Below, piece after piece: positions 1 through 64,000 of a stretch of 64,000 bases of DNA (the first letter of the stretch is position 1; each line of letters begins with the position of its first letter). The DNA lies in the NCBI RefSeq assembly GCF_001647275.1, contig NZ_LRMM01000011.1, positions 1 through 64,000 of the forward strand, given 5' to 3'. The translations under genes were made by a program, and so were the position numbers. The notes under the pieces were generated by a model. It searched no databases. It was not told the DNA's origin and saw nothing but the letters and a program-made list of their open reading frames with translations. This DNA is from Rufibacter ruber. Lineage in GTDB: Bacteria > Bacteroidota > Bacteroidia > Cytophagales > Hymenobacteraceae.

Positions 1-32
1 GCTGTTTTTAGAAAAACAGGCCGAAAACAGGA
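1..32. repeat. Bipartite CTGTTTT palindrome, copy 1 (cut by window edge)
   Basis: The inner hairpin (CTGTTTTT, short loop, AAAAACAG) and the right outer arm (GCCGAAAACAG) are present; the left outer arm lies outside the window. It sits 14 bases beyond the stop codon of the minus-strand hrpB gene, the usual position for this family. Confidence 0.8.
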
Positions 33-46
33 CGTTCATACCTCTG

Positions 47-2592
47 CTACATGGGCCGTTTCTTGGTGCCTCTGGTGGGTGGGGCGCTGAGCGGGTCATC
101 TGGCCAGTGGTGTTTGGGGTAACGGCCCCTGAGGTCTTTGCGCACCTCAAAATAACCGGTGCTCCAGAAGCTGCGCAGGTCGCGGGTGACCTGCACGGGC
201 CGTGACGCCGGTGAAAGCAGGTGCATCAGCAGCGGTATTTTGCCGCCGCCAATGCGGGGCGTGTCCAGCAGCCCAAACACTTCCTGCAGCCTTACGGCCA
301 GCACAGGTGCCTCTACATCTGAGTAATCAACGGCAATGCGGGAGCCGCTGGGTACCTCCAGGTGCGACGGGGCCAGCCGGTCCAGCTCCTGCCGTTCTCC
401 CAGGCCAGGTGGGCCAGCAGAATCTCCTTGAAATCCAGCCGGGCCACCTGTTCCAGTGAGCGTACCCCCAGAAGGTGGGGCAGAAGCCATTCTTCCAGCG
501 AAGCCGTGAGCGTGGCGTCTGAGACGTCTGGCCATTGGTCTGGCTGCAGGTGGTGCAGAAACGCCAGCCGCTGGCGGGTGCGCAGGGCCTCCTCAGACCA
601 CGGCAGCCGGGACACTCCTTTTTCCTGCAGGGCCTGCAGCAGCGCCTGCGCCATCTGCTCCTGGTCTGGGTTGGGGAGCGGGGCTTCCTCTAAGGTCAGG
701 GCGCCCAGCCTGGTGAATTGACGGGCTATAATTCGGTCTGTGGTAGAATCCCAGCGTATTTCCTGTGCCCGTTCCAGCTGGTGGGCAAAATGTTCCAGGA
801 TTTCAACCTTGGTGATGGTGGCTGCCAGCAGTACGCGGGGCCGGTCACTGGCTTCCAGATGGGCCACGGCGTAGAATTCGGCTTCGCCGAAGAGCTCGGT
901 GGGGAGGGCCGCCCGCTGGCCGGAAACCAGCCGCACCCGGCCTGAGGCCTCTCGCTGGGCCAGCCGGTCTGGGTAAGCCAGGGCGGTGAGCAGTCCGGCG
1001 GCGTCTTCAGAAACAGGGGTGGTTTTGCCGCGCAGGCGCTGCTTTAAGTTATTGGCCTGCTCCCTGATGCGGCGCAGGGTGTTTTCATCTAGGGTGAAGC
1101 CGGGGGTTTGGGGGCGCTTGCCCTGCAGCAGCTCCAGCCGGAGCGCAATGTCTGGCAGCGGTGTGGACCAGGAGATTTGTATGGGCTTGAGCATGTCACG
1201 GTCAGACAGCAGGGCCGCCAGGGCGCAGGCGGTGCCCCCTGCTCCCAGTTCCTGCCCCCGCATCACCAGATGCCCAAACCTGGGTGACAAGCCCAGGGCA
1301 GCCAGTGCTTTGCCGTGGCCGGTGGGGTTGCCCTGGCTGTCAATGGCCTCCAGCCGAAGAAGCAGGTCCCGGGCCAGGGCCATGGCTGGTGCCGGCGGGG
1401 TGTCCAGCCACTTGAGCGAGTTCACTTCCCTGGCGCCCCAGATGGAAAGCTCCAGTGCCAGCCCCGAAAGGTCAGCCTCAGAGATCTCAGGCGCCTGCCG
1501 GTCTGGGAGGTGCAGGTGGTCTACCTGCGACCAAAGCCGGAAGCACACGCCGGGGCCTAAGCGGCCCGCGCGGCCGCGCCGCTGGTCGGCGGCGGCCTTT
1601 GACACCGGTATGGTCACCAGCGTGGTGAGGCCGGTGCGGGGCACGAATTTTGGAACCCGGGCGTAGCCGCCGTCAATCACCATCTTCACACCTTCAATGG
1701 TCAAACTGGTCTCGGCAATGCTGGTGGCCAGCACAACTTTGCGGCGGCCCCGGGGGGGCGGGGCAATGGCGGCCACCTGTTGGCTCAGGTTCAGGTCTCC
1801 GTGCAGCACGTGCAGGTCTACCTGGTCTGGCAGGCGCTCCTCCAGCTGCGCGGCCACGCGCCTGATCTCGCCCATTCCGGGGAGAAAAACCAGCGCATCA
1901 CCGTCTGGAACCTGTGCCAGGGCTTGCCTGATGGCTTTGGGCACCAGGTTGAGCAGCCGTTCTAGCGGTTTGGTGCCGGCGGCGGCTACCTCCGCCTGTG
2001 ACAGGTAATGCGTCTCTACAGGGTATTGGCGGCCTTCGCTCCTGATCACCGGCGCCTCCAGCCAGTTGCCTACCTGGGTGGCGTCTAACGTGGCACTCAT
2101 CACCAACAATCTGAGGTCTGGGCGCAGCACCGCCTGGGCATCTAAGGCCAAAGCCAACCCCATGTCGGCCTGTAAACTGCGTTCATGGAACTCGTCAAAG
2201 ATGATGGCGGCAATACCTTCCAGGGCGGGATCTGACTGGAGCAGGCGGGTGAGAATGCCTTCTGTGACCACCTCAATTTTGGTCTTGGGAGAGGCCACGT
2301 GTTCCATCCTGATCCAGTAGCCCACGGTTTGGCCCACTTCCTCACCCAGCAGGTCAGACATGCGCTGGGCGGCGGCGCGGGCGGCCAGCCGGCGGGGTTC
2401 CAGCAGAATGATCTTGCCGTCTTTCCGCCACGCGGTCTCCAGCAGGGCCAGGGGCACCAGGGTGGTTTTACCGGCGCCGGGCGGTGCTTCCAGCACTACG
2501 CGGGCATCTGTGGCAAGGGCCGAAAGCAGGCGGGGGAGCGCCTCTTTCACGGGTAAGTCAGGGAGCAAGTCTAAGGAAGTCACGTGTGCCAT
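47..2592 (-). CDS. hrpB: ATP-dependent helicase HrpB, copy 1, with an apparent 1-base deletion
   Basis: DEAH-family helicase related to HrpA/HrpB; substrate in this phylum unknown. Visible motifs: Walker A APPGAGKTT at residues 36-44, LEPRRLAAR, DEFH at about 133-136, SATL, then the C-terminal helicase motifs SIAETSLTIEGV and QRRGRAGR, followed by the HrpB-specific C-terminal region. The first frame runs from 2592 to 313, but family-like sequence leaves it near position 395. It resumes in the next frame with RQELDRLAPSHLEVPSG and continues to a stop at 47-49. One base appears missing (for example AAA read as AA on the minus strand). With it restored, the product would be close to 850 residues, normal for HrpB. 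A second, separate HrpB lies at 25029-27467. No operon partner is seen. Either a sequencing error or a recently broken gene; family assignment is secure. Confidence 0.9.
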
Positions 2593-2669
2593 CTACCGGC
2601 AAAGTTCTGAAATTTTTACCGGACCGCTTAATCTGTTTCTTGGCAGCTGGAGGAGATGTTTGCTGCTTT

Positions 2670-2709
2670 CTGTTTTGGGGCTGTTTTCAGAAAAACAGGT
2701 CCAAAACGG
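2670..2709. repeat. Bipartite CTGTTTT palindrome, copy 2
   Basis: Arms CTGTTTTGGGGCTGTTTT and AAAACAGGTCCAAAACGG around a short loop. It lies about 80 bases upstream of the hrpB copy 1 start, one of the few copies at a 5' side. Confidence 0.8.
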
Positions 2710-2773
2710 GAGTCTAACGTTCTAAGGGTAAAAGGTCAATGGGTACCCACCTGGAATATTTGGTGAAACCTAC

Positions 2774-2995
2774 TTGCCCGCTCAACGATTGGCCAAACGG
2801 GAGTTAGAGGCAGCGGCGAAACACATAAAGGGAGGTGCTTCCCTCTGCCGTTTAACCAAAGCAGACTTTCTCCTGTCTCTTTTATGAAAAGTGATTCGTG
2901 TACTGGATGGGGCAATGCCTGTTCTCCTGTGGAAACACCCCTCTTTATGAGCTACGCTCGCTGCCTCAAACTCTCGTTTGGGTAATGCTCAAGGG
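2774..2995. repeat. Long imperfect inverted repeat, MITE-like
   Basis: The left arm (2774-2836) and right arm (2936-2995) are reverse complements over about 60 bases with scattered mismatches. Shared blocks include CCAAACG.GAGTT, GAGGCAGCG and CATAAAG.G. About 100 bases separate them and contain no gene. The structure fits a small non-autonomous transposon or a large hairpin. No transposase is nearby and no target duplication was identified. Confidence 0.55.
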
Positions 2996-3067
2996 GAGAA
3001 TCTGCATGTAGGTAAGCGGTTCTTTAGAAGTAACTGTCTACCCCTTTGATGTGAAAGGATGTTCTAA

Positions 3068-3382
3068 GAGCTTGTTTAAATCTGTCTTACGGGTATCAAG
3101 AGAATCTGACTTAACTTTTTTCTCGCACCATAGCGCTGTTATGCTGCTCAAAAAACGCTATAGAAGAACCGTTCGCTCCCCTTTTTCGCTTCCAAAATCA
3201 AAATTTGGTGGTGGTCTACAATGTATGATGGAATGGAGAAGATGGGATTTTGCCGCACCTACAGAAAATAAACTACCTCCACGTTGAAATAGCGCAGGCT
3301 TTTAGAAGGATTTGCTGATTGGCTTGCGTTCTCGGGGAGCCATCATACATTGTAGACCACAGCCCAAAATTTAAACAAGCTC
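3068..3382. mobile_element. MITE family A, copy 1, interrupted by MITE B
   Basis: Ends are GAGCTTGTTTAAA and its inverse TTTAAACAAGCTC, flanked on both sides by TAA (3065-3067 and 3383-3385). That fits a 3-bp TNA target duplication as made by some IS5-group transposases. The interior shares long blocks with the copies at 14652-14812 and 39029-39188, for example GCTGCTCAAAAA and AGAACC.TTCGC. Without the inserted element the copy would be about 150 bp. No coding capacity, so mobilisation would need a transposase elsewhere. Confidence 0.8.
3199..3372. mobile_element. MITE family B inserted into MITE A, with 8-bp target duplication
   Basis: The element itself is 3207-3364 (158 bp). It starts GGTGGTGGTCTACAATGTAT and ends with the inverse, giving 25-bp terminal inverted repeats with two mismatches. 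It is flanked by the direct repeat CAAAATTT at 3199-3206 and 3365-3372, so insertion into MITE A with an 8-bp duplication is directly readable. No protein of its own; no second copy found in the window. Confidence 0.85.
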
Positions 3383-3473
3383 TAACAGATTCCATATATC
3401 TAGCTTGCCCAGAAGCAGCGCTCTTGATGATGAAAGAAGGGAAAGATGGGGGGCAAGAGAGGTTCCCAGTCTT

Positions 3474-4304
3474 CTACATTGCCACAAACGACGGATTCAG
3501 CAGGTTGGGCTTGTTGTACACGAGTTCCTGCTGCAGGTTTGGTTGATAGATGCTGCGGTTGAGGGCGTTTAAAAGGGCATGGCTGGCAGCGGTGTCCCAT
3601 TCCATGGTGGGCGCAAAGCGGGGGTAGAGGTCGGCTTTGCCTTCGGCCAGGAGCAGGAACTTGAGGGAGCTGCCCATGGAGGTGAGGTGTGGGTGGGGGA
3701 ACTGGGCAATGAAATCCTGGGTCTCATGCGTTTGGTGGGTGCGGGAGGCAATGAGGCGCACCCCGCTTTTCTGCCGGAGCGTTTCCAGGCTGTTTTTCTC
3801 AAAACAGGGCAAAAGTAGCTCCTTCCCGGCGGGCGATTCTTTGAAGACACCGGTTTCTTTGGCGCCCCAGTACAAGGTGTTCAGGCAGGGGGCGTAGACA
3901 ACGCCGGCCACGGCAACGGTTTTGTGCAGGAGGGCAATGTTTACGGTAAACTCGCCGTTGCGTTTGATGAACTCTTTGGTGCCGTCTAGCGGGTCAACAA
4001 GCCAGAACCAGTCCCAGGCGGCCCTTTGGGGGAAGGGAATTTCTTTTCCTTCCTCAGAGAGAATGGGCAGGTGGGTGGCTGCCAGCGCGTGGGAGATGAT
4101 CTGGTGCGCCGCCTGGTCAGCCTTGGTCAGCGGCGATTGGTCTGCTTTTGCCTCTATCCCGAAGTCTTCCTGGTGGTAAATCTCCAAAATAGCCTTACCG
4201 GCGTCAAGCGCGGCCTGCCGGGCAACCGCGAGCCAGTGGTGCAGGTGTGGGTGGGGCACGGCGGCAGAAGGATTAGCGGAGGGGGAAGCGGCGGCTGGGT
4301 TCAT
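3474..4304 (-). CDS. cysQ: 3'(2'),5'-bisphosphate nucleotidase CysQ
   Basis: Inositol-monophosphatase-fold phosphatase that hydrolyses 3'-phosphoadenosine 5'-phosphate (PAP), the by-product of PAPS-dependent sulfation, to AMP. Metal-site motifs are intact: SEEG at about 83-86, WLVDPLDGTKEF at about 101-112 and EWDTAASHA at about 235-243. 276 residues, slightly long because of an Ala/Pro-rich N-terminus. The start ATG overlaps the cysC stop by four bases (ATGA), indicating translational coupling. Oddity: bases 3780-3815 match the interspersed CTGTTTT palindrome, so a short peptide around LLPCFEKNSLET is encoded by a repeat. Neighbours cysC and a sulfotransferase support the CysQ role over a general inositol phosphatase. 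Confidence 0.93.
   Translation of the reverse strand: MNPAAASPSANPSAAVPHPHLHHWLAVARQAALDAGKAILEIYHQEDFGIEAKADQSPLTKADQAAHQIISHALAATHLPILSEEGKEIPFPQRAAWDWFWLVDPLDGTKEFIKRNGEFTVNIALLHKTVAVAGVVYAPCLNTLYWGAKETGVFKESPAGKELLLPCFEKNSLETLRQKSGVRLIASRTHQTHETQDFIAQFPHPHLTSMGSSLKFLLLAEGKADLYPRFAPTMEWDTAASHALLNALNRSIYQPNLQQELVYNKPNLLNPSFVAM
3780..3815. repeat. Bipartite CTGTTTT palindrome, copy 3, inside cysQ
   Basis: Reads CGTTTCCAGGCTGTTTTTCT followed by CAAAACAGGGCAAAAG. The inner hairpin is almost identical to copy 22 at 42261-42303; the right outer arm is decayed. It lies wholly within the cysQ reading frame without breaking it. Confidence 0.7.
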
Positions 4305-4921
4305 AGGCCAAAGGTAGCGCCAACTTTCTCTTTCGCCAGCACCCGCGGCTCCACAAACTGGATGAGCTGCAGCAGGGATTCGTCAATAGATTCTTCGCTG
4401 GTTCTTACTTCCAGGTCTGGGAGCAGGGGCGCTTCATACGGCGCGCTGATGCCGGTAAACTCCGGAATGAGGCCCTTACGGGCTTTGGCGTACAGGCCTT
4501 TGGTGTCACGTTTCTCGCATTCGGCCAGCGGGCAGTTCACAAACACCTCTATGAACCGGTTTTCGCCCACAATCTGCCTGACCAGCTCCCGCTCCTCTGC
4601 GTAGGGGGAGATAAACGCCGAAACCACCACCAAACCGGCATCCAGCATGAGTTTAGCCACTTCGGCCACCCGCCGTATGTTTTCTTTGCGGTCCTGGGGG
4701 GAGAAGCTCAGGTCCCGGTTCAGGCCGTTCCGGAGGTTGTCCCCGTCCAGCAGGAACACCTTGTGCCCGCGGTGAAACAGGTAGTGCTCCAGCCGAAGCG
4801 CCAGCGTACTTTTACCGAAACCCGAGAGGCCGGTGAACCACACCAGCTGCGGCTCCTGCTGCAGCTGCACTTTGCGCTGCGCGTTGCTGATCTTAGACTG
4901 GAACGGGAAAATATGCTTCAT
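4301..4921 (-). CDS. cysC: Adenylyl-sulfate kinase (APS kinase) CysC
   Basis: Phosphorylates adenosine 5'-phosphosulfate to PAPS, the universal sulfuryl donor. The P-loop GLSGFGKST lies at about residues 31-39 (the usual Ser before the second Gly is Phe), followed by LDGDNLRNGLN, ENIRRVAEVA, the FISPYAEER segment and the family signature KGLYAKARKG. I chose the ATG at 4921 (206 residues, typical length); the frame extends to a TTG at 4948 but without a better start signal. The stop overlaps the cysQ start. ATP sulfurylase genes (cysD/cysN) are not in this window. Confidence 0.93.
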   Translation of the reverse strand: MKHIFPFQSKISNAQRKVQLQQEPQLVWFTGLSGFGKSTLALRLEHYLFHRGHKVFLLDGDNLRNGLNRDLSFSPQDRKENIRRVAEVAKLMLDAGLVVVSAFISPYAEERELVRQIVGENRFIEVFVNCPLAECEKRDTKGLYAKARKGLIPEFTGISAPYEAPLLPDLEVRTSEESIDESLLQLIQFVEPRVLAKEKVGATFGL

Positions 4922-5053
4922 AGACCGCGGTAGGTTTTGGGATGTCAAGCCTTTTACGCCTAAACCATAGAAAGTGGTTGGCGGGAGCGGGTGATAACCT
5001 TTGGCCCCTGGTTTCCGTCAGGAGAACTTTCTTACCAACCCAAACCTAGACAC

Positions 5054-5953
5054 ATGCACCTACTGCAAGGCGGCGCCCCCAAGTGCGGGAACTTCTGGCT
5101 GTACCAGATCATTCAGGAGATCATGGCCCGGTCTGGCCAACCCCACCGGAGTTTTATTCAGCGCCACCCTATTTATGAACTGGCCAAAACCTGGGACCTG
5201 AACTACCCCAGCCAGGCCAGCATTGACGTGCTGGAGATCACAGACCTGCAAGACAGTTACCGCATCAGCAGTATTTTCAGAATGCCCGTTGAGGATCTGC
5301 CACAGTACATTTCCCAAAGCAGCCACGTCTGGACCCACTCGCCGGTCTGTAAGCGCAGCGGCGAGGTGTTTGACCAGTTTGACAAGAAGGTGTACATCAT
5401 CCGGGACCCCCGGGACCGGGCTGTCTCGGCGGCCAAATACTACTGTTCTGAGTACATGCTCAAGTATTACCCGCAGCCCATCAAAGACCCCAAGGTGTAC
5501 CTGGAGACGCATTTTGAGAACCTCATGCGGGAGTGGGTGTGGCACGTGTTTGACCACCTGCGGTTGAGCCGACAGCACCAGATGCACATCACGCTGTATG
5601 AGGCGTTTCTGCTGGACTTTCAGGCGGAGCTGAGCCGGTTGCTGGATTATCTGGGGGTGCAGCTACCGCCAAGGCAGCGGGAGGAGATGCAGGAGGCCAT
5701 GAGTTTTGCCACGCTGCAGCGCCAGAACCCCAAGCACCTGAAAAAAGGGCAAGCAGGGTATTGGATGGAGCAGCTCACCGAGGAGCAAATCCAAAAAGCC
5801 GACGCCATTGCCGGACCGTTGATCCGGTTTCTGGGCTACCCCACCGGGAAAGGCCAGGAGATGACGTATGCCACCGGTTTCCCGCACCAGGACTTTGAGC
5901 AGCTGAAGCAGGAAATCCTGCAATCTCAGGCGCAGCTGTATTCTGCGGGGTAG
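5054..5953 (+). CDS. PAPS-dependent sulfotransferase family protein
   Basis: Transfers sulfate from PAPS to an unknown acceptor. The 5'-phosphosulfate loop is seen as GGAPKCGNFWLYQI at the very N-terminus (canonical form has KTGTTW), and the 3'-phosphate site as YIIRDPRDRAVSA at about residues 114-126. Later W/H-rich helices and a C-terminal KKGQAGYW segment also fit the family. 299 residues from the ATG at 5054; the frame continues to a GTG at 4991, so a start 21 codons earlier is possible. Divergent from cysC-cysQ, whose products make PAPS and remove PAP, so the three genes form a coherent sulfation module. Acceptor (glycan, lipid or small molecule) not predictable. Confidence 0.82.
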   Translation: MHLLQGGAPKCGNFWLYQIIQEIMARSGQPHRSFIQRHPIYELAKTWDLNYPSQASIDVLEITDLQDSYRISSIFRMPVEDLPQYISQSSHVWTHSPVCKRSGEVFDQFDKKVYIIRDPRDRAVSAAKYYCSEYMLKYYPQPIKDPKVYLETHFENLMREWVWHVFDHLRLSRQHQMHITLYEAFLLDFQAELSRLLDYLGVQLPPRQREEMQEAMSFATLQRQNPKHLKKGQAGYWMEQLTEEQIQKADAIAGPLIRFLGYPTGKGQEMTYATGFPHQDFEQLKQEILQSQAQLYSAG

Positions 5954-5960
5954 GTGGTTT

Positions 5961-5999
5961 CTGTTTTCGGCCTGCTTTCAGAAAAACAGGCGAAAACAG
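5961..5999. repeat. Bipartite CTGTTTT palindrome, copy 4
   Basis: CTGTTTTCGGCCTGCTTT, short loop, AAAACAGGCGAAAACAG. Begins eight bases after the sulfotransferase stop codon. Confidence 0.8.
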
Positions 6000-6079
6000 A
6001 ATGTAAGGAAGTCCCTGTGTCGCATTATTATGGCAGGGCAGGGCGCAAGCGTGCGCTTGTGCTTTTAAGAAACGAGCTT

Positions 6080-6118
6080 CTGTTTCCGGGCTGTTTTTGC
6101 GAAAGTAGCCCTAAAACG
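6080..6118. repeat. Bipartite CTGTTTT palindrome, copy 5 (decayed)
   Basis: CTGTTTCCGGGCTGTTTTTG with the partner arm GAAAGTAGCCCTAAAACGG. Second copy in the same intergenic gap as copy 4, about 80 bases further on. Confidence 0.7.
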
Positions 6119-6201
6119 GAGCCTGCGCCAGGTCAAGGCCAGGCACGATGCATGGTGATAGAAAGAGGGAAAACAGTAAGCCGGTTGGGGAAAGGTGTTT
6201 C

Positions 6202-6465
6202 TTATAAGACCTCTGCTGCCCTCACAATCCCAATGACCCCTACCAAGATCCAGAAAATATTTAGCAGGGTGTAGGCCCGGTCTTTTTTCAGCACCGAACA
6301 CCAAGAGAGCAGGAGCGCGTCTAAGGTGTTAAAGATCCAGACAAATAGAAAAGGGCTGGAGGGCCCCAGCCAGCTAACCAGGGTAAAACTGATGATGCGC
6401 ATGCTCACGCCCACCATTTCAAGGGTCTTCAGGTGTTGAAGGATAAATTGGTTGATCGCTTTCAT
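6202..6465 (-). CDS. Small membrane protein of unknown function
   Basis: 87 residues with hydrophobic segments at about 22-35, 38-55 and 68-83, joined by short charged loops, so an inner-membrane protein with two or three helices. The start ATG is followed by KAINQFILQHLKTLEMVG. No motif or function recognised. It stands alone between the sulfotransferase and the DinB-like gene. Its composition and hydrophobic periodicity suggest a real gene, but homologues could not be checked. Confidence 0.5.
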   Translation of the reverse strand: MKAINQFILQHLKTLEMVGVSMRIISFTLVSWLGPSSPFLFVWIFNTLDALLLSWCSVLKKDRAYTLLNIFWILVGVIGIVRAAEVL

Positions 6466-6544
6466 TTCGGCCCAAAAGTACCCAAAGCCCCGGGGTTTGA
6501 GAAATGGTGTGCGCTGGAATAGGAGAACGAGGTTGAAACAAGGG

Positions 6545-7018
6545 TTACCACACCCCTAACTGCCTGCCTACGGTTTTCAGCTGGCCAATGTGGTAGCCGG
6601 TGTGGTGCAGGGTGGTCATGGCGGCCCAGGAGAGGGTTTTGCCGTTGGGGTGAACCTGAAACAAATCTACGGCCGGGTTCTGCACCAGCCGGATCATCTC
6701 TTCCTGGTCCTGCTCAAAGGCGTCAATGGCAGTGTTCCATTCCTGGTCAGTGGCGGGTTGGTGGTTTTCAGGCCAATGGGCGTCTGGCCACACATCAACG
6801 TCACCGGTAGGGTTTTTCATGAACTGGAGCAGCGTGGCGTGGCGCGCGTGCAGGTGGCCTAACAGAATCCAGGCCGAAAAATGCAGACCCGGCAGCATTA
6901 CCCCGGCGCGGTCATAGTGGAATTCCCGGAGTAAAATCACATTTGGGGCGAAGCCGCCTCTCAGAAGTTCTACCAGTTGCTCCCGCAGGAGCTGGTCCAC
7001 GTGTTGTTCTGCCTTCAT
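6545..7018 (-). CDS. DinB/YfiT-like four-helix protein
   Basis: 157-residue protein of the DinB fold, a four-helix bundle that usually binds one metal ion through three histidines. Candidate ligands are in HLHARHATLLQF (about 54-65) and HHTGYHIGQLKT near the C-terminus (about 137-148); the latter is the usual second half of the site. Members include bacillithiol- or mycothiol-dependent transferases and damage-inducible proteins; specific substrate unknown. Monocistronic here. Confidence 0.8.
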   Translation of the reverse strand: MKAEQHVDQLLREQLVELLRGGFAPNVILLREFHYDRAGVMLPGLHFSAWILLGHLHARHATLLQFMKNPTGDVDVWPDAHWPENHQPATDQEWNTAIDAFEQDQEEMIRLVQNPAVDLFQVHPNGKTLSWAAMTTLHHTGYHIGQLKTVGRQLGVW

Positions 7019-7126
7019 AGGGGGACTAGGTTCAACGTTTCATCACGGTCTTGAAACGGCGCCCCCGCGTTTTGGTTGGCGTTTCTGAACACCTGGAGAA
7101 GGGAACGGGTGGCCCAAAGCGGGCGT

Positions 7127-7165
7127 CTGTTTTTGGCTTAGTTTCTGAAAAACAGGTCTAAAACG
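7127..7165. repeat. Bipartite CTGTTTT palindrome, copy 6
   Basis: CTGTTTTTGGCTTAGTTTCT paired with GAAAAACAGGTCTAAAACG. In the gap between the divergent DinB-like and DUF3078 genes. Confidence 0.75.
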
Positions 7166-7244
7166 CAAAGCGGAGGGTTGCCTTAGCGGCGGAGTTTTTG
7201 CCTGTGAAACCGTATTTTAATTCTAATGTCTCTACCTTCGCGGT

Positions 7245-7289
7245 AGAACCAGCCCGGTTAAAGGCGCTGGGGCTGTCTGGGCTGGTTCT
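7245..7289 (+). promoter_or_regulatory. Inverted repeat in the leader of the DUF3078 gene
   Basis: AGAACCAGCCC at 7245-7255 pairs perfectly with GGGCTGGTTCT at 7279-7289, 22 bases before the start codon. It could form a leader hairpin or be a protein-binding site. No ligand-binding riboswitch class recognised. Confidence 0.4.
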
Positions 7290-7310
7290 AAAAACTAATT
7301 CTCTTTCAGG

Positions 7311-8195
7311 ATGGGTAAACGAGTACTGCTGCTTTCCTTTTTTCTGTTCTCCTTTGTTTCATTGCAGGCACAAACGGTGGCTGACACCACCTGGCGCCGC
7401 TCCCTTTCTACAGGGCTCAACCTGAACCAGGCGGCGTTCAGTGACAACTGGAAGGCGGGTGGGGTCAGTTCAATTGCGTTGAACACCTTTTTTAACGGTA
7501 GGGCCAACTACAAATGGGAGCGGGTGTCTTGGGACAACACCCTGCAGCTGCAGTATGGCCTGCTCAAAAACAAAGGCGAGGGCATGCGCAAAAGCCTGGA
7601 CCGCCTCTACCTGGACACCAAATACGGCGTGGGGTTCTCCAATGACTGGAACGTCTTTGCCTCGGCTAACTTCTTGTCTCAGTTCACCAAGGGCTACGAG
7701 TATGATATTGATGATGCCGGCAATGATAAGCTGATTTCTAATTTCCTTTCTCCCGGTTACCTGACGTTCGCCCTGGGGGCAGAATACAAACCCACACCAA
7801 ACTTCTCTTTACGGTTGAGCCCCTTTGCGCCCAGGTTTACGTTTCTGGTAGATGAGAACGTGGGGGAGAACGAGCGGTACGGCGTGCCACCCGGTGATAA
7901 AGTGCGCACTGAGATCCTCTCAGGCCTGGTGCAGGTAGACTACCAGAAAGACTTCGCCGCTAACCTGAACCTGAAGCTGAGTTACATCTCCAACCTCAAC
8001 TACAAGCGCATTTCCTTTGATAAAGTTGACCACAGGGTTAACGCAGTCCTTACGGCCAAGATCACCCGCTACATCAATGTCAACCTGATGGGCAATGTGG
8101 TCTATGACCGCGACCAGGACCATTCTGTGCAGTACAGTCAGTCGCTGGGCCTGGGGGTGATGTACAGTTTAGAAGGGATTTCCACCGGGCAGTAG
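7311..8195 (+). CDS. DUF3078 family outer-membrane beta-barrel protein
   Basis: 294 residues. A Sec signal peptide is clear (MGKRVLLLSFFLFSFVSLQA, cleavage near AQT). The rest is alternating hydrophobic/polar beta-strand sequence with many aromatic girdle residues. The segment W..SLSTGLNLNQAAFSDNW.AGG and the end pattern LGLGVMYSLEG match the Bacteroidota DUF3078 family. Probably an outer-membrane barrel of unknown cargo. Converges with the oxygenase gene; only about 30 bases separate the two stops. Confidence 0.85.
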   Translation: MGKRVLLLSFFLFSFVSLQAQTVADTTWRRSLSTGLNLNQAAFSDNWKAGGVSSIALNTFFNGRANYKWERVSWDNTLQLQYGLLKNKGEGMRKSLDRLYLDTKYGVGFSNDWNVFASANFLSQFTKGYEYDIDDAGNDKLISNFLSPGYLTFALGAEYKPTPNFSLRLSPFAPRFTFLVDENVGENERYGVPPGDKVRTEILSGLVQVDYQKDFAANLNLKLSYISNLNYKRISFDKVDHRVNAVLTAKITRYINVNLMGNVVYDRDQDHSVQYSQSLGLGVMYSLEGISTGQ

Positions 8196-8226
8196 CCTGT
8201 GCTTGCTTCTTAGGGGTCAAAACAGG

Positions 8227-8991
8227 TTAAGCGGGCGCCTGGTCCAGGTCTTTGATCTCTTTCTGGTACGCCTTGGGCAGAATGATAGACTTCAGGAACC
8301 AGTCCAGTTTCAGGGCGCGGCTCACTTTGTACCCCTGCAAAATGGGCGGCAGCAGGGAGATCTTCCGGAAGCCCAGCAGTTCTTTCACGCGGTCTGGCAC
8401 CACCATCACCTGCGCCTCCAGCAGCAGCCGGTACCGCACGGTGCCCAAATGCTTCTTGTACTGCTGGAACAAGTCCTGGGTATAGGGACTTTGCGCCAGG
8501 TCTTGCTCTAAATGCTCTGCCCGCATCTGGAGCCACGCCTCATACCTGGTGGGCAGCCCGGTCAGGCCCATGCGGTGCCCCACGCGGTAAAAAACCTCAA
8601 ACACCTCTGCTTTTTCTGAAAGGGTGAGGCTGCGCTCCAGGACTTCAAACGATCTGATGGAGTAGTCAATGAGCATGAACAGCACATCCCGGTATGCCCA
8701 GTCGGGGATGGTGGCCCCGCGTTTGGCTTCCACCCCCGCATGGATTTTGGCCATGGTGTCAATGGCCTTGTTCGCGCCCTGGGTGGTGGAGAAGACTATT
8801 TGCCTGGCGTATGCCACCGTTGAGAAGAGACGGCCCAGCGGGTCAGCGGGAAGCCTGCCGGTGAAGTAAAGCCAGTCCACGGCCTTGTTCAGCGCGAATT
8901 CAGCGGAGGAGCCCGCGAAGATGAAAAGGATGGTGTCGCCTTTTCCCCAGATTTCCCGCACTACTGAGTCTTTCGCTACGAAATAGTCCAT
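8227..8991 (-). CDS. Oxygenase MpaB family protein (DUF2236)
   Basis: 254 residues with the all-helical heme-binding fold shared by latex-clearing oxygenase Lcp and fungal MpaB. Family features: the N-terminal FVAKDSVVREIWGKGDTILF segment, GRLFSTVAYARQIVF, the V.AKRGATIPDWAYRDVLFM region and the YEAWLQMRAEHL helix. Such proteins perform oxidative cleavage or related redox chemistry; substrate here unknown. No operon partner. Confidence 0.8.
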   Translation of the reverse strand: MDYFVAKDSVVREIWGKGDTILFIFAGSSAEFALNKAVDWLYFTGRLPADPLGRLFSTVAYARQIVFSTTQGANKAIDTMAKIHAGVEAKRGATIPDWAYRDVLFMLIDYSIRSFEVLERSLTLSEKAEVFEVFYRVGHRMGLTGLPTRYEAWLQMRAEHLEQDLAQSPYTQDLFQQYKKHLGTVRYRLLLEAQVMVVPDRVKELLGFRKISLLPPILQGYKVSRALKLDWFLKSIILPKAYQKEIKDLDQAPA

Positions 8992-9379
8992 GTTGGTTGA
9001 GGTTGCTGCTTTGGGGTATAACGGAAATAGGGGGGTTATGTGATGAGGGGAAATTGGTTTTTTGCATGCGTTTGCAGGTGGTGGATGCTTTGGGGCAGGT
9101 GTAGTGACGTGTTTGATGGCCGGTTGCTCCTGGTTCCTCCTCTGCCGTTGAGATCCATGTTTTTGTGTAGATGCAGGGCATTATTGGAGTGAATTTTCAT
9201 TTTTGCCGCTGCTGCAGGGGCAATGCGTAGTCTGCTGTTCCCTTGGCGGTGGCGCTTGCTGCAGTGTCGTTATTTTAGGAATACGTGGTCTGCTGTTTAC
9301 CTGGCTTTGGCGTTTGCTCCGGTGCCTCACCCACTGTGTTGTTTCATCTTTTCCGGTAAGCGCTCACGGCCGCGGGGCC

Positions 9380-9475
9380 CCGTCCTGGCGGTGAGCACTG
9401 CTGTTAAAACTAGGCCCTCCGGCCTTGCCGCTGAAGCGGCACCGTATTAACAGAGGCGCTCACCCCCAGGACTGG
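9380..9475. repeat. Long imperfect inverted repeat with nested hairpins
   Basis: The left arm (9380-9411) begins CCGTCCTGGCGGTGAGC and the right arm (9441-9475) is its approximate inverse, ending GCTCACCCCCAGGACTGG. Between them lie the small palindromes GGCCCTCCGGCC and GCCGCTGAAGCGGC. Looks like a foldback element; no second copy seen in the window. Confidence 0.5.
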
Positions 9476-9800
9476 TTTGGGTTCCTCTCCTGATCAGCCT
9501 TACTTGCTCTGTCTGCCTCTGTAGGTAACCGTTGCTGATCCGCTAGCCTGAGCCGGGCCCGTGCTGCGCACATCAGTCAAGGGCAGAAGTGTTGATGGTT
9601 CATTGTTGCTTGCCTGTTGGTCTGGTTCAGACGTTTCGGAGAATGGAAGAGACCAGGCACCGCCTTGTCTCCCACGCATACCTGATACTCCCCCTTTGAA
9701 GGGGGCAAGGGGGATGTTGACATAGGAGGACACGCATTCCTGATCAATTCCCTTGTTACACATATAGTTGAGCCCTGCCAATTACAGTGCTCTCACGCTC

Positions 9801-9922
9801 TTCCGGATTTGTAATCCGGAAGCTGGTACACGGGGATTTGCAATCCCCGTGGCAGCATGTTTGATCTGCAGGCGCCGCAGATTGCAAATCCGCAGGCACT
9901 GTGTCCGGGATGGCAAATCCCG
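9801..9922. repeat. Cluster of four REP-like hairpins with GGATTTGCAATCC core
   Basis: Four short hairpins share the core GGATT-TGC-AATCC. TTCCGGATTTGTAATCCGGA at 9801-9820 and ACGGGGATTTGCAATCCCCG at 9830-9849 are nearly perfect; GCAGATTGCAAATCCGC lies near 9878-9894 and CGGGATGGCAAATCCCG at 9906-9922. The stems differ while the core stays constant, as in REP sequences moved by TnpA-REP (RAYT) proteins; no such gene is in the window. Confidence 0.7.
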
Positions 9923-9954
9923 TACAGCCGAGGAATGGGTGGGGCAAATGCAGT

Positions 9955-10100
9955 TCCCGGCGAGACCTTGGACTCGCCCCACTTCATGGCACGAGTCCAA
10001 GGTCTCGCGCCAGATCCATTTTCCAACCATCAGCAATGCGCCATCAGCAACTGCTTTGAAGGTCATATAGCGTCTGGAGGTGCTGTGAGCGTGTGTGCCA
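9955..10100. repeat. Two-copy element with CGAGTC-type hairpin, copy 1
   Basis: GCGAGACCTTGGACTCG (9960-9976) pairs perfectly with its inverse at 9992-10008. The flanks TTCCCGGCGAG, CTCGCGCCAG, CCATCA.CA.TGCGC and TAGCGTC.GGAGG recur at 24554-24705. Non-coding; probably a second REP-like or MITE family. Confidence 0.65.
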
Positions 10101-10148
10101 ATTCCTGTTTCTGGCCTGTTTTTCCAAAAACAGGCCAGAAACAGGAAT
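10101..10148. repeat. Bipartite CTGTTTT palindrome, copy 7 (perfect)
   Basis: A perfect palindrome with 23-base arms and a 2-base loop; the left half begins ATTCCTGTTTCTGGCCTGTT. It adjoins the preceding two-copy element. Confidence 0.9.
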
Positions 10149-10267
10149 GTTGCCACCCGTACGGGTGCCTGGGGAGGAGGTGGAAACGGGGAGGTAGAAA
10201 CAAAGTGAGGTAAAAGAGGGTATTAAAAGCTGAGGGTACCACCACTCATTTGACTAAATGCCTGTCC

Positions 10268-11680
10268 ATGAACCAATCGTTTAGAATTGAACACGACTTC
10301 CTGGGGGAGAAGCAAATCCCCAACAATGTCTATTATGGCGTACAGACGCTTCGGGCGAAGGAAAACTTTAACATCACCGGCATCACCAATGCCTCTGAGC
10401 CGCTATTCATAGAGGCCTTTGCCCACGTGAAAAAAGCGGCGGCCATGGCCAACCGGGACTGCGGCGTGCTGGAGCCCAAAATTGCCGAAGCCATCATCTA
10501 CGCCTGTGACCGCATCATTGCCGGGGAGTTCCATGACCAGTTTGTAACCGATTTGATTCAGGGCGGGGCCGGAACCTCCGTGAACATGAATGCCAACGAG
10601 GTCATTGCCAACATAGGGCTGGAGTACCTGGGGCACGAGAAAGGGCAGTATGAGTTTCTGCACCCCAACAACCACGTGAACTGCTCACAATCTACCAATG
10701 ACACCTATCCCACGGCCATCATGATGGCGGTGCATTTCAAGGTGAAAGTGTACCTGCAGGCATTGGCTGAGCTGCGGGATTCTTTTCGCCGGAAGGCAGA
10801 GGAGTTCAAGAACGTACTCAAAATGGGACGGACCCAGCTGCAGGACGCGGTGCCCATGACACTGGGGCAGGAGTTTCACGGGTGGTCCACCACCCTCAAT
10901 GATGACATTGTGCACCTGACAGAGGCGCAGGAAAAGCTCACAGAGATCAACATGGGCGCCACCGCCATTGGCACCAGCATCAACACGCCAGAGGGGTACC
11001 CGCAACTGTGTGTCAAGTACCTGGCGCAGCTCACCAAACTGCCCATGACCCTGGCGCCCGACCTGATTGAAGCCACCTCAGACATGGGTTCTTACGTGCT
11101 GGTGTCTGCCATGCTGAAACGGAGTGCCATCAAGATCTCCAAAATCTGCAATGACCTGCGGCTGCTGTCTTCAGGGCCAAGGGCGGGGCTGAATGAAATT
11201 AAACTGCCTCCCATGCAGCCAGGTTCCTCCATCATGCCCGGCAAGGTGAACCCGGTGATACCGGAGGTGGTAAACCAGACCGCGTTCTACGTGATGGGCG
11301 CTGACCTCACCATCTGCATGGCCGCTGAGGCCGGGCAGCTGCAGCTCAACGTGATGGAGCCGGTGATCGCCTTCAGCCTGTTTACCTCCATGAACTACAT
11401 GATCAACGCCATCCATACCCTCAGGACCAAGTGTATTGAGGGCATTACGGCCAATGTAGAAGTGTGCCGCGAAGAGGTGATGCGCAGCATTGGCATTGTG
11501 ACCGCGCTCAACCCGCTGCTGGGCTATGAAACCGCCGCCTCTATTGCCAAAGAGGCCCTGGCCACCGGCAAAGCCATTCATGACATTGTGGTGCTGGAAC
11601 GCAAACTGGTCACGCAGGAGATGTGGGACGAAATCTACACCTTTGAAAACATGGTGCGGCCCGTGTATAGGAAAGGGTAA
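10268..11680 (+). CDS. aspA: Aspartate ammonia-lyase
   Basis: Reversible deamination of L-aspartate to fumarate and ammonia, cytosolic homotetramer of the fumarase/aspartase superfamily. The superfamily signature GSSIMPGKVNP lies at about residues 318-328. Other conserved segments are GGAGTSVNMNANEV, NQSTNDTYP-type CSQSTNDTYPTA and GRTQLQDAVPMTLGQEF. The Q-T-N substrate-binding pattern and overall sequence favour aspartase over fumarase. Start placed at the ATG giving MNQSFRIEHDFLGEK (470 residues, typical); the frame reaches a TTG at 10250. Followed by a CTGTTTT palindrome and a convergent gene. Confidence 0.93.
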   Translation: MNQSFRIEHDFLGEKQIPNNVYYGVQTLRAKENFNITGITNASEPLFIEAFAHVKKAAAMANRDCGVLEPKIAEAIIYACDRIIAGEFHDQFVTDLIQGGAGTSVNMNANEVIANIGLEYLGHEKGQYEFLHPNNHVNCSQSTNDTYPTAIMMAVHFKVKVYLQALAELRDSFRRKAEEFKNVLKMGRTQLQDAVPMTLGQEFHGWSTTLNDDIVHLTEAQEKLTEINMGATAIGTSINTPEGYPQLCVKYLAQLTKLPMTLAPDLIEATSDMGSYVLVSAMLKRSAIKISKICNDLRLLSSGPRAGLNEIKLPPMQPGSSIMPGKVNPVIPEVVNQTAFYVMGADLTICMAAEAGQLQLNVMEPVIAFSLFTSMNYMINAIHTLRTKCIEGITANVEVCREEVMRSIGIVTALNPLLGYETAASIAKEALATGKAIHDIVVLERKLVTQEMWDEIYTFENMVRPVYRKG

Positions 11681-11711
11681 TTCCCGCCCTGCGGAAAAGG
11701 AATCTGTTGCT

Positions 11712-11754
11712 CTGCGTTTTAGGGCTGTTTTTAGAAAACAGCCCCAAAACGCAG
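11712..11754. repeat. Bipartite CTGTTTT palindrome, copy 8
   Basis: CTGCGTTTTAGGGCTGTTTT paired with AAAACAGCCCCAAAACGCAG. Exactly between the convergent stops of aspA and the next gene. Confidence 0.85.
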
Positions 11755-11760
11755 GGTTGT

Positions 11761-12495
11761 CTATAGGCAGATCTGTGGCTCCCCAATAGAAAAGAGCAGT
11801 TCATTGCCCTGTTTGCCGGTCACTGCCAGGGCTCCCATTTTTCTAAGGCAGTACGTGATTTGGCGGCACTGGGGCAGAGGCAGGTGCAGCAGAGCCGCCA
11901 GGGTTTTATTGGAGAACGGCTGGGGCACGTCTGCCGGCAGAAACTGGAGAAAGTCCCGGGCGCACGTAAACCGGTGCGTGCTGACAACTTGCAACAGCTT
12001 GCGGTCTCTGAGGCTGACGTGCTTGCGGTGCTTACTCCCTTTCCCATCACGGCAGCGCACTTCTTCCTCCTTGATGAGGACGAATTCCAGGGTGAGGTTG
12101 GGGTGAGCTACCAGTTCAGGGATCCGGACCAGCTCGGTGAAGAGGTGGGTAAGGGCGCCGCGGTAGGGAGACTTGCGTCTGGAGAGTACAGAGGCATCTT
12201 TCTGGTCAACCTGTACCACCCATTTCTCCAGGGTGACTGGGTGCAGCAGATGTACCTTGTGGCCTGGTAGCAACGCCTGCAGCTTAGGCCGAAGAGCCGC
12301 AAAGTTCCTGGTCTGGATTTCTACCAGCTGGTTGCCGCGCAGGAGGTCAATGACATAGCCCGCCAGGGGCACTTCAAACCGGTCCTGCGGCTGCGCATAC
12401 CACTGTTTAAGGGCCGCATGCAGGGACCGTTCGTTTTTGAGGTTGATGCCATTCCGCTCTGCGGCTGTCTGCTTTTCATGCTCCATGTCTTCCAA
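11761..12495 (-). CDS. Hypothetical protein with PD-(D/E)XK-like core and winged-helix-like C-terminus
   Basis: 244 residues, no named gene recognised. An N-terminal helix precedes YVIDLLRGNQLVEIQT (about 47-62), which has the D...E-x-Q layout of the PD-(D/E)XK nuclease core, followed by a Lys-bearing strand pair (HKVHLLHPVTLEKWVVQV). The remainder is a basic linker (RDGKGSKHRKHVSLRDRK) and a C-terminal region like a winged helix (LAALLHLPLPQCRQITYCLRKMG). This suggests DNA binding or processing, but nuclease activity is inference. Monocistronic; convergent with aspA. Confidence 0.65.
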   Translation of the reverse strand: MEDMEHEKQTAAERNGINLKNERSLHAALKQWYAQPQDRFEVPLAGYVIDLLRGNQLVEIQTRNFAALRPKLQALLPGHKVHLLHPVTLEKWVVQVDQKDASVLSRRKSPYRGALTHLFTELVRIPELVAHPNLTLEFVLIKEEEVRCRDGKGSKHRKHVSLRDRKLLQVVSTHRFTCARDFLQFLPADVPQPFSNKTLAALLHLPLPQCRQITYCLRKMGALAVTGKQGNELLFSIGEPQICL

Positions 12496-12724
12496 CGCCG
12501 CTTTTTAGGTTACTGGTTGATCCCCAAAAGTACGCAAGGCTACTCCTTATTCCGAAAGGGTTTTTCAGAAGGGCTTGTGAAAAGGGAAGGTTTTTTAAGT
12601 GCTCTTTTTTGACCCAGAGCCTGAATTCTGCGGGAAACCCGTACCGGGGGTGCGAAAACTACGGCTTTTAGGTTTAAGGTAAACTTGTACAGCCCCCGCC
12701 CGTTTGTGGGGGAAAAATGAGCGT

Positions 12725-13630
12725 ATGATTTTACCCCCTTTCCTGAAGCCTGGAGATAAAGTTGGCGTGATCAGTACCAGCAATTACACCGAGCAGCCAT
12801 ACATTGACCAGATGGTGCAAATCCTCAAAGACTGGCAATTGGTGCCGGTGCTGGGTAGGTCTATTGGGGCCCGCCATGGCAGCTTTGCTGGCTCAGACAC
12901 CCTCCGGAAAGATGACCTGCAGGAGATGCTGGACAATGACCAGCTAAAGGCGGTCTTAGAAACCATGGGCGGCTACGGCATTGTGCGGGTCATTGAACAG
13001 GTGAACTTCAATAAGTTTAAATATGGGCCAAAGTGGCTGGTGGGCTACAGTGACACTACCTTTCTGCACAGCCACGTGCAGGGCATGTTGGGCATAGCCT
13101 CTATCCATGCCACCATGGCCGCAGACCTGGAGGCGGGGTACCAGGCCCAATCATGGGAAACCCTCAGGAAAGCCTTGTTTGGCGAGTCCCTCACCTACCA
13201 GGTAAAACCCCATGCGCTCAACCGCGAAGGCATTTCTGAAGCTACCATGGTGGGCGGCACCATCAGTGTGCTGTGCAACGCCAAGGGCACCATGACTGAG
13301 GTGAATACCAACGGCAAAATCCTGTTTCTGGAGGAGGTGGGGGAGAAGCACTTCCGGCTGGACAGTTACCTGCTGTCTCTGAAGCAGGCGGGCAAGTTTG
13401 AGTATGTGAAAGGCCTGGTGGTGGGTGACCTGGTGGATATACAGGAAGACGAGCCGCCCTTTGGGAAGACCCCGGAGGAGATTGTCTGGGATGCGGTGAA
13501 GGAGTATGACTTTCCGGTGTGCTTCGGGTTTCCGGCGGGGCACGGCCAGGTCAACAAAGCCCTGATCTTTGGGGCGCCCGTGAAACTGAAAGTTTCCCCT
13601 AAAGGGGCCTCCCTTGCGTTTAAGCTTTAA
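12725..13630 (+). CDS. LD-carboxypeptidase (peptidase family S66)
   Basis: Cleaves the L,D bond releasing terminal D-Ala from murein tetrapeptides during peptidoglycan recycling; the family also includes MccF. The nucleophile Ser lies in LVGYSDTTFLH (Ser about 109), the Glu in FLEEVGEKHFRLD (about 203) and the His in FPAGHGQVN (about 273), so the Ser-Glu-His triad is complete. 301 residues. Start chosen at the ATG of MILPPFLKPGDKVGVIS, which matches the family N-terminus; the frame extends seven codons further to 12704. Lacks a signal peptide, so cytosolic. Confidence 0.9.
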   Translation: MILPPFLKPGDKVGVISTSNYTEQPYIDQMVQILKDWQLVPVLGRSIGARHGSFAGSDTLRKDDLQEMLDNDQLKAVLETMGGYGIVRVIEQVNFNKFKYGPKWLVGYSDTTFLHSHVQGMLGIASIHATMAADLEAGYQAQSWETLRKALFGESLTYQVKPHALNREGISEATMVGGTISVLCNAKGTMTEVNTNGKILFLEEVGEKHFRLDSYLLSLKQAGKFEYVKGLVVGDLVDIQEDEPPFGKTPEEIVWDAVKEYDFPVCFGFPAGHGQVNKALIFGAPVKLKVSPKGASLAFKL

Positions 13631-13654
13631 AAAAATGATCTCTGTCACCCAATG

Positions 13655-13692
13655 CTGTTTTCGCCTGTTTTCAGGAAAACAGGCCGAAAACG
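13655..13692. repeat. Bipartite CTGTTTT palindrome, copy 9
   Basis: CTGTTTTCGCCTGTTTTC paired with GAAAACAGGCCGAAAACG, 24 bases after the LD-carboxypeptidase stop and just before the next start. Confidence 0.85.
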
Positions 13693-13716
13693 CACCTGCA
13701 TCTAAACACACTGCGT

Positions 13717-14427
13717 ATGGCGCTTTCCTGCATTTTAACCTGTGAACACGCTGGCAATGACGTGCCGGCACCGTATGAGCACCTGTTCAAAGGAGAAGAA
13801 GAAGTGCTCTATTCCCACAAAGCCATTGACTTTGGCGCGTTTCGGTTGGCCAAACACCTGGCAGAAAAGCTTCAGTTGCCTTTGTTCTCCACTTCCTGCT
13901 CACGGCTCTTAGTGGAGCCTAACCGTTCCTTAGACAGTGGGGAGCTCTTCTCAAAATACAGCAAGGCCCTTTCTGAGCAGGAGAAACAGAAGGTGCTGGC
14001 GCAGTATTATTTTCCGCACCGCCAGCAGGTGGAAGCCAACGTGCAATCTGAGATCAGCAAAGGAAACCACGTGCTGCATCTGGCGGTGCACACCTTCACC
14101 CCCGCCCAGGAAGGGGAGGTGCGGCAGGCCGATATTGGGATACTGTTTGACCCTGACCGGACCTTGGAATCTTCGTTTGCGGCCCAACTGGAAGAGGCCC
14201 TCCGCTCTCTGAACCCCAGCCGCAAGGTGTTGTTCAATGCACCCTATGCCGGCGTGGAAGACGGTTTCCCCACCTACCTCAGAACCAGGTTTACAGATGA
14301 CCAGTACGCCGGGTTTGAGCTGGAAATTAACCAGAAGTTCTTCCTGCAGGGAGAGCCAGAGGTGTGGGAGCAGGTGGTAGACGAGATGACGGAGGCGGTG
14401 AAGTCACTCCTGCTGCCCAAAGGGTAG
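13717..14427 (+). CDS. N-formylglutamate amidohydrolase family protein
   Basis: 236 residues. The N-terminal ILTCEHAGNDVP carries the CEHAG motif (about 9-13) that starts the family's zinc site. Further conserved parts are HKAIDFGAFRLAKHLAEKL, SRLLVEPNRSL, HLAVHTFTP and the late YAGFELEINQKFF segment. Family enzymes hydrolyse N-formyl-L-glutamate in histidine catabolism or related formyl/acyl amino acids. No hut genes lie nearby, so the natural substrate is uncertain. Possibly read with the upstream gene. Confidence 0.85.
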   Translation: MALSCILTCEHAGNDVPAPYEHLFKGEEEVLYSHKAIDFGAFRLAKHLAEKLQLPLFSTSCSRLLVEPNRSLDSGELFSKYSKALSEQEKQKVLAQYYFPHRQQVEANVQSEISKGNHVLHLAVHTFTPAQEGEVRQADIGILFDPDRTLESSFAAQLEEALRSLNPSRKVLFNAPYAGVEDGFPTYLRTRFTDDQYAGFELEINQKFFLQGEPEVWEQVVDEMTEAVKSLLLPKG

Positions 14428-14455
14428 GCCGCGGCACACCGCTGATTTCTATTTT

Positions 14456-14497
14456 CCTGTTTCCGAGCTGTTTTTCTAAAAACAGCCCGGAAACAGG
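14456..14497. repeat. Bipartite CTGTTTT palindrome, copy 10
   Basis: CCTGTTTCCGAGCTGTTTTT and its inverse. It shares even its outer flanks (TTCTATTTT before, CGGGGAAA after) with copy 11, so these two are recent relatives. Confidence 0.85.
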
Positions 14498-14651
14498 CGG
14501 GGAAACAGCTTCTATCTTGACACTTTCCCCGCCCTGGTAGCGCTGATAAGAGGTTCTGAAACTGCTGTAGAAACACCCCGTTTTTTTAACGTATTGCTTA
14601 ATGGCTGCCATTTACGCCTGCGCTAAAGGCAAAATGCAAAGGGGCAGTTGA

Positions 14652-14812
14652 GAGCATGTTTAAATTTGCCTTTTGCGCTGCAAACGGGTGTCAAAAGAAC
14701 CTGACTTTACCTTTTTGTCGCACCATAGCGGGGCGTATGCTGCTCAAAAAACGCTATAGAAGAACCTTTCGCTCCCCGTTTTCGCCTGCAAAATCAAAAT
14801 GTAAACAAGCTC
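14652..14812. mobile_element. MITE family A, copy 2
   Basis: 161 bp, ends GAGCATGTTTAAA and TAAACAAGCTC, flanked by TGA and TAA. Interior nearly matches copy 1 and, inverted, copy 3. No open frame of interest. Confidence 0.85.
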
Positions 14813-15115
14813 TAACTACTGCCCCTTTGCGGAATAGACGTTCATAGAGAAATTTTGAGCGGTGGTGGCAAAGCATTCACCTTTTGCTTCAGAACAGCGC
14901 CTTTGGCTCAGGGAGAGTATTCCTCACTTAGTACCCGCTAAAAAATCTATGAACTTTGTGTTTACTGGTATAGAAAATGGGATAGGAGGTAAAGTATTTT
15001 ATTTTCGATAGTAATCTCTTTCACTTTCTCTCATCCCCAGGAAAGCATACTACCGCTGTTGCCTGTTCTTGAGATGCGGTATTTTAGAAGTACCTATTGC
15101 CCTGTTTTTCTGTCC

Positions 15116-16324
15116 TTATTGGGGCAAGGGCAGCGGCTTCTTGATGCTCTTTAAATGCAGGTGGTTCTGGTCTATCAGCCGGTTAATCTGCTGAACCGAG
15201 GCGGCAGACCGAAACCCGTCTTCCGGGGTGTGGAGGGCGTAATCTACCAGACGGTCAACGGTAGAGGTGGCCACATGGGTACGGGTGTCTGAGGAGGCAT
15301 AATAAATGAACACGGAACCATTGTCATCTAAGATCCAGCCGTTGGCAAACGCCACGTTTGACACGTCGCCAATGCGTTCTTCGCCTTCTGGGGCAATAAA
15401 ATAGCCTCCGGGGGTGTGGGTTATCTTAAACGGGTTTTCCAGATCTGTCATGAACAGGTACAGGACATACCGCAGCCCAGCGGCGGTGTTTCTCACCCCG
15501 TGGGCCAGGTGAAGCCATCCTTTGTCTGTTTTGAGAGGTGCAGGGCCCTGGCCATTTTTAGCCTCATAGACCGTGTGGTACTTTTTGCTGTGCAGGATCA
15601 GCTCTTTTTCTACCACCGCCTGCTCCATGGTGTCACAGAAGCCATAGCCAATGCCGCCGCCGGTGCCGGCCTCAATGAAACTGTCTTGCGGGCGGGTGTA
15701 CAACGCATATTTCCCGTTTACAAACTCAGGGTGCAGAACCACGTTGCGCTGTTGCGGAGAGGGCGTTTTCAGGTCAGGCAGGCGCTCCCAGGTTTTAAGG
15801 TCTTTGGTGCGGGCAATCCCACATTGCGCCACCGCCCCAGACTCATCTCCGGGTTTGGCGTTGGGATCTTTCCGCTCTGTACAAAAAAGGCCGTAGATCC
15901 AGCCGTCTTCGTGCTGAACCACCCGCATGTCATAGATATTGGTGTCTGGCTCTTCTGTTTCAGGCATCACCACGGGGCGGTCCCAGAACTGAAAATTGTC
16001 AAGGCCATTGTCACTCTCTGCTACCGCGAAAAAGGACTTGCGGTCATATCCCTCCACCCGGGCCACCAGGTAGTATTTGTTATTCAGTTTGATGGCACCG
16101 GCATTGAAAGCGGCGTTTACACCCAGCCGCTCCATAAAATACGGATTGGTCTCCGGGTTGAAGTCATAGCGCCAGGTAAGGGGGGCGTGCTGGGCGGTAA
16201 GTACCGGAAAGGCATATCTGTCAAAGATCCCGTTCCCAAGCGGCATTTTTTGGTTTGGGCGGGAGATAAGTTCCTGGTGCGCTTTTTCTAAGATGCCTAG
16301 TCTTTGGTTAAATGTGTTGTTCAT
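15116..16324 (-). CDS. 4-O-beta-D-mannosyl-D-glucose phosphorylase (GH130)
   Basis: Phosphorolyses beta-1,4-mannosyl-glucose to mannose 1-phosphate and glucose, the cytosolic end step of mannan use described in Bacteroides. 402 residues of five-bladed propeller type. Family segments: [43 protein letters not shown] and [12 protein letters not shown]; the Asp in the last is the likely general acid. [19 protein letters not shown] gives the expected start. Lies downstream of a symporter gene on the same strand (about 50 bases between), with a divergent AraC regulator, as in known mannosylglucose clusters. The epimerase and mannanase of those clusters are absent here. Confidence 0.92.
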
Positions 16325-16375
16325 GATGAAATAAGTTGAGGTGACACTGCTTCTGTTTTGTCAGCAAGTCTTGAT

Positions 16376-18253
16376 TTATCTGTGGGCTGCAACTGTCTCT
16401 TCCTTTTTAGGAAGGGCAGGGGTTTGGTTTTCCCGGGAAGACAGTTTGTCCCACCAGGTCTTTTTAAGGATGGCGCCAATGATTGCCAATACCACCAGAA
16501 CAATGATCAGCTCTGTGTTCATGCCCAGCACCAGGTAGAGGGGCAGCAGGGTGAGTGACATCTGGCCGACAACCCCTATCACCACGTTGAACATGTCCAG
16601 CCAGAAGTTTTTGTTTTCGGTAAAAGAAGGTTCCTCCGCCTTCACCAGTTCGGCAATAGGTTTCCAGAACCCCCAGGGCCGTACAGAGCGGTAAAAACTC
16701 TTGAGCGTTTCTGTATCTGTGGGAGGGGCCATCAAGGTGCCTGTGATGCTGCCGGCAAGTGAAATCAGGAGCAGGAGCGGGAAGTAGTACAGGTCAAGCC
16801 CGTCAAAGATGTAGGGGAAGATGAGGGCCGGAATAATGCCCGACAGCATGCCCCAGAAAAAACCGCTGCCGTTAAACCGCCACCAGTACCACTTTAAAAC
16901 GTTGGCTGAAATATACCCACCGTACAAACCGGCCACAATCCACTGGAGCAGGCTGTTCACATCTTTGGCGAAGAACCCGATGATCATGCTCACAAATACC
17001 ACCACAATGCCGGTGGTGTAGTTCATGCGCGTTACGGTTTGGTTAGAGGCGGTGGGGTTGACATACCGCAGGTACACGTCGTTGACCAGATAGGCCTGGG
17101 CGGCGTTGAGGGTGCCGGCAAAGGTCCCAATAAAGGCCGCCAGCAAACCGGCCAGAATCAGGCCCAGTACGCCTGTGGGGGCAAAATTCTGGATAGCAGA
17201 GGGGAGAATGCGTTCAAAATCAATGCCATTGGCTGTTTCCAGGTTGAGTTGGTTATAATTCAGGAGCGCCAGCACCACAAACCCAATGATCATAAGGTAG
17301 CGCGTAGGGATCAGGACCACAGAGACAAACCCGCTCATCTTGGCCGCGTCTTCTGGGGAGCGGGTAGACAGCACCTTCTGCATATCATAACTGGGAGTGG
17401 GGCCGGCAATACTGGCCAGCACCCCCTTAAACAGCATCAGGGAGAAGAAAATCCCGAAGAGGGAATAGCCGTCTGATTGAATCTTGTCATTTACTTCATC
17501 AATGATGCCGGTCCAGTCCAGGTTGAGAGTGGCCCCAAAGAAGGGGGTTTTCCATTCTTCCGGCACGTTCAGGGCAGATGCCTCCAGGTTATTCATGGCC
17601 ATGACCCCAATAATCACGGCGGCTACCGTCATGATGACATATTGCAGCACATCGGCCCACACAATACTGGACATTCCGCCAATGACAGAGTAGAACATGG
17701 CAAACAGGGTGAAGATCATGCCGTAAAAGTGCGGCACAAACTCGGCAGACACTTCAAACGGGATGTAAGGCTGAACCATGGACCAGGGCACAAAGATCTC
17801 CACAAACTTCCCCAGCCCAATGAACCCGTATGCCAGAAACCCCAGACAGCTGAGCAGCGCGAAGATGACCACAATGGCATGTGATTTGTTTGAATCCCGG
17901 CCCCGGCCGAAGCGGGTCAGCATCCACTCGGCTCCTGTCGTCACGTTTGACCGGCGAAGCCACATGCCCAGGAACATCATCAGGAACACTTGGTTGAACG
18001 AGGGCCACAGCCAGGGAATCCAGATACTTTTGAGGCCATAGACAAAACCAAGCATCACCATCCACATGGTGCCTGAGATGTCAAACATGCCTGACGCGTT
18101 AGAAAGCCCCAGTGCATACCAGGGCAAGGTATTTCCCCCCAACAAGTAAGCTTCTTTGTTTGCCTTAGCCCTTTTCTGTAATACCAGTCCTATCACAGAC
18201 ACTGATACCAGGTATAGGAGAATAATGGCAATATCTAATGGTTGTAACTTCAT
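16376..18253 (-). CDS. Sodium:solute symporter (SSS family), probable mannobiose/mannosylglucose importer
   Basis: 625-residue inner-membrane protein with roughly 13-15 hydrophobic segments. SSS features include LSNASGMFDISGTMWMV near residue 51, VIGGMSSIVWADVLQYVIM in the middle and LAAFIGTFAGTLNAAQAYLVNDVYLR around 370-400. SSS proteins import sugars, amino acids or vitamins with Na+. Adjacency to the GH130 phosphorylase suggests a beta-mannoside disaccharide cargo. The C-terminal tail is charged (KLSSRENQTPALPKKEE). Probably co-transcribed with the phosphorylase. Confidence 0.9.
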   Translation of the reverse strand: MKLQPLDIAIILLYLVSVSVIGLVLQKRAKANKEAYLLGGNTLPWYALGLSNASGMFDISGTMWMVMLGFVYGLKSIWIPWLWPSFNQVFLMMFLGMWLRRSNVTTGAEWMLTRFGRGRDSNKSHAIVVIFALLSCLGFLAYGFIGLGKFVEIFVPWSMVQPYIPFEVSAEFVPHFYGMIFTLFAMFYSVIGGMSSIVWADVLQYVIMTVAAVIIGVMAMNNLEASALNVPEEWKTPFFGATLNLDWTGIIDEVNDKIQSDGYSLFGIFFSLMLFKGVLASIAGPTPSYDMQKVLSTRSPEDAAKMSGFVSVVLIPTRYLMIIGFVVLALLNYNQLNLETANGIDFERILPSAIQNFAPTGVLGLILAGLLAAFIGTFAGTLNAAQAYLVNDVYLRYVNPTASNQTVTRMNYTTGIVVVFVSMIIGFFAKDVNSLLQWIVAGLYGGYISANVLKWYWWRFNGSGFFWGMLSGIIPALIFPYIFDGLDLYYFPLLLLISLAGSITGTLMAPPTDTETLKSFYRSVRPWGFWKPIAELVKAEEPSFTENKNFWLDMFNVVIGVVGQMSLTLLPLYLVLGMNTELIIVLVVLAIIGAILKKTWWDKLSSRENQTPALPKKEETVAAHR

Positions 18254-18840
18254 GCAAGCGGTTGGGTAGTTGTGTATCTATGGTAAATAAATGGGACCAT
18301 TCTTGTAAGAGCGGGTGTAAAGCCTCAATCTTCAGAAAGGAACTGGTGTTTTAGTGAGTCTACTACTGCCAGGAGCCGCCAAAAAGCCGGCCTCTTCAAT
18401 AAAGCTTGTGGCGCCACCTCCTGCCGGTGAGGAGCGCCTGATACAGACAAGTCATTTAACATGAAACAGTAACGTTTTTCAGCAATGCCAATGGCAAAGT
18501 GGCTATGTTCAGAACTAGTACAAAAATAGACAGAATCTGGTGTGGGGAATGATACAATTTTAGCAATAAACAATATTATCTCACCTTTTGCACAGTTTAA
18601 CGCGACCCGGTTATTTTTAAGATGGGGTGAATGGTTTGAGAAATTTATAAATTATATCAAAATAAAAATAGGTAAAAAGGTTTGAAACTGATTTTGCTTC
18701 AGATAAAGATTGATTTATTTGCACAATTGATAAATTTGCCTTCTAGGATTCATCTTGGAATTTATGGATATTTAAGAATATTTTCTAATGCTATTTTAAC
18801 AAGCAGTAGATGCTGAATCTCTAAAAAGCTTCTTTTTAAC
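18254..18840. promoter_or_regulatory. AT-rich divergent control region of the mannoside cluster
   Basis: 587 bases between the divergent symporter and AraC genes, clearly AT-richer than the surroundings from about 18560 on. A minus-strand -7 box TATTTTTG lies at 18521-18528 and a plus-strand TAAATTTG at 18731-18738. An 82-codon minus-strand frame (18325-18573) crosses the first half, but I do not trust it as a gene. Confidence 0.5.
18710..18738 (+). promoter_or_regulatory. Putative promoter of the AraC gene
   Basis: TTG at 18710-18712 and TAAATTTG at 18731-18738, spaced 18 bases, resemble the Bacteroidota -33/-7 pattern. The leader would be about 95 bases. Confidence 0.4.
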
Positions 18841-19713
18841 ATGAGTACAATTTATAGAGAGATCACTCCCTTAACTCAGAATGACTGTTTCACCATCTTT
18901 GCCAGGGTGAAGGAGGAGTTTACTTTTCCCTTGCACTATCATGATGACTTTGAGCTGAACCTGGTGTACAATGCCGACGGGGCCCGAAGGGTGGTGGGAG
19001 ATCATGTAGAGGTCATTGGCACCTATGACATGGTGCTGGTGGGGAGTAATCTGCCTCATGGGTGGTTCACGCATCAGTGCCAGACCAAAGCCATTGAAGA
19101 GATTACCATTCAGTTTCACCGTGATCTGTTTGATGAGAAACTGCTCCGGAGAAACCAGCTTAGCTTTGTAAGAACCTTGCTGGAACGGGCCAGCAAGGGG
19201 GTTGCTTTTTCAATAGAGGTAAGTGAGGCCTTTCACCCCCGGCTTAAGCAGCTTTCCAAGAAAAGCGGGTTTGACTCAGTGCTGGAGTTGATTTCCATCC
19301 TGCATGACCTTTCTACCTCGCGCAACATGCGCACCTTGTCAAACAGCTCGTTTACCCCAGACCAGTTCAACCACTACTCCCGCAGAATAGAGAAGGCGTT
19401 TGAATACATGCAGTCTTATTATGATAAAGATGTTTCACTGGCAGATGTAGCCAAGGTGGTGAACATGCCAGAGGTGTCTTTTAGTAGGTTTATCAAAAAA
19501 CGGACTGGTAAAACGTTTGTTGACAGCCTGAATGAAATCAGGTTAGGCCACGCCTCCCGCATGTTGATTGACACCACAGAAAGTATCTCAGAAATTTCAT
19601 TCAAGTGCGGCTTCAACAATCTCTCCTATTTTAACAGAATCTTTAAGAGAAAGAACGGCTGCACCCCCAAAGAATTCAGGCTCAACTACTCAGGGTCCCG
19701 CGTTTTTGTATAA
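18841..19713 (+). CDS. AraC family transcriptional regulator (cupin + HTH)
   Basis: 290 residues. The N-terminal cupin (FTFPLHYHDDFELNLV and GTYDMVLVGSNLPHGWF, about 28-80) should sense a sugar. The C-terminal double HTH (about 185-285) contains VSLADVAKVVNMPEVSFSRF and ISEISFKCGFNNLSYFNRIF, with the CTPKEFR end motif. Divergent from the symporter and phosphorylase genes, so probably the local mannoside regulator (inference from position). Confidence 0.9.
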   Translation: MSTIYREITPLTQNDCFTIFARVKEEFTFPLHYHDDFELNLVYNADGARRVVGDHVEVIGTYDMVLVGSNLPHGWFTHQCQTKAIEEITIQFHRDLFDEKLLRRNQLSFVRTLLERASKGVAFSIEVSEAFHPRLKQLSKKSGFDSVLELISILHDLSTSRNMRTLSNSSFTPDQFNHYSRRIEKAFEYMQSYYDKDVSLADVAKVVNMPEVSFSRFIKKRTGKTFVDSLNEIRLGHASRMLIDTTESISEISFKCGFNNLSYFNRIFKRKNGCTPKEFRLNYSGSRVFV

Positions 19714-19754
19714 GCCCCTTCCGGCAGAGCCAGCAGACCGCTAAATTCTATTTT

Positions 19755-19796
19755 CCTGTTTTTGGGCTGTTTTTCTAAAAACAGCCCAAAAACAGG
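19755..19796. repeat. Bipartite CTGTTTT palindrome, copy 11
   Basis: CCTGTTTTTGGGCTGTTTTT and its inverse, about 40 bases after the AraC stop. Flanks match copy 10. Confidence 0.9.
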
Positions 19797-19915
19797 CGGG
19801 GAAATTCATTCCTTCTTCAGCTCCCCTCAACACAACTATTCCCCTCCAACTTATGTTTACCCAAGACAGGGGCAGTGAACTGTTCCTGTTCTGGAATTTT
19901 AATACACACTAGTAC

Positions 19916-21475
19916 ATGCAAAGCTTACAAGAGAAAGAATATAAAAAGCAATTTGTAGAAACGTTTCCGGGGGATGACAGCGGCAACACCCGTCCGCGGC
20001 AAACGCCGGGCGTGCTGTACAGCAAGGCCCTGCCCACACCGGTTAAAAGCCCTTCTTTGCTGGCGTGGTCAGAGAGTCTGGCGCAGGAGCTGGGCGTTCA
20101 AAAGCCTGTTGACCAGCAGGAGGTAGACATTCTGGGCGGAAACAAGGTGACCGCCTCCATGTACCCGTACGCAGCGTGCTACGCCGGCCACCAGTTTGGG
20201 AACTGGGCCGGGCAGCTGGGAGACGGCAGAGCCATTACCTTGGGGGAGTGGGAGGCACCCCATGGCCAGACGTATGAACTGCAACTGAAGGGGGCCGGGC
20301 AAACTGCCTACTCCCGCCGCGCCGACGGCCGGGCCGTGCTCCGTTCATCGGTGCGGGAGTACCTGATGAGCGAGGCCATGCATTATTTGGGGGTGCCCAC
20401 TACCCGGGCGCTGAGCCTGGTTGCCACGGGTGACCAGGTCATGCGCGACATGTTCTACAACGGAAACCCCGCCTTTGAGTCGGGAGCCATTGTGCTGCGG
20501 GTGGCACCCAGTTTTCTTCGGTTTGGGAGCTTTGAGATGCCCGCCGCCAGAAAAGAGGTGGAGAACCTGAGAAAGCTGGTTGACTGGACCATTTCCCGGT
20601 ACTACCCGCACATACAGGGCGAAGAAAAAGTACTGCCCTGGTTTAAAGAAGTGGTGGCCAGAACCGCCCGGCTGGTGGTGGAGTGGATGCGCGTGGGTTT
20701 TGTGCACGGCGTCATGAACACAGACAACATGTCTGTTCTGGGCCTCACCATTGACTACGGCCCCTTTTCGTTCCTTGATAATTATGACCCCAACTTCACC
20801 CCCAATACCACAGATCTGCCCGGGCGGCGGTATGCGTTTGGGAAACAGGCAAGCATTGCGTACTGGAACCTGGGCTGTCTGGCCAGCGCCATTGCGCCGC
20901 TACTGCCCGGCACCGAGGAGCTGGTGGCTACCCTGGAAACCTACAGCGACCTCTTTTACACAGAGTATTACGCCATGCTGGGCAGAAAGCTGGGCCTGGA
21001 CCAGGTGAGGGAGGAAGACACGGAGTTACTTACCCAATTGGAGAAAATGCTTGCCACCGTGCAGCCAGACATGACCATGTTCTATCAGTACCTGATAGAG
21101 CTACCGGCGGCGCAGCAGGAAGAGCCGGCAATAGTTGCCCATTTCAAAGACGCTTTTTATCAGGAGCTTTCCGGCAAGGAAAGGGAGCTTCTGGTTGACT
21201 TTATAAACGCCTACGGCCGAAGGAGAAGCGCCAATGCCATCTCCAGAGAAGAGTCGCAGGAGCTGATGCGGAAAGCAAACCCGCGGTTCATTCTCAGGAA
21301 CTACCTGCTGCACCAGGCCATTCAGGAGTTGGAGCAGGGGCAGGATACGTTATTCCTCAAGTTGCAGGAGGCCATCCAGGACCCATACTCCCACCGGTAT
21401 GATGAGTTTTTTGCCAAACGGCCAGATTGGGCCACCCAGCAGGCGGGTTGCTCCATGTTATCTTGCAGCTCTTGA
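19916..21475 (+). CDS. selO: Protein adenylyltransferase SelO (YdiU family)
   Basis: Pseudokinase-fold enzyme that AMPylates Ser/Thr/Tyr of target proteins, linked in E. coli to redox stress. 519 residues. Conserved segments: YAACYAGHQFGNWAGQLGDG (about 82-101), LKGAGQTAYSRRADGRAVLR, REYLMSEAMHYLGVPTTRAL, FVHGVMNTDNMSVLGLTIDYGP (the atypical active-site stretch) and the end CSMLSCSS. The penultimate-region Cys replaces the selenocysteine of eukaryotic SelO, as is usual in bacteria. Start ATG at 19916 (MQSLQEKEYKK). Monocistronic. Confidence 0.93.
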   Translation: MQSLQEKEYKKQFVETFPGDDSGNTRPRQTPGVLYSKALPTPVKSPSLLAWSESLAQELGVQKPVDQQEVDILGGNKVTASMYPYAACYAGHQFGNWAGQLGDGRAITLGEWEAPHGQTYELQLKGAGQTAYSRRADGRAVLRSSVREYLMSEAMHYLGVPTTRALSLVATGDQVMRDMFYNGNPAFESGAIVLRVAPSFLRFGSFEMPAARKEVENLRKLVDWTISRYYPHIQGEEKVLPWFKEVVARTARLVVEWMRVGFVHGVMNTDNMSVLGLTIDYGPFSFLDNYDPNFTPNTTDLPGRRYAFGKQASIAYWNLGCLASAIAPLLPGTEELVATLETYSDLFYTEYYAMLGRKLGLDQVREEDTELLTQLEKMLATVQPDMTMFYQYLIELPAAQQEEPAIVAHFKDAFYQELSGKERELLVDFINAYGRRRSANAISREESQELMRKANPRFILRNYLLHQAIQELEQGQDTLFLKLQEAIQDPYSHRYDEFFAKRPDWATQQAGCSMLSCSS

Positions 21476-21683
21476 TGAATCAAACCACAGCTCAAAGACC
21501 TTCTCCTGCGTGACAGGCGTTTGAGCAGAAATAACTTTACAGTCTACTCCTTTCTCTGTTCCCCAGAAAGGATCTGGGTGACGAACGGAAATTGAGAACC
21601 ACAGGTGCTTATCTAGTTAGCAGCCTAGATCTGTTCAGGAACACAAAGGGAGTAGTTCTGTTAGACGTAGCGTCTGATCTTAT

Positions 21684-21730
21684 AATCCTGTTTTCGCCTG
21701 TTTTTTGAAAAACGGGCCGAAAACAGGATT
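21684..21730. repeat. Bipartite CTGTTTT palindrome, copy 12
   Basis: AATCCTGTTTTCGCCTGTTT and near-inverse arm, between the convergent selO and cupin genes. Confidence 0.85.
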
Positions 21731-21751
21731 ATTCATGAGAGCCTTATATGC

Positions 21752-21804
21752 AGTCTCAACGGAAAGGCCACGGGAGCTTCTTTCGTGGCTTTTCCGTTGA
21801 GACT
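21752..21804. terminator. Long hairpin, possible bidirectional terminator
   Basis: AGTCTCAACGGAAAGGCCACG pairs with CGTGGCTTTTCCGTTGAGACT across an 11-base loop with at most one wobble. No strong T-run follows, so it may equally be a foldback relic. Confidence 0.4.
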
Positions 21805-21986
21805 ACTTGTTTTAGGTTGGTTGGTGAAAACTGCCAGACAAAGGGGCTGCCAACGTAGTTGCTGGTTCCGGTAGCCGCGCTAGAAACCAACTAGAAGCCT
21901 GACGGCAGGTTCCTGCCAGGGCGCGTTGCCGCACAGAAGACCACCTCTCTTCCACTTCTTCTTCGTACAGGTATTGCCCCGGCGTC

Positions 21987-22346
21987 TCATTCATTAGGAA
22001 CAAAGTTGAGGTCATCTTCAGTGTTCACCAGCACATAGGCTCTTTTCCAGGGGTATTCCCCAATCATTTGCCATTTATGCCCTTTGCCTGCGGTGTCAGC
22101 GGCAATTAACACGTCTCCTGCGGTAAGGGTGAAGGTTTCCCCGGTGCTGGTGGTGAATTCCAGGGTGCCTTCCAGCGTGAGTACATACTGCAGGGTAGGG
22201 GCAGGGTGCCAATCATAGAAGGTGCCGGGTGGGGTAACTTTAAATTGAATGGCTTTGGCGTCAGTCAGGGTGCGGTCGGTTACCGTGCCTACGGCCACTC
22301 TTGAATGGCCCTCTTCGTCATTGTACAGTTTATACGCTCTAATCAT
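21987..22346 (-). CDS. Small cupin-domain protein
   Basis: About 119 residues from the ATG giving MIRAYKLYNDEEGHSRVA; the frame extends 24 codons further but that part looks like leader. One cupin barrel: YDWHPAPTLQYVLTLEGTLEF has the first cupin motif in reduced form, and GDVLIAADTAGKGHKW the second. Such single-domain cupins include metal-binding enzymes and sensors; function here unknown. A palindrome lies just upstream. Confidence 0.7.
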   Translation of the reverse strand: MIRAYKLYNDEEGHSRVAVGTVTDRTLTDAKAIQFKVTPPGTFYDWHPAPTLQYVLTLEGTLEFTTSTGETFTLTAGDVLIAADTAGKGHKWQMIGEYPWKRAYVLVNTEDDLNFVPNE

Positions 22347-22428
22347 GTTCTTCCTTTTTAGTATGTACGCATACGCCAAGCAGAAAGAAAAGCTGCCAGC
22401 GGCGCCTTGGCCAATCAAGGAGCCAGCG

Positions 22429-22469
22429 CCTGTTTTAGCGCTACTTTTTGAAAAACAGCCCGGAAACGG
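22429..22469. repeat. Bipartite CTGTTTT palindrome, copy 13 (decayed)
   Basis: CCTGTTTTAGCGCTACTTTT with AAAACAGCCCGGAAACGG. Between two minus-strand genes, upstream of the cupin gene. Confidence 0.7.
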
Positions 22470-22510
22470 AACGTTGAAGCGGTCAGGTGCAACCAGGGCG
22501 GTACAACAAA

Positions 22511-22540
22511 AAAGCCGCTCCTTTTTTTAGAAGCGGCTTT
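22511..22540 (-). terminator. Intrinsic terminator
   Basis: AAAGCCGCT pairs with AGCGGCTTT around a T-rich loop, with A/T runs on both sides. It sits just downstream of the minus-strand membrane-protein gene at 22563. Confidence 0.65.
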
Positions 22541-22562
22541 GGAAGGCAATAGAAAAATCAGG

Positions 22563-22997
22563 CTAGTTGCCCGGCCAGGCATTCCAGGGAATGCGGCTCA
22601 GAATCAGAATCAGGCCAAGGGCGTAAAAAATGGCAATGCTTTTAAAGCCGCTGGTAGTGCCTACCTGGCGTTTAGCCCGGGAATACCCAACGGTGATGAG
22701 AACCACGGCCAGCACCATCATGAGCGGGTGTTCTAAGAAGTACAGGCGGGACACTGAGTTTTTCATGGCTTCGCCAGAGGCGCTTTCCAGCCCCAGCGGA
22801 GAAACAAAGTACAGAATCAAGCCCACCACCCATTGCAGGTGCGTAGGGATTAAGCCCAGCAGGCCCAGTTTGCGGTTCTTGTCGGTGAAGGTTTTACCCC
22901 CAAATAAACCTGCCAAGGCGCTGAGCAGGGAGATTACTACGCCTAGAAGCACCAGGTACGCAAGGTACGAGTGCAGGTGCTGAAGTCCGGTATACAT
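22563..22997 (-). CDS. Four-helix integral membrane protein of unknown function
   Basis: 144 residues with four hydrophobic helices at about 10-32, 50-65, 88-105 and 120-138. An N-terminal HLHSYLAYLVLLG motif has two histidines near the membrane surface and HPLMMVLAVVLITVGYSRAKR follows later. Homologues in Bacteroidota are often labelled cytochrome B-like, which these histidines could explain, but heme binding is unproven. A terminator follows directly. Confidence 0.7.
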   Translation of the reverse strand: MYTGLQHLHSYLAYLVLLGVVISLLSALAGLFGGKTFTDKNRKLGLLGLIPTHLQWVVGLILYFVSPLGLESASGEAMKNSVSRLYFLEHPLMMVLAVVLITVGYSRAKRQVGTTSGFKSIAIFYALGLILILSRIPWNAWPGN

Positions 22998-23181
22998 AGT
23001 TGTGTTAAATGGTTTCCGGAGTAAATATAAGCATTACCTGCTTCTGTGGTGATGGCGAATGAAAAAGTTCAGCGAAGATCCTGGCAATGGGCTTGGCCCA
23101 CAAGCAGTTGGTTTAAGTACGGGCAGGGGGCAGGGAAAATGGGAGGTGAACGGCAGCCGCCCGCAGGGGAAGGAGGGGGAA

Positions 23182-23225
23182 TTCCTGTTTTCGCTGTTTT
23201 CTGAAAAACAGCCCGAAAACAGGAA
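23182..23225. repeat. Bipartite CTGTTTT palindrome, copy 14
   Basis: TTCCTGTTTTCGCTGTTTTC and near-inverse arm, immediately after the stop of the small minus-strand gene at 23232. Confidence 0.85.
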
Positions 23226-23231
23226 CCGGTG

Positions 23232-23432
23232 CTACTTGTTCTGCTTGCCCAGCACAAAGCCATAGACAATCAGCCCGGCACCGGCGGCAAACAGCACATA
23301 CTGCTTTTCTCTGGTAGACAGGGCTTTGTAAAGGTCCATTCCGGCTTTGCCAGGGTTGGAGAGGGCGGCAAATAGCTGGGAAGGGCTTTTAAACAAGTGG
23401 GAGAATGATCTGGTGGTTTGGTTAGCGTCCAT
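23232..23432 (-). CDS. Small single-helix membrane protein
   Basis: 66 residues: a polar, Ser-rich N-terminus (MDANQTTRSFSHLFKSPSQ), a basic helix (LYKALSTREKQYV) and one membrane segment at about 47-61 (LFAAGAGLIVYGFVLG). Unknown function. Its ATG lies two bases after the stop of another small frame (23435-23554), suggesting coupling. Confidence 0.55.
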   Translation of the reverse strand: MDANQTTRSFSHLFKSPSQLFAALSNPGKAGMDLYKALSTREKQYVLFAAGAGLIVYGFVLGKQNK

Positions 23433-23434
23433 GG

Positions 23435-23554
23435 TTATTTGGTTTTTACCTGCTTTCCTACGGCATTCCGCACAAAAAGGTAAGGGTTGCCCTGCGGAAG
23501 AAACCTGAATTTTAGCGCCTGGCCGCTGAATGAAGGCGCAACCCCGCGGGACAT
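23435..23554 (-). CDS. Very small open frame (39 codons), possibly the end of a longer or broken gene
   Basis: Reading from an ATG at 23554 gives MSRGVAPSFSGQALKFRFLP and ends with GKQVKTK. Upstream of that ATG the same frame stays open for about 40 more codons with protein-like composition (RINYLTLPPGQRTRFTAPPE) until a stop near 23680, without any start codon. So the frame may be the 3' part of a longer gene with an unseen start, a remnant, or chance. The 2-base gap to the next gene argues for translation. Confidence 0.35.
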   Translation of the reverse strand: MSRGVAPSFSGQALKFRFLPQGNPYLFVRNAVGKQVKTK

Positions 23555-23835
23555 TCTTCTGATAGCTCTGACTTCCTCTGGCGGGGCAGTGAATCTGGTG
23601 CGCTGGCCGGGAGGGAGGGTGAGGTAGTTGATCCTCTGCCCGGCAAGGTGTCTGCTTTGGGGTGGGCGTTAGACAAAGGTATTTTTAAGCTAGCCCCCCG
23701 CTGAGGGCTTTGAAGGAACCGGTGTCTTTATTTAGTACAAATCTAAATTAATTCAAAAGCTGTTTTTCCTGAACCCAAAATGCAGCTGCCGGGGTATAAA
23801 CTTCTACTTGATGTTGAACTTAAACAGATGAAGAT

Positions 23836-24078
23836 ATGGAAGCGACCTGCAATCATTGTAACCACTGGATCCAGGATCAGAAAGTAGTGGAAGTGCAAAG
23901 CAACCAGTTTGGCTTGTGTGATGAACTGTCTGGCAAACCAGCCATGAACCCAGAATTTGTGCTCCCGGTGGTGCATGAGATGGGCATGATGCCCAGCCAG
24001 CCCAAGCCGTTTGAGATGGTGACCGGCGCCCAGTTTGGGTGCAACCACTTTGAAGGCCGCCGCAACTGGATTGAATAA
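23836..24078 (+). CDS. Small cysteine-containing protein of unknown function
   Basis: 80 residues. The N-terminal CNHCNHW (C-x2-C) and later GLCDELSGKPAMNPEF and FGCNHFEGRRN give four spaced cysteines plus histidines, which could bind a metal. No family named. Followed 43 bases later by a strong terminator, supporting a real transcript. Confidence 0.6.
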   Translation: MEATCNHCNHWIQDQKVVEVQSNQFGLCDELSGKPAMNPEFVLPVVHEMGMMPSQPKPFEMVTGAQFGCNHFEGRRNWIE

Positions 24079-24121
24079 CTGATGGCCTATCAAGGCGCAA
24101 AATAAAACTGTGGAACAATGA

Positions 24122-24158
24122 GAGCCGCTGCCAACAAAGGGCAGCGGCTCTTCTATTT
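24122..24158 (+). terminator. Intrinsic terminator of the small Cys-rich gene
   Basis: GAGCCGCTGCC and GGCAGCGGCTC form a perfect 11-bp stem with a 7-base loop, followed by TTCTATTTT. Confidence 0.85.
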
Positions 24159-24553
24159 TAGCCTATCGGTATTATTTCTTGTGATGGTAGATGATTGCGT
24201 CTGATGAAAGGCGACCTTCTAGTGAATTTCATCTAGTAAAACCCTTTCTTAAATGTCCAGCCAATCGTTTAATTCTACTATCTGCTCTCTAAGTATTGGC
24301 TATCTGTCTGCGTACGCTTGTACTGTTTTAGCTACGCGGAATACATCAGCAGCTATTGGTTTATGAGTTGCATGCTTTGAGGAGAGGAACAGCAGAAAGG
24401 TACTTCTTTCATCTATTCTGGCGCGAGTCTCCAGATAAGTGCCGTTGCGTGGTTGGCGTCTCCAGACTTCCGTTTCTCCGTTTGAGGCATAAACTCGTTT
24501 TATCTAATGCCAGACTGAGTGCGGAACACATATTTCGCATGTCACCGGCTGGT

Positions 24554-24705
24554 GGTTCCCGGCGAGTCTGGAGACTCGCAGCACTTATGGTCACGAGTCA
24601 AAGACTCGCGCCAGCGCATTTGTTCTTAACCATCAACATTGCGCAATAAGCCACTCCAAAAGACCTCGTAGCGTCCGGAGGACCTGCGAGCGTCTGCGCC
24701 AATCA
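24554..24705. repeat. Two-copy element with CGAGTC-type hairpin, copy 2
   Basis: GCGAGTCTGGAGACTCG at 24562-24578 and CGAGTCAAAGACTCGC at 24594-24609, with flanks shared with 9955-10100 (TTCCCGGCGAG, CTCGCGCCAG, AGCGTCCGGAGG). A related GCGAGTCTCCAG fragment lies about 130 bases upstream. Confidence 0.65.
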
Positions 24706-24810
24706 CTCACAAAATCCAGAAAATGAACCTAATCCTGGAAATCCTGCTTCTGGCAATTGGAACCTCCCTCATCCTAGCCTTCTCCCCGGGGGAGAAGGAA
24801 CCGCGCCGTT

Positions 24811-24852
24811 TGCGTTTTCGGCCTGTTTTCCTGAAAATAGGCCTAAAACGCA
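24811..24852. repeat. Bipartite CTGTTTT palindrome, copy 15
   Basis: TGCGTTTTCGGCCTGTTTTC and near-inverse arm ending GCCTAAAACGCA. Confidence 0.8.
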
Positions 24853-25028
24853 ACTAATAAATACACCGTCAAAACGCCTGCTCAAAAAGACCTCGTACTA
24901 CTAAGAAGAACTTTTTGCATCTCCGTCCATAGCGGTTGCCGCATCAATACTGGTCTAAATTGCAAAATCACAAATAGCTTCCAGCGATACACTATCAGCA
25001 AACCCATTTCGGGTACTGTATATGTTTA

Positions 25029-27467
25029 TCACTTCCATTCCACCTTCGGGAAGCGGGCTTTTAAAGAGCCGCGCATCAACCTGTATTCTTCCTGCCAGAA
25101 ATAGCGCAAACTGGTCACCACTTTCAAGGGCTTCAAGTCTGGGGAGAGCAAATGCAGGGCCACGCCTACGTCGCCACCGTCAACGGTGGGGTGGTTTTCC
25201 CACGCAAAGATGTCTTGCAAGCGTACTTCCAACACCGGCGGCTGCGCGTTCTCTGGGTAGTAAAGTTCCACCGCGTGGCCGTCTGGCAAGGTAAGCGTGG
25301 CGGGGGCCAGCTCGTCCAGCCGTTCGCGTTGCTCCCGGGTGAGCATGTTCTGGAGCAGGGGCAGCAGGTCAATGTCCAGCAGGTCCTGGCCAATCTGCAC
25401 GTCTTCCAGGTGATAGGCCAGCCACTCGTTACAGGTGAGCAAAAGGGTAGAAGTACTGATATCAGGGAAGCCTTCGGTGGGGTGCCATTTTCTTAGGCAG
25501 AGCACGCGGTTCTGGAACTGCTTCACGGCATCCGAGAAATTAAGCCAATCTTCGCCTTCGCGTTGGATGGTCTCGCAGATGGCGGGGATCAGGAAGCGTT
25601 CGTCGGGCTCGGGGAGGGGTTTGCTCTGGAGCACGATGTTGCCTATGCGCAGGTCGCGGGAGGCCGTTAATTCTCCTTCCTCGGGGTCCCAGGAGACCAC
25701 ATCTTTCTGCTTCACCAGCGGGGCCAGGTCTTTGGGGTTGAGCGGCGAGGCCAGGAAAATGCGGCCCACGCCTTCGCCACCGGCGTGCAGATGCGCGATG
25801 GCCAGCCATGGGTCATGGGCCAGGTCGTCGCGGTGGCCGGCACTGGCGTACTTGCCGTTGGCGAGCTGGAACTGGGCGTTATTGCCGGGGCGGGCGCAGG
25901 CAATGCGCTCGGGGTAGCAGTTGGCCAGCAGGAAACCCGTTTCATAGGGGTCCACGGCGGTGTTTTCAGGTTCAATCTGGAACATCCGCCGGTAAGAGGC
26001 GGCAATCTTGTCAATCTTGGCGAAGCGTTTCTGGTGCAGTTTCTCTTGGCGGGTACGCCGCAAGGCCTCTAGGCGGAGGTTCAGGTCTATACCGGCTTCG
26101 CGGGGCAGCGGGTCGCGTTCTTCCAGCAGGGCGGCAATGTCGGTGGCCAGAGCCAGCTGACCGGTTTCCTGGGCGGCCAGCAGCATGTGGGCCAGGCGCG
26201 GGTGCGTGGGCAGGGCGTGCATGGTGCGGCCGTGCTCGGTGATGCGCCCGTTTTCCAGGGCGTTGAGCTGGTGCAGGGTTTCCTGGGCGTGCAGCAGGGC
26301 GGCTTTGGGCGGCGGCGTGAGCCAAGTAAGCGCCCTAATATCGGTGATGCCCCAGGCGGCCATGTCCAGCACCAGCGGGGCCAGGTCGGCTTCCTGAATC
26401 TCGGGGGTGCGGTGCGGGGCCAGGCGGGCGTGCAGGTTCTCGGTCCAGAGGCGGTAACAGGTGCCGGGGCCTAAGCGCCCGGCCCGACCGGCGCGTTGGT
26501 CGGCGGCGTCTTTGGAGATGCGCACCGTCTCCAGGCGGCTGAGGCCGGTGGCGGGGTCAAACCGCTGGGTTTTGGCAAAGCCGGTATCTACCACCACGGT
26601 CACGCCCTCAATGGTGAGGCTGGTCTCCGCAATGGAGGTAGCCAGCACCACTTTGCGTTTGCCGTTGCGGTCGGGCATGATGGCGGCGTACTGCTTGCCG
26701 GGGGGCAGCATGCCGTACAGCGGGTGAATGGCCACGTCGCGCAGGCCGCGCCGCAGCAGGGCTTCTACTTTTCTGATGTCCTGTTCGCCGGGCAGAAACA
26801 CCAGCATATCGCCTTCTTTCTCTTGCAGGGCCTGGCGCACGGCGCGGTCGGTCATTTCGTGGAGCAGTTGGGCATCGGTCTCGCCGGCGTACTGCACGTC
26901 TATGGGGTATTGCCGGCCCTCGCTCACCACGGCGGGGGCGTTGAGCAGGCGGGTGAGCTGGGGCATGTTGAGGGTGGCGCTCATGACCAGAAGGCGCAGG
27001 TCGGGGCGCTGGGTAGCCTGTGCTTCGCGGGCGAGGGCCATGGCCACATCGGCGTGGATGCTGCGCTCATGAAACTCGTCAAAAATAACCAGCCCCACGC
27101 CCTTGAGCGCGTTGTCTGAGTGCAACATGCGGGTGAGAATGCCCTCGGTGACTACTTCCAGGCGGGTCTTCTCTGAGATGCGGTTCTCAAACCGGATGCG
27201 GTAGCCCACGGTCTGGCCCACTTCTTCGCCCAGCAGTTGCGCCAGCCGCTCGGCAATGGTGCGGGCCGCCAACCGGCGGGGTTCCAGCATGATGATTTTC
27301 TGCCCCTTCAGCCAGGCCTCGTCTAAGAGGGCCAGCGGCAACAAGGTACTCTTGCCCGCCCCCGGAGGTGCGTTCACAATCAGCGTGTTCTGGGCAGCGA
27401 GGTGTTCCCGCACGGAAGGGATAATCTCCCGAACGGGCAGGTCTATGGTAAATGGGTTGAAAGGCAA
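25029..27467 (-). CDS. hrpB: ATP-dependent helicase HrpB, copy 2
   Basis: 812 residues, intact. Walker A APPGAGKST at 33-41, LEPRRLAARTIAERL, DEFH at 130-133, MSATLN, then SIAETSLTIEGVTVVVDTG and DQRAGRAGRLGPG, and a full HrpB C-terminal domain ending in WQEEYRLMRGSLKARFPKVEW. Paralogous to 47-2592; both share motif order and C-terminal layout but differ widely, so this is an old duplication or separate acquisition. GC-rich like the core genome. The first 216 bases of its 5' end are repeated at 28375-28590 on the far side of a toxin-antitoxin pair. Confidence 0.95.
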   Translation of the reverse strand: MPFNPFTIDLPVREIIPSVREHLAAQNTLIVNAPPGAGKSTLLPLALLDEAWLKGQKIIMLEPRRLAARTIAERLAQLLGEEVGQTVGYRIRFENRISEKTRLEVVTEGILTRMLHSDNALKGVGLVIFDEFHERSIHADVAMALAREAQATQRPDLRLLVMSATLNMPQLTRLLNAPAVVSEGRQYPIDVQYAGETDAQLLHEMTDRAVRQALQEKEGDMLVFLPGEQDIRKVEALLRRGLRDVAIHPLYGMLPPGKQYAAIMPDRNGKRKVVLATSIAETSLTIEGVTVVVDTGFAKTQRFDPATGLSRLETVRISKDAADQRAGRAGRLGPGTCYRLWTENLHARLAPHRTPEIQEADLAPLVLDMAAWGITDIRALTWLTPPPKAALLHAQETLHQLNALENGRITEHGRTMHALPTHPRLAHMLLAAQETGQLALATDIAALLEERDPLPREAGIDLNLRLEALRRTRQEKLHQKRFAKIDKIAASYRRMFQIEPENTAVDPYETGFLLANCYPERIACARPGNNAQFQLANGKYASAGHRDDLAHDPWLAIAHLHAGGEGVGRIFLASPLNPKDLAPLVKQKDVVSWDPEEGELTASRDLRIGNIVLQSKPLPEPDERFLIPAICETIQREGEDWLNFSDAVKQFQNRVLCLRKWHPTEGFPDISTSTLLLTCNEWLAYHLEDVQIGQDLLDIDLLPLLQNMLTREQRERLDELAPATLTLPDGHAVELYYPENAQPPVLEVRLQDIFAWENHPTVDGGDVGVALHLLSPDLKPLKVVTSLRYFWQEEYRLMRGSLKARFPKVEWK

Positions 27468-27575
27468 GGGAGGGAGAATTAGGAATTAAGAATTAGAAAT
27501 TAGGAATGAGGTGGTAATTGGGTTAAGTACTCAAGGCCCACCGCTTCCTTTAAGGGTAGCGTAAAGGAGAATTGC

Positions 27576-27851
27576 TTATCTGGTGTAGTGGTAGCGGCAT
27601 TGGGCTACCTCACATACTTGATTCATTCCTCTTTCTCCCACAATACGGTATACCAGGCGGTGTTCCTGGGTGATTCTTCTGGACCAAAATCCTTTAAGGC
27701 CATGCTTCAATGCTTCAGGTTTGCCAATTCCTTCAAAGGGAGTGCGTTGAATCACCTTTAAAAGGTCATTGATTTTGGTCACCATGCCTGGGTCTGTGCT
27801 TTGCCAATACAGGTATTCTTCCCAGGCTTGCGCGGAAAAAGTAATGTTCAT
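27576..27851 (-). CDS. yoeB: Txe/YoeB family toxin (mRNA interferase)
   Basis: 91 residues of RelE/YoeB fold; the family cleaves mRNA at the ribosomal A site. Family pattern: N-terminal ITFSAQAWEEYLYWQSTDP, middle PFEGIGKPEALKHGLKGFWSRRIT and the end EHRLVYRI...QCRYHY, which retains the Glu, Arg and His/Tyr positions used in catalysis. Start two bases after the antitoxin stop, so one operon. Confidence 0.92.
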   Translation of the reverse strand: MNITFSAQAWEEYLYWQSTDPGMVTKINDLLKVIQRTPFEGIGKPEALKHGLKGFWSRRITQEHRLVYRIVGERGMNQVCEVAQCRYHYTR

Positions 27852-27853
27852 GC

Positions 27854-28132
27854 CTATTCTGCCACTCCTGTTTTTGAATCTGGAAAGGTGAAAGGCACCG
27901 TCTCACCCGCATTCAATTGAGCAATAGAAGTTTGTAGTTTGTTGCGGTTGGCTTGGCTGGAGAGTAGATACTCGGTTTCCTGCAGGGCATTGTATTCTTT
28001 CAAAGAGATCAGCACCACTGCCTCATCATTTTTGTTGTTTCGTGGCACTATGATGGTCTCTCCAGATTGGATGACCTCATCTAAATACGCTTTGATTCTG
28101 TTACGCAGGCTGGTGATGGTAATAGCTTTCAT
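27854..28132 (-). CDS. yefM: YefM/Phd family antitoxin
   Basis: 92 residues. Phd/YefM DNA-binding N-terminus MKAITITSLRNRIKAYLDEV followed by the usual SGETIIVPRNNKNDEAVVLI strand pair and SLKEYNALQETEYLL. The C-terminal half (about 60-92) should wrap the YoeB toxin. Expected to repress its own operon with YoeB; matching TGTACA boxes lie just upstream. Confidence 0.92.
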   Translation of the reverse strand: MKAITITSLRNRIKAYLDEVIQSGETIIVPRNNKNDEAVVLISLKEYNALQETEYLLSSQANRNKLQTSIAQLNAGETVPFTFPDSKTGVAE

Positions 28133-28160
28133 GGCTCCCGTTCTTCAATTGAAAGATAAA

Positions 28161-28205
28161 TGTACGAAAAAAAAGCGTACATTTATATGTACAGAATAAT
28201 GTACA
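28161..28205 (-). promoter_or_regulatory. TGTACA operator of the yefM-yoeB operon
   Basis: Four TGTAC-type hexamers within 45 bases: TGTACG at 28161, CGTACA at 28176, TGTACA at 28188 and TGTACA at 28200. E. coli YefM-YoeB binds TGTACA cores, so this is a likely autoregulatory site. Confidence 0.75.
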
Positions 28206-28374
28206 ATTTAGTTTCTGTGGAAACAGTAAACCCATTGAAGTAGAAGTCTTCAGTATAAGGCCATTTTTGGTGATAATACCCTATAACAGGAATGATGTAC
28301 GAGGACTAAAAACTGATACAATTGCATATTAGAAGCCATTCCCAAAGTCATTTCCTCTGCCTATCTTCTATGGA

Positions 28375-28590
28375 AATGGTGCGGGCGGCCAACCGGCGGG
28401 GTTCCAGCATAATGATTTTCTGCCCCATCCCCCAGGCCTCGTCTAAGAGGGCCAGCGGCAACAGGGTGCTCTTGCCCGCCCCCGGAGGCGCGTTCACAAT
28501 CAGCGTGTTCTGGGCGGCAAGGTGTTCCCGCACGAAAGGGATAATCTCCCGAACGGGTAGGTCTATGGTAAATGGGTTGAATGGCAAGGG
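28375..28590 (-). pseudogene. Duplicated 5' fragment of hrpB
   Basis: 216 bases align without gaps to the start of hrpB copy 2 (27255-27470), with 13 mismatches counted by eye. The fragment encodes the first 71 or so residues, including Walker A APPGAGKST, from ATG at 28587, and then leaves HrpB sequence at AARTIS. Several differences are silent. Same orientation as hrpB, so the toxin-antitoxin pair is bracketed by direct repeats. Confidence 0.9.
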
Positions 28591-28739
28591 TATGAGGGTA
28601 TTTATGACGTGTTTATTTTAGTCAAAGTTAAAGACTAAGTGACAAAAGGGATAAAGTGGTTTCTGATACTTTAACTTTTTGAATTAACAAAAAATAATGT
28701 ACTTTTAAAATGTTTTAATATTTATTAAATTTTACAAAA

Positions 28740-30485
28740 GTGATAAAGAAAGTTGAATTAACTAATTTTAAAAGATTTCAATCAACAATATTTGAATTAA
28801 AGACAAATAGTGTTTCTGTTATAGCAGGAGGGAATAACTCAGGTAAATCTTCAGTCCTGCATTCATTGGCTGTATGGGAGTTTGCAAAACTATATTTGAT
28901 TAATGAGAAAGGAAGTAAATCACTATTGCCAAGCTTTAATGGAGATGGAATAGGTATAAGCTTTGACGACTTTACTCCTATTAATATTCCATCTCTTAAA
29001 TACTTGTGGACAAACTTAAAGCCAATTGCAAGTTATAGTCTTAAAATAAAATGCTATTGGGATTTACCTGAGAAGCCAGATAGATTCCTTGAAATATCAT
29101 TTTCATTAACTCAAGAGCGACTATTTATAAAGCAAACCTCTTCAAATTTGTCTCATGGGGATAAACTTCCTACAATAGCCTATCTGCCTCCATTTGCTGG
29201 TATTAGTGATAGAGAACAATGGTTTTCCCAAGCCGATAGAAAAAAGATGATAGGACGTGGTTTAGCGGGTGCTGTTCTTCGTAATACTATAGTGGAAATG
29301 TTCTTAGTTAATCTATCCAAAAGAAATTCTCTTAAAATAAATAACAAAATTCCACGTGCAAGTTTACGTCAGCTGAAAGCTAGTGATCCTTTCGAAATTT
29401 TAAACACATTGCTTTGTGAAATATTTAATGTAAATCTTTTTCCTCATAATTTTAGCCCGCTCTTTCATAATTATGTGAAGGTTGACCTTGCTAAAGGTAA
29501 ATTTGAAAATGGCCGTTTTAAGCCTTTTCCTTCATATAATAAAAGGGATATTATGGTAGAAGGAAGTGGTTTTTTGCAATGGCTTAGTATTTATACTTTT
29601 GCACTTGATGCAAATATTGACGTTCTTTTGTTAGATGAACCTGATGCACATCTTCACTGCAGTCTCCAAACTTTATTAATTGATAAGTTAGTAAATGTTA
29701 GTGATTTGAGTAATAAGCAAGTTTTATTAACTAGTCATTCAACTGAAATTTTGAAATATGTAAGTACCACAGATATATTGCAGGTAAGGGGGAGTAGGGT
29801 AAGTTATTTAAATCAAGAAAGCCAAAAAGTTGCCTTGATTGGTGGTTTAGGGACTGAGTATTCGCCTATGATAAATAACTTGCAAAGATTTAAAAGGGTT
29901 TTATTTGTTGAAAATACATCTGATGCAGAGTTTTTGAGAATTTGGTGCGAAAAATTAGGCTTAGTTTGGCCGCAAAATTTAGTAATATGGTCTTTTGCGA
30001 ATAAGCATGACCAAAGGAAACAATTATTTCATCATTTAAAGGCTGAAATTCAGGGTTTGATCGGATTAAGTTTAGAAGATAGAGATAATAACCTATACGA
30101 AAATACTAATGCTAGTTTAAATGAGACATATCCTGACTTTGATTCGGATGGTAGCCAATTAAAGTATAGAAGATGGAGAAGATGGGAAATGGAAAATTAT
30201 TTAATTTGTCCTCCAGCTATTTCAAGGCTTGCAAATGTTGAGGAAAGTGATGTTCGAGCGATTATACAGGCCAAAAGTGGGTTTATTATTCCTGAAAATT
30301 ATACTTTGTCTGATAGACAAAATAATACTAAGCCACTTTTTGATATCGCTGGTAAAGAAGTTATAGCTATTCTTGAAAACGAATACAATTTTAATAAAAA
30401 AGAAATTGCATTAGAGATGACCGCCTCTGAGATATTTGAGGATCCTAAAACCTTAATTAATGAGTTAATTCAAATGTGTTTATAA
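28740..30485 (+). CDS. ABC-class ATPase fused to a TOPRIM/DUF4435-like domain, candidate phage-defence protein (PARIS- or OLD-like)
   Basis: 581 residues from a GTG start (MIKKVELTNFKRF). The N-terminal part is an SMC/ABC-type ATPase: Walker A GGNNSGKSS at about 30-38, Walker B plus signature region VLLLDEPDAHLHCSLQ at about 293-308, and the switch His in LLTSHSTEIL. The C-terminal part resembles TOPRIM domains of OLD/DUF4435 type: RVLFVENTSDAEFLRIW (acidic Glu, about 385-401), SLEDRDNN (about 443-450) and RRWEMENYLI (about 479-488). ATPase plus DUF4435 is the composition of PARIS (AriA/AriB), also known as fusions; class 1 OLD nucleases are the alternative. The gene is strikingly AT-rich against its neighbours, stands alone and has no visible partner, all suggesting recent transfer. 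Confidence 0.75.
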   Translation: MIKKVELTNFKRFQSTIFELKTNSVSVIAGGNNSGKSSVLHSLAVWEFAKLYLINEKGSKSLLPSFNGDGIGISFDDFTPINIPSLKYLWTNLKPIASYSLKIKCYWDLPEKPDRFLEISFSLTQERLFIKQTSSNLSHGDKLPTIAYLPPFAGISDREQWFSQADRKKMIGRGLAGAVLRNTIVEMFLVNLSKRNSLKINNKIPRASLRQLKASDPFEILNTLLCEIFNVNLFPHNFSPLFHNYVKVDLAKGKFENGRFKPFPSYNKRDIMVEGSGFLQWLSIYTFALDANIDVLLLDEPDAHLHCSLQTLLIDKLVNVSDLSNKQVLLTSHSTEILKYVSTTDILQVRGSRVSYLNQESQKVALIGGLGTEYSPMINNLQRFKRVLFVENTSDAEFLRIWCEKLGLVWPQNLVIWSFANKHDQRKQLFHHLKAEIQGLIGLSLEDRDNNLYENTNASLNETYPDFDSDGSQLKYRRWRRWEMENYLICPPAISRLANVEESDVRAIIQAKSGFIIPENYTLSDRQNNTKPLFDIAGKEVIAILENEYNFNKKEIALEMTASEIFEDPKTLINELIQMCL

Positions 30486-30593
30486 GGTAAAAGTCAAAAA
30501 CTTTAACCATTAATAAAAAAGTGATTTAAGCGATAATGGATGAGTCACTATCTAAATAATATATAGATATTATTTTAGTACAACATCCTTCGT

Positions 30594-30790
30594 TCACCCC
30601 ACAACCAACCGCTCCTTAAACAGCACATCCCTAATAGATTCCTCTTTCTTGAAGAGCATTTTGGCGAAGGGCATACCGGGTGAATTTTAATGTTCTGTTC
30701 ACGGGCATACACTACAGCCGCCATGACCAAGGCCTTGCCCATGCCTCTCCCCGTGAGGTACAGACTTGATTCTATTCGCAAGCTAACCAT
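30594..30790 (-). pseudogene. Remnant of a small GNAT-like N-acetyltransferase
   Basis: GRGMGKALVMAAVVYAREQN is the acetyl-CoA pyrophosphate loop of the small GNAT (Acetyltransf_CG/YjdJ-type) family. The frame then shifts at about 30669-30671: restoring one C continues as PFAKMLFKKEESIRDVLF to a stop at 30594. The usual N-terminal strands are missing too, so this is truncated as well as frameshifted. Probably non-functional. Confidence 0.65.
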
Positions 30791-30809
30791 TCTGCCACAA
30801 GATTAAAAT

Positions 30810-30849
30810 CCTGTTTTCGGCCTGATTTTGGAAAAAGAAGCCAAAAACG
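30810..30849. repeat. Bipartite CTGTTTT palindrome, copy 16 (decayed)
   Basis: CCTGTTTTCGGCCTGATTTT with a degraded right arm (GAAGCCAAAAACG). Between the Fic gene stop and the GNAT remnant. Confidence 0.65.
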
Positions 30850-30881
30850 TACAGACGTATTTTAGGGAGGTTAGATTTGCT

Positions 30882-32426
30882 CTATTCCTCTGGTTCAAAA
30901 ACCCGCTTATAGCGCGTTTCAATCTCAAGTACTTCTTCTGGCGTTAAGGCGGCAAACTCTTTGGCTTTGGCGCGGGCAGATAAAGTGCCCTGGCCCTGTT
31001 GCAAAAACTGTATTAGCAGGGCTACAGTTTTATCGGGCATCTGGAAACGGTCATCTAGCCAAGCCTTCAGGCGGTCGTATTTCTGGAGGTACGCTACTTC
31101 TTCGGGGATGATGTGCTGAATGGTATAGTCCACGCAATGGAACAGGAATTCCGCTTGCGGGGTGGCGTCAAAGTAGCGGTAATAGTCTATGGTCTCGTTG
31201 AGTACTTCTATGTTATGGTCTGGGGTGGTGCGCCATTGAATGAAATCCAGCAGGGGGTGCGAGTAGGTTTCCAGCACCTGCCGGTACGCGGCCATGTGCT
31301 CCAGAATAGCCGCCGACACCGGAAAGATGATGCCCTGCGGTGTAAAACGCATAGCCGCCAGCAGGTGGTGCAGGAGATAGCGGTGCAGACGGCCGTTGCC
31401 ATCTACAAACGGGTGAATGAACACAAACCCGAAGGCCACTTGCGCGGCCGCCAGTACCGGGTGGTAATGGGCGTTTTCTAAGAGTTGGGCACTTGCCAGT
31501 AGACCTTGCATCAAGGCTGCCAGGTCTTGCCAGCGCGCAGAAATATGGTCGGGCAGGGGCTCGCCGGTGCTTCGGTCATGTTCCCCCACAAACCCGCCGG
31601 CGGTGCGGTAGCCCAGCGCCGTGAACCGGCTGTCGCCAATGACTAACTGTTGCAAGCGCAGGAGTTCGGCTTGGCTTAACGGCCGGGCACCCGCCTGCCC
31701 AATGGCCTGGCCCCACCGCACGGCCCTGGTTTGGGTGGGGCGCTCGCCTTCAATGCTAAACGAGGCCTTGGAATCTTTGAGCAGCAGAAAAGCCGAGGTA
31801 CGCAGCAACACATCTTTGTGCACCCCTTTGAGCGTGCGGCTGATCTTCTCGTCCAGTTTTTCAGCTATGTATTGCTCCAGGGCATTGGTTTTAGAAACCA
31901 ACGGGCAGAAAGCCGGGGTGCCGGGCAGGTTGTTGAGAATACGGTGCCGGGCAGAACGGGTGCCCCCTGCTAACCCGTACTGTAGTTTCTCCTCCAGCAG
32001 CGGCACATAGTTCTTGATGGTTAGGTCTGGGATAGGCAGTTGTTCTTGCAGGAGCCATTCATACAGAAACCAGACTTTGCGCATGTACTGCCCCGTGTAT
32101 TCTTGCTGGATCAGGGCCACCACCTCGGCTGGCCCAAGTTGCCCGAACAGCTTCTTGAAAAACAGCAGGTTGACGCCTTCATACTTCAGGGCAAACGTTA
32201 GATGACCGGCCAAAGAGTCTTGCGGGTGGTAAGCTGGCGGAAAAACGGCCCATTGGGCCTGGCTGTATTTGCGGTTCTTTCTGCTGATGATGGCCAATTT
32301 CACCGGAAGCGGTAACGCCAACCCATAAAATTGAATAAGCGCCCCGTAACCTACCAACATACCCGGCTCCGGCGCGGTACGGCCGTGAAAAACGAGTATT
32401 TCCTGAGAAAATTGGGTAGGAGGCAT
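30882..32426 (-). CDS. Fic family protein (probable AMP transferase)
   Basis: 514 residues. The Fic active-site motif HPFVDGNGRLHRYLL lies near residues 333-347, fitting HxFx(D/E)GNGRxxR. Upstream, KASFSIEGERPT (about 217-228) fits the class II inhibitory helix (S/T)xxxE(G/N), so the enzyme is likely autoinhibited. The N-terminal 200 residues form an unassigned domain, and the C-terminal part contains a winged-helix-like region. Fic enzymes usually AMPylate proteins; the target is unknown. Monocistronic, next to the accessory region. Confidence 0.88.
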   Translation of the reverse strand: MPPTQFSQEILVFHGRTAPEPGMLVGYGALIQFYGLALPLPVKLAIISRKNRKYSQAQWAVFPPAYHPQDSLAGHLTFALKYEGVNLLFFKKLFGQLGPAEVVALIQQEYTGQYMRKVWFLYEWLLQEQLPIPDLTIKNYVPLLEEKLQYGLAGGTRSARHRILNNLPGTPAFCPLVSKTNALEQYIAEKLDEKISRTLKGVHKDVLLRTSAFLLLKDSKASFSIEGERPTQTRAVRWGQAIGQAGARPLSQAELLRLQQLVIGDSRFTALGYRTAGGFVGEHDRSTGEPLPDHISARWQDLAALMQGLLASAQLLENAHYHPVLAAAQVAFGFVFIHPFVDGNGRLHRYLLHHLLAAMRFTPQGIIFPVSAAILEHMAAYRQVLETYSHPLLDFIQWRTTPDHNIEVLNETIDYYRYFDATPQAEFLFHCVDYTIQHIIPEEVAYLQKYDRLKAWLDDRFQMPDKTVALLIQFLQQGQGTLSARAKAKEFAALTPEEVLEIETRYKRVFEPEE

Positions 32427-32592
32427 GGTGCGTTCTTAAAAACAGGTCTGTCAAAGATAGGAAAATCAGGTAGAAGTCAGTAAAGTCAGGTTGAAATAAG
32501 TAAATGCTGTTAAAAACAGGTACGGAATGTCTGTTGAACAGGAGGCAAGCCGTTGCTAGAAAGTTCCACCGTTAAGTTCGTTCTACTTCATT

Positions 32593-32629
32593 CCGTTTTT
32601 CTGTTTTCCAGAAAACAGGCCAAAAACAG
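32593..32629. repeat. Bipartite CTGTTTT palindrome, copy 17
   Basis: CCGTTTTTCTGTTTTCCAG with GAAAACAGGCCAAAAACAG; it ends just before the stop of the next minus-strand gene. Confidence 0.75.
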
Positions 32630-32632
32630 ATG

Positions 32633-33118
32633 TCACCGGTTGGCAGGCGGGTCCTGGTACACCACCGGGCTGCACTGGCTGAACCTGACAGGCGCCTGCA
32701 CTGAAAGGCGGTGCGTTTGAATGAACTGGTGCATGAGCCGCTGGAACTCAGCCTGTTTCTGGGCATCTACTTCCTGCGGGTTCAGGTGAAAGAGGTAGTA
32801 GTCAACAGAACCGTCTGGGCTGAAATAGAAGCGGTTAAAGCAGCGGGTAGGTTTGCCCCAGGTGAAGTTGTTCTGGGCTAGGTGCCGGCCCAGCTCCTGC
32901 AGCAGTTGCTGGTACGCCTGCACCAGCCTTGCCTGGTCGTTGCCCCTGAACACCGCCAGGCTGGAGTCTGCGTGAACCGCACTTTTGTACCGGGCGTCTA
33001 GTTTCTGCATAGAATGGGCCGTACCTTCGGCTTGCTGAAACGAGGAAACCACTTTCTGGGCCTTTGCTACCTGCAGCAGGCCCATCAAAAGGAGGAAGAA
33101 GAAGAATTGCTTTTTCAT
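32633..33118 (-). CDS. Exported protein of unknown function
   Basis: 161 residues. A signal peptide is clear (MKKQFFFFLLLMGLLQVAKA, then QKVV). The mature part begins with a helical region (QQAEGTAHSMQKLDARYKS) and ends in a strand-rich segment containing NRFYFSPDGSVDYYLFHL and two cysteines. No domain named. Monocistronic, between two palindromes. Confidence 0.6.
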   Translation of the reverse strand: MKKQFFFFLLLMGLLQVAKAQKVVSSFQQAEGTAHSMQKLDARYKSAVHADSSLAVFRGNDQARLVQAYQQLLQELGRHLAQNNFTWGKPTRCFNRFYFSPDGSVDYYLFHLNPQEVDAQKQAEFQRLMHQFIQTHRLSVQAPVRFSQCSPVVYQDPPANR

Positions 33119-33190
33119 GGCTCAGGGCTGGTTTTGCCCAAGATAAACATCTTTGTACATTATAACTAATAATTTAGTTGATGCTAGTGT

Positions 33191-33236
33191 TTTCTGTTTC
33201 TGGCCTGTTTTGGCCAAAACAGGCCAGAAACAGAAA
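33191..33236. repeat. Bipartite CTGTTTT palindrome, copy 18 (perfect)
   Basis: 46-bp perfect palindrome with 23-base arms and no loop, centred on TTTTGGCCAAAA. In the gap between the divergent exported-protein genes. Confidence 0.9.
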
Positions 33237-33347
33237 GAGGTTTGGGCTGGGCTACGGTGCGAGGTGTAACTTTTTAGCCAGCTTCCAAGTTTTTAGCATT
33301 GTATTTGCATTCGGCTTGCCGTCTTACTTTTTCCCTCTATCCCTGAA

Positions 33348-34007
33348 ATGAAACGCCTATTCCTCCTGACCGCGCTCTGCCTTTCTGTTTTTGTGAACGG
33401 GCATGCGCAGACTATTTCCAAGATCAACTTTGACGCCATCAAAACCGCCATTTCATCTTCTAAGTCAAAGCTGTATTACCCTAACCTGCTCAAACGCTAC
33501 CACGCCAATGACGGCACCCTCACCCCAGAAGAATACAAGCACCTGTACTACGGCTGGGTCATGCAGCCCGGCTACAGCCCCTACAAAGGCAATGACAAGG
33601 CAGATGCCCTCAACGAGATGCTGCTCTATGAAAAGTTTCCTGAGATTGTGAGCACGGGTAAGAAAATCCTGGCCACAGACCCGTTCAACATGGATGTGAT
33701 GTACCTCATTCACATGGCCTACGGCGAAATGAACAACCAGGCAGAGAGCAAGAAGTGGCTGGTGAAGTTTGACGGGCTCATGCAGGCCATCAAAGCCAGC
33801 GGCAACGGCCGGTCACCAGAGACGGCGGTGGTTCTGGCCGCCCCGCGGGATGAGTACATGTTTTTAACGGTGGTGGGGCTGCGGCAGAACGGGCCGGTGC
33901 AGACCATTGACAACAAGTACCACCTCATCAACATCAAGTCGCCTAACAAGCTCAACCTGACCCAGGTGTACTTTAATATTCAGAAGCCCCTGGCCAAGAA
34001 AAAGTAA
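33348..34007 (+). CDS. DUF4919 family exported protein
   Basis: 219 residues with signal peptide (MKRLFLLTALCLSVFVNGHA, then QTISK). The mature protein is helical, TPR-like in places, with YYGWVMQPGYSPYKGND and the end pattern YFNIQKPL typical of the Bacteroidota DUF4919 family. Function unknown. Possibly co-transcribed with the lipoprotein gene that follows. Confidence 0.8.
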   Translation: MKRLFLLTALCLSVFVNGHAQTISKINFDAIKTAISSSKSKLYYPNLLKRYHANDGTLTPEEYKHLYYGWVMQPGYSPYKGNDKADALNEMLLYEKFPEIVSTGKKILATDPFNMDVMYLIHMAYGEMNNQAESKKWLVKFDGLMQAIKASGNGRSPETAVVLAAPRDEYMFLTVVGLRQNGPVQTIDNKYHLINIKSPNKLNLTQVYFNIQKPLAKKK

Positions 34008-34081
34008 CCTGCCTGAAAAAGGCCAGATGCGTCTCTGTGCCCCGGTTGGCAGGAGATGCGTTGGGCCCTACTACCACTGCT

Positions 34082-34537
34082 ATGAGAAAAAGAATGTTTG
34101 CCGTCCTGGCCGTGGGCCTGGGCCTGGCGTCATGCCAGCAGAACCAGAATGCCAGCAGAGAAGAGGCGGCAGAAGACAACAGCAACCAGGTGGCGGTGGC
34201 CCTTTGCGAGGTGACTACCACAGACTCAGTGACCACACAGAGCTGGCTGGTGGGGGAGTGGGAGCTGAAAGGCATCAGAACCAACTACATGGGCTCAAAA
34301 GAAGACGAGTTCCTGACGGGTGAACAGGTGGGAACGCCTAAGCGCCTGACTTTTTTTGAAAACGGTGAATACGAGGAGCGGCTGGACGGAAACCTGCAGG
34401 GCGAACGGCAGCCGTTCAAAATTGTGGGGCAGAGCCTCATGCCGGTGGGGTACCAGTACTGGTTCTGCGGCGAAAGAACGCTGGTCATCAGCAATGTGGC
34501 CGCAGACGGCGTGACCGAAGTCTACATCAAGCAATAA
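34082..34537 (+). CDS. Lipoprotein of unknown function
   Basis: About 151 residues from the ATG giving MRKRMFAVLAVGLGLASCQQ; the lipobox LASC marks Cys19 for lipidation. The mature part has an acidic linker, then a lipocalin-like segment WLVGEWELKGIRTNYMGS followed by strand pattern, typical of small Bacteroidota lipocalin-type lipoproteins. An upstream frame extension to 34037 is unlikely to be translated. Confidence 0.7.
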   Translation: MRKRMFAVLAVGLGLASCQQNQNASREEAAEDNSNQVAVALCEVTTTDSVTTQSWLVGEWELKGIRTNYMGSKEDEFLTGEQVGTPKRLTFFENGEYEERLDGNLQGERQPFKIVGQSLMPVGYQYWFCGERTLVISNVAADGVTEVYIKQ

Positions 34538-34545
34538 CAAGAACC

Positions 34546-35181
34546 TTGGGGCCAACCTCTCTTGCTCAGAAACTTCCTGAGGCTTTCTATACCCGCCCAG
34601 ACGTGGTGACCATTGCGCGCGAACTGCTGGGGAAACACCTCTGCACCCGCTTTGACGGAGTGCTGACCCGCGGCCTGGTAGTGGAGACCGAGGCGTATTC
34701 CGGCACCCGGGATGCCGCCTGCCATGCGCACCTGGGCCGCCGCACTAAGCGCACAGAGATCATGTACCACCAGGGTGGTGTGGCGTACGTGTACCTCATT
34801 TACGGGATCTACTCTCTGTTCAACGTGGTGACCAACGCAGAAGGCACGGCAGATGCGGTGCTCATCAGAGCCATTGAGCCCTTAGAAGGCATAGAAGAAA
34901 TGCGGCTGCGCCGAAATCTGGCGAAAATAGAGCCGCGGCTTACGGCCGGCCCCGGGCTGCTCACGCAGGCGCTGGGCATTTCTACCCGGCACACCGGCGC
35001 AAGCCTGACCGGCTCTGAGATTTGGTTTGAGGACCGGGGGCTAGAGGTCCCGGAGCAGGATATCCTGGAAGGCCCGCGGGTGGGGGTGGCCTACGCCGGG
35101 GCAGATGCCCTGCTGCCCTGGCGCTTCCGGCTCAAAGGCAGCAGGTGGGTGAGCAAGGCCAACCCTAAATACCAGGTATAG
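34546..35181 (+). CDS. DNA-3-methyladenine glycosylase (AAG/MPG family)
   Basis: Base-excision repair glycosylase removing alkylated purines. 211 residues, normal length. Family segments: LLGKHLCTRFDGVLTRGLVVETEAYSG region (catalytic Glu in VETEAY), HLGRRTKRTEIMYHQGGVAY, YLIYGIYSLFNVV and AGPGLLTQALGI. The frame opens with a TTG at 34546; no ATG is suitably placed, so the start is uncertain. Only 8 bases follow the lipoprotein stop, so the genes may be coupled. Confidence 0.9.
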   Translation: MGPTSLAQKLPEAFYTRPDVVTIARELLGKHLCTRFDGVLTRGLVVETEAYSGTRDAACHAHLGRRTKRTEIMYHQGGVAYVYLIYGIYSLFNVVTNAEGTADAVLIRAIEPLEGIEEMRLRRNLAKIEPRLTAGPGLLTQALGISTRHTGASLTGSEIWFEDRGLEVPEQDILEGPRVGVAYAGADALLPWRFRLKGSRWVSKANPKYQV

Positions 35182-35221
35182 CGTGTATGGTTCTCTTTAC
35201 CGGCTCACGTAAAGACATTTC

Positions 35222-35260
35222 CTGTTTTTGCCTGTTTTGGCCAAAACAGGCCAAAAACAG
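35222..35260. repeat. Bipartite CTGTTTT palindrome, copy 19 (almost perfect)
   Basis: CTGTTTTTGCCTGTTTTGG and CCAAAACAGGCCAAAAACAG, between the convergent glycosylase and methyltransferase genes; shares its TTTTGGCCAAAA centre with copy 18. Confidence 0.9.
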
Positions 35261-35274
35261 AACTGCTGTCAGGC

Positions 35275-36453
35275 TTAAACTTTGCGGCAGAGCAGCAGAA
35301 TTGGCTTGTTCTGCCTATCTGTGGTGGCAAACAGGTAATCTTCGCCGCCTTCCTTCAGTTTTAACTTATCGCGCAGCTGCGCCACCGTTAAAGGGTAATT
35401 GCGCACGGTGATGTTGGCTTTTCTCTGGGGCAGCAGCCTGTGCATTTCTTTGGCGCTGGCTTTTGGTTTGGCGCTGATTTCAAAAATCCGGCCCGGAAAC
35501 GCCCGGCACAAATCTGTTGAAGTATAGAGGTGGCTGTTGCGGTGCAGCTTCTGCACCTGATAGTGCTGTGAGAGCCACTTAAACGCCCCGGCTTTGAGCA
35601 GCGCGGTATTGGGCTCATAGAGGTACCGGAGCGGTTCTGGGGTATAAATGGCCGCAGCCGCTTCCTCTTCTTGTCTGGTAAAGGTGATTTCCTGCGGCGC
35701 CTGCCCCGGCCGCAGGTGCACCGCGGTTATTTGCGGGGTTTCTACCGTCTCCTGTTCAAGTAAGTACAGCACCTCTTTGACTTCGTTCTGCACGGCAATA
35801 ATCCATACCCTGGTGACACCGGGCAATTCCTGCAGTGCCAGGTCCAGGTCCAGCATGGGGGCCGTTTTCAATAGCACTTTTTTCGCTTTGCTGAGCAGGA
35901 GGGGCAGCAGGCGCAGCACATCTGGCTCACAGTCCTGCAGAAGGTGCACCCGCTCCCGGGCCTGGCCGCGCCGGGCGGGGTCCAGGTAGATGACATCCAG
36001 CGGGGCAGAGAGGGTTTGCAGAAAGTCTTCGGCCTCCTGGTGGCACACCTGCACGTTTTGCACGCCCAATTGGGAATAGTTGTAGGCAACGGTCTGCGCC
36101 AGTTCGGCCTGCCGCTCCACATAGTACACCTGCCTGTACTGCTGCGCAAAATAGAAGGCGTCTACCCCAAAGCCGCCGGTCAAATCTGCCAGTGTCTCTG
36201 CAGGCACCAGGGTTGCCTTGTAGGCGGCGGTGAGCTCAGAGGAACTCTGCTCCACAGAAAGGTTGGCAGGGAAAACCAGCTCCAGGTTAGCCGCCCAGGC
36301 AGGGAGCTTGTTCTTGGCCTTCTGCCGTGCCTGCACCTGCTGCGCCAGTTTGGGCACGTTGAGCCGGGGCCACTTTTGGGCCTGCAGCACCAGCTGCGCC
36401 GGGTCAGCGGTGAGATGGTCTTCTATAAATTTCTTTTCGGCGGAAGTGAGCAT
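35275..36453 (-). CDS. Class I SAM-dependent methyltransferase with THUMP-like domain (PG1098 family)
   Basis: 392 residues. The N-terminal helical part is followed by the SAM-binding fold: ADLTGGFGVDAFYFAQ (about 88-103), YYVERQAEL and VIYLDPARRG (about 155-164), the motif IV position. The C-terminal part is the ferredoxin-like THUMP-like domain with the RKANITVRNYPLTVAQLR signature. Probably an RNA methyltransferase; target unknown. Confidence 0.82.
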   Translation of the reverse strand: MLTSAEKKFIEDHLTADPAQLVLQAQKWPRLNVPKLAQQVQARQKAKNKLPAWAANLELVFPANLSVEQSSSELTAAYKATLVPAETLADLTGGFGVDAFYFAQQYRQVYYVERQAELAQTVAYNYSQLGVQNVQVCHQEAEDFLQTLSAPLDVIYLDPARRGQARERVHLLQDCEPDVLRLLPLLLSKAKKVLLKTAPMLDLDLALQELPGVTRVWIIAVQNEVKEVLYLLEQETVETPQITAVHLRPGQAPQEITFTRQEEEAAAAIYTPEPLRYLYEPNTALLKAGAFKWLSQHYQVQKLHRNSHLYTSTDLCRAFPGRIFEISAKPKASAKEMHRLLPQRKANITVRNYPLTVAQLRDKLKLKEGGEDYLFATTDRQNKPILLLCRKV

Positions 36454-36488
36454 TGCAAAGGGTGGTGGTAGGGTAGGGGTGCTGATTT

Positions 36489-36529
36489 CCTGTTTCTGGC
36501 CTGTTTTTCCAAAACTAGCCCCAAAACGG
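36489..36529. repeat. Bipartite CTGTTTT palindrome, copy 20
   Basis: CCTGTTTCTGGCCTGTTTTT with a partly decayed right arm (AAAACTAGCCCCAAAACGG), in the divergent gap before ahcY. Confidence 0.8.
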
Positions 36530-36566
36530 CTGAAACCTCTTCAATGGAGGATGATAAACTTTTGTG

Positions 36567-36574
36567 TACCTTTG
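36567..36574 (+). promoter_or_regulatory. -7 element of ahcY
   Basis: TACCTTTG matches the Bacteroidota -7 box, 28 bases before the start codon. No clear -33 box could be matched at the right distance. Confidence 0.5.
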
Positions 36575-36602
36575 TGGTTCTATATAAAAAAGTTGAACTA
36601 CC

Positions 36603-37910
36603 ATGGTAGAAACCTATCAGAAGTACAAAGTAAAAGATATTTCCCTGGCGGAGTGGGGAAGAAAAGAAATAAAACTGGCCGAGGCCGAGATGCCGGGCCT
36701 GATGGCGATCAGGGAAGAGTACGGCCCCAGCCAGCCATTGGCGGGTGCGCGTATTGCCGGTTGCCTGCACATGACCATCCAGACCGCGGTGTTGATTGAG
36801 ACACTGGTGGCGTTGGGCGCTGAGGTGACCTGGTCTAGCTGCAACATCTTCTCAACCCAGGACCATGCGGCGGCGGCTATTGCGGCGGCGGGCATACAGG
36901 TGTACGCCTGGAAAGGCATGAACGCCGAGGAGTTTGACTGGTGCATTGAGCAGACCCTGTTCTTTGGCGAGGACCGTCAGCCCCTGAACATGATCCTGGA
37001 CGACGGTGGCGACCTGACCAACATGGTGTTTGACAAATACCCGGAGCTGGCCGCCAACATCAAAGGTCTGTCTGAGGAGACCACTACCGGGGTGCACCGC
37101 CTGTACGAGCGCATGAAGAACGGCACTTTGTTGATTCCGGCCATCAACGTGAATGACTCGGTGACTAAGTCTAAGTTTGACAACAAATACGGCTGTAAAG
37201 AATCATTGGTAGACTCTATCAGACGCGCTACTGACGTGATGATGGCCGGTAAAGTAGCCGTGGTAGCCGGTTACGGTGACGTAGGGAAAGGTTCTGCCGC
37301 GTCTTTGCGTGGGGCCGGTGCCCGCGTGATTGTGACAGAGATTGACCCTATCTGCGCGCTGCAAGCCGCCATGGACGGTTTTGCCGTGAAGAAAATGGAG
37401 AACGCCATTCCTGAGGCTGACATTGTGGTGACCGCTACCGGTAACTTCAACATCATTCGGGCAGAGCATTTCCAGGCCATGAAAGACAAAACCATTGTCT
37501 GCAACATTGGCCACTTTGACAACGAGATTGACATGGCGTGGTTGAACGAGAACTACGGCCACACCAAAGACACCGTGAAACCGCAGGTAGACCTGTACAC
37601 CATTGACGGCAAAGATATCATTGTGCTGGCCGAAGGCCGTCTGGTAAACCTGGGCTGCGCCACCGGTCACCCGTCTTTTGTGATGTCCAACTCGTTCTCT
37701 AACCAGACCCTGGCCCAGATTGAACTGTGGACCAACGCTGATGCCTACGAGAACAAAGTGTACACCCTGCCTAAGCACCTGGACGAGAAAGTAGCCCGTC
37801 TGCACCTGGCCAAGATTGGGGTGGAGCTGGAGGAACTGTCTGCTGAGCAAGCCGCCTATATTGGCGTGGAGGTAGAGGGCCCGTTCAAACCAGAGTACTA
37901 CCGTTACTAA
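36603..37910 (+). CDS. ahcY: Adenosylhomocysteinase (SAH hydrolase)
   Basis: Hydrolyses S-adenosylhomocysteine to adenosine and homocysteine, NAD-dependent, central to the methyl cycle. 435 residues, normal bacterial length. NAD site [20 protein letters not shown] at about 221-240; substrate-site segments [23 protein letters not shown] and [12 protein letters not shown]; the C-terminus ends in PEYYRY, matching the conserved ending. Monocistronic with its own -7 box and a terminator downstream. Confidence 0.97.
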
Positions 37911-37914
37911 TAAT

Positions 37915-37953
37915 CCTGTTTCCGGCCTGTTTTCCGGAAACCAGAGCAAAAAC
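37915..37953. repeat. Bipartite CTGTTTT palindrome, copy 21
   Basis: CCTGTTTCCGGCCTGTTTTC then a degraded right arm; four bases after the ahcY stop and overlapping the start of the next terminator. Confidence 0.75.
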
Positions 37954-37990
37954 GCCCGGCTTCTCCAGAGAGGCCGGGCGTTTCTTTTCT
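37950..37990. terminator. Bidirectional intrinsic terminator of ahcY and the convergent glycosyltransferase gene
   Basis: AACGCCCGGC and GCCGGGCGTT form a perfect 10-bp stem, with A-run before and TTTCTTTTCT after. Confidence 0.85.
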
Positions 37991-38003
37991 ATAGCAAAGA
38001 AGG

Positions 38004-38990
38004 TCACGAGCGGTTGATAACCTCCAGCAGCTCTTGCATACGGTGCATATAGGTATGCTGCTGCAGGGTGCGTGTGTAGGCGTTGGCGGCAATGGCGTCA
38101 CATTCCTCCGGCCGGGCCAGGTAATGGGTGAGCAGCTCAGGTATTTCCTCTAGCCGGTCATACAGCACAATCTCCTTCCCGGGTTCATACAAGTCCTGAA
38201 TCTCTTCTTTGCGGTCAGAGATCTGGAACGCACGGCAACCGCTGGCTTCAAATAGCCTCGGGTTTACCCCATAAGACCAGCGGCCAAACCAGGTGTGCAG
38301 GTTAAAGACAATGTGGGCCTGGGAGAAGAAAGCGGCCATCTCAGTAGGAGTGAAGTACCCCATGTTCACAAAGTAGGGCCGCAAGGGCGAGTCCTTATCA
38401 ATCTTTCGTTTCCAGGGACCTGCCAGGACAAACTGAAACTGTGTCACCAACTGGGTCAGGGCTTTTTCCCGGATTGGGTGCCAGTCTCCCGCAAACACAA
38501 TGTCATATTTCTTCTCGCCAGATGCGCCGGGTTTATGCACCTCTGGGTCTATGCCCACGGGCAGGTAGTGACAGTTTTTAACCTGGTAGTGATGGTACAC
38601 GCCTTGGGTGCCTTTGCTGTTGGAGAAGAAGTGGTCATACAGGTGTGCCGGAATGTGCTTGTACCCCAGGTCAAACGGGTCATTGAGCCACCAGCAAACG
38701 GTCATGATGCCTTTCTGCTTCAGCTTCTCCAGAGTGGCGGCATCATGGTTAAACCCATAGATGGTAAAGAAAAGATCAGGTTTGATGGTTTCTGCCAAGT
38801 CTAACACCTGCTGGTTCTTATATGCCTTAAACCTTTTAAAGCTGATTTTTTCCCGCACCCTTTCTACCTGGCCATTTCTCTCATGGTTAAAAACATGCAC
38901 CTCATGCCCCAGTTGCTGTAATGCTTTCTCTGTGAACCTCCCCATGGGAATGGTGCGCGTGTGGCCAGGTATAGAAAGTAAAATTCTCAT
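38004..38990 (-). CDS. CgeB-like glycosyltransferase
   Basis: 328 residues. GT-B-type protein: N-terminal half starting MRILLSIPGHTRTIPMG with WWLNDPFDLGY, and a C-terminal glycosyltransferase group 1 half with YDIVFAGDWHPIREKAL, YGVNPRLFEASGCRAFQISDR and a late helix. This arrangement is seen in CgeB/DUF3880 proteins that glycosylate surface structures. Donor and acceptor unknown. A second glycosyltransferase lies upstream on the same strand, with a MITE between them. Confidence 0.8.
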   Translation of the reverse strand: MRILLSIPGHTRTIPMGRFTEKALQQLGHEVHVFNHERNGQVERVREKISFKRFKAYKNQQVLDLAETIKPDLFFTIYGFNHDAATLEKLKQKGIMTVCWWLNDPFDLGYKHIPAHLYDHFFSNSKGTQGVYHHYQVKNCHYLPVGIDPEVHKPGASGEKKYDIVFAGDWHPIREKALTQLVTQFQFVLAGPWKRKIDKDSPLRPYFVNMGYFTPTEMAAFFSQAHIVFNLHTWFGRWSYGVNPRLFEASGCRAFQISDRKEEIQDLYEPGKEIVLYDRLEEIPELLTHYLARPEECDAIAANAYTRTLQQHTYMHRMQELLEVINRS

Positions 38991-39028
38991 AAAGGGGGAT
39001 AGGGTAAACTGTGTGTAAGGTTATGCTA

Positions 39029-39188
39029 GAGCTTGTTTAAATTTTGTTTTTGCAGGCGAAAACTGGGGGCGAAAGGTTCTGGCTATACCATTTTTGAGCA
39101 GCGTAGCAGCGCTACGTTGAGAGAAACGGGCGAAGCCAGGTTCTTTTGATGCCCGTTTGCAGCGCAAAAGACAAATTTAAACATGCTC
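39029..39188. mobile_element. MITE family A, copy 3 (inverted relative to copy 2)
   Basis: 160 bp, ends GAGCTTGTTTAAA and TTTAAACATGCTC, uninterrupted, flanked by CTA and TAA. It lies between two minus-strand glycosyltransferase genes and could separate their transcription. Confidence 0.88.
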
Positions 39189-39215
39189 TAAGGAGGTAAA
39201 ACGGGAGGTAGTATG

Positions 39216-39977
39216 TCACCCGTTTTTATTCAGTCTCTTATTTGCCTCATACAGTTTGTAGTATTTATAAAAAGAACCGGCCGCGTTGGTAACCGAAATC
39301 ACAAACCCGTCAGCTCCATACAGAAATCCTTTTTTCAGGAAATAATTCTTCAAGAAAGAAAATATTCCTTTCAGTACCGCTTTCAGAAAGCCAGATTTTT
39401 TTCGGTCCTGGTGCTCCTGTGCAAAAAGGGAGGAGTAATAATTCATTTTAGAGACAAGCTCAGAGGCGTCACGGTAAGAGAAATGATCTAAGGTGCCCGG
39501 TAAGGTTCTTACCTGTACGCCGTCTGTACGTATGCCCTCATGTACGTCTCTCTGGGAGAAGCCGGTATGCTGGCGGTGGTACAGGCGCAGCACAAAATCA
39601 TTTTCCCAACCACAGGCATTGATTTCTCGTTTTCCATAGAAATTTTTGCGCAGAAACTGATACACCGTTGTGGGGGCGAGGGCATGGGTGAGAATGTTCT
39701 GCACCAGCTCCGGCGAAAGCACCTCATCACTGTCTACAGACAGGATCCAGTCATGGGTGGCGTGGGAGGCGGCCAGGTTCTTGAGCGGCCCAAAGCCAAT
39801 GAACGGCGAATGAAACACCCGTACGTTCGCAAACGTCTGGGCAATAGCCACGGTGTCATCAGTAGAGCCGTTGTCCAGCAGGATAATCTCCGGGAAGCTG
39901 GCCAGGGCCGAAAGGCAGGCGGGCAGGTATTCCTGGCTGTTTTTGGCCAGAATGGTGACAGAAATGGGTGCAGGCAT
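39216..39977 (-). CDS. Glycosyltransferase family 2 (WaaE/KdtX-like)
   Basis: 253 residues. GT-A fold: ISVTILAKNSQEYLPACL start, LLDNGSTDDT (about 33-42), then WILSVDSDEVLS (about 76-87), whose DSD is the metal/nucleotide-sugar site, and the WENDFVLRLYHRQHTGFSQ region. C-terminal basic helices suggest membrane association. KdtX/WaaE-type enzymes add hexoses to LPS core; the role here is inferred. Confidence 0.85.
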   Translation of the reverse strand: MPAPISVTILAKNSQEYLPACLSALASFPEIILLDNGSTDDTVAIAQTFANVRVFHSPFIGFGPLKNLAASHATHDWILSVDSDEVLSPELVQNILTHALAPTTVYQFLRKNFYGKREINACGWENDFVLRLYHRQHTGFSQRDVHEGIRTDGVQVRTLPGTLDHFSYRDASELVSKMNYYSSLFAQEHQDRKKSGFLKAVLKGIFSFLKNYFLKKGFLYGADGFVISVTNAAGSFYKYYKLYEANKRLNKNG

Positions 39978-40065
39978 GGGCGCAGAACTAAAAAAGAGGC
40001 AGGAGTAACTTCCTGAAAAGTACCTTTCTAGCGGGTACTGAAAACATCTGCTAGAATATTCGTAT

Positions 40066-40106
40066 GTACCTATGTATATTTAATTTCTATATTTGCGTAT
40101 AGGTAC
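40066..40106 (+). promoter_or_regulatory. Putative promoter and operator of the ECF sigma operon
   Basis: TATATTTG at 40088-40095 matches TAnnTTTG. It is bracketed by the perfect inverted pair GTACCTAT (40066-40073) and ATAGGTAC (40099-40106). A -33 TTTG is not evident, so another sigma factor or a regulator may be involved. Confidence 0.45.
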
Positions 40107-40142
40107 CTTTATTAATGCTGTAAAAGTACTAAATTAAGTCAA

Positions 40143-40739
40143 ATGAGCGAACAGAGAGGGAATTCAATGAGTAAAGAGGAAAAAGATGCCCGCTTTGAAG
40201 CGGAGCTAATGCCGGTCATTTCCTCTCTCTACAACTTCGCATTCCGGCTTACCCTTGATGAAGATGATGCCAATGACCTGGTCCAGGAGACCTATTTAAA
40301 GGCCTATCGTTTCTTCGATTACTTTGAACCCGGAACTAATGCCAAAGCTTGGCTGTTCCGCATCCTAAAGAACTCGTTCATAAACGACTTCCGGAAAAAG
40401 AGCAAGCAACCCGCCAAAGTAGACTACTCTGAGGTGGAAGGCTACTACAACTCAGAAGACGTGGACGCTGAGGGCGAAGGCTCCAGCGGCACCACAGACC
40501 TGCGCATGGAAAGCGTGCAGGACCTGATTGGGGATGAAGTGGCCGGGGCGCTGAACTCTTTGCCGGTAGATTTCCGGACGGTGATCATTCTCTGTGACCT
40601 GGAGGGTTTCACCTATGAGGAGATGGCCAAGATACTGGACATCCCTATTGGAACAGTTAGGAGCAGGTTGCACCGCGCGCGGCACTTCCTGAAAGAGAAG
40701 TTGGAGAAATACGCTAAATCAATGGGATATAACAGTTAA
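40143..40739 (+). CDS. ECF-type RNA polymerase sigma factor (RpoE-like)
   Basis: 198 residues. Sigma region 2: LYNFAFRLTLDEDDANDLVQETYLKAYRFF (about 24-55) with AWLFRILKNSFINDFRK. Region 4: LNSLPVDFRTVIILCDLEGFTYEEMAKIL then GTVRSRLHRARHFLKEKL, a normal HTH. Followed 11 bases later by a small zinc-finger-like anti-sigma gene, the usual pair in Bacteroidota. An internal ATG nine codons in is an alternative start. Confidence 0.9.
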   Translation: MSEQRGNSMSKEEKDARFEAELMPVISSLYNFAFRLTLDEDDANDLVQETYLKAYRFFDYFEPGTNAKAWLFRILKNSFINDFRKKSKQPAKVDYSEVEGYYNSEDVDAEGEGSSGTTDLRMESVQDLIGDEVAGALNSLPVDFRTVIILCDLEGFTYEEMAKILDIPIGTVRSRLHRARHFLKEKLEKYAKSMGYNS

Positions 40740-40750
40740 TTTACAGCATT

Positions 40751-41040
40751 ATGATGGGAACTACTACAATGACAAATGAGGTAAAAGGCGCAGGCGCCAC
40801 AGATGAAAACCACGAGCCTGACTGTGAGAAGGTGAAAGGTGTGTTTGAGAAGTGGTTGGAAGGTGCCGCCACTAAAGAGGATGAGGCTTTTCTGGCAGAG
40901 CAGGCTGATGAGTGCTCGCCCTGCTTTGAGAGTATTGAGAAGCAGCAGGAGTTTATCACCTTCCTGAAATCTGCCTTGCGCGGCCGGGCACCCCTGCAGA
41001 CCTCGTCAACTCCATCAAATCAAAGATCCATACCATATAA
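40751..41040 (+). CDS. Anti-sigma factor-like small protein, with an apparent 1-base deletion
   Basis: About 96 residues if one base is restored. The sequence ECSPCFESIEKQQEFITFLK carries the C-x2-C part of the anti-sigma zinc-binding site; an upstream His (DENHEPDCEKV) completes it. At about 40981-40985 the frame should shift: the other frame continues PGTPADLVNSIKSKIHTI and stops at 41038-41040, the typical ending of this family. As written, the frame instead runs on into gmk. Probably binds the preceding sigma factor. Confidence 0.75.
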
Positions 41041-41070
41041 GCTTAGGCTACTAAGCGGCGCTAAACCCAA

Positions 41071-41655
41071 ATGCAAGGCAAAATCATTATTTTTTCGGCT
41101 CCCTCAGGGGCCGGCAAGACTACAATTGTACGGCATTTAGTAAACGTACTCCCAGAATTAAACTTCTCTATTTCTGCCTGCACCCGTGACCGACGCGGCC
41201 GCTCAGAAGAAAACGGTAAAGATTACTACTTTATCACGCCAGAGGAATTCCGCCAGAAAATTGACCAGGACGAATTTGTAGAGTGGGAAGAGGTGTACGA
41301 AGGCGCTTTTTACGGTACGCTTAAATCTGAGATTGAGCGCATCTGGGCTTCTGGAAAACATGCCATCTTAGACGTAGACGTAAAGGGCGGCCTGAGTGTG
41401 AAAGAGTTCTACAAAGACCGCGCCCTTGCCATTTTTGTGAAACCCCCTTCTATTGAGGAGCTTTCTAAGCGTTTGGTAGCCCGCAATACAGACTCGGCCT
41501 CCAGCATCTCCAGCCGCGTGTTCAAGGCCAAGTTTGAGTTGAGCTTTGAAGACAGGTTTGATGAGGTGATTGTGAACGAGAACCTGGAAGAAGCCTTCGC
41601 CAAGGCGGAGAAACTGGTGCGTGATTTCATTTATCAAGAAGACGTAATAGCATAA
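41071..41655 (+). CDS. gmk: Guanylate kinase
   Basis: Phosphorylates GMP to GDP. 194 residues. P-loop FSAPSGAGKTTIVRHL at about 8-23, GMP-binding SACTRDRRGRSEENGKDYYF at about 36-55, then EWEEVYEGAFYGTLKSEI and ILDVDVKGGL. Two bases before nadD, so part of a gmk-nadD operon. Confidence 0.95.
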   Translation: MQGKIIIFSAPSGAGKTTIVRHLVNVLPELNFSISACTRDRRGRSEENGKDYYFITPEEFRQKIDQDEFVEWEEVYEGAFYGTLKSEIERIWASGKHAILDVDVKGGLSVKEFYKDRALAIFVKPPSIEELSKRLVARNTDSASSISSRVFKAKFELSFEDRFDEVIVNENLEEAFAKAEKLVRDFIYQEDVIA

Positions 41656-41657
41656 GC

Positions 41658-42236
41658 ATGCGGGTTGGACTGCTCTTTGGGTCTTTCAACCCCATTCATG
41701 TAGGGCACCTCATTCTGGCCAACTACATGGCCACCAACACCACGCTGGACACTGTTTGGCTGGTGGTGAGCCCGCAGAACCCGTTTAAACCCAGCAACAC
41801 CCTGTTGCATGAGTTTGACCGCCTGCACATGGTGCGCCTGGCCATAGCAGACAACCCAGACCTGGGGGTGACAGACATTGAGTTCAGAATGCCCAAGCCC
41901 AGCTACACCATTGACACCCTTATTTACCTGAAGGAAAAATACCCCACGTACCAGTTTGCCCTGATCATGGGCGAAGACAACCTGGCCACGCTGCACAAAT
42001 GGAAGAATTACGAACAGCTGCTGGAAGAGGCTGAGGTGTTGGTGTACCCCAGGCCCGGCAGTGCCAAGGTGCCGGAGCAGTTTCAAAATCACCCCAAGAT
42101 TCAGGTGGTGCCCGCGCCGCTGCTGGACATCTCTGCCACGTTTATCAGAAAGTGCCTCAAAGAGGGGAAATCAACCCGTTACCTGTTGCCGGAGCCGGTG
42201 CTGGAATATGTAGAAGCTAAAAAACTGTACAGGTAG
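41658..42236 (+). CDS. nadD: Nicotinate-nucleotide adenylyltransferase
   Basis: NAD biosynthesis: NaMN plus ATP to deamido-NAD. 192 residues. Nucleotidyltransferase motif GLLFGSFNPIHVGHLILA (about 4-21) with the HxGH signature, then PSYTIDTLIYL, IMGEDNLATLHKWKNYEQLL and the late ISATFIRKCLKEGKSTRYLL (SxTxxR type). Stops before a composite terminator. Confidence 0.95.
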   Translation: MRVGLLFGSFNPIHVGHLILANYMATNTTLDTVWLVVSPQNPFKPSNTLLHEFDRLHMVRLAIADNPDLGVTDIEFRMPKPSYTIDTLIYLKEKYPTYQFALIMGEDNLATLHKWKNYEQLLEEAEVLVYPRPGSAKVPEQFQNHPKIQVVPAPLLDISATFIRKCLKEGKSTRYLLPEPVLEYVEAKKLYR

Positions 42237-42249
42237 AGCTGTCGGTCCT

Positions 42250-42315
42250 AAAAGCCGGGCGTTGTTTTAAGGCTGTTTTTCTCAAAACAGGCCCAAAACA
42301 GACGCCCGGCTTTTT
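42250..42315 (+). terminator. Terminator with a CTGTTTT palindrome as its upper stem
   Basis: AAAAGCCGGGCGT (42250-42262) pairs with ACGCCCGGCTTTTT (42302-42315), and the palindrome at 42261-42303 fills the loop, giving one long nested hairpin ending in a T-run. Confidence 0.8.
42261..42303. repeat. Bipartite CTGTTTT palindrome, copy 22, within a terminator
   Basis: GTTGTTTTAAGGCTGTTTTT and CAAAACAGGCCCAAAACAGA. Inner part almost identical to the copy inside cysQ. Confidence 0.85.
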
Positions 42316-42726
42316 AAGGGGTGTCCAACCCTTGTTTCAGTGACGCAAAAGCAGCAGCTGTCCCTGAGATTGTGGCTTTGTTTCCGTTCTTAGGTGCTGT
42401 TCAATTCTCTGGGGCAGAACCTGCGCAACCAAGAATGGGTGGTGGAGGGGGAATGTGGGCGCCGTGCGGGGTGGGTGTGCTGGTAGGTTTCTGGTAATGT
42501 ATGGGTTGAATTATCTCTGGAAAGTTGGTTATATTTTCTTTTCTGTTAAAGCAGCGGCAAGGTGACCCAGCAAAGGTAACCTTTCTTGGGTGTGATTCGT
42601 TAAAAAAGGGTTTTGGGGTTTTGGCGCGAGGTTAAATCCTGTTTTTCCTTAAAATGTTCTTGGTAAACTCGGCTTGCTGGCCTAATTTGCTTCCACTTCT
42701 TCTTTAATGGAAGAGTTAATTGAAAA

Positions 42727-43128
42727 ATGAGTAAATCTGTCCTGTTTCAAGACCCCACTATCACTATCTCTTTTGATGATTCCTCCCAATGTGTGTATGC
42801 CGACTGGACAGGGTTTCAAACACTTCGTTCTGTGCAGGAGGGCTGTGAGCGGATCTTAGAGGCCATGGTGCAGCACGGGAGCCATAAGGTCTTAAATGAC
42901 AACACCAATGTAGAAGGAATTTGGTCCAGTGCGGCAGAATGGGTAGGGTCAGATTGGTTTCCGCGCATGAAACAGGCGGGAATGACCGCCTTTGCCTGGG
43001 TGTACTCGCCCAGCATGTTCAGCCGGCTCTCCACAGACAAGTCTTTGCGCTTTACCTATGACACCCGCGGCATTGAGGTGTTTGATGATATTGATGCTGC
43101 CACCAAATGGCTGAGAAGCCTGGACTAG
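42727..43128 (+). CDS. Hypothetical protein with STAS/SpoIIAA-like fold
   Basis: 133 residues. Pattern of strand-helix alternation with ADWTGFQTLRSVQEGCERIL, HKVLNDNTNVEGIW and the end RGIEVFDDIDAATKWLRSL, as in the Bacteroidota SpoIIAA/STAS-like group with a FDDIDAAxxWL ending. No kinase or partner nearby. Function unknown, perhaps regulatory. Confidence 0.65.
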   Translation: MSKSVLFQDPTITISFDDSSQCVYADWTGFQTLRSVQEGCERILEAMVQHGSHKVLNDNTNVEGIWSSAAEWVGSDWFPRMKQAGMTAFAWVYSPSMFSRLSTDKSLRFTYDTRGIEVFDDIDAATKWLRSLD

Positions 43129-43170
43129 GCTACGCACAGAAGCAGCTATAGAACGCATACCTGCCAAAAA

Positions 43171-43208
43171 CAGAAAGCCCCGTTAGATTGCTCTAACGGG
43201 GCTTTCTG
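43171..43208. terminator. Bidirectional terminator between the STAS-like gene and frr
   Basis: CAGAAAGCCCCGTTAGA and TCTAACGGGGCTTTCTG form a perfect 17-bp stem with a 4-base loop. Palindrome copy 23 begins within its last three bases. Confidence 0.88.
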
Positions 43209-43244
43209 TTTTTGGCCTGTTTTCTGAAAAACAGGCCAAAAACG
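43206..43244. repeat. Bipartite CTGTTTT palindrome, copy 23
   Basis: CTGTTTTTGGCCTGTTTTCT with GAAAAACAGGCCAAAAACG, seven bases before the stop of the minus-strand frr gene. Confidence 0.9.
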
Positions 43245-43250
43245 TAAGGG

Positions 43251-43814
43251 TTAGATGGTCATGATCTCAGCTTCTTTCTTGGTGAGAAGCTCGTCAATTT
43301 TCACAATATAAGCATCTGTCAATTTCTGCACCTTGCCTTCTGCGTCTTTCACGGCGTCTTCTGAGGTGCCTTCTTTCTGAAGCTTACGGAGGTCATCATT
43401 CACATCTTTCCGGATGTTCCGGATTCTGATCTTGCCGCTCTCAGTCTCGTTCTTGGCCTGTTTCACCAGTTCGCGTCTGCGTTCTTCGGTCAGGGCAGGA
43501 ATGTTCAGACGTACGCCTTCGGCATCTTGCTGCGGGTTAAGCCCTAGGTCACTGTTTTTGATCGCTTTGGCCACTTCAGAAATCATGTTCTTCTCCCAAG
43601 GCTTGATCATGAGGGTGCGGGCGTCTGGCGTGGTGACGTTGGCAACCTGCGAGATGGGGGTAGGGGTGCCGTAGTAATCTACCCGCAGGTGCTCCACCAT
43701 GGCCGGTGAAGCTTTCCCGGCTCTGATTTTTGTTAATTCTACGCTTGTATGCTGTACCGCCTTCTGCATAGATTCTTCGGCTTCGCTCAAGTAAAAATTA
43801 ATTTCTTCGGTCAT
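43251..43814 (-). CDS. frr: Ribosome recycling factor
   Basis: Splits post-termination ribosomes with EF-G. 187 residues, normal length. Conserved: ELTKIRAGKASPAMVEHLRVDYYG (about 25-48), TPISQVANVTTPDARTL, LNIPALTEERRRELVKQAK and the C-terminal helical part. Downstream of pyrH on the same strand, the common pyrH-frr order. Confidence 0.97.
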   Translation of the reverse strand: MTEEINFYLSEAEESMQKAVQHTSVELTKIRAGKASPAMVEHLRVDYYGTPTPISQVANVTTPDARTLMIKPWEKNMISEVAKAIKNSDLGLNPQQDAEGVRLNIPALTEERRRELVKQAKNETESGKIRIRNIRKDVNDDLRKLQKEGTSEDAVKDAEGKVQKLTDAYIVKIDELLTKKEAEIMTI

Positions 43815-43922
43815 GTTGTTCTTCGGTTAGAAAGATATGCTGTGTATGGCCGCCCCAGCGTAAGCCAATGGGCGGCGCTAATTTCTGATTTTATTCTGTA
43901 AATTCCATTGCCTGGGGCTTGG

Positions 43923-44630
43923 TTACATAGACACCAGGGTGCCTACTTTTTCCCCGTCCAGCAATCTGGCCAGGTTGCCGGGCTTGTTGATGTCAAAGAC
44001 CACTATGGGCAGGTTGTTCTCTTTGCAGAGCGTGAAGGCGGTCATGTCCATCACGTTGAGGCCTTTTTCAAATACTTCTTCAAAGGTAATGTCTACGTAA
44101 CGGGTGGCCGTGGGGTCTTTCTCTGGGTCTGCGGTGTAGATGCCGTCAACGCGGGTGCCTTTTAGCACCACATCTGCCTCTATCTCAATGGCGCGCAGGG
44201 AGGCGGCTGAGTCTGTGGTGAAGTATGGGCTGCCAATGCCGGCCCCAAAAATTACTACGCGGCCTTTCTCCAGGTGGCGCATGGCCCGGCGCCGTATGTA
44301 CGGCTCGCAGACCTGCTGAATATTGATGCCTGAGAGCAGGCGGGTAAACACACCGGCTTTCTCCAGGGCGCTTTGCAACGCCATGCTGTTGATAACGGTG
44401 GCCAGCATGCCCATGTAGTCCCCTTGCACGCGGTCTAACCCTACAGACTCGGCTTGTACGCCCCTGAAAATATTTCCGCCCCCAATCACCACAGCTACTT
44501 GTACCCCAAGGTCTACGGCAGTTTTAATCTCCTGGGCATATTGCACCAGCATATTGGTGTCAATGCCGTACTGCTGTTCGCCCATCAGGGACTCTCCGCT
44601 GAGCTTCAATAGAATTCGTTTGAATCGCAT
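43923..44630 (-). CDS. pyrH: UMP kinase
   Basis: Phosphorylates UMP to UDP; amino-acid-kinase fold. 235 residues. N-terminal [13 protein letters not shown] (about 4-16), [13 protein letters not shown] (about 47-59), [17 protein letters not shown], the catalytic and ATP segments [22 protein letters not shown] and [17 protein letters not shown]. Probably one transcript with frr. Confidence 0.97.
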
Positions 44631-44667
44631 GCTTCTTATAAGTAGAATAGTTAGTGACGCCTGTATA

Positions 44668-44706
44668 CGTTTTGGGCCTGTTTTCTGAAAAACAGGCCCA
44701 AAACAG
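44668..44706. repeat. Bipartite CTGTTTT palindrome, copy 24
   Basis: CGTTTTGGGCCTGTTTTCTG with AAAAACAGGCCCAAAACAG, between two minus-strand genes, just after the biotin-carrier stop. Confidence 0.88.
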
Positions 44707-44713
44707 GTTTTAT

Positions 44714-45208
44714 CTAAAATACAACCAGTACCTGGTTCTTCTCCACGTTCTGTTTCACGCTTACTTTCACCTCGCTCACCACGCCGTCACCAGGTGATTT
44801 GATGATGTTTTCCATCTTCATGGCCTCCAGAATGAGAACTGGGTCTCCTTTCTTCACCTCCTGCCCCGGCGTTACCTTGATGTCCAGAATCAGCCCCGGC
44901 ATAGGGGCTTTGATGTCATTGAGCTTTTGGCTCAGGGCCTGCCCCATGCCCAGGCTTTCCAGCAACAGGTCCATGCGGTCTTGCACCTGCAGGGTGTGCA
45001 CGTTGCCGTTGATTTTTATTTGGAAGGTCTTGGTGTCTGGCTCGGTCTCCAGCAGCTCTGCCGTGTAAGACTTGCCGTCTTTGATTATATGGAAAGAGGT
45101 GGCGTTGAGCGGGAGCAGATCCCAGGTAAAAGGGGCGTTATTGAGAAGAATCTGGTTTTTCTCAACCACAACTTGCCACGTTTTCGTAGCTGATTTTACC
45201 TGTAGCAT
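44714..45208 (-). CDS. Biotin carboxyl carrier protein
   Basis: 164 residues. The C-terminal biotinyl domain has the modification site [10 protein letters not shown] (Lys at about 130) and [20 protein letters not shown]. The N-terminal half resembles the linker region of acyl-CoA carboxylase carrier subunits, with strands [11 protein letters not shown] and [15 protein letters not shown]. Carries CO2 for an acetyl-, propionyl- or oxaloacetate-type carboxylase; partner subunits are not in the window. Confidence 0.88.
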
Positions 45209-45290
45209 GTAGAGCAGCGTTTAAGAGCGTGTATACGGTAAGTTTAGAATAAATTCTCAACTTGAGTCCTCAAAGTTAATAAATCCTTGC

Positions 45291-47813
45291 ATGAATCACA
45301 TTGTTTCCCGCGCCTTCTTGTATATGACCGCAGCAGGGCTGCTGGCGGGTTGTGCCGCCAAACGCCCTGTAAACACCTCTGTTGCCGCTGAACCCGTAGC
45401 CACCAAGGTTGATTCTGCGGCTTTGGCTCCCGCCCCTGTCACCAGCCAGGGGCCTTATAATCCTGCGGCTGAGCGCCTGATGGATCTGCTGCACACGCGG
45501 CTCAACGTAAGGTTTGACTGGGGGAAACAGCACCTGCTGGGGGAGGCCACCCTCACCCTTAAGCCGTATTTCTATCCGCAGGAAAAAATTGTGCTGGATG
45601 CCAAAGGGTTTGACCTTCATAAGGTGACACTGCAAAAAGGAAAACAGGAGGTGCCCTTGGCCTATGACTATGACCGCTACCAACTCACCCTCAAGCTGGA
45701 TAAGGCCTATACCCGTAAAGACACTTTGCAAATCTTTATCTCCTACACGGCTAAGCCCAATGAACTGAAGGTGAAAGGAAGTGAGGCCATTCTGGCAGAT
45801 AAGGGCCTGTACTTCATCAACCCCACGGGGAAAGAGGAAGACCTGCCCCAGCAAATCTGGACGCAGGGGGAGACCGAGGCTAACTCTGCCTGGTTCCCCA
45901 CCATTGACAAACCCAATGAGCGCATGACGCAGGAGATCATCATGACTGTAGAAGACCGGTTTAAGACGCTTTCAAACGGGGTGCTGGTATCATCTAGAAA
46001 AGGAGCCAACGGCCTGCGCACAGACCATTGGCGAATGAACCAGCCGCATGCGCCTTACCTGGCCATGATGGCTATTGGTGAATTTACGGTGGTGAAAGAC
46101 AAATGGCGGGACAAGGAGGTTACCTATTGGGTAGAGCCTGAGTATGCGGCTACGGCCAAAGCTACCTTTGGCCGCACCCCTGCCATGATGGAATTCTTCT
46201 CCCAGAAGCTGGGCGTGCCCTTTGTCTGGGACAAGTACGCGCAGGTGGTGGTACGTAATTTTGTGTCAGGGGCCATGGAAAACACCACAGCCTCCACGTT
46301 TATGGAGTCTGTGCAGCAAGACCGCCGGGAACTGCTAGACAAGAACTGGGACCATATCATTGCCCATGAGCTTTTCCACCAGTGGTTTGGTGATCTGGTG
46401 ACCACTGAATCCTGGGCCAACCTGCCCCTGAATGAGTCCTTTGCAGATTACTCAGAATACCTGTGGGCGGAGCACCAGTACGGGGCAGATGAAGCCGCTC
46501 TCACGCACAGAGAGGCATTGCTGGAATATTTAGGCGAAGCCAGAACCAAGCAGGAGCCGTTGATCCGGTACCGGTACCTGGACAAGGAAGATATGTTTGA
46601 CAGTCATTCATACGCCAAAGGCGGGAGGGTGCTGCACATGCTCCGGAAATTGGTTGGGGAGGAGGCTTTTTTCCAGTCTCTCAATTATTACCTGGTCCGG
46701 AACAAGTTCAGTCCGGTAGAGATAGATGAACTGCGCTTGGCGTTTGAGGAAGTAACCGGGAAAGACCTCAGGCCATTCTTTCAGCAATGGTTCCTCACCC
46801 CGGGGCATCCGGTGCTGAGCATCAGCCATTCTTTCCAGGACCAGTCCCTGACACTGCACGTGAATCAGACACAGGACACTGTGCAGACAACCGTCTACAA
46901 CTTTCCTTTGACGGTTGCTATCTATCATAAAGGGGGGAAGCAGGAGTGGCAGGTTGAGGTCACAAAGACAAACCAGAGCTTCAGTTTTCCATTGGCCCAT
47001 ACCCCAGAAGCGGTAGTGGTAGACCCAGAGCAAACGTTGTTGGCAGATATACAACATAAGCAGACAATCTCAGAATGGGCAAACCAGTTCCAGTACAGCA
47101 CGGCCTTTGCTGCAAAGGCAACTGCGCTGGACCATCTACGGGACACTACCGGGCTGGGGCTGCAGGAAGCTATTATGAAAGCCGTGCAAGATCCATTCTG
47201 GAAAATTAGAGCCACAGGACTAGAGCTCTTGGTAAGCACTCCTCTAATGGAATCTCCAGAAGTGCAGGGGCAACTGCAGATGCTGGCGGCCAAAGACCCT
47301 AACAGTTCAGTAAGGGCCACGGCTACTTACGTATTGGGGACATTGACAGGGCTCCCGAAAGAGATTATTGAAGTAGGGCTGCAAGACAGTTCCTACCAGG
47401 TAAACGCTGCCGCCATTTTCTCATGGGCCAGGGGCAAGCATGATCTGCAGCGCCTGACTTCATTTTTAAACCTGAAAAACCCAGACATAGTAAATGCGGT
47501 AGCCGCAGCTTTTACAGATTCTCAGGAGAACCAGATGTACGATTGGTACCTGCGGCAGGCCAGGAGACTGCGTAGCGGGGACCTGTATTACTTCATACAG
47601 AGCTTTGGCGCCTTCCTGATGAAAAAAAATATTGATGAGCAGGAGAGGGGTTGGCAGGCTTTGGTAAACATAGTGGAACGGGAAAATATGCCAGTGGTCA
47701 AACAGTCAGCGTTTCAAATGCTTACACTCATGGCAGAGACAGAAGAACGTAAAGAAACAGTGGCAAAACTGCAGGCACAGGATGAGAAATTGAGGGACAA
47801 CGAAGGGCTATAA
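45291..47813 (+). CDS. M1 family metallo-aminopeptidase, lipoprotein
   Basis: 840 residues. N-terminal lipobox TAAGLLAGC (Cys21) predicts anchoring at the cell envelope. M1 features: exopeptidase motif GAMEN near 327-331 and the zinc site HELFHQWFGD with His359, His363 and Glu382 (in LNESFADYSEY), an exact HExxH-x18-E. The C-terminal 200 residues are HEAT-like helical repeats (for example SVRATATYVLGTLTGL). Cleaves N-terminal residues from peptides, probably in nutrition. Confidence 0.93.
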   Translation: MNHIVSRAFLYMTAAGLLAGCAAKRPVNTSVAAEPVATKVDSAALAPAPVTSQGPYNPAAERLMDLLHTRLNVRFDWGKQHLLGEATLTLKPYFYPQEKIVLDAKGFDLHKVTLQKGKQEVPLAYDYDRYQLTLKLDKAYTRKDTLQIFISYTAKPNELKVKGSEAILADKGLYFINPTGKEEDLPQQIWTQGETEANSAWFPTIDKPNERMTQEIIMTVEDRFKTLSNGVLVSSRKGANGLRTDHWRMNQPHAPYLAMMAIGEFTVVKDKWRDKEVTYWVEPEYAATAKATFGRTPAMMEFFSQKLGVPFVWDKYAQVVVRNFVSGAMENTTASTFMESVQQDRRELLDKNWDHIIAHELFHQWFGDLVTTESWANLPLNESFADYSEYLWAEHQYGADEAALTHREALLEYLGEARTKQEPLIRYRYLDKEDMFDSHSYAKGGRVLHMLRKLVGEEAFFQSLNYYLVRNKFSPVEIDELRLAFEEVTGKDLRPFFQQWFLTPGHPVLSISHSFQDQSLTLHVNQTQDTVQTTVYNFPLTVAIYHKGGKQEWQVEVTKTNQSFSFPLAHTPEAVVVDPEQTLLADIQHKQTISEWANQFQYSTAFAAKATALDHLRDTTGLGLQEAIMKAVQDPFWKIRATGLELLVSTPLMESPEVQGQLQMLAAKDPNSSVRATATYVLGTLTGLPKEIIEVGLQDSSYQVNAAAIFSWARGKHDLQRLTSFLNLKNPDIVNAVAAAFTDSQENQMYDWYLRQARRLRSGDLYYFIQSFGAFLMKKNIDEQERGWQALVNIVERENMPVVKQSAFQMLTLMAETEERKETVAKLQAQDEKLRDNEGL

Positions 47814-47845
47814 ATGATTGGCCTGAAAAAATATTTGCAGAAATA

Positions 47846-47876
47846 TTTGACACGAAAGAAAAAGCATCTAATTTTG
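47846..47876 (+). promoter_or_regulatory. Promoter of the tRNA-tuf transcript
   Basis: TTTG at 47846-47849 and TAATTTTG at 47869-47876, separated by 19 bases, match the Bacteroidota housekeeping pattern exactly. About 60 bases upstream of tRNA-Tyr. Confidence 0.8.
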
Positions 47877-47936
47877 CAGCTCCTAAGAACGAAAACGGCA
47901 ACGGAAAACGGTTTTAGGGTTCTTTGAAAGAAGAAT

Positions 47937-48019
47937 GGGGAGATTCCAGAGTGGCCAAATGGGACGGACTGTAACTCCGTTAGCGTAAGCTTTCGAAGGT
48001 TCGAATCCTTCTCTCCCCA
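47937..48019 (+). tRNA. tRNA-Tyr (GTA)
   Basis: 83 bases, class II with a long variable arm (CGTTAGCGTAAGCTTTCG). Acceptor stem GGGGAGA/TCTCCCC, anticodon GTA in ACTGTAACT, T-loop GGTTCGAATCC. CCA is not encoded. First in the tRNA-tuf cluster. Confidence 0.96.
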
Positions 48020-48093
48020 CACCAACACCGGTCAGAAATCAGAATAAGGTTACAGGTTATTCAAAGTGAAATTTCTGATCTTTTAGTAAACAA

Positions 48094-48166
48094 GCGGGAG
48101 TAGCTCAGTTGGTAGAGCGACAGCCTTCCAAGCTGTAGGTCGCGGGTTCGAACCTCGTCTCCCGCT
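48094..48166 (+). tRNA. tRNA-Gly (TCC)
   Basis: 73 bases. Acceptor GCGGGAG/CTCCCGC, D-loop AGCTCAGTTGGTAGAGC, anticodon TCC in CTTCCAA, T-loop GGTTCGAACC. CCA not encoded. Confidence 0.97.
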
Positions 48167-48213
48167 CTTTTTTAAAAGTGTATGATGCAGCGCAAGCTGC
48201 ATCATTTCATTAT

Positions 48214-48285
48214 GCCGACGTAGCTCAGGGGTAGAGTACTTCCTTGGTAAGGAAGGGGTCGTGGGTTCAATTCCCATCGTTGGCT
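48214..48285 (+). tRNA. tRNA-Thr (GGT)
   Basis: 72 bases. Acceptor GCCGACG/CGTTGGC (one wobble), anticodon GGT in TTGGTAA, T-loop GGTTCAATTCC. CCA not encoded. Confidence 0.97.
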
Positions 48286-48343
48286 CGAACGGGTGTGTTT
48301 TGATAGAGCGCACTATTCAACGAAGAACTAAATACTATCTAAA

Positions 48344-49530
48344 ATGGCTAAAGAACAATTTGATCGCTCCAAACCGCACGTAAACATCGGTACGATTGGG
48401 CACGTTGACCACGGTAAGACAACCTTGACTGCTGCTATTACTCAGGTTTTAGCGAGTAAAGGTCTAGCCGCAAAAAGAGATTTCTCTTCTATTGACAACG
48501 CTCCAGAAGAAAAAGAGCGTGGTATTACAATTAACACCTCTCACGTAGAGTATGCTACTGAGAACCGTCACTACGCGCACGTTGACTGCCCAGGTCACGC
48601 TGACTACGTGAAAAACATGGTGACTGGTGCTGCTCAGATGGACGGTGCTATCCTGGTAGTTGCTGCTACTGATGGTCCAATGCCACAAACACGTGAGCAC
48701 ATCCTTTTGGCTCGTCAGGTAGGTGTTCCTGCCCTTGTTGTGTTCATGAACAAAGTGGACATGGTAGACGATCCAGAGTTATTAGAGCTAGTTGAAATGG
48801 AAATCAGAGAGCTTCTTTCTTTCTATGATTTGACGGCGATAACATTCCAGTGATTCAAGGTTCAGCTCTTGGTGGCTTGAACGGAGATGAGAAGTGGGTG
48901 AAAACTATTGAAGAATTGATGGCAGCTGTTGATAGCTACATTCCAATTCCTGCTCGTTTAACTGATCTTCCTTTCTTGATGCCAGTTGAAGACGTGTTCT
49001 CAATCACTGGTCGTGGTACAGTTGCCACTGGCCGTATTGAGCGTGGTATCATCAACTCTGGTGAGCAAGTAGATATCTTGGGTATGGGTGCTGAAGGCTT
49101 GAAGTCTACAGTAACTGGTGTTGAGATGTTCCGTAAGATCCTTGACAGAGGTGAAGCTGGTGACAACGTAGGTCTGTTGTTACGTGGTATTGAGAAAACT
49201 GATATCCGCAGAGGTATGGTTATCTGCAAGCCAGGTTCAGTAACTCCTCATCAAAAATTCAAAGCTGAGGTTTACGTTCTTTCTAAAGAAGAAGGTGGAC
49301 GTCACACTCCATTCTTCAACAACTATCGTCCTCAGTTCTATTTAAGAACTACAGACGTAACTGGCGTGATTACTCTGCCAGAAGGTGTTGAAATGGTGAT
49401 GCCTGGTGATAACATCACTATCACTGTTGAATTGATCAACAAAGTAGCGATGGAGAAAGGTCTGCGTTTCGCTATCCGTGAGGGTGGTAGAACTGTAGGT
49501 GCCGGTCAGGTAACTGAAATCCTTGACTAA
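48344..49530 (+). CDS. tuf: Elongation factor Tu, with an apparent 1-base deletion
   Basis: GTPase that brings aminoacyl-tRNA to the ribosome. G1 GHVDHGKT at residues 19-26, G3 DCPGH, G4 NKVDM are present. At codon 162 (48827-48829) the frame breaks: the text reads GATTTGACGG where GATTTTGACGG would give D-F-D-G-D. As written, the first part ends at 48853 after about 169 residues; the rest, from [16 protein letters not shown] to the end (QVTEILD), lies in the next frame and is intact. With one T restored the protein would be 395 residues, exactly normal. Since no other tuf is in view and the protein is essential, a homopolymer undercall is the likeliest cause. tRNA genes upstream, tRNA-Trp and secE downstream. 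Confidence 0.95.
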
Positions 49531-49544
49531 TTTCAAAAAAAATG

Positions 49545-49584
49545 AGTCCGCTCTGCTGTTGAAGTGGGGCGGACTTGTTTTTTT
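49545..49584 (+). terminator. Terminator of tuf
   Basis: AGTCCGC and GCGGACT close a G/C-rich stem (49545-49575), followed by a T-run. The -33 TTG of the next promoter lies at its foot. Confidence 0.75.
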
Positions 49585-49605
49585 AGAAAAAGAATACTAC
49601 ATTTG
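49575..49605 (+). promoter_or_regulatory. Promoter of tRNA-Trp-secE-nusG-rplK
   Basis: TTG at 49575-49577 and TACATTTG at 49598-49605, spaced 20 bases, overlapping the T-run of the tuf terminator. About 34 bases upstream of tRNA-Trp. Confidence 0.7.
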
Positions 49606-49638
49606 CACTCCATTTGAATGAATGGCGTGCATTTTTTT

Positions 49639-49711
49639 ACGGGAGTAGCTCAATTGGTAGAGTAGTGGTCTCCAAAACCATTGGTTGTAGGTTCGAGTCC
49701 TACCTCCCGTG
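49639..49711 (+). tRNA. tRNA-Trp (CCA)
   Basis: 73 bases. Acceptor ACGGGAG/CTCCCGT, anticodon CCA in CTCCAAA, T-loop GGTTCGAGTCC. Only 23 bases before secE. Confidence 0.97.
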
Positions 49712-49734
49712 CAATAGAAGTAAATAGAATCACA

Positions 49735-49926
49735 ATGGGAAAGTTGACGAAATTCTTCAATGACACAGTAGAGGAGATGCGGAACAAAGTATCTTGGCCT
49801 ACCTACGCAGAGCTTCAAAAAAGCTCTATTTTAGTGTTGGTAGGGTCTGTTGTGTTTGCAGTCATTGTGGGTGCTATGGACTTTGTTTACGACTCCACCC
49901 TGGAATGGTTTTATAACCAATTCTAA
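49735..49926 (+). CDS. secE: Preprotein translocase subunit SecE
   Basis: 63 residues from the ATG giving MGKLTKFFNDTVEEMRNKVSW. One membrane helix at about 31-50 (ILVLVGSVVFAVIVGAMDF) preceded by the amphipathic W-P segment VSWPTYAELQKSS, the SecE signature. Part of the SecYEG channel. The frame extends 5' into tRNA-Trp, so the internal ATG is the true start. Confidence 0.95.
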   Translation: MGKLTKFFNDTVEEMRNKVSWPTYAELQKSSILVLVGSVVFAVIVGAMDFVYDSTLEWFYNQF

Positions 49927-49944
49927 AAAAGAAGAGCTGGAGAA

Positions 49945-50502
49945 ATGGCAGATTTAAAATGGTATGTAGTGCGCGCGGTTTCAGGACAAGAAAAGAAAGC
50001 AAAGTCTTATCTTGAAAATGAAGTAGCGCGTCACAATCTTACGGAGATGGTGCCTCAGGTGCTAATTCCGTCAGAGAAAGTTTATGAGATGCGTAACGGG
50101 AAAAAACGCGTGAGAGAACGCAGCTTTTTTCCCGGTTATGTATTAGTGCACGCTGATATTTCAAATGGTGAAGTAGAGCACCTGATCACTAGTACCCCAG
50201 GAGTTATAGGTTTTCTGGGGGCTAACGGTGGTAATGCCACTACAAAGCCCGTTCCTTTGAGGATGTCTGAAGTCAACCGCATCTTAGGTAAAGTTGACGA
50301 GACCTCTGAGGAAGTTGAGACTCTGGAGACCCCGTTTATTGTGGGAGAGACAGTGAAGGTGATGGATGGCCCATTCAATGGTTTCTCTGGAACAGTAGAG
50401 GAAGTGTTTGAGGAGCGTCGCAAACTGAACGTGATGGTGAAGATCTTCGGTAGAAATACACCGGTTGAACTGAACTACATGCAAGTAGAAAAGGAACAGT
50501 AG
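49945..50502 (+). CDS. nusG: Transcription termination/antitermination protein NusG
   Basis: 185 residues. NGN domain (WYVVRAVSGQEKKAKSYLE start, SFFPGYVLVHADI) and C-terminal KOW domain (GETVKVMDGPFNGFSGTVEE, about 132-151). Binds RNA polymerase to modulate pausing and couples to ribosomes. In the standard secE-nusG-rplK order. Confidence 0.97.
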   Translation: MADLKWYVVRAVSGQEKKAKSYLENEVARHNLTEMVPQVLIPSEKVYEMRNGKKRVRERSFFPGYVLVHADISNGEVEHLITSTPGVIGFLGANGGNATTKPVPLRMSEVNRILGKVDETSEEVETLETPFIVGETVKVMDGPFNGFSGTVEEVFEERRKLNVMVKIFGRNTPVELNYMQVEKEQ

Positions 50503-50514
50503 TAATAATTAATA

Positions 50515-50958
50515 ATGGCAAAAGAAATAAAAGGTTACCTGAAACTTCAGGTAAAGGGAGGCGCCGCGAATCCTGCACCGCCGATTGGACCTGCTCTTGG
50601 TTCTAAAGGTCTTAACATTATGGAGTTCTGCAAGCAATTTAATGCGAGAACCCAGGATAAGGCTGGCCAAGTTTGCCCAGTTTTGATTACGATCTATACA
50701 GATAAGTCGTTTGACTTTGTAATTAAGACTCCTCCAGCACCAGTTTTGTTGATGGATGCAGCAAAAATCAAAAACGGGTCAAAAGAGCCTAACCGTAACA
50801 AAGTTGGTTCTGTGACGTGGGATCAGATTCGCGAGATTGCTGAAATCAAAATGCCTGACTTGAACGCTTTCAAAGTGGAGTCAGCTATGAAATTGGTTGC
50901 GGGTACAGCGCGTAGCATGGGTATCACAGTTAAAGGCACTGCTCCCTGGAGTGAGTAA
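50515..50958 (+). CDS. rplK: 50S ribosomal protein L11
   Basis: 147 residues. [10 protein letters not shown]-type [20 protein letters not shown] near the start and the C-terminal rRNA-binding [20 protein letters not shown] signature. Component of the GTPase-associated stalk base. Confidence 0.97.
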
Positions 50959-50970
50959 TTAAAAAAGCAA

Positions 50971-51660
50971 ATGGCTAGAATTTCTAAAAACAGAAAAGCA
51001 GTCTTAGCGAAGTACGACCCTAAAAAAGAGTATTCTTTGTTAGATGCAGCGGGTGTTGTGAAAGAGATTACCTTCACAAAGTTTGATGCCTCTGTTGACA
51101 TTGATGTGCGCTTAGGAGTTGACCCACGTAAGGCTGATCAAATGGTGAGAGGTGTTGTGACACTTCCACATGGTACAGGTAAAGATGTTCGTGTATTAGT
51201 GCTTTGTACTCCTGACAAAGAGCAGGAAGCAAAAGATGCTGGTGCAGACTTCGTTGGTTTAGATGATTATATCCAGAAAATCGAAAAAGGATGGACTGAT
51301 GTTGATGTAATTATCACGATGCCAGCGGTAATGGCAAAAGTAGGTAGACTAGGAAGAATCTTAGGACCACGTAACTTGATGCCTAACCCTAAAGCTGGTA
51401 CCGTAACTACTGACGTTGCCAAGGCGGTGAAAGAAGTAAAAGCTGGTAAGATTGACTTTAAAGTTGATAAAACCGGTATCATTCATACAAGCATTGGAAA
51501 AGTGTCTTTTGGACCAGATCAGATTGCAGCCAACGCGGCTGAGGTAATTGCTACCTTGAATCGTTTAAAGCCATCTTCAGCCAAAGGAACTTATATCAAG
51601 AGCGTCACATTGTCTAGTACAATGAGCCCTGGTGTGGTAGTTGACAAAAACTCAATCTAA
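50971..51660 (+). CDS. rplA: 50S ribosomal protein L1
   Basis: 229 residues, normal. Conserved [18 protein letters not shown], the [20 protein letters not shown] segment and [16 protein letters not shown] signature. In other bacteria L1 represses its own rplK-rplA transcript. 12 bases after rplK. Confidence 0.97.
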
Positions 51661-51672
51661 CGAGAAAAAGAG

Positions 51673-52200
51673 ATGACACGGGAAGAGAAAGAAATCATTG
51701 TACGTGACTTAAGCGAAAAGTTAGCCAATAACTCTTTCGTTTACATCACGGACGCTTCAGACTTAACGGTAGCCACTATCAACAAATTCAGAAGATTGTG
51801 TTTTGATAGAGGTATAGAGTACAAAGTGTACAAAAACACTCTGATACGCAAAGCCTTAGACACCCTTGATGTGGATACGTCTTCATTAGACGTGGCTTTG
51901 AAAGGGTCTTCAGGACTTCTATTTGAAGCAACAACAGGAAATGCTCCGGCAAAATTGTTGTTAGACTTCCGCAAAGGCGGAAACAAAAAGCCCTTGTTAA
52001 AAGGAGCTTACATTGACAGCAGCATTTACATTGGAGAAGAGCAGCTAGATACCCTCAGCAAGATCAAATCTAAAGAGGAGCTTATTGGTGAGATCATCGG
52101 CTTGCTTCAATCACCTGCCAAAAACGTTATTTCTGCCCTTCAGAGCGGTGGCAATGTGTTGGCTGGCGTGCTTAAAACGTTATCAGAGAGAGAACAATAA
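51673..52200 (+). CDS. rplJ: 50S ribosomal protein L10
   Basis: 175 residues. N-terminal rRNA-binding part with SFVYITDASDLTVATINKFR and KVYKNTLIRKAL; C-terminal helix for L7/L12 dimers (VISALQSGGNVLAGVLKTLS). 12 bases after rplA. Confidence 0.96.
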   Translation: MTREEKEIIVRDLSEKLANNSFVYITDASDLTVATINKFRRLCFDRGIEYKVYKNTLIRKALDTLDVDTSSLDVALKGSSGLLFEATTGNAPAKLLLDFRKGGNKKPLLKGAYIDSSIYIGEEQLDTLSKIKSKEELIGEIIGLLQSPAKNVISALQSGGNVLAGVLKTLSEREQ

Positions 52201-52236
52201 TTTCAATTTTAAAACAACTTTTAATTACTAATAAAA

Positions 52237-52620
52237 ATGGCAGATTTGAAAGCATTCGCTGAGCAGTTGGTTAACTTAACTGTTAAAGAAGTTAATGAAC
52301 TTGCTACAATTCTTAAGGATGAGTATGGTATTGAACCAGCAGCTGCTGCTCCAGTAATGGTAGCCGGTGGTGCTGCCGGTGGAGATGCTGGTGCTGCTGC
52401 TGAGGAGAAAACTTCATTTGATGTTGTCCTTAAATCAGCTGGTGCCTCTAAACTAGCAGTTGTGAAACTGGTAAAAGAATTGACTGGCCTTGGCTTGAAA
52501 GAAGCGAAAGAGCTTGTTGATGGTGCTCCAAAACCATTGAAAGAAGGTGTTGCTAAAGATGAAGCTGATTCATTGAAAAAGCAATTGGAAGAAGCTGGTG
52601 CTGAAGTGGAGGTTAAGTAA
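52237..52620 (+). CDS. rplL: 50S ribosomal protein L7/L12
   Basis: 127 residues. N-terminal dimer domain ([20 protein letters not shown]), Ala/Gly-rich hinge, and C-terminal factor-binding domain with [20 protein letters not shown] and [12 protein letters not shown]. Acidic stalk protein recruiting EF-Tu and EF-G. Confidence 0.97.
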
Positions 52621-52653
52621 TCCACACACTACCTTCCATTACCACAAAGGGTT

Positions 52654-52680
52654 AGACCTGGCATTTTCGTCAGGTCTTTT
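52654..52680 (+). terminator. Attenuator-like hairpin between rplL and rpoB
   Basis: AGACCTG and CAGGTCT pair around a 10-base loop and are followed by a short T-run. Partial termination here would lower rpoBC relative to the ribosomal proteins, as known for E. coli. Confidence 0.7.
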
Positions 52681-52777
52681 CCTGTTTGTACCTAGAAAAG
52701 TTTTTTCTAGAAGATAAGTGCCTTAGAACAGACCGTTATTAGGCATGACAAAGTTTAAACGTTAAAATCTGACAACT

Positions 52778-55700
52778 TTGGCAACAAGTAAAACGACAGA
52801 GCGGATCAATTTTGCCTCCATTAATTCTGTGATTGATTATCCAGACTTCTTGGATGTGCAGTTGCAGTCATTCAAAGACTTTTTCCAGTTGGAAACAGCT
52901 GCCGAAAACCGCACGGAAGAAGGTCTTTTCAAAGTATTCGCTGAAAATTTCCCAATTTCTGATTCCCGCGAAAATTTCGTTCTGGAATTTGTGGACTACC
53001 ACGTAGATCCTCCAAAATATTCAGTTGACGAATGTATTGACCGCGGATTAACATATTCTGTTCCACTAAAAGCAAAACTTCGTCTGATCTGTAATGATAC
53101 AGACAATGAAGATTTTGAAACTATTGAGCAGGAAGTATTCTTGGGCAACATCCCGTACATGACTGAGAAAGGTTCGTTTGTGATTAATGGCGCTGAACGC
53201 GTAATTGTATCACAGCTTCACCGTTCTCCAGGGGTGTTTTTTGCGCAAAGCAAACATACCAATGGTACTAAATTATACTCAGCCAGAATTATCCCTTTCA
53301 AAGGGTCTTGGATTGAGTTTGCGACAGACGTGAACAACGTTATGTACGCCTACATTGACCGTAAGAAGAAGTTTCCGGTAACAACGCTTCTTCGGGCTAT
53401 AGGTTACGGTACAGATAAAGACATTCTTGATCTGTTTGGGTTATCAGAAGAAGTAAGTGCTGACAAGAAAACCTTGAAAGGTGTTGTTGGTAGAAAGCTT
53501 GCTGCACGGGTTCTGCGCACCTGGACAGAAGATTTTGTTGATGAAGACACCGGAGAGGTGGTTTCAATTGACAGAAACGAAGTCTTATTGGAGCGTGATT
53601 CAGAAGTGACAGAAGATGATTTAGATGTTATCACAGATTCTGGGGTAAAGTCTATCATCCTGCACCGTGAAAATGTGAACATTGCAGACTACAGCATCAT
53701 CTACAATACACTTCAGAAAGATAACTCAAACTCTGAGAAAGAAGCGGTGGAGCAAATCTACCGTCAATTGAGGAACACTGAAGCGCCTGATGAAGAGACT
53801 GCCCGAGACATTATCCAGAAACTGTTTTTCAGTGACAAACGGTATGACTTAGGCGATGTTGGCCGTTATAGAATCAATAAGAAGCTAGGACTTGAGCATA
53901 ACTGGGATGCCAAGGTGTTAACCAATGAAGACATTGTGCTCATTGTGAAATACCTGATCGGTTTGATTAACTCAAGAGCGGTAGTAGATGATATTGACCA
54001 TTTGAGTAACCGCCGGGTAAGAACCGTTGGCGAGCAGTTATATGCGCAATTTGGGGTAGGTCTGGCCCGTATGGCCAGAACCATCAAGGAGCGTATGAAC
54101 GTGCGGGACAATGAAGAATTCAAACCGGTTGATCTGATCAACGCCCGTACGCTTTCTTCTGTGATTAACTCGTTCTTCGGAACGAACCAGTTGTCACAGT
54201 TTATGGACCAGACCAACCCTCTGGCAGAAATCACGCACAAGCGTAGGGTGTCTGCTCTGGGGCCAGGAGGTCTTTCAAGAGAGCGCGCCGGTTTTGAGGT
54301 TCGTGACGTTCACTATACCCATTATGGCCGTCTTTGTACCATTGAAACACCAGAGGGACCAAACATTGGACTGATCTCCTCGCTCTGCGTGCATGCGCGC
54401 GTAAATAGCATGGGCTTCATTGAAACTCCTTACCGCAATGTGGTAGAGGGAAAAGTAGATATGAACTCAGGTGTAAAATACCTGACTGCTGAAGAAGAAG
54501 ATACCCACCACATTGCTCAGGCAAATGCCTTGATTGATGAGAATGGTAACTTTATCAATGATAAAGTTAAAGGCCGTTTTGAGGGTGACTTCCCGGTAGT
54601 TGAGCCAGAACGCTACACTTACATGGACGTTGCTCCAAACCAGATTGTGTCAGTGGCTGCGTCATTGATTCCTTTCCTGGAACATGATGATGCGAACCGT
54701 GCCTTGATGGGATCTAACATGCAGCGTCAGGCGGTTCCACTGTTGAAACCGCAGGCTCCAATTGTAGGAACTGGTCTGGAAGGAAGAGCTGCCCTTGACT
54801 CCAGAGCTCTGGTAAGAGCAGAAGGTGATGGGGAGGTTCACTTTGTTGATGCGAACAAAATCATCATTCGGTATGACCTCACTGATGAGGAAAAACTGGT
54901 GAGTTTTGACGCTGAATATGTGACCTATGACCTGATCAAATTCCGTCGGACTAACCAGGATACTTGTATCAACTTAACGCCTATTGTTAAGAAGAACGAA
55001 AGAGTTGTGAAGGGTCAGCCGTTGTGCGAAGGATACGCTACAAACCAGGGAGAACTTGCTTTAGGAAGAAACCTGCAGGTGGCGTTCATGCCTTGGCAGG
55101 GATATAACTTTGAGGATGCGATTGTGATCTCTGAGAAAGTTGTTAGAGATGACATCTTTACCTCAATTCACATTGAAGAGTTTGAACTGGAGGTTCGGGA
55201 AACGAAGAGAGGCGAAGAAGAATTAACTTCTGAGATTCCAAATGTCAGCGAAGAGGCAGTTCGTAACTTAGATGAGAATGGTATCATCAGAATTGGTGCT
55301 GAAGTTCGTGAAGGGGACATTCTGATTGGTAAAATCACTCCTAAAGGTGAGACAGACCCAACGCCAGAAGAAAAACTTCTGCGTGCTATCTTCGGTGATA
55401 AAGCCGGTGATGTGAAGGATGCCTCGTTGAAAGCGCCGCCATCTTTGAATGGGGTGGTGATAGAGACAAAACTTTTCTCTCGTCCTAAGAAAGATAAGAA
55501 CCTCCGCGCCAAAGCGAAGAAAGAGGTGGAAGATCTGAAAGCGAAATACAACAGTGAACTCAAAGCCGTGAAGAACGTGATGATTGAGAAGCTGGTAGAA
55601 TTGCTTGAGGGGAAAACAAGCCAGGGTGTTCGTCACCGTTTTGGGGATGAAATCTTGACCAAAGGTGCCAAGTTTGGCAAAAAGAACATCACTGATGCGC

Positions 55701-56650
55701 TTTTCCCAGACAAGAACCCTTACAAAGATGAAAGCAACTATGCTGTTCCGGAAGAAGTGAACATGTTCAAGGACCTGATCCTTGAAGGATGGACTGCTGA
55801 CGAGCAAACAAACAAGATGTTGCTGGAACTGGTGAAGAATTATACCAAGCGTCGTAACACCATCTCTGCCCGCTTCAAGCGTGATAGATTCACTTTAGAA
55901 GTAGGAGATGAGTTGCCAGCAGGTATTGTGCAGCTAGCTAAAGTGTACATCGCTAAGAAGCGTAAGCTGAAAGTGGGTGACAAGATGGCGGGTCGTCACG
56001 GTAACAAAGGGGTTGTTGCCCGTATTGTACGCGAGGAAGACATGCCGTTCCTGGAAGACGGAACACCCATGGATATTGTGTTGAACCCACTTGGGGTACC
56101 TTCCAGGATGAACATTGGGCAGATCTATGAAACAGTTTTAGGATGGGCTGGATTAAGGTTAGGGCGTACTTATGCCACACCAATCTTTGACGGTGCCACT
56201 GAGGAACAAGTTTCGGCTGAACTGACAGAGGCTAACTTGCCTCGCTTCGGCCGGTCTTACCTGTTTGATGGCCTAAGCGGAGACCGCTTTGACCAACCCG
56301 TAACGGTAGGTGTAATTTACATGCTGAAACTGGGTCACTTGGTAGACGATAAGATGCACGCCCGTTCAATTGGACCATACTCACTCATTACGCAGCAGCC
56401 GTTGGGTGGTAAAGCACAATTTGGTGGTCAGCGTTTTGGTGAGATGGAGGTATGGGCATTGGAGGCCTTCGGGGCTGCCAACGTTCTGCAGGAGATCTTA
56501 ACTGTGAAGTCTGATGATGTGATTGGCCGTGCCAAAGCATACGAAGCCATTGTGAAAGGCGACGTGTTGCCTAAGCCGAACATCCCTGAGTCTTTCAACG
56601 TGTTGATCCACGAACTCAGAGGCTTGGCCTTGGAAATTACGCTGGACTAA
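52778..56650 (+). CDS. rpoB: RNA polymerase subunit beta
   Basis: 1290 residues, normal for the phylum. The rifampicin-binding region is wild-type-like ([20 protein letters not shown] then [20 protein letters not shown]). C-terminal signatures [20 protein letters not shown] and [20 protein letters not shown] are intact. The reading frame starts with TTG ([14 protein letters not shown]); no in-frame ATG is near, and the N-terminus fits the family, so TTG is likely the true start. Followed by a degraded CTGTTTT palindrome, then rpoC. Confidence 0.97.
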
Positions 56651-56654
56651 AAAG

Positions 56655-56693
56655 CTGTTTTGGAGGAGATTTCAGAAAAAGAGGCCAAAAACG
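56655..56693. repeat. Bipartite CTGTTTT palindrome, copy 25 (strongly decayed)
   Basis: Left outer arm CTGTTTTGG and right arm AGGCCAAAAACG are recognisable but the inner hairpin is mostly lost. The only copy seen in the ribosomal/RNA polymerase region, between rpoB and rpoC. Confidence 0.5.
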
Positions 56694-56773
56694 CCTTTGT
56701 CTGGAATCTCCCTCATCTGCGTTAGGAGAGCTGCTTAGTAAAAAGGAATTTTACATATCTAGCAACACATAAC

Positions 56774-59700
56774 ATGGCGTTAGCAAGAAATAAAAAATTA
56801 ATCCAGGACTTCTCTAAAGTTACCATCAGCTTGGCTTCTCCAGAATCAATTCTGGAGAGATCAAACGGAGAGGTAACAAAACCGGAAACCATCAACTACA
56901 GAACCTACAAGCCAGAAATGGGCGGTTTGTTCTGTGAGCGGATTTTCGGGCCAGTGAAGGATTGGGAGTGCCACTGCGGGAAATATAAGAGAATCAGGTA
57001 CAAAGGGATTATCTGTGACCGTTGCGGTGTTGAAGTAACTGAGAAAAAAGTGCGCCGTGAGCGCATGGGGCATATTGAGTTGGTGGTACCGGTAGCGCAT
57101 ATCTGGTATTTCAAGTCATTGCCAAATAAAATTGGATATCTGTTAGGTTTACCAACCAAGAAGCTTGACCAGATTATCTATTATGAGCGCTATGTAGTGA
57201 TTCAGCCAGGTATCTTGGGCGAAGACAGTGTAAACATGCTGGACTTCCTCACTGAAGATGAGTACCTGGACATGATTGACAAGTTGCCACGCGAGAACCA
57301 AATGTTGGACAACAACGATCCAAACAAGTTCATCGCGAAGATGGGGGCTGAGGCGCTGCAAATGTTGCTGGAACGCATCAATCTGGATGACCTTTCTTAC
57401 GAGCTACGTTACTCTGCTGCTCATGAGACTTCTCAGCAGCGGAAAGCAGAAGCACTGAAGCGCCTACGGGTGGTAGAGGCGTTCCGCGATGCGGCTACCA
57501 GAATTGAGAACAAACCTGAGTGGATGGTGATCAGGATGGTGCCAGTTATTCCGCCAGAATTGCGCCCTCTAGTTCCATTGGATGGTGGCCGTTTCGCTAC
57601 TTCTGACTTAAATGACCTGTACCGCCGTGTGATTATCCGGAACAACCGTCTGAAGCGTTTGATTGAGATCAAAGCACCAGAGGTGATCCTCCGGAATGAG
57701 AAGCGTATGTTGCAGGAAGCCGTAGACTCCTTGTTTGACAACTCACGTAAGGTGAATGCGGTTCGTGCAGAAGGTAACCGTGCGCTGAAGTCACTTTCAG
57801 ATATGCTGAAGGGTAAGCAGGGACGTTTCCGTCAGAACTTACTTGGAAAGCGTGTGGACTACTCTGGCCGTTCGGTGATTGTGGTTGGTCCAGAATTGAA
57901 ACTACACGAGTGTGGTTTGCCTAAGAATATGGCCGCTGAGCTTTTCAAGCCGTTCATCATCCGTAAGCTTATTGAGCGCGGTATTGTGAAAACGGTGAAG
58001 TCTGCGAAGAAAATAGTTGATCGTAAAGATCCGGTAGTTTGGGATATCCTGGAAAATGTATTGAAGGGACACCCAGTACTGCTGAACCGTGCTCCTACGC
58101 TTCACCGATTAGGTATCCAGGCCTTCCAGCCAAAGCTGATTGAAGGAAAAGCGATTCAGCTGCACCCATTGGTAACCACAGCCTTCAACGCCGACTTTGA
58201 CGGTGACCAGATGGCGGTACACGTTCCCCTTGGACCGGCCGCAATTCTGGAAGCCTCTATGTTGATGCTGGCTTCACATAACATTTTGAACCCTGCCAAC
58301 GGTGCCCCAATTGCAGTACCTTCTCAGGACATGGTGTTGGGTCTGTATTATGTAACCAAAGGTAAGCGCTCTACAGAAAATGAGAAGATTGCCGGCGAAG
58401 GTATGTCTTTCTACAGTGCTGAAGAAGTAATCATCGCCATCAATGAAGGTCGCTTGTCTAAGCATGCCTTTATCAAAGTGCGTGTGAAAGTACTGGATGA
58501 GAATAACCAATTGGTTACTAAACTCATTGAAACAGTAGCTGGCCGTGTGCTATTCAACCAATTCGTGCCAGAAGAAGTTGGGTACGTAGACGAACTCTTG
58601 TCTAAGAAGAAATTGCAGCAGATTATCTCCCGCGTGTTCAAAGTAACAGGTATGGCGAGAACTGCTCAATTCCTGGATGATATTAAAACCCTTGGATTCC
58701 AGTCTGCTTACAAAGGCGGTCTGTCAATGGGCTTGGGTGACATTGTGATCCCTAAAGAAAAAGATATTCTGGTGGAGCAGGCTAAAAAAGATGTAGACGC
58801 TGTATGGGCGAACTACTCAATGGGTCTGATCACAGATAACGAACGTTACAACCAGGTGATTGATATCTGGACGCGTATCAACAACCAGATTACTGAAACG
58901 TTGATGAACCGTCTTGAGAAAGATGACCAAGGTTTCAACTCCATCTTTATGATGATGCACTCCGGAGCCCGTGGTTCCAGAGAGCAGATTCGTCAGCTGG
59001 GAGGTATGCGGGGTCTGATGGCGAAGCCTCAGAAATCATTGCAGGGTTCAGTAGGAGAGATCATTGAAAACCCAATTCTTTCCAACTTTAAAGAAGGTCT
59101 GGATGTAATTGAGTACTTTATCTCTACCCACGGTGCCCGTAAAGGTCTTGCAGATACCGCCTTGAAAACGGCAGATGCTGGTTATCTAACCCGTCGTTTG
59201 GTAGACGTGTCACAAGATGTAATTGTGAATGAAGCTGACTGCGGTACCCTTCGCGGCCTGGAAGTGAGTGCACTGAAAGACAATGAAGATATCGTTGAGT
59301 CTCTTTCTGAGCGTATCTTGGGTCGTGTGAATGTGCATGATATCATTGATCCTCTCACAGGAGAGATGATTCTGGAGTCAGGAGGCGAAATCACAGAAGA
59401 GGTTGCCAGAATGATTGAAAATACGGCTATTGAAAGTGTTGAAATTCGTTCAGTACTAACCTGTGAGACCAAGCGTGGTATTTGTGCCAAATGCTATGGC
59501 CGTAACTTGTCTACTGGCCGCATGGTTCAGAAAGGAGAGGCCGTTGGTGTGATCGCTGCCCAATCAATTGGAGAGCCGGGTACACAGCTGACACTCCGTA
59601 CCTTCCACGTGGGTGGTACTGCGTCTAACATTGCCGTTGATGCTGCTATCCGTGCTAAATTCAATGGGGTAATCGAGTTTGAAGACGTAAGAACCATTGA

Positions 59701-61090
59701 TACCACCAATGCTGAAGGTGAACCTGTGAAAGTAGTAATGGGTCGTTCAGGGGAAGTGAAAATTACAGAGGCCGGTACAGGTAAGTTATTGATCAGCAAC
59801 CACGTTCCTTACGGTTCATTCTTAGTGGTAGATGAGGGACAAACCGTTGCCAAAGGTGATGAGCTATGTAACTGGGATCCATACAATGCGGTTATCTTAT
59901 CTGAATTTGATGGTACCATTGCGTATGACTCTATCATTGATGGCATCACATTCCGTGAGGAATCAGATGAGCAGACAGGTCACCGTGAGAAAGTAATCAT
60001 TGAGACCAAAGATAAAACTAAGAACCCTGCTATAGTTGTTAACCCTGCCAGTGGAGAGCCTAAAGGGTATAATATCCCGGTTGGGGCGCATATCACAGTA
60101 GAAGATGGTCAGCGCATCAAAGCGGGCCAGATTGTTGCTAAGATCCCACGTGCAATTGGTAAAACACGCGATATCACTGGTGGTCTGCCACGAGTTACCG
60201 AGCTCTTTGAAGCCCGTAACCCGTCTAACCCAGCAGTTGTGAGCGAGATAGATGGGGTGGTAACGTATGGTGGTGTGAAACGCGGTAACCGCGAAATCTA
60301 TATTGAATCAAAAGATGGAGTGAAGAAGAAGTACATGGTACCTCTTTCCAAACACATCCTGGTTCAGGATAATGACTTCGTACGTGCCGGTGTTCCGTTA
60401 TCAGATGGTGCCATCACGCCTAATGACATCCTGAACATTCAAGGCCCTGGTGCGGTGCAAGAGTACTTAGTGAATGAAATTCAGGAAGTATACCGCTTGC
60501 AAGGGGTGAAAATCAATGACAAACACATTGAAGTGGTGGTTCGTCAGATGATGCAGAAGGTGAACGTAATTGATCCAGGAGATACCAGCTTCCTGGAGAA
60601 CCAGACGGTTGATAAAGTTACGTTCATGGAAGAGAATGACATGATCATAGATATGAAAGTAGTGGAAGATGCAGGTGACTCAGCTGCCATGAAACCAGGT
60701 ATGATTGTGACGGCTCGCCGTCTGCGGGATGAGAACTCAAGCCTGAAGCGTCGGGACTTGCGATTAGTGACCGTGCGTGATGCGCAGCCAGCAGTCTCAA
60801 GACCAACGTTACAAGGTATTACTCAAGCCTCACTGGGTACGCAAAGCTTTATTTCGGCAGCTTCCTTCCAGGAAACTACCAAAGTGTTAAGTGAAGCGGC
60901 CATTAAAGGTAAAGCAGATGAACTGCTGGGCTTGAAAGAAAACGTAATTGTTGGTCACCTAATTCCTGCCGGAACGGGCTTACGTGAATACACCAAATTG
61001 ATTGTAGGCTCCAAAGAAGAGTATGAAGCTCTTTCAGCCAGCAGACAGTCCGGGGTAAGAACAAAGCAAGGCGAACTGCAAGAGAGATAA
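56774..61090 (+). CDS. rpoC: RNA polymerase subunit beta'
   Basis: 1438 residues. The catalytic Mg-binding motif NADFDGDQ begins at Asn472. The N-terminal zinc site [20 protein letters not shown], bridge-helix region and second zinc site ([13 protein letters not shown]) are present, together with the C-terminal [16 protein letters not shown] trigger-loop region. No insertion or break seen. Confidence 0.97.
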
Positions 61091-61091
61091 A

Positions 61092-61406
61092 ATGGCAGCA
61101 GCAGAACAACAAGGACAAATCAACATAGAGTTGACTGAAGAGATTGCTGAGGGCGAGTATGCAAATCTGGCCATGATAGCACATTCTCACAGTGAATTTG
61201 TGATTGACTTTATCCGGCTTATGCCCGGTATCCCAAAGGCAAAAGTTAAATCAAGAGTGGTGATTACTCCAGAGCATGCCAAGCGTTTTTTGGCTGCTTT
61301 GGAGGAAAACATTCTGAAATATGAGCAAAGTTTTGGAGTGATTAAGCAAACGCCTGAGGCCCCAAGCTTTCCTCTAAATTTTGGTGGAACAATTGGCGAA
61401 GCATAA
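61092..61406 (+). CDS. DUF3467 family protein
   Basis: 104 residues. Pattern INIELTEEIAEGEYANLAMI then HSHSEFVIDFIRLMPGIPKA and VVITPEHAKRFLAALEENI matches the DUF3467 family found next to rpoC in Bacteroidota. Function unknown, perhaps linked to transcription. Its ATG lies one base after the rpoC stop. Confidence 0.9.
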   Translation: MAAAEQQGQINIELTEEIAEGEYANLAMIAHSHSEFVIDFIRLMPGIPKAKVKSRVVITPEHAKRFLAALEENILKYEQSFGVIKQTPEAPSFPLNFGGTIGEA

Positions 61407-61432
61407 GCCGCTAATAATTAATGAATTAAAAC

Positions 61433-61464
61433 TTTGATTTTGCAAAGTGATTTTTATACCTTTG
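61433..61464 (+). promoter_or_regulatory. Promoter of the rpsL-rpsG-fusA operon
   Basis: TTTG at 61433-61436 and TACCTTTG at 61457-61464, 20 bases apart, fit the Bacteroidota pattern; about 45 bases before rpsL. Confidence 0.75.
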
Positions 61465-61508
61465 CAAACCATTTTTTGAAGAGAGAAATCAGTTTAAAAA
61501 GTTAGTAA

Positions 61509-61925
61509 ATGCCTACTATACAACAATTAGTAAGAAAGGGAAGAGAAGCGCTAACATCAAAGTCTAAGTCTCCAGCTCTTGACTCATGCCCGCAGAGACG
61601 TGGGGTGTGCACACGCGTTTACACAACCACACCTAAGAAGCCAAACTCAGCGATGAGAAAAGTGGCTCGTGTGCGTTTGACAAACGGCAAAGAAGTCAAT
61701 GCCTATATCCCGGGTGAAGGCCACAACCTGCAAGAGCACTCCATCGTGCTTATCAGAGGTGGTCGTGTGAAAGACTTACCAGGTGTAAGATACCACATCA
61801 TTCGTGGTGCGTTAGATACTGCCGGTGTAAACGGTCGTCTACAGTCCCGTTCTAAATACGGTGCAAAACGTCCTAAACCAGGTCAGCCAGCAGCTGCTGC
61901 AGGAAAAGGCGGTAAGAAAAAATAA
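61509..61925 (+). CDS. rpsL: 30S ribosomal protein S12
   Basis: 138 residues. Decoding-centre segments [19 protein letters not shown] and [17 protein letters not shown] are unmutated at the usual streptomycin-resistance lysines. The C-terminus carries a lineage-typical Ala/Lys tail. Confidence 0.97.
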
Positions 61926-61938
61926 TTGAGTTAAGACA

Positions 61939-62406
61939 ATGAGAAAAGCGAAACCAAAGAAGAGAATTCTTCTTCCTGATCCAAAATACAAAGAAACTCT
62001 GGTTACCCGTTTTGTAAACTACCTGATGGTAGACGGTAAAAAGAGTGTGGCATACAAGATTTTTTACGATGCTTGCGATTTAGTTGAGAAAAGAACTAAA
62101 GAGAGCGGGTTAGATACCTGGAAAAAAGCATTGAACAACATCATGCCAGGTGTAGAGGTAAAATCCCGCCGTGTAGGTGGTGCAACTTTCCAGGTGCCAA
62201 CTGAGGTGCGTCCGGACAGAAAGATTTCTCTTGGTATCAAATGGATGATCTCATACGCTCGCAAGAGAGGTGAGAAGACCATGATGGATAAATTAGCTGG
62301 TGAGATCATCGCAGCTGCCAAAGGAGAGGGTGCTGCTGTGAAGAAAAAAGATGATACGCACAGAATGGCGGAAGCTAACAAGGCATTCTCGCATTTCAGA
62401 TTCTAA
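61939..62406 (+). CDS. rpsG: 30S ribosomal protein S7
   Basis: 155 residues, normal. [19 protein letters not shown] start, [32 protein letters not shown] and the [18 protein letters not shown] ending are conserved. Assembly initiator of the 30S head. 13 bases after rpsL, 2 bases before fusA. Confidence 0.97.
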
Positions 62407-62408
62407 GA

Positions 62409-64000
62409 ATGGCTAGAGACTTAAAATTCACAAGAAACATAGGGATTGCCGCGCACATTGATGCCGGTAAGACCACAACGACAGAGCGTATCCTTTACTA
62501 TGCTGGTGTAAGCCACAAAATAGGAGAGGTGCACGATGGAGCTGCCACCATGGACTGGATGGAGCAGGAGCAGGAAAGAGGTATCACCATTACTTCTGCC
62601 GCTACTACTGTAAACTGGGACTACAGAGGTGACAAATACCATATCAACATCATTGATACTCCAGGTCACGTTGACTTTACCGTAGAGGTAAACCGTTCCC
62701 TGCGCGTATTGGATGGTCTGGTTTTCTTGTTTAGTGCAGTAGATGGTGTTGAGCCACAGTCTGAGACAAACTGGAGACTTGCCGATAACTACAAAGTAGC
62801 CCGTATCGGTTTCGTAAACAAAATGGACCGTTCCGGTGCCGATTTCCTTGCCGTATGTAAGCAAGTGAAAGAGATGCTGGGCAGCAATGCCGTAGCGCTT
62901 CAGTTGCCAATTGGTGCTGAAGATGACTTCAAGGGTGTGGTTGACTTGGTGAACTTCAGAGGTATAGAGTGGAATGAGCACGACAAAGGGATGACCTTTA
63001 GAGAAGTTCCAATTCCTGACGATATGTTGGAGGAAGCCACAGAGTACCGCGAGAAGTTACTGGAAGCAGTAGCAGACTACGATGAGTCTCTGATGGAGAA
63101 ATACTTTGATGATCCTGAAACGATCACTGAAGCAGAAATCATGAACGCGCTTCGTAAAGCAACTATTGATATGGCCATTGTGCCTATGCTTTGCGGTTCT
63201 TCTTTCAAGAACAAAGGTGTACAAACCATGCTTGACTATGTGATGGCTTTGATTCCATCACCTCTGGACAAGGACAACATTGTTGGTACCAACCCAGATA
63301 CCGGCGAAGAAGTAGTGCGTAAGCCAAGCGAAAGCGATCCTTTTGCCGGCCTTGCCTTCAAAATCGCTACCGACCCTTATGTAGGACGCCTTTGCTTTGT
63401 GCGTGCCTATTCAGGAGTGTTGGAGTCTGGTTCGTATGTGTACAATACCCGTTCTAACAACAAAGAGCGTATTTCCCGTATCTTCCAGATGCACGCCAAC
63501 AAGCAGAACCAAATCGAAAGATTGGCTGCTGGTGACATCGGGGCGGTAGTAGGCTTCAAGGACATCAAGACAGGAGATACCCTTTGCGATCAGAATGCGA
63601 AAATCGTTCTGGAGTCTATGGACTTCCCTGAGCCAGTAATCGGTTACGCTATTGAGCCTAAAACGCAGGCTGACTCTGATAAAATGGGTATGGCAATTGC
63701 CAAACTTATTGAAGAAGATCCAACCTTGCAGGTGAACACCGATGAAGAGACCGGCCAAACTATCCTGAGAGGTATGGGCGAGCTTCACCTGGAGATCATC
63801 ATTGACCGTATGAAGCGGGAATTCAAGGTTGAACTGAACCAAGGGGCACCACAGGTTGCGTACAAAGAAACCATCACCAAAGCAGTTGAGCACCGTGAGG
63901 TGTACAAGAAGCAGTCCGGTGGTCGTGGTAAATTCGCGGACATTGTGTTCACCATGGGCCCACGTGAGGACGGAAAACAAGGTCTTGAGTTTGAGAACGC
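62409..64000 (+). CDS. fusA: Elongation factor G (5' part, cut by window end)
   Basis: Ribosomal translocase GTPase; about 530 residues visible of the roughly 700 usual. G1 [14 protein letters not shown] (about 15-28), G2/switch region [12 protein letters not shown]3 DTPGHVDF and G4 NKMD are intact, followed by domain II and part of domain III. The frame is open to the last base. Start ATG ([13 protein letters not shown]) two bases after rpsG. Confidence 0.97.

Follow-up and report, generated by a model that had tools for sequence, protein, structure and literature searches.

An AT-rich ATPase–TOPRIM fusion gene beside hrpB in Rufibacter ruber probably encodes a one-polypeptide defence nuclease of OLD/PARIS type

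Among the described systems that resemble the locus reported here, PtuA, the effector ATPase of Septu and of type I-A retrons, acts with a separate HNH protein, PtuB. OLD nucleases of class 1 and class 2 (GajA) carry the ATPase and a C-terminal TOPRIM domain on one polypeptide, and class 1 is defined as a single gene (PMC10568477). PARIS consists of an ABC ATPase of OLD type (AriA) and a TOPRIM nuclease (AriB); a fused form (AriAB) is described, and the published detection rule requires DUF4435 (PMC9122126). HEC-04 and IbfA are reported to be single-gene ATPase–TOPRIM fusions with an anti-phage effect, HEC-04 being an embedded gene (PMC12111858); PMC11411939 cites the preprint on embedded systems for HEC-05 and HEC-06 as well. 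PrrC, from the PrrI type Ic restriction–modification (R-M) locus, is a fusion of an ABC ATPase and a nuclease within an hsd operon (PMC3710099). PARIS and PrrC both respond to a phage disarming restriction; their nucleases are unrelated and their gene arrangements differ. We found no account of the clade described below in the portions available to us of the literature on PARIS, OLD, PrrC, BREX-linked systems and IbfA/HEC-04.

We analysed a 64,000-nucleotide stretch of Rufibacter ruber DNA (the window), in which an ATPase–TOPRIM fusion gene occupies positions 28740..30485 (+ strand). As the first-pass annotation had proposed, the gene is intact: the open reading frame runs uninterrupted for 581 codons from a GTG start, with a stop that ends at 30485. 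Full-length relatives, at 44–59% identity, share the start residue of the window protein (MIK...). The annotation's remark that the base composition differs from that of the neighbours also held (about 33% GC versus flanking genes of up to 58–67%); GC content was 0.32–0.33 in 1-kb steps across the gene, 0.60–0.67 in hrpB and 0.55–0.58 in the Fic gene. Judged by its composition, the AT-rich gene is acquired DNA. In our view its product is probably an abortive-infection nuclease of OLD/PARIS type, complete on one polypeptide.

The N-terminal half, approximately residues 1–370 (28740..29849, +), is an ABC/OLD-type ATPase domain. Pfam AAA_15 scored 74.3 bits in the window protein (1.8e-20; cut-off 32.1) and AAA_21 scored 58.9 (cut-off 27), and both families matched all 14 scanned proteins at E ≤ 1. 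These 14 are the rows of alignment A3, comprising 11 clade members and 3 distant proteins, with L036 and L153 left out. Across 13 aligned clade members, on which all invariance counts rest, the Walker A motif AGGNNSGKSS (residues 29–38; 28824..28853, +) had invariant G30, N32, N33, G35, K36 and S37. Residues V273–Q280 of VEGSGFLQ (273–280; 29556..29579, +), which we take to be a signature-like motif, were likewise invariant, as were L298–H306 of the Walker B/D-loop segment VLLLDEPDAHLH (295–306; 29622..29657, +) and H333 and S334 of the H-loop SHS (332–334; 29733..29741, +). By fold, the ATPase half was closest to PtuA (Z 21.6 over residues 1–373, the highest value), and AriA reached Z 19.0 over residues 1–353. 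The full-length model had a mean pLDDT of 84.2 and a pTM of 0.63, so that the relative placement of its ATPase and TOPRIM halves is uncertain.

We folded the C-terminal half separately, because VIA-align on the full model covered only residues 1–373. Residues 376–581 (29865..30482, +) formed a TOPRIM domain with a helical tail (pLDDT 89.6, pTM 0.87 when folded alone). AriB came first of all rows (Z 10.0 with 172 aligned residues and an rmsd of 4.1, and Z 9.1), followed by OLD at Z 9.1 to 8.3 (Bp OLD 9.1) and GajA at 7.8; across OLD class 1 and class 2 (GajA), TOPRIM Z scores ran from 9.1 to 6.7. Rows 1–18 were all PARIS, OLD, GajA or retron Eco8/Eco2 chains, and the lead of AriB over OLD was about 1 Z or less. 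Foldseek returned weak matches for this half, none at E ≤ 0.001, and no Pfam family of TOPRIM type matched the window protein at E ≤ 1; nor did Pfam find a HEPN family, the domain folding as TOPRIM instead.

E391 and D395 of TOPRIM motif 1 (FVEN at 389–392; 29910..29924, +) and the D-x-D motif D447-R448-D449 (LEDRD at 445–449; 30078..30086, +) were invariant in the 13 members; D449 was missing in the distant L052 and L053. For the WEMENYLI segment (482–489; 30183..30206, +), W479 and Y487 were invariant in the 13 members, and 90% or more of the 14 A3 rows had E485. That these motif residues, like those of the ATPase half, do not vary in 13 clade members places the pattern beyond chance. Every motif listed by the first-pass annotation (Walker A, Walker B, H-loop, FVEN, LEDRD and WEMENYLI) was located in the window protein, and its view of one chain joining an ATPase to a TOPRIM domain was supported by the motifs and by the predicted folds of both halves. 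The nature of the C-terminal fold had been named beforehand as a point on which that view could fail; the fold found was TOPRIM (AriB, Z 10.0).

The annotation had further likened the C-terminal domain to DUF4435, and this did not stand. PF14491 matched none of the 14 scanned proteins at E ≤ 1, and hhalign against six DUF4435 proteins gave a probability of 7.9, with the ENY motif alone in common. The hhalign set comprised 6 of the 9 DUF4435 loci of other genomes; L139 and L140, which are single longer frames, and L141 were omitted. The resemblance amounts to the D-x-D and IENY motifs, and DUF4435 membership is not supported. The proposed kinship with PARIS was borne out in part: an ATPase–TOPRIM chain, AriB as the nearest solved fold and the fused AriAB model of PADLOC, which matched all 14 scanned proteins (best 1.8e-26), speak for it, but membership by the published rule is not supported, since DUF4435 is absent in 14/14. 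Sub-threshold DUF3226 matches occurred in 6 of the 14 A3 rows (best 3.6e-5), the window protein not among them.

Were the gene a true fused PARIS (AriAB), its ATPase would sense Ocr-like DNA mimics and free an AriB nuclease to cleave tRNA-Lys. The AriA and AriB folds do fit the two halves of the window protein, AriB heads the fold matches of the TOPRIM half and fused forms are described (PMC9122126). However, we regard this as unlikely: the DUF4435 searches found no profile link, AriB stood so little ahead of OLD, and several ATPase models outscored AriAB for the window protein. PARIS also differs in that the closest kin of the window gene lie within R-M operons. When the AriAB-model hits L131 and L133 were included, two long branches came together in the tree, which does not place the clade relative to PARIS.

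The whole model had OLD (6p74) as its top Foldseek match (E 3.9e-13). A class 1 OLD nuclease, encoded by a single gene and degrading phage DNA directly with its TOPRIM domain as P2 Old does, would agree with this match, with the OLD TOPRIM Z scores, with the single gene in the window and with copies in P2-like viral contigs. Nevertheless, this identification seems doubtful, since OLD-like_TOPRIM (PF20469) was found merely sub-threshold at E ≤ 1 (5 of 14 proteins, best 0.014, the window protein not included), and the four closest relatives lie within R-M operons, against the single-gene definition (PMC10568477). Gabija differs by its second gene: of the neighbouring genes inspected in the window, L003, L004, L068 and L153, none encodes a UvrD-type GajB. 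The window gene has yefM-yoeB, Fic and hrpB as neighbours, and the hrpB helicase is of DEAD/HrpB_C type, not UvrD; a PtuB-like HNH partner was not noticed there either. HEC-04 and IbfA share the ATPase–TOPRIM fusion by description; IbfA has 518 amino acids, compared with 581 here. Plasmid records yielded nine matches at 22–28% identity, none spanning 80% of the query; because 0/9 of these records are enterobacterial, we saw no close tie to HEC-04/IbfA.

The gene is rare. It was found in 1/16 genomes of the genus; the order sample gave 1/390 at E ≤ 1e-60, namely the window's own, and the class sample 2/395. In the phylum sample, 22/395 genomes passed E ≤ 1e-10; one of them was the window's own, and the others matched at 27–36% identity. 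Phage records held 0 close relatives among 50,697. Viral contigs gave no match in a single-sequence scan and 28 loci, 9 of them close, in an alignment-based scan; a wider alignment raised the count to 36 loci with the close members unchanged. More distant members are carried as single genes by P2-like and Mu-like viral contigs.

Clear orthology to a housekeeping ATPase, which the annotation had set as evidence against its own reading, was not found in the genus (1/16) or order (1/390) samples. A host DNA-repair or housekeeping ATPase of SMC/RecF type would account for the weak P-loop matches to SMC_N, RecF and Rad50 in the window protein and for the SMC heads among the folds of the ATPase half, of which 5xei (Z 19.6) fits no worse than AriA does. 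Against so sporadic a distribution, the acquired AT-rich DNA and the viral-contig and R-M contexts of its relatives, such a role is most improbable.

All four relatives at 52–59% identity (L003, L004, L036/L068 and G1009/L153) are enclosed by type I R-M operons, and at every one of the four loci Pfam confirmed HsdM, HsdS and HsdR. The annotation's description of the gene as stand-alone therefore holds for the window and viral-contig copies, which are single genes without a partner, but not for these four closest relatives. A control search with few BLAST references found Hsd matches in 0/11 distant loci (L069–L079, hand-picked from 24 distant genomes) and 0/9 viral contigs (L040–L048). The R-M linkage is known from four loci only, the counts being small because the family is rare. 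The window and viral-contig copies have no R-M genes nearby, which excludes that they depend strictly on a single linked R-M partner.

In G1009 the operon order is hsdM-hsdS-gene-hsdR, which is the layout of prrC. PrrC resembles this family as an ABC ATPase–nuclease fusion within an hsd operon, but the C-terminal part of PrrC is a HEPN anticodon nuclease and that of the window family a TOPRIM domain, and the window copy has no adjacent hsd genes. In the tree made before G1009 was added, the window protein paired with L036 (97/97); with G1009 included, branching within the R-M group was no longer resolved, and escape of the window copy from an R-M operon is therefore no more than a suggestion.

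Under the preferred reading of a one-polypeptide nuclease, the protein very probably has an anti-phage role and quite probably acts as a nuclease. The N-terminal ABC ATPase would dimerise and sense infection, both the dimerisation and the trigger being supposed here; ATP binding or hydrolysis would then license the C-terminal two-metal TOPRIM domain, which would cut nucleic acid and so stop the cell or the phage. By analogy with AriB the substrate could be host tRNA, and by analogy with OLD/GajA it could equally be DNA, each a possibility somewhat short of even. For the four R-M-embedded relatives, we tentatively suggest a second line of defence that is set free once a phage has blocked restriction, as in PrrC and PARIS. 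The window copy may retain such R-M-related sensing as a single mobile gene, and the protein possibly guards restriction.

A broader and rather unlikely extension casts the clade as the TOPRIM equivalent of PrrC, an ABC ATPase with an AriB-like nuclease that is silenced by the type I R-M enzyme of its own operon and freed once this enzyme is knocked out by an anti-restriction protein of a phage, some copies having left the operon for prophages and chromosomal cargo sites, where they would sense that protein directly, like PARIS. If true, this would tie R-M guarding directly to stand-alone sensing in evolution. One family with an AriB-like effector, whose members include mobile single genes as well as genes placed like prrC, provides close homologues for comparison, with which one can ask what the ATPase senses: the phage inhibitor or the R-M enzyme itself.

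The window gene is, from its genomic surroundings, placed at a defence-cargo site beside hrpB. The site is anchored by the hrpB helicase gene (25029..27467, −; Pfam HrpB_C 9.8e-32), present in 16/16 genus genomes. Its left edge is a duplicated hrpB 5′ end (28372..28590, −; 94% identical to 27252–27470), and its right edge a GNAT acetyltransferase gene remnant (30593..30753, −) common to G448, G442 and G428. A yefM-yoeB toxin–antitoxin pair (27576..28132, −; YoeB_toxin 6.4e-34, PhdYeFM_antitox 1.9e-20) stands between both hrpB 5′ copies as a separate unit. A Fic-domain gene (30882..32426, −; PADLOC candidate PDC-S24, 3.5e-194) forms another separate unit, and in G451 it adjoins hrpB with the ATPase–TOPRIM gene absent. 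These are the YefM-YoeB pair, Fic gene and gene fragments that the annotation had reported nearby, the fragments being two, the hrpB 5′ copy and the GNAT remnant. Rfam had no match in 24000–36000, nor in L005/L006.

Upstream of the ATPase–TOPRIM gene by 34–61 nt, a script pattern match indicated a weak candidate promoter, TTG-N18-TACTTTT (28679..28706, +), of what we take to be the Bacteroidota consensus type. The hrpB and GNAT fragments point to rearrangement and the promoter is a candidate only, as might be expected of decaying cargo, carried in and now unexpressed or non-functional. This is quite unlikely, however, for a gene with 581 open codons, no interrupting stop, retained catalytic motifs and a candidate promoter at that distance.

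By eye, 8/16 genus genomes lacked an AT-rich block of this kind at the hrpB site, and cargo there had no family match in G442 and only a marginal helicase match in G428. Other genomes of the genus carried a type III-A retron, PD-T4-4-like and PDC-S06-like genes at the same position, which suggests that the genus has a small cargo site in its chromosome where different defence-type genes have been gained repeatedly.

The ATPase-TOPRIM gene (28740-30485, + strand) is an intact open reading frame of 581 aa with a GTG start codon. As the first-pass annotation had observed, it is AT-rich amid GC-rich neighbours (GC 0.32–0.33, against 0.60–0.67 for the helicase gene hrpB and 0.55–0.58 for the Fic-domain gene). 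Pfam matched the protein to AAA_15 (1.8e-20) and AAA_21 (1.1e-15), both exceeding their cut-offs, and to no TOPRIM family. Its top PADLOC models were AriA (2.5e-22), NsnB, AbiLi and GajA. Against the AriAB fusion model it gave 1.8e-14, with residues 295–495 as the best stretch, and AriA was the first match in a sequence search of the PDB (0.00088). The same genome carries another OLD/AriA-type ATPase gene (L092, G000:C104:3085-4332; 744-aa open frame, AriA model 6.5e-39).

Full-length structure prediction gave a mean pLDDT of 84.2 but a pTM of 0.63, which leaves the relative placement of the two halves uncertain. Foldseek ranked OLD nuclease 6p74 first (3.9e-13), with retron PtuA and GajA chains next. 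For the ATPase half (residues 1 to about 370), VIA-align returned PtuA (Z 21.6), an SMC head (19.6) and AriA (19.0); given the SMC head, this half by itself is not AriA-specific. The C-terminal half (residues 376–581) folded confidently when modelled separately (pLDDT 89.6, pTM 0.87). Its Foldseek matches were weak (OLD 3.6e-3, AriB 0.019; nothing at E<=0.001). VIA-align placed PARIS chain 8ux9_A at the top (Z 10.0, 172 aligned, rmsd 4.1) and 8v46_D second (Z 9.1), both taken as AriB because of their chain length of about 305 residues, ahead of OLD (9.1–8.3), GajA (7.8), Eco8 (6.6) and Eco2 (5.6). The first 18 rows were all PARIS, OLD, GajA or retron Eco8/Eco2 chains, with unrelated folds from 5.5 down. 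The predicted fold thus bears out the C-terminal TOPRIM domain proposed earlier, and an AriB-like identity for it is favoured, not proven, by the model. The suggested closeness to AriA/AriB, OLD and GajA holds in that all match by fold; for the ATPase half it does not single out AriA.

The PARIS detection rule published in PMC9122126 combines AAA_15/AAA_21 with DUF4435. The PARIS composition initially proposed was upheld for the ATPase and, through a fold ranking led by AriB, for the TOPRIM domain, but DUF4435 was found at E<=1 in 0 of 14 proteins scanned (11 members of the clade of close relatives and three distant relatives; L036 and L153 lay outside the scan), and profile comparison with six DUF4435 proteins reached a probability of 7.9 over 20 columns corresponding to a common IENY motif. 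For these two reasons we do not file the gene under PARIS; the protein may well work like PARIS. The TOPRIM part of the family HMM picked up one DUF4435 protein, L135 (~9e-5, small ORF set, filters off), which hints at distant kinship.

Full-length relatives occur at 59% identity (genome G485, locus L036), 57% (G1009, L143/L153), 54% and 52% (L003 and L004, two Bacteroidota MAGs) and 44% (L005 and L006, with 2,051 bp common to both at 99.5%). Nine further loci (L040–L048), at 39–42%, came from an alignment-based search of viral contigs; in L048 (6643-8477) the reading frame is split in two. Thirteen proteins (window, L036, L003, L004, L005 and L040–L047) formed one group against more distant relatives (support 99/99). 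In a second tree, which gained L153 and dropped the near-copy L045, the window protein grouped with L036, L153, L003 and L004 (100/100). Across the 13 clade members of this second set 100 positions are invariant, including Walker A, Walker B, the H-loop, E391, D395, D447 and D449. Distribution is thin. Within the genus the gene is present in 1 of 16 genomes, the window's own, which argues against housekeeping orthology in all relatives. In the family sample, 2/200 genomes have a full-length relative (the window's own and G485) and six match at E<=1e-10, the other four partially (28–31%); at E<=1e-60, the order sample, to which G485 does not belong, yielded 1/390 and the class sample 2/395.

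All four relatives found at 52–59% identity lie within type I R-M operons, with HsdM, HsdS and HsdR each verified by Pfam. In G1009, hsdM, hsdS, the gene and hsdR are consecutive on the same strand, with gaps of 6 and 14 nt flanking the gene. In G485 (L036/L068) the gene lies between hsdM and hsdS, separated from hsdM by an unmatched 303-aa gene; hsdS is followed by a 144-aa frame for which Pfam gave nothing, then hsdR. L003 reads hsdM, hsdS, gene, a CBASS-like set (cyclase 2.6e-116, E2 2e-54, TIR effector 1.9e-75), AbiLi/AbiLii-like genes and an hsdR extending past the locus end; L004 reads hsdM, two genes that matched nothing in PADLOC, hsdS, gene, AbiEi/AbiEii and hsdR. The hsdS-to-gene spacing is 28 nt in both. 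Thus a CBASS-like set plus AbiL-like genes (L003 10312-14730) and an AbiE pair (L004 8501-10206) each share a type I R-M operon with an ATPase-TOPRIM gene. L005 and L006 were too short to judge and were left out of the count. As rough controls, BLAST with the Hsd proteins of L004 and L036 found no Hsd match near distant relatives (0/11 loci, L069–L079, hand-picked from 24 such genomes) or in the viral contigs (0/9, L040–L048). In the window's genome there are five matches to HsdM_N and seven to Methylase_S, all on other contigs, so the cell does contain guardable R-M systems away from this gene.

PMC3710099 describes PrrC, which combines an ABC ATPase with a HEPN anticodon nuclease and lies embedded with hsdMSR, as silenced by the R-M enzyme and freed by the phage anti-restriction peptide Stp. 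The G1009 gene occupies a prrC-like place in its hsd operon, whereas the nuclease of PrrC is HEPN and the C-terminal domain of the clade is TOPRIM. PARIS is reported to be triggered by Ocr with no R-M enzyme required, and its authors compare it to PrrC (PMC9122126); for AriB, a two-metal TOPRIM ribonuclease activity that cuts tRNA-Lys has been proposed (PMC12409363). BREX is described as recruiting TOPRIM-linked OLD ATPases as backup effectors (PMC12839542), and type I R-M operons with embedded defence genes have been reported (PMC11411939). Set beside the observed contexts, this literature makes an ATPase-gated TOPRIM abortive nuclease the likeliest reading of the window gene by analogy: the ATPase would gate the nuclease, with an abortive outcome, and the favoured, unproven trigger would be a sensed loss of restriction. 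Single-gene ATPase-TOPRIM defence is known from HEC-04 and IbfA (PMC12111858) and from class 1 OLD (PMC10568477). Within the literature searched, the present clade appears new in combining an AriB-like TOPRIM with two settings: the prrC position within type I R-M operons, and single-gene cargo, both in viral contigs and beside hrpB.

hrpB (25029-27467, - strand) is present in 16/16 genomes of the genus, and on its start-codon side AT-rich cargo varies between genomes (window 25029-30790; L116–L130). By eye, eight of the 16 have an AT-rich block there (window, G448, G442, G408, G451, G413, G404 and G428); four of these blocks (window, G448, G442 and G428) share their end point, a GNAT gene remnant. 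Ten ORFs from the seven other genomes, a subset of their ORFs, were scanned with PADLOC, giving PDC-S06 in G448 (1.2e-165), PD-T4-4_A in G408 (3.5e-97), a type III-A retron RT (1.9e-139) with PRTase (3.7e-79) in G413, a partial NsnB/PDC-M55A-like ATPase in G404 (3.2e-38) and a generic UvrD-type helicase in G451 (2.4e-21); the scanned ORFs gave only a marginal helicase match in G428 and none in G442. The Fic-domain gene (30882-32426; PADLOC candidate PDC-S24, 3.5e-194) occurs in 2/16 genomes of the genus; in G451, where the ATPase-TOPRIM gene is absent, it directly adjoins hrpB (422 bp). From these comparisons the window gene therefore appears to be recent cargo, at a site where defence-type genes have been taken up repeatedly. 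Within the roughly 8 kb compared, three of 16 genomes hold an additional copy of the hrpB 5' end, about 220 bp long (window 28372-28590, repeating 27252-27470; G451, L120 2871-3100; G404, L122 2518-2727), each past a separate gene unit and immediately before AT-rich cargo, as if small circles bearing the hrpB 5' end had integrated. G439 has a partly AT-rich stretch at hrpB with a secreted-looking protein. A dispersed 37-nt intergenic repeat family lies at 24814-24850, 30813-30849, 32592-32628 and 33191-33236, one copy inside a perfect 46-bp palindrome.

Among the viral contigs, L044 and L045 carry the gene in inverted orientation, with a tail-completion gene (phrog_26) to one side and a baseplate-assembly gene (phrog_9992) to the other; in P2 this slot separates genes S and V. 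In L042 the phrog_9992 baseplate gene is one of the neighbours, and a P2-type major head gene lies close by. The L046 copy sits between a weak phrog_9992 match (7.9e-7) and a tail-terminator gene (phrog_65). Portal and major head protein genes (phrog_113, phrog_371), Mu-type by gene order, flank the gene in L043. L041 has a phage transposase (phrog_310) and a portal gene; an integrase in L040 and a replication-nicking protein (phrog_91) in L047 lie some kilobases from the gene, and matches in L048 were limited to phage genes without assigned function. In L005, three ~130-nt repeats resembling attC hairpins by eye (2-154, 908-1042, 3496-3650) lie on both sides of the gene, which may for that reason be an integron cassette; L006 has the 2 kb at 99.5% in common with it, but in a different context.
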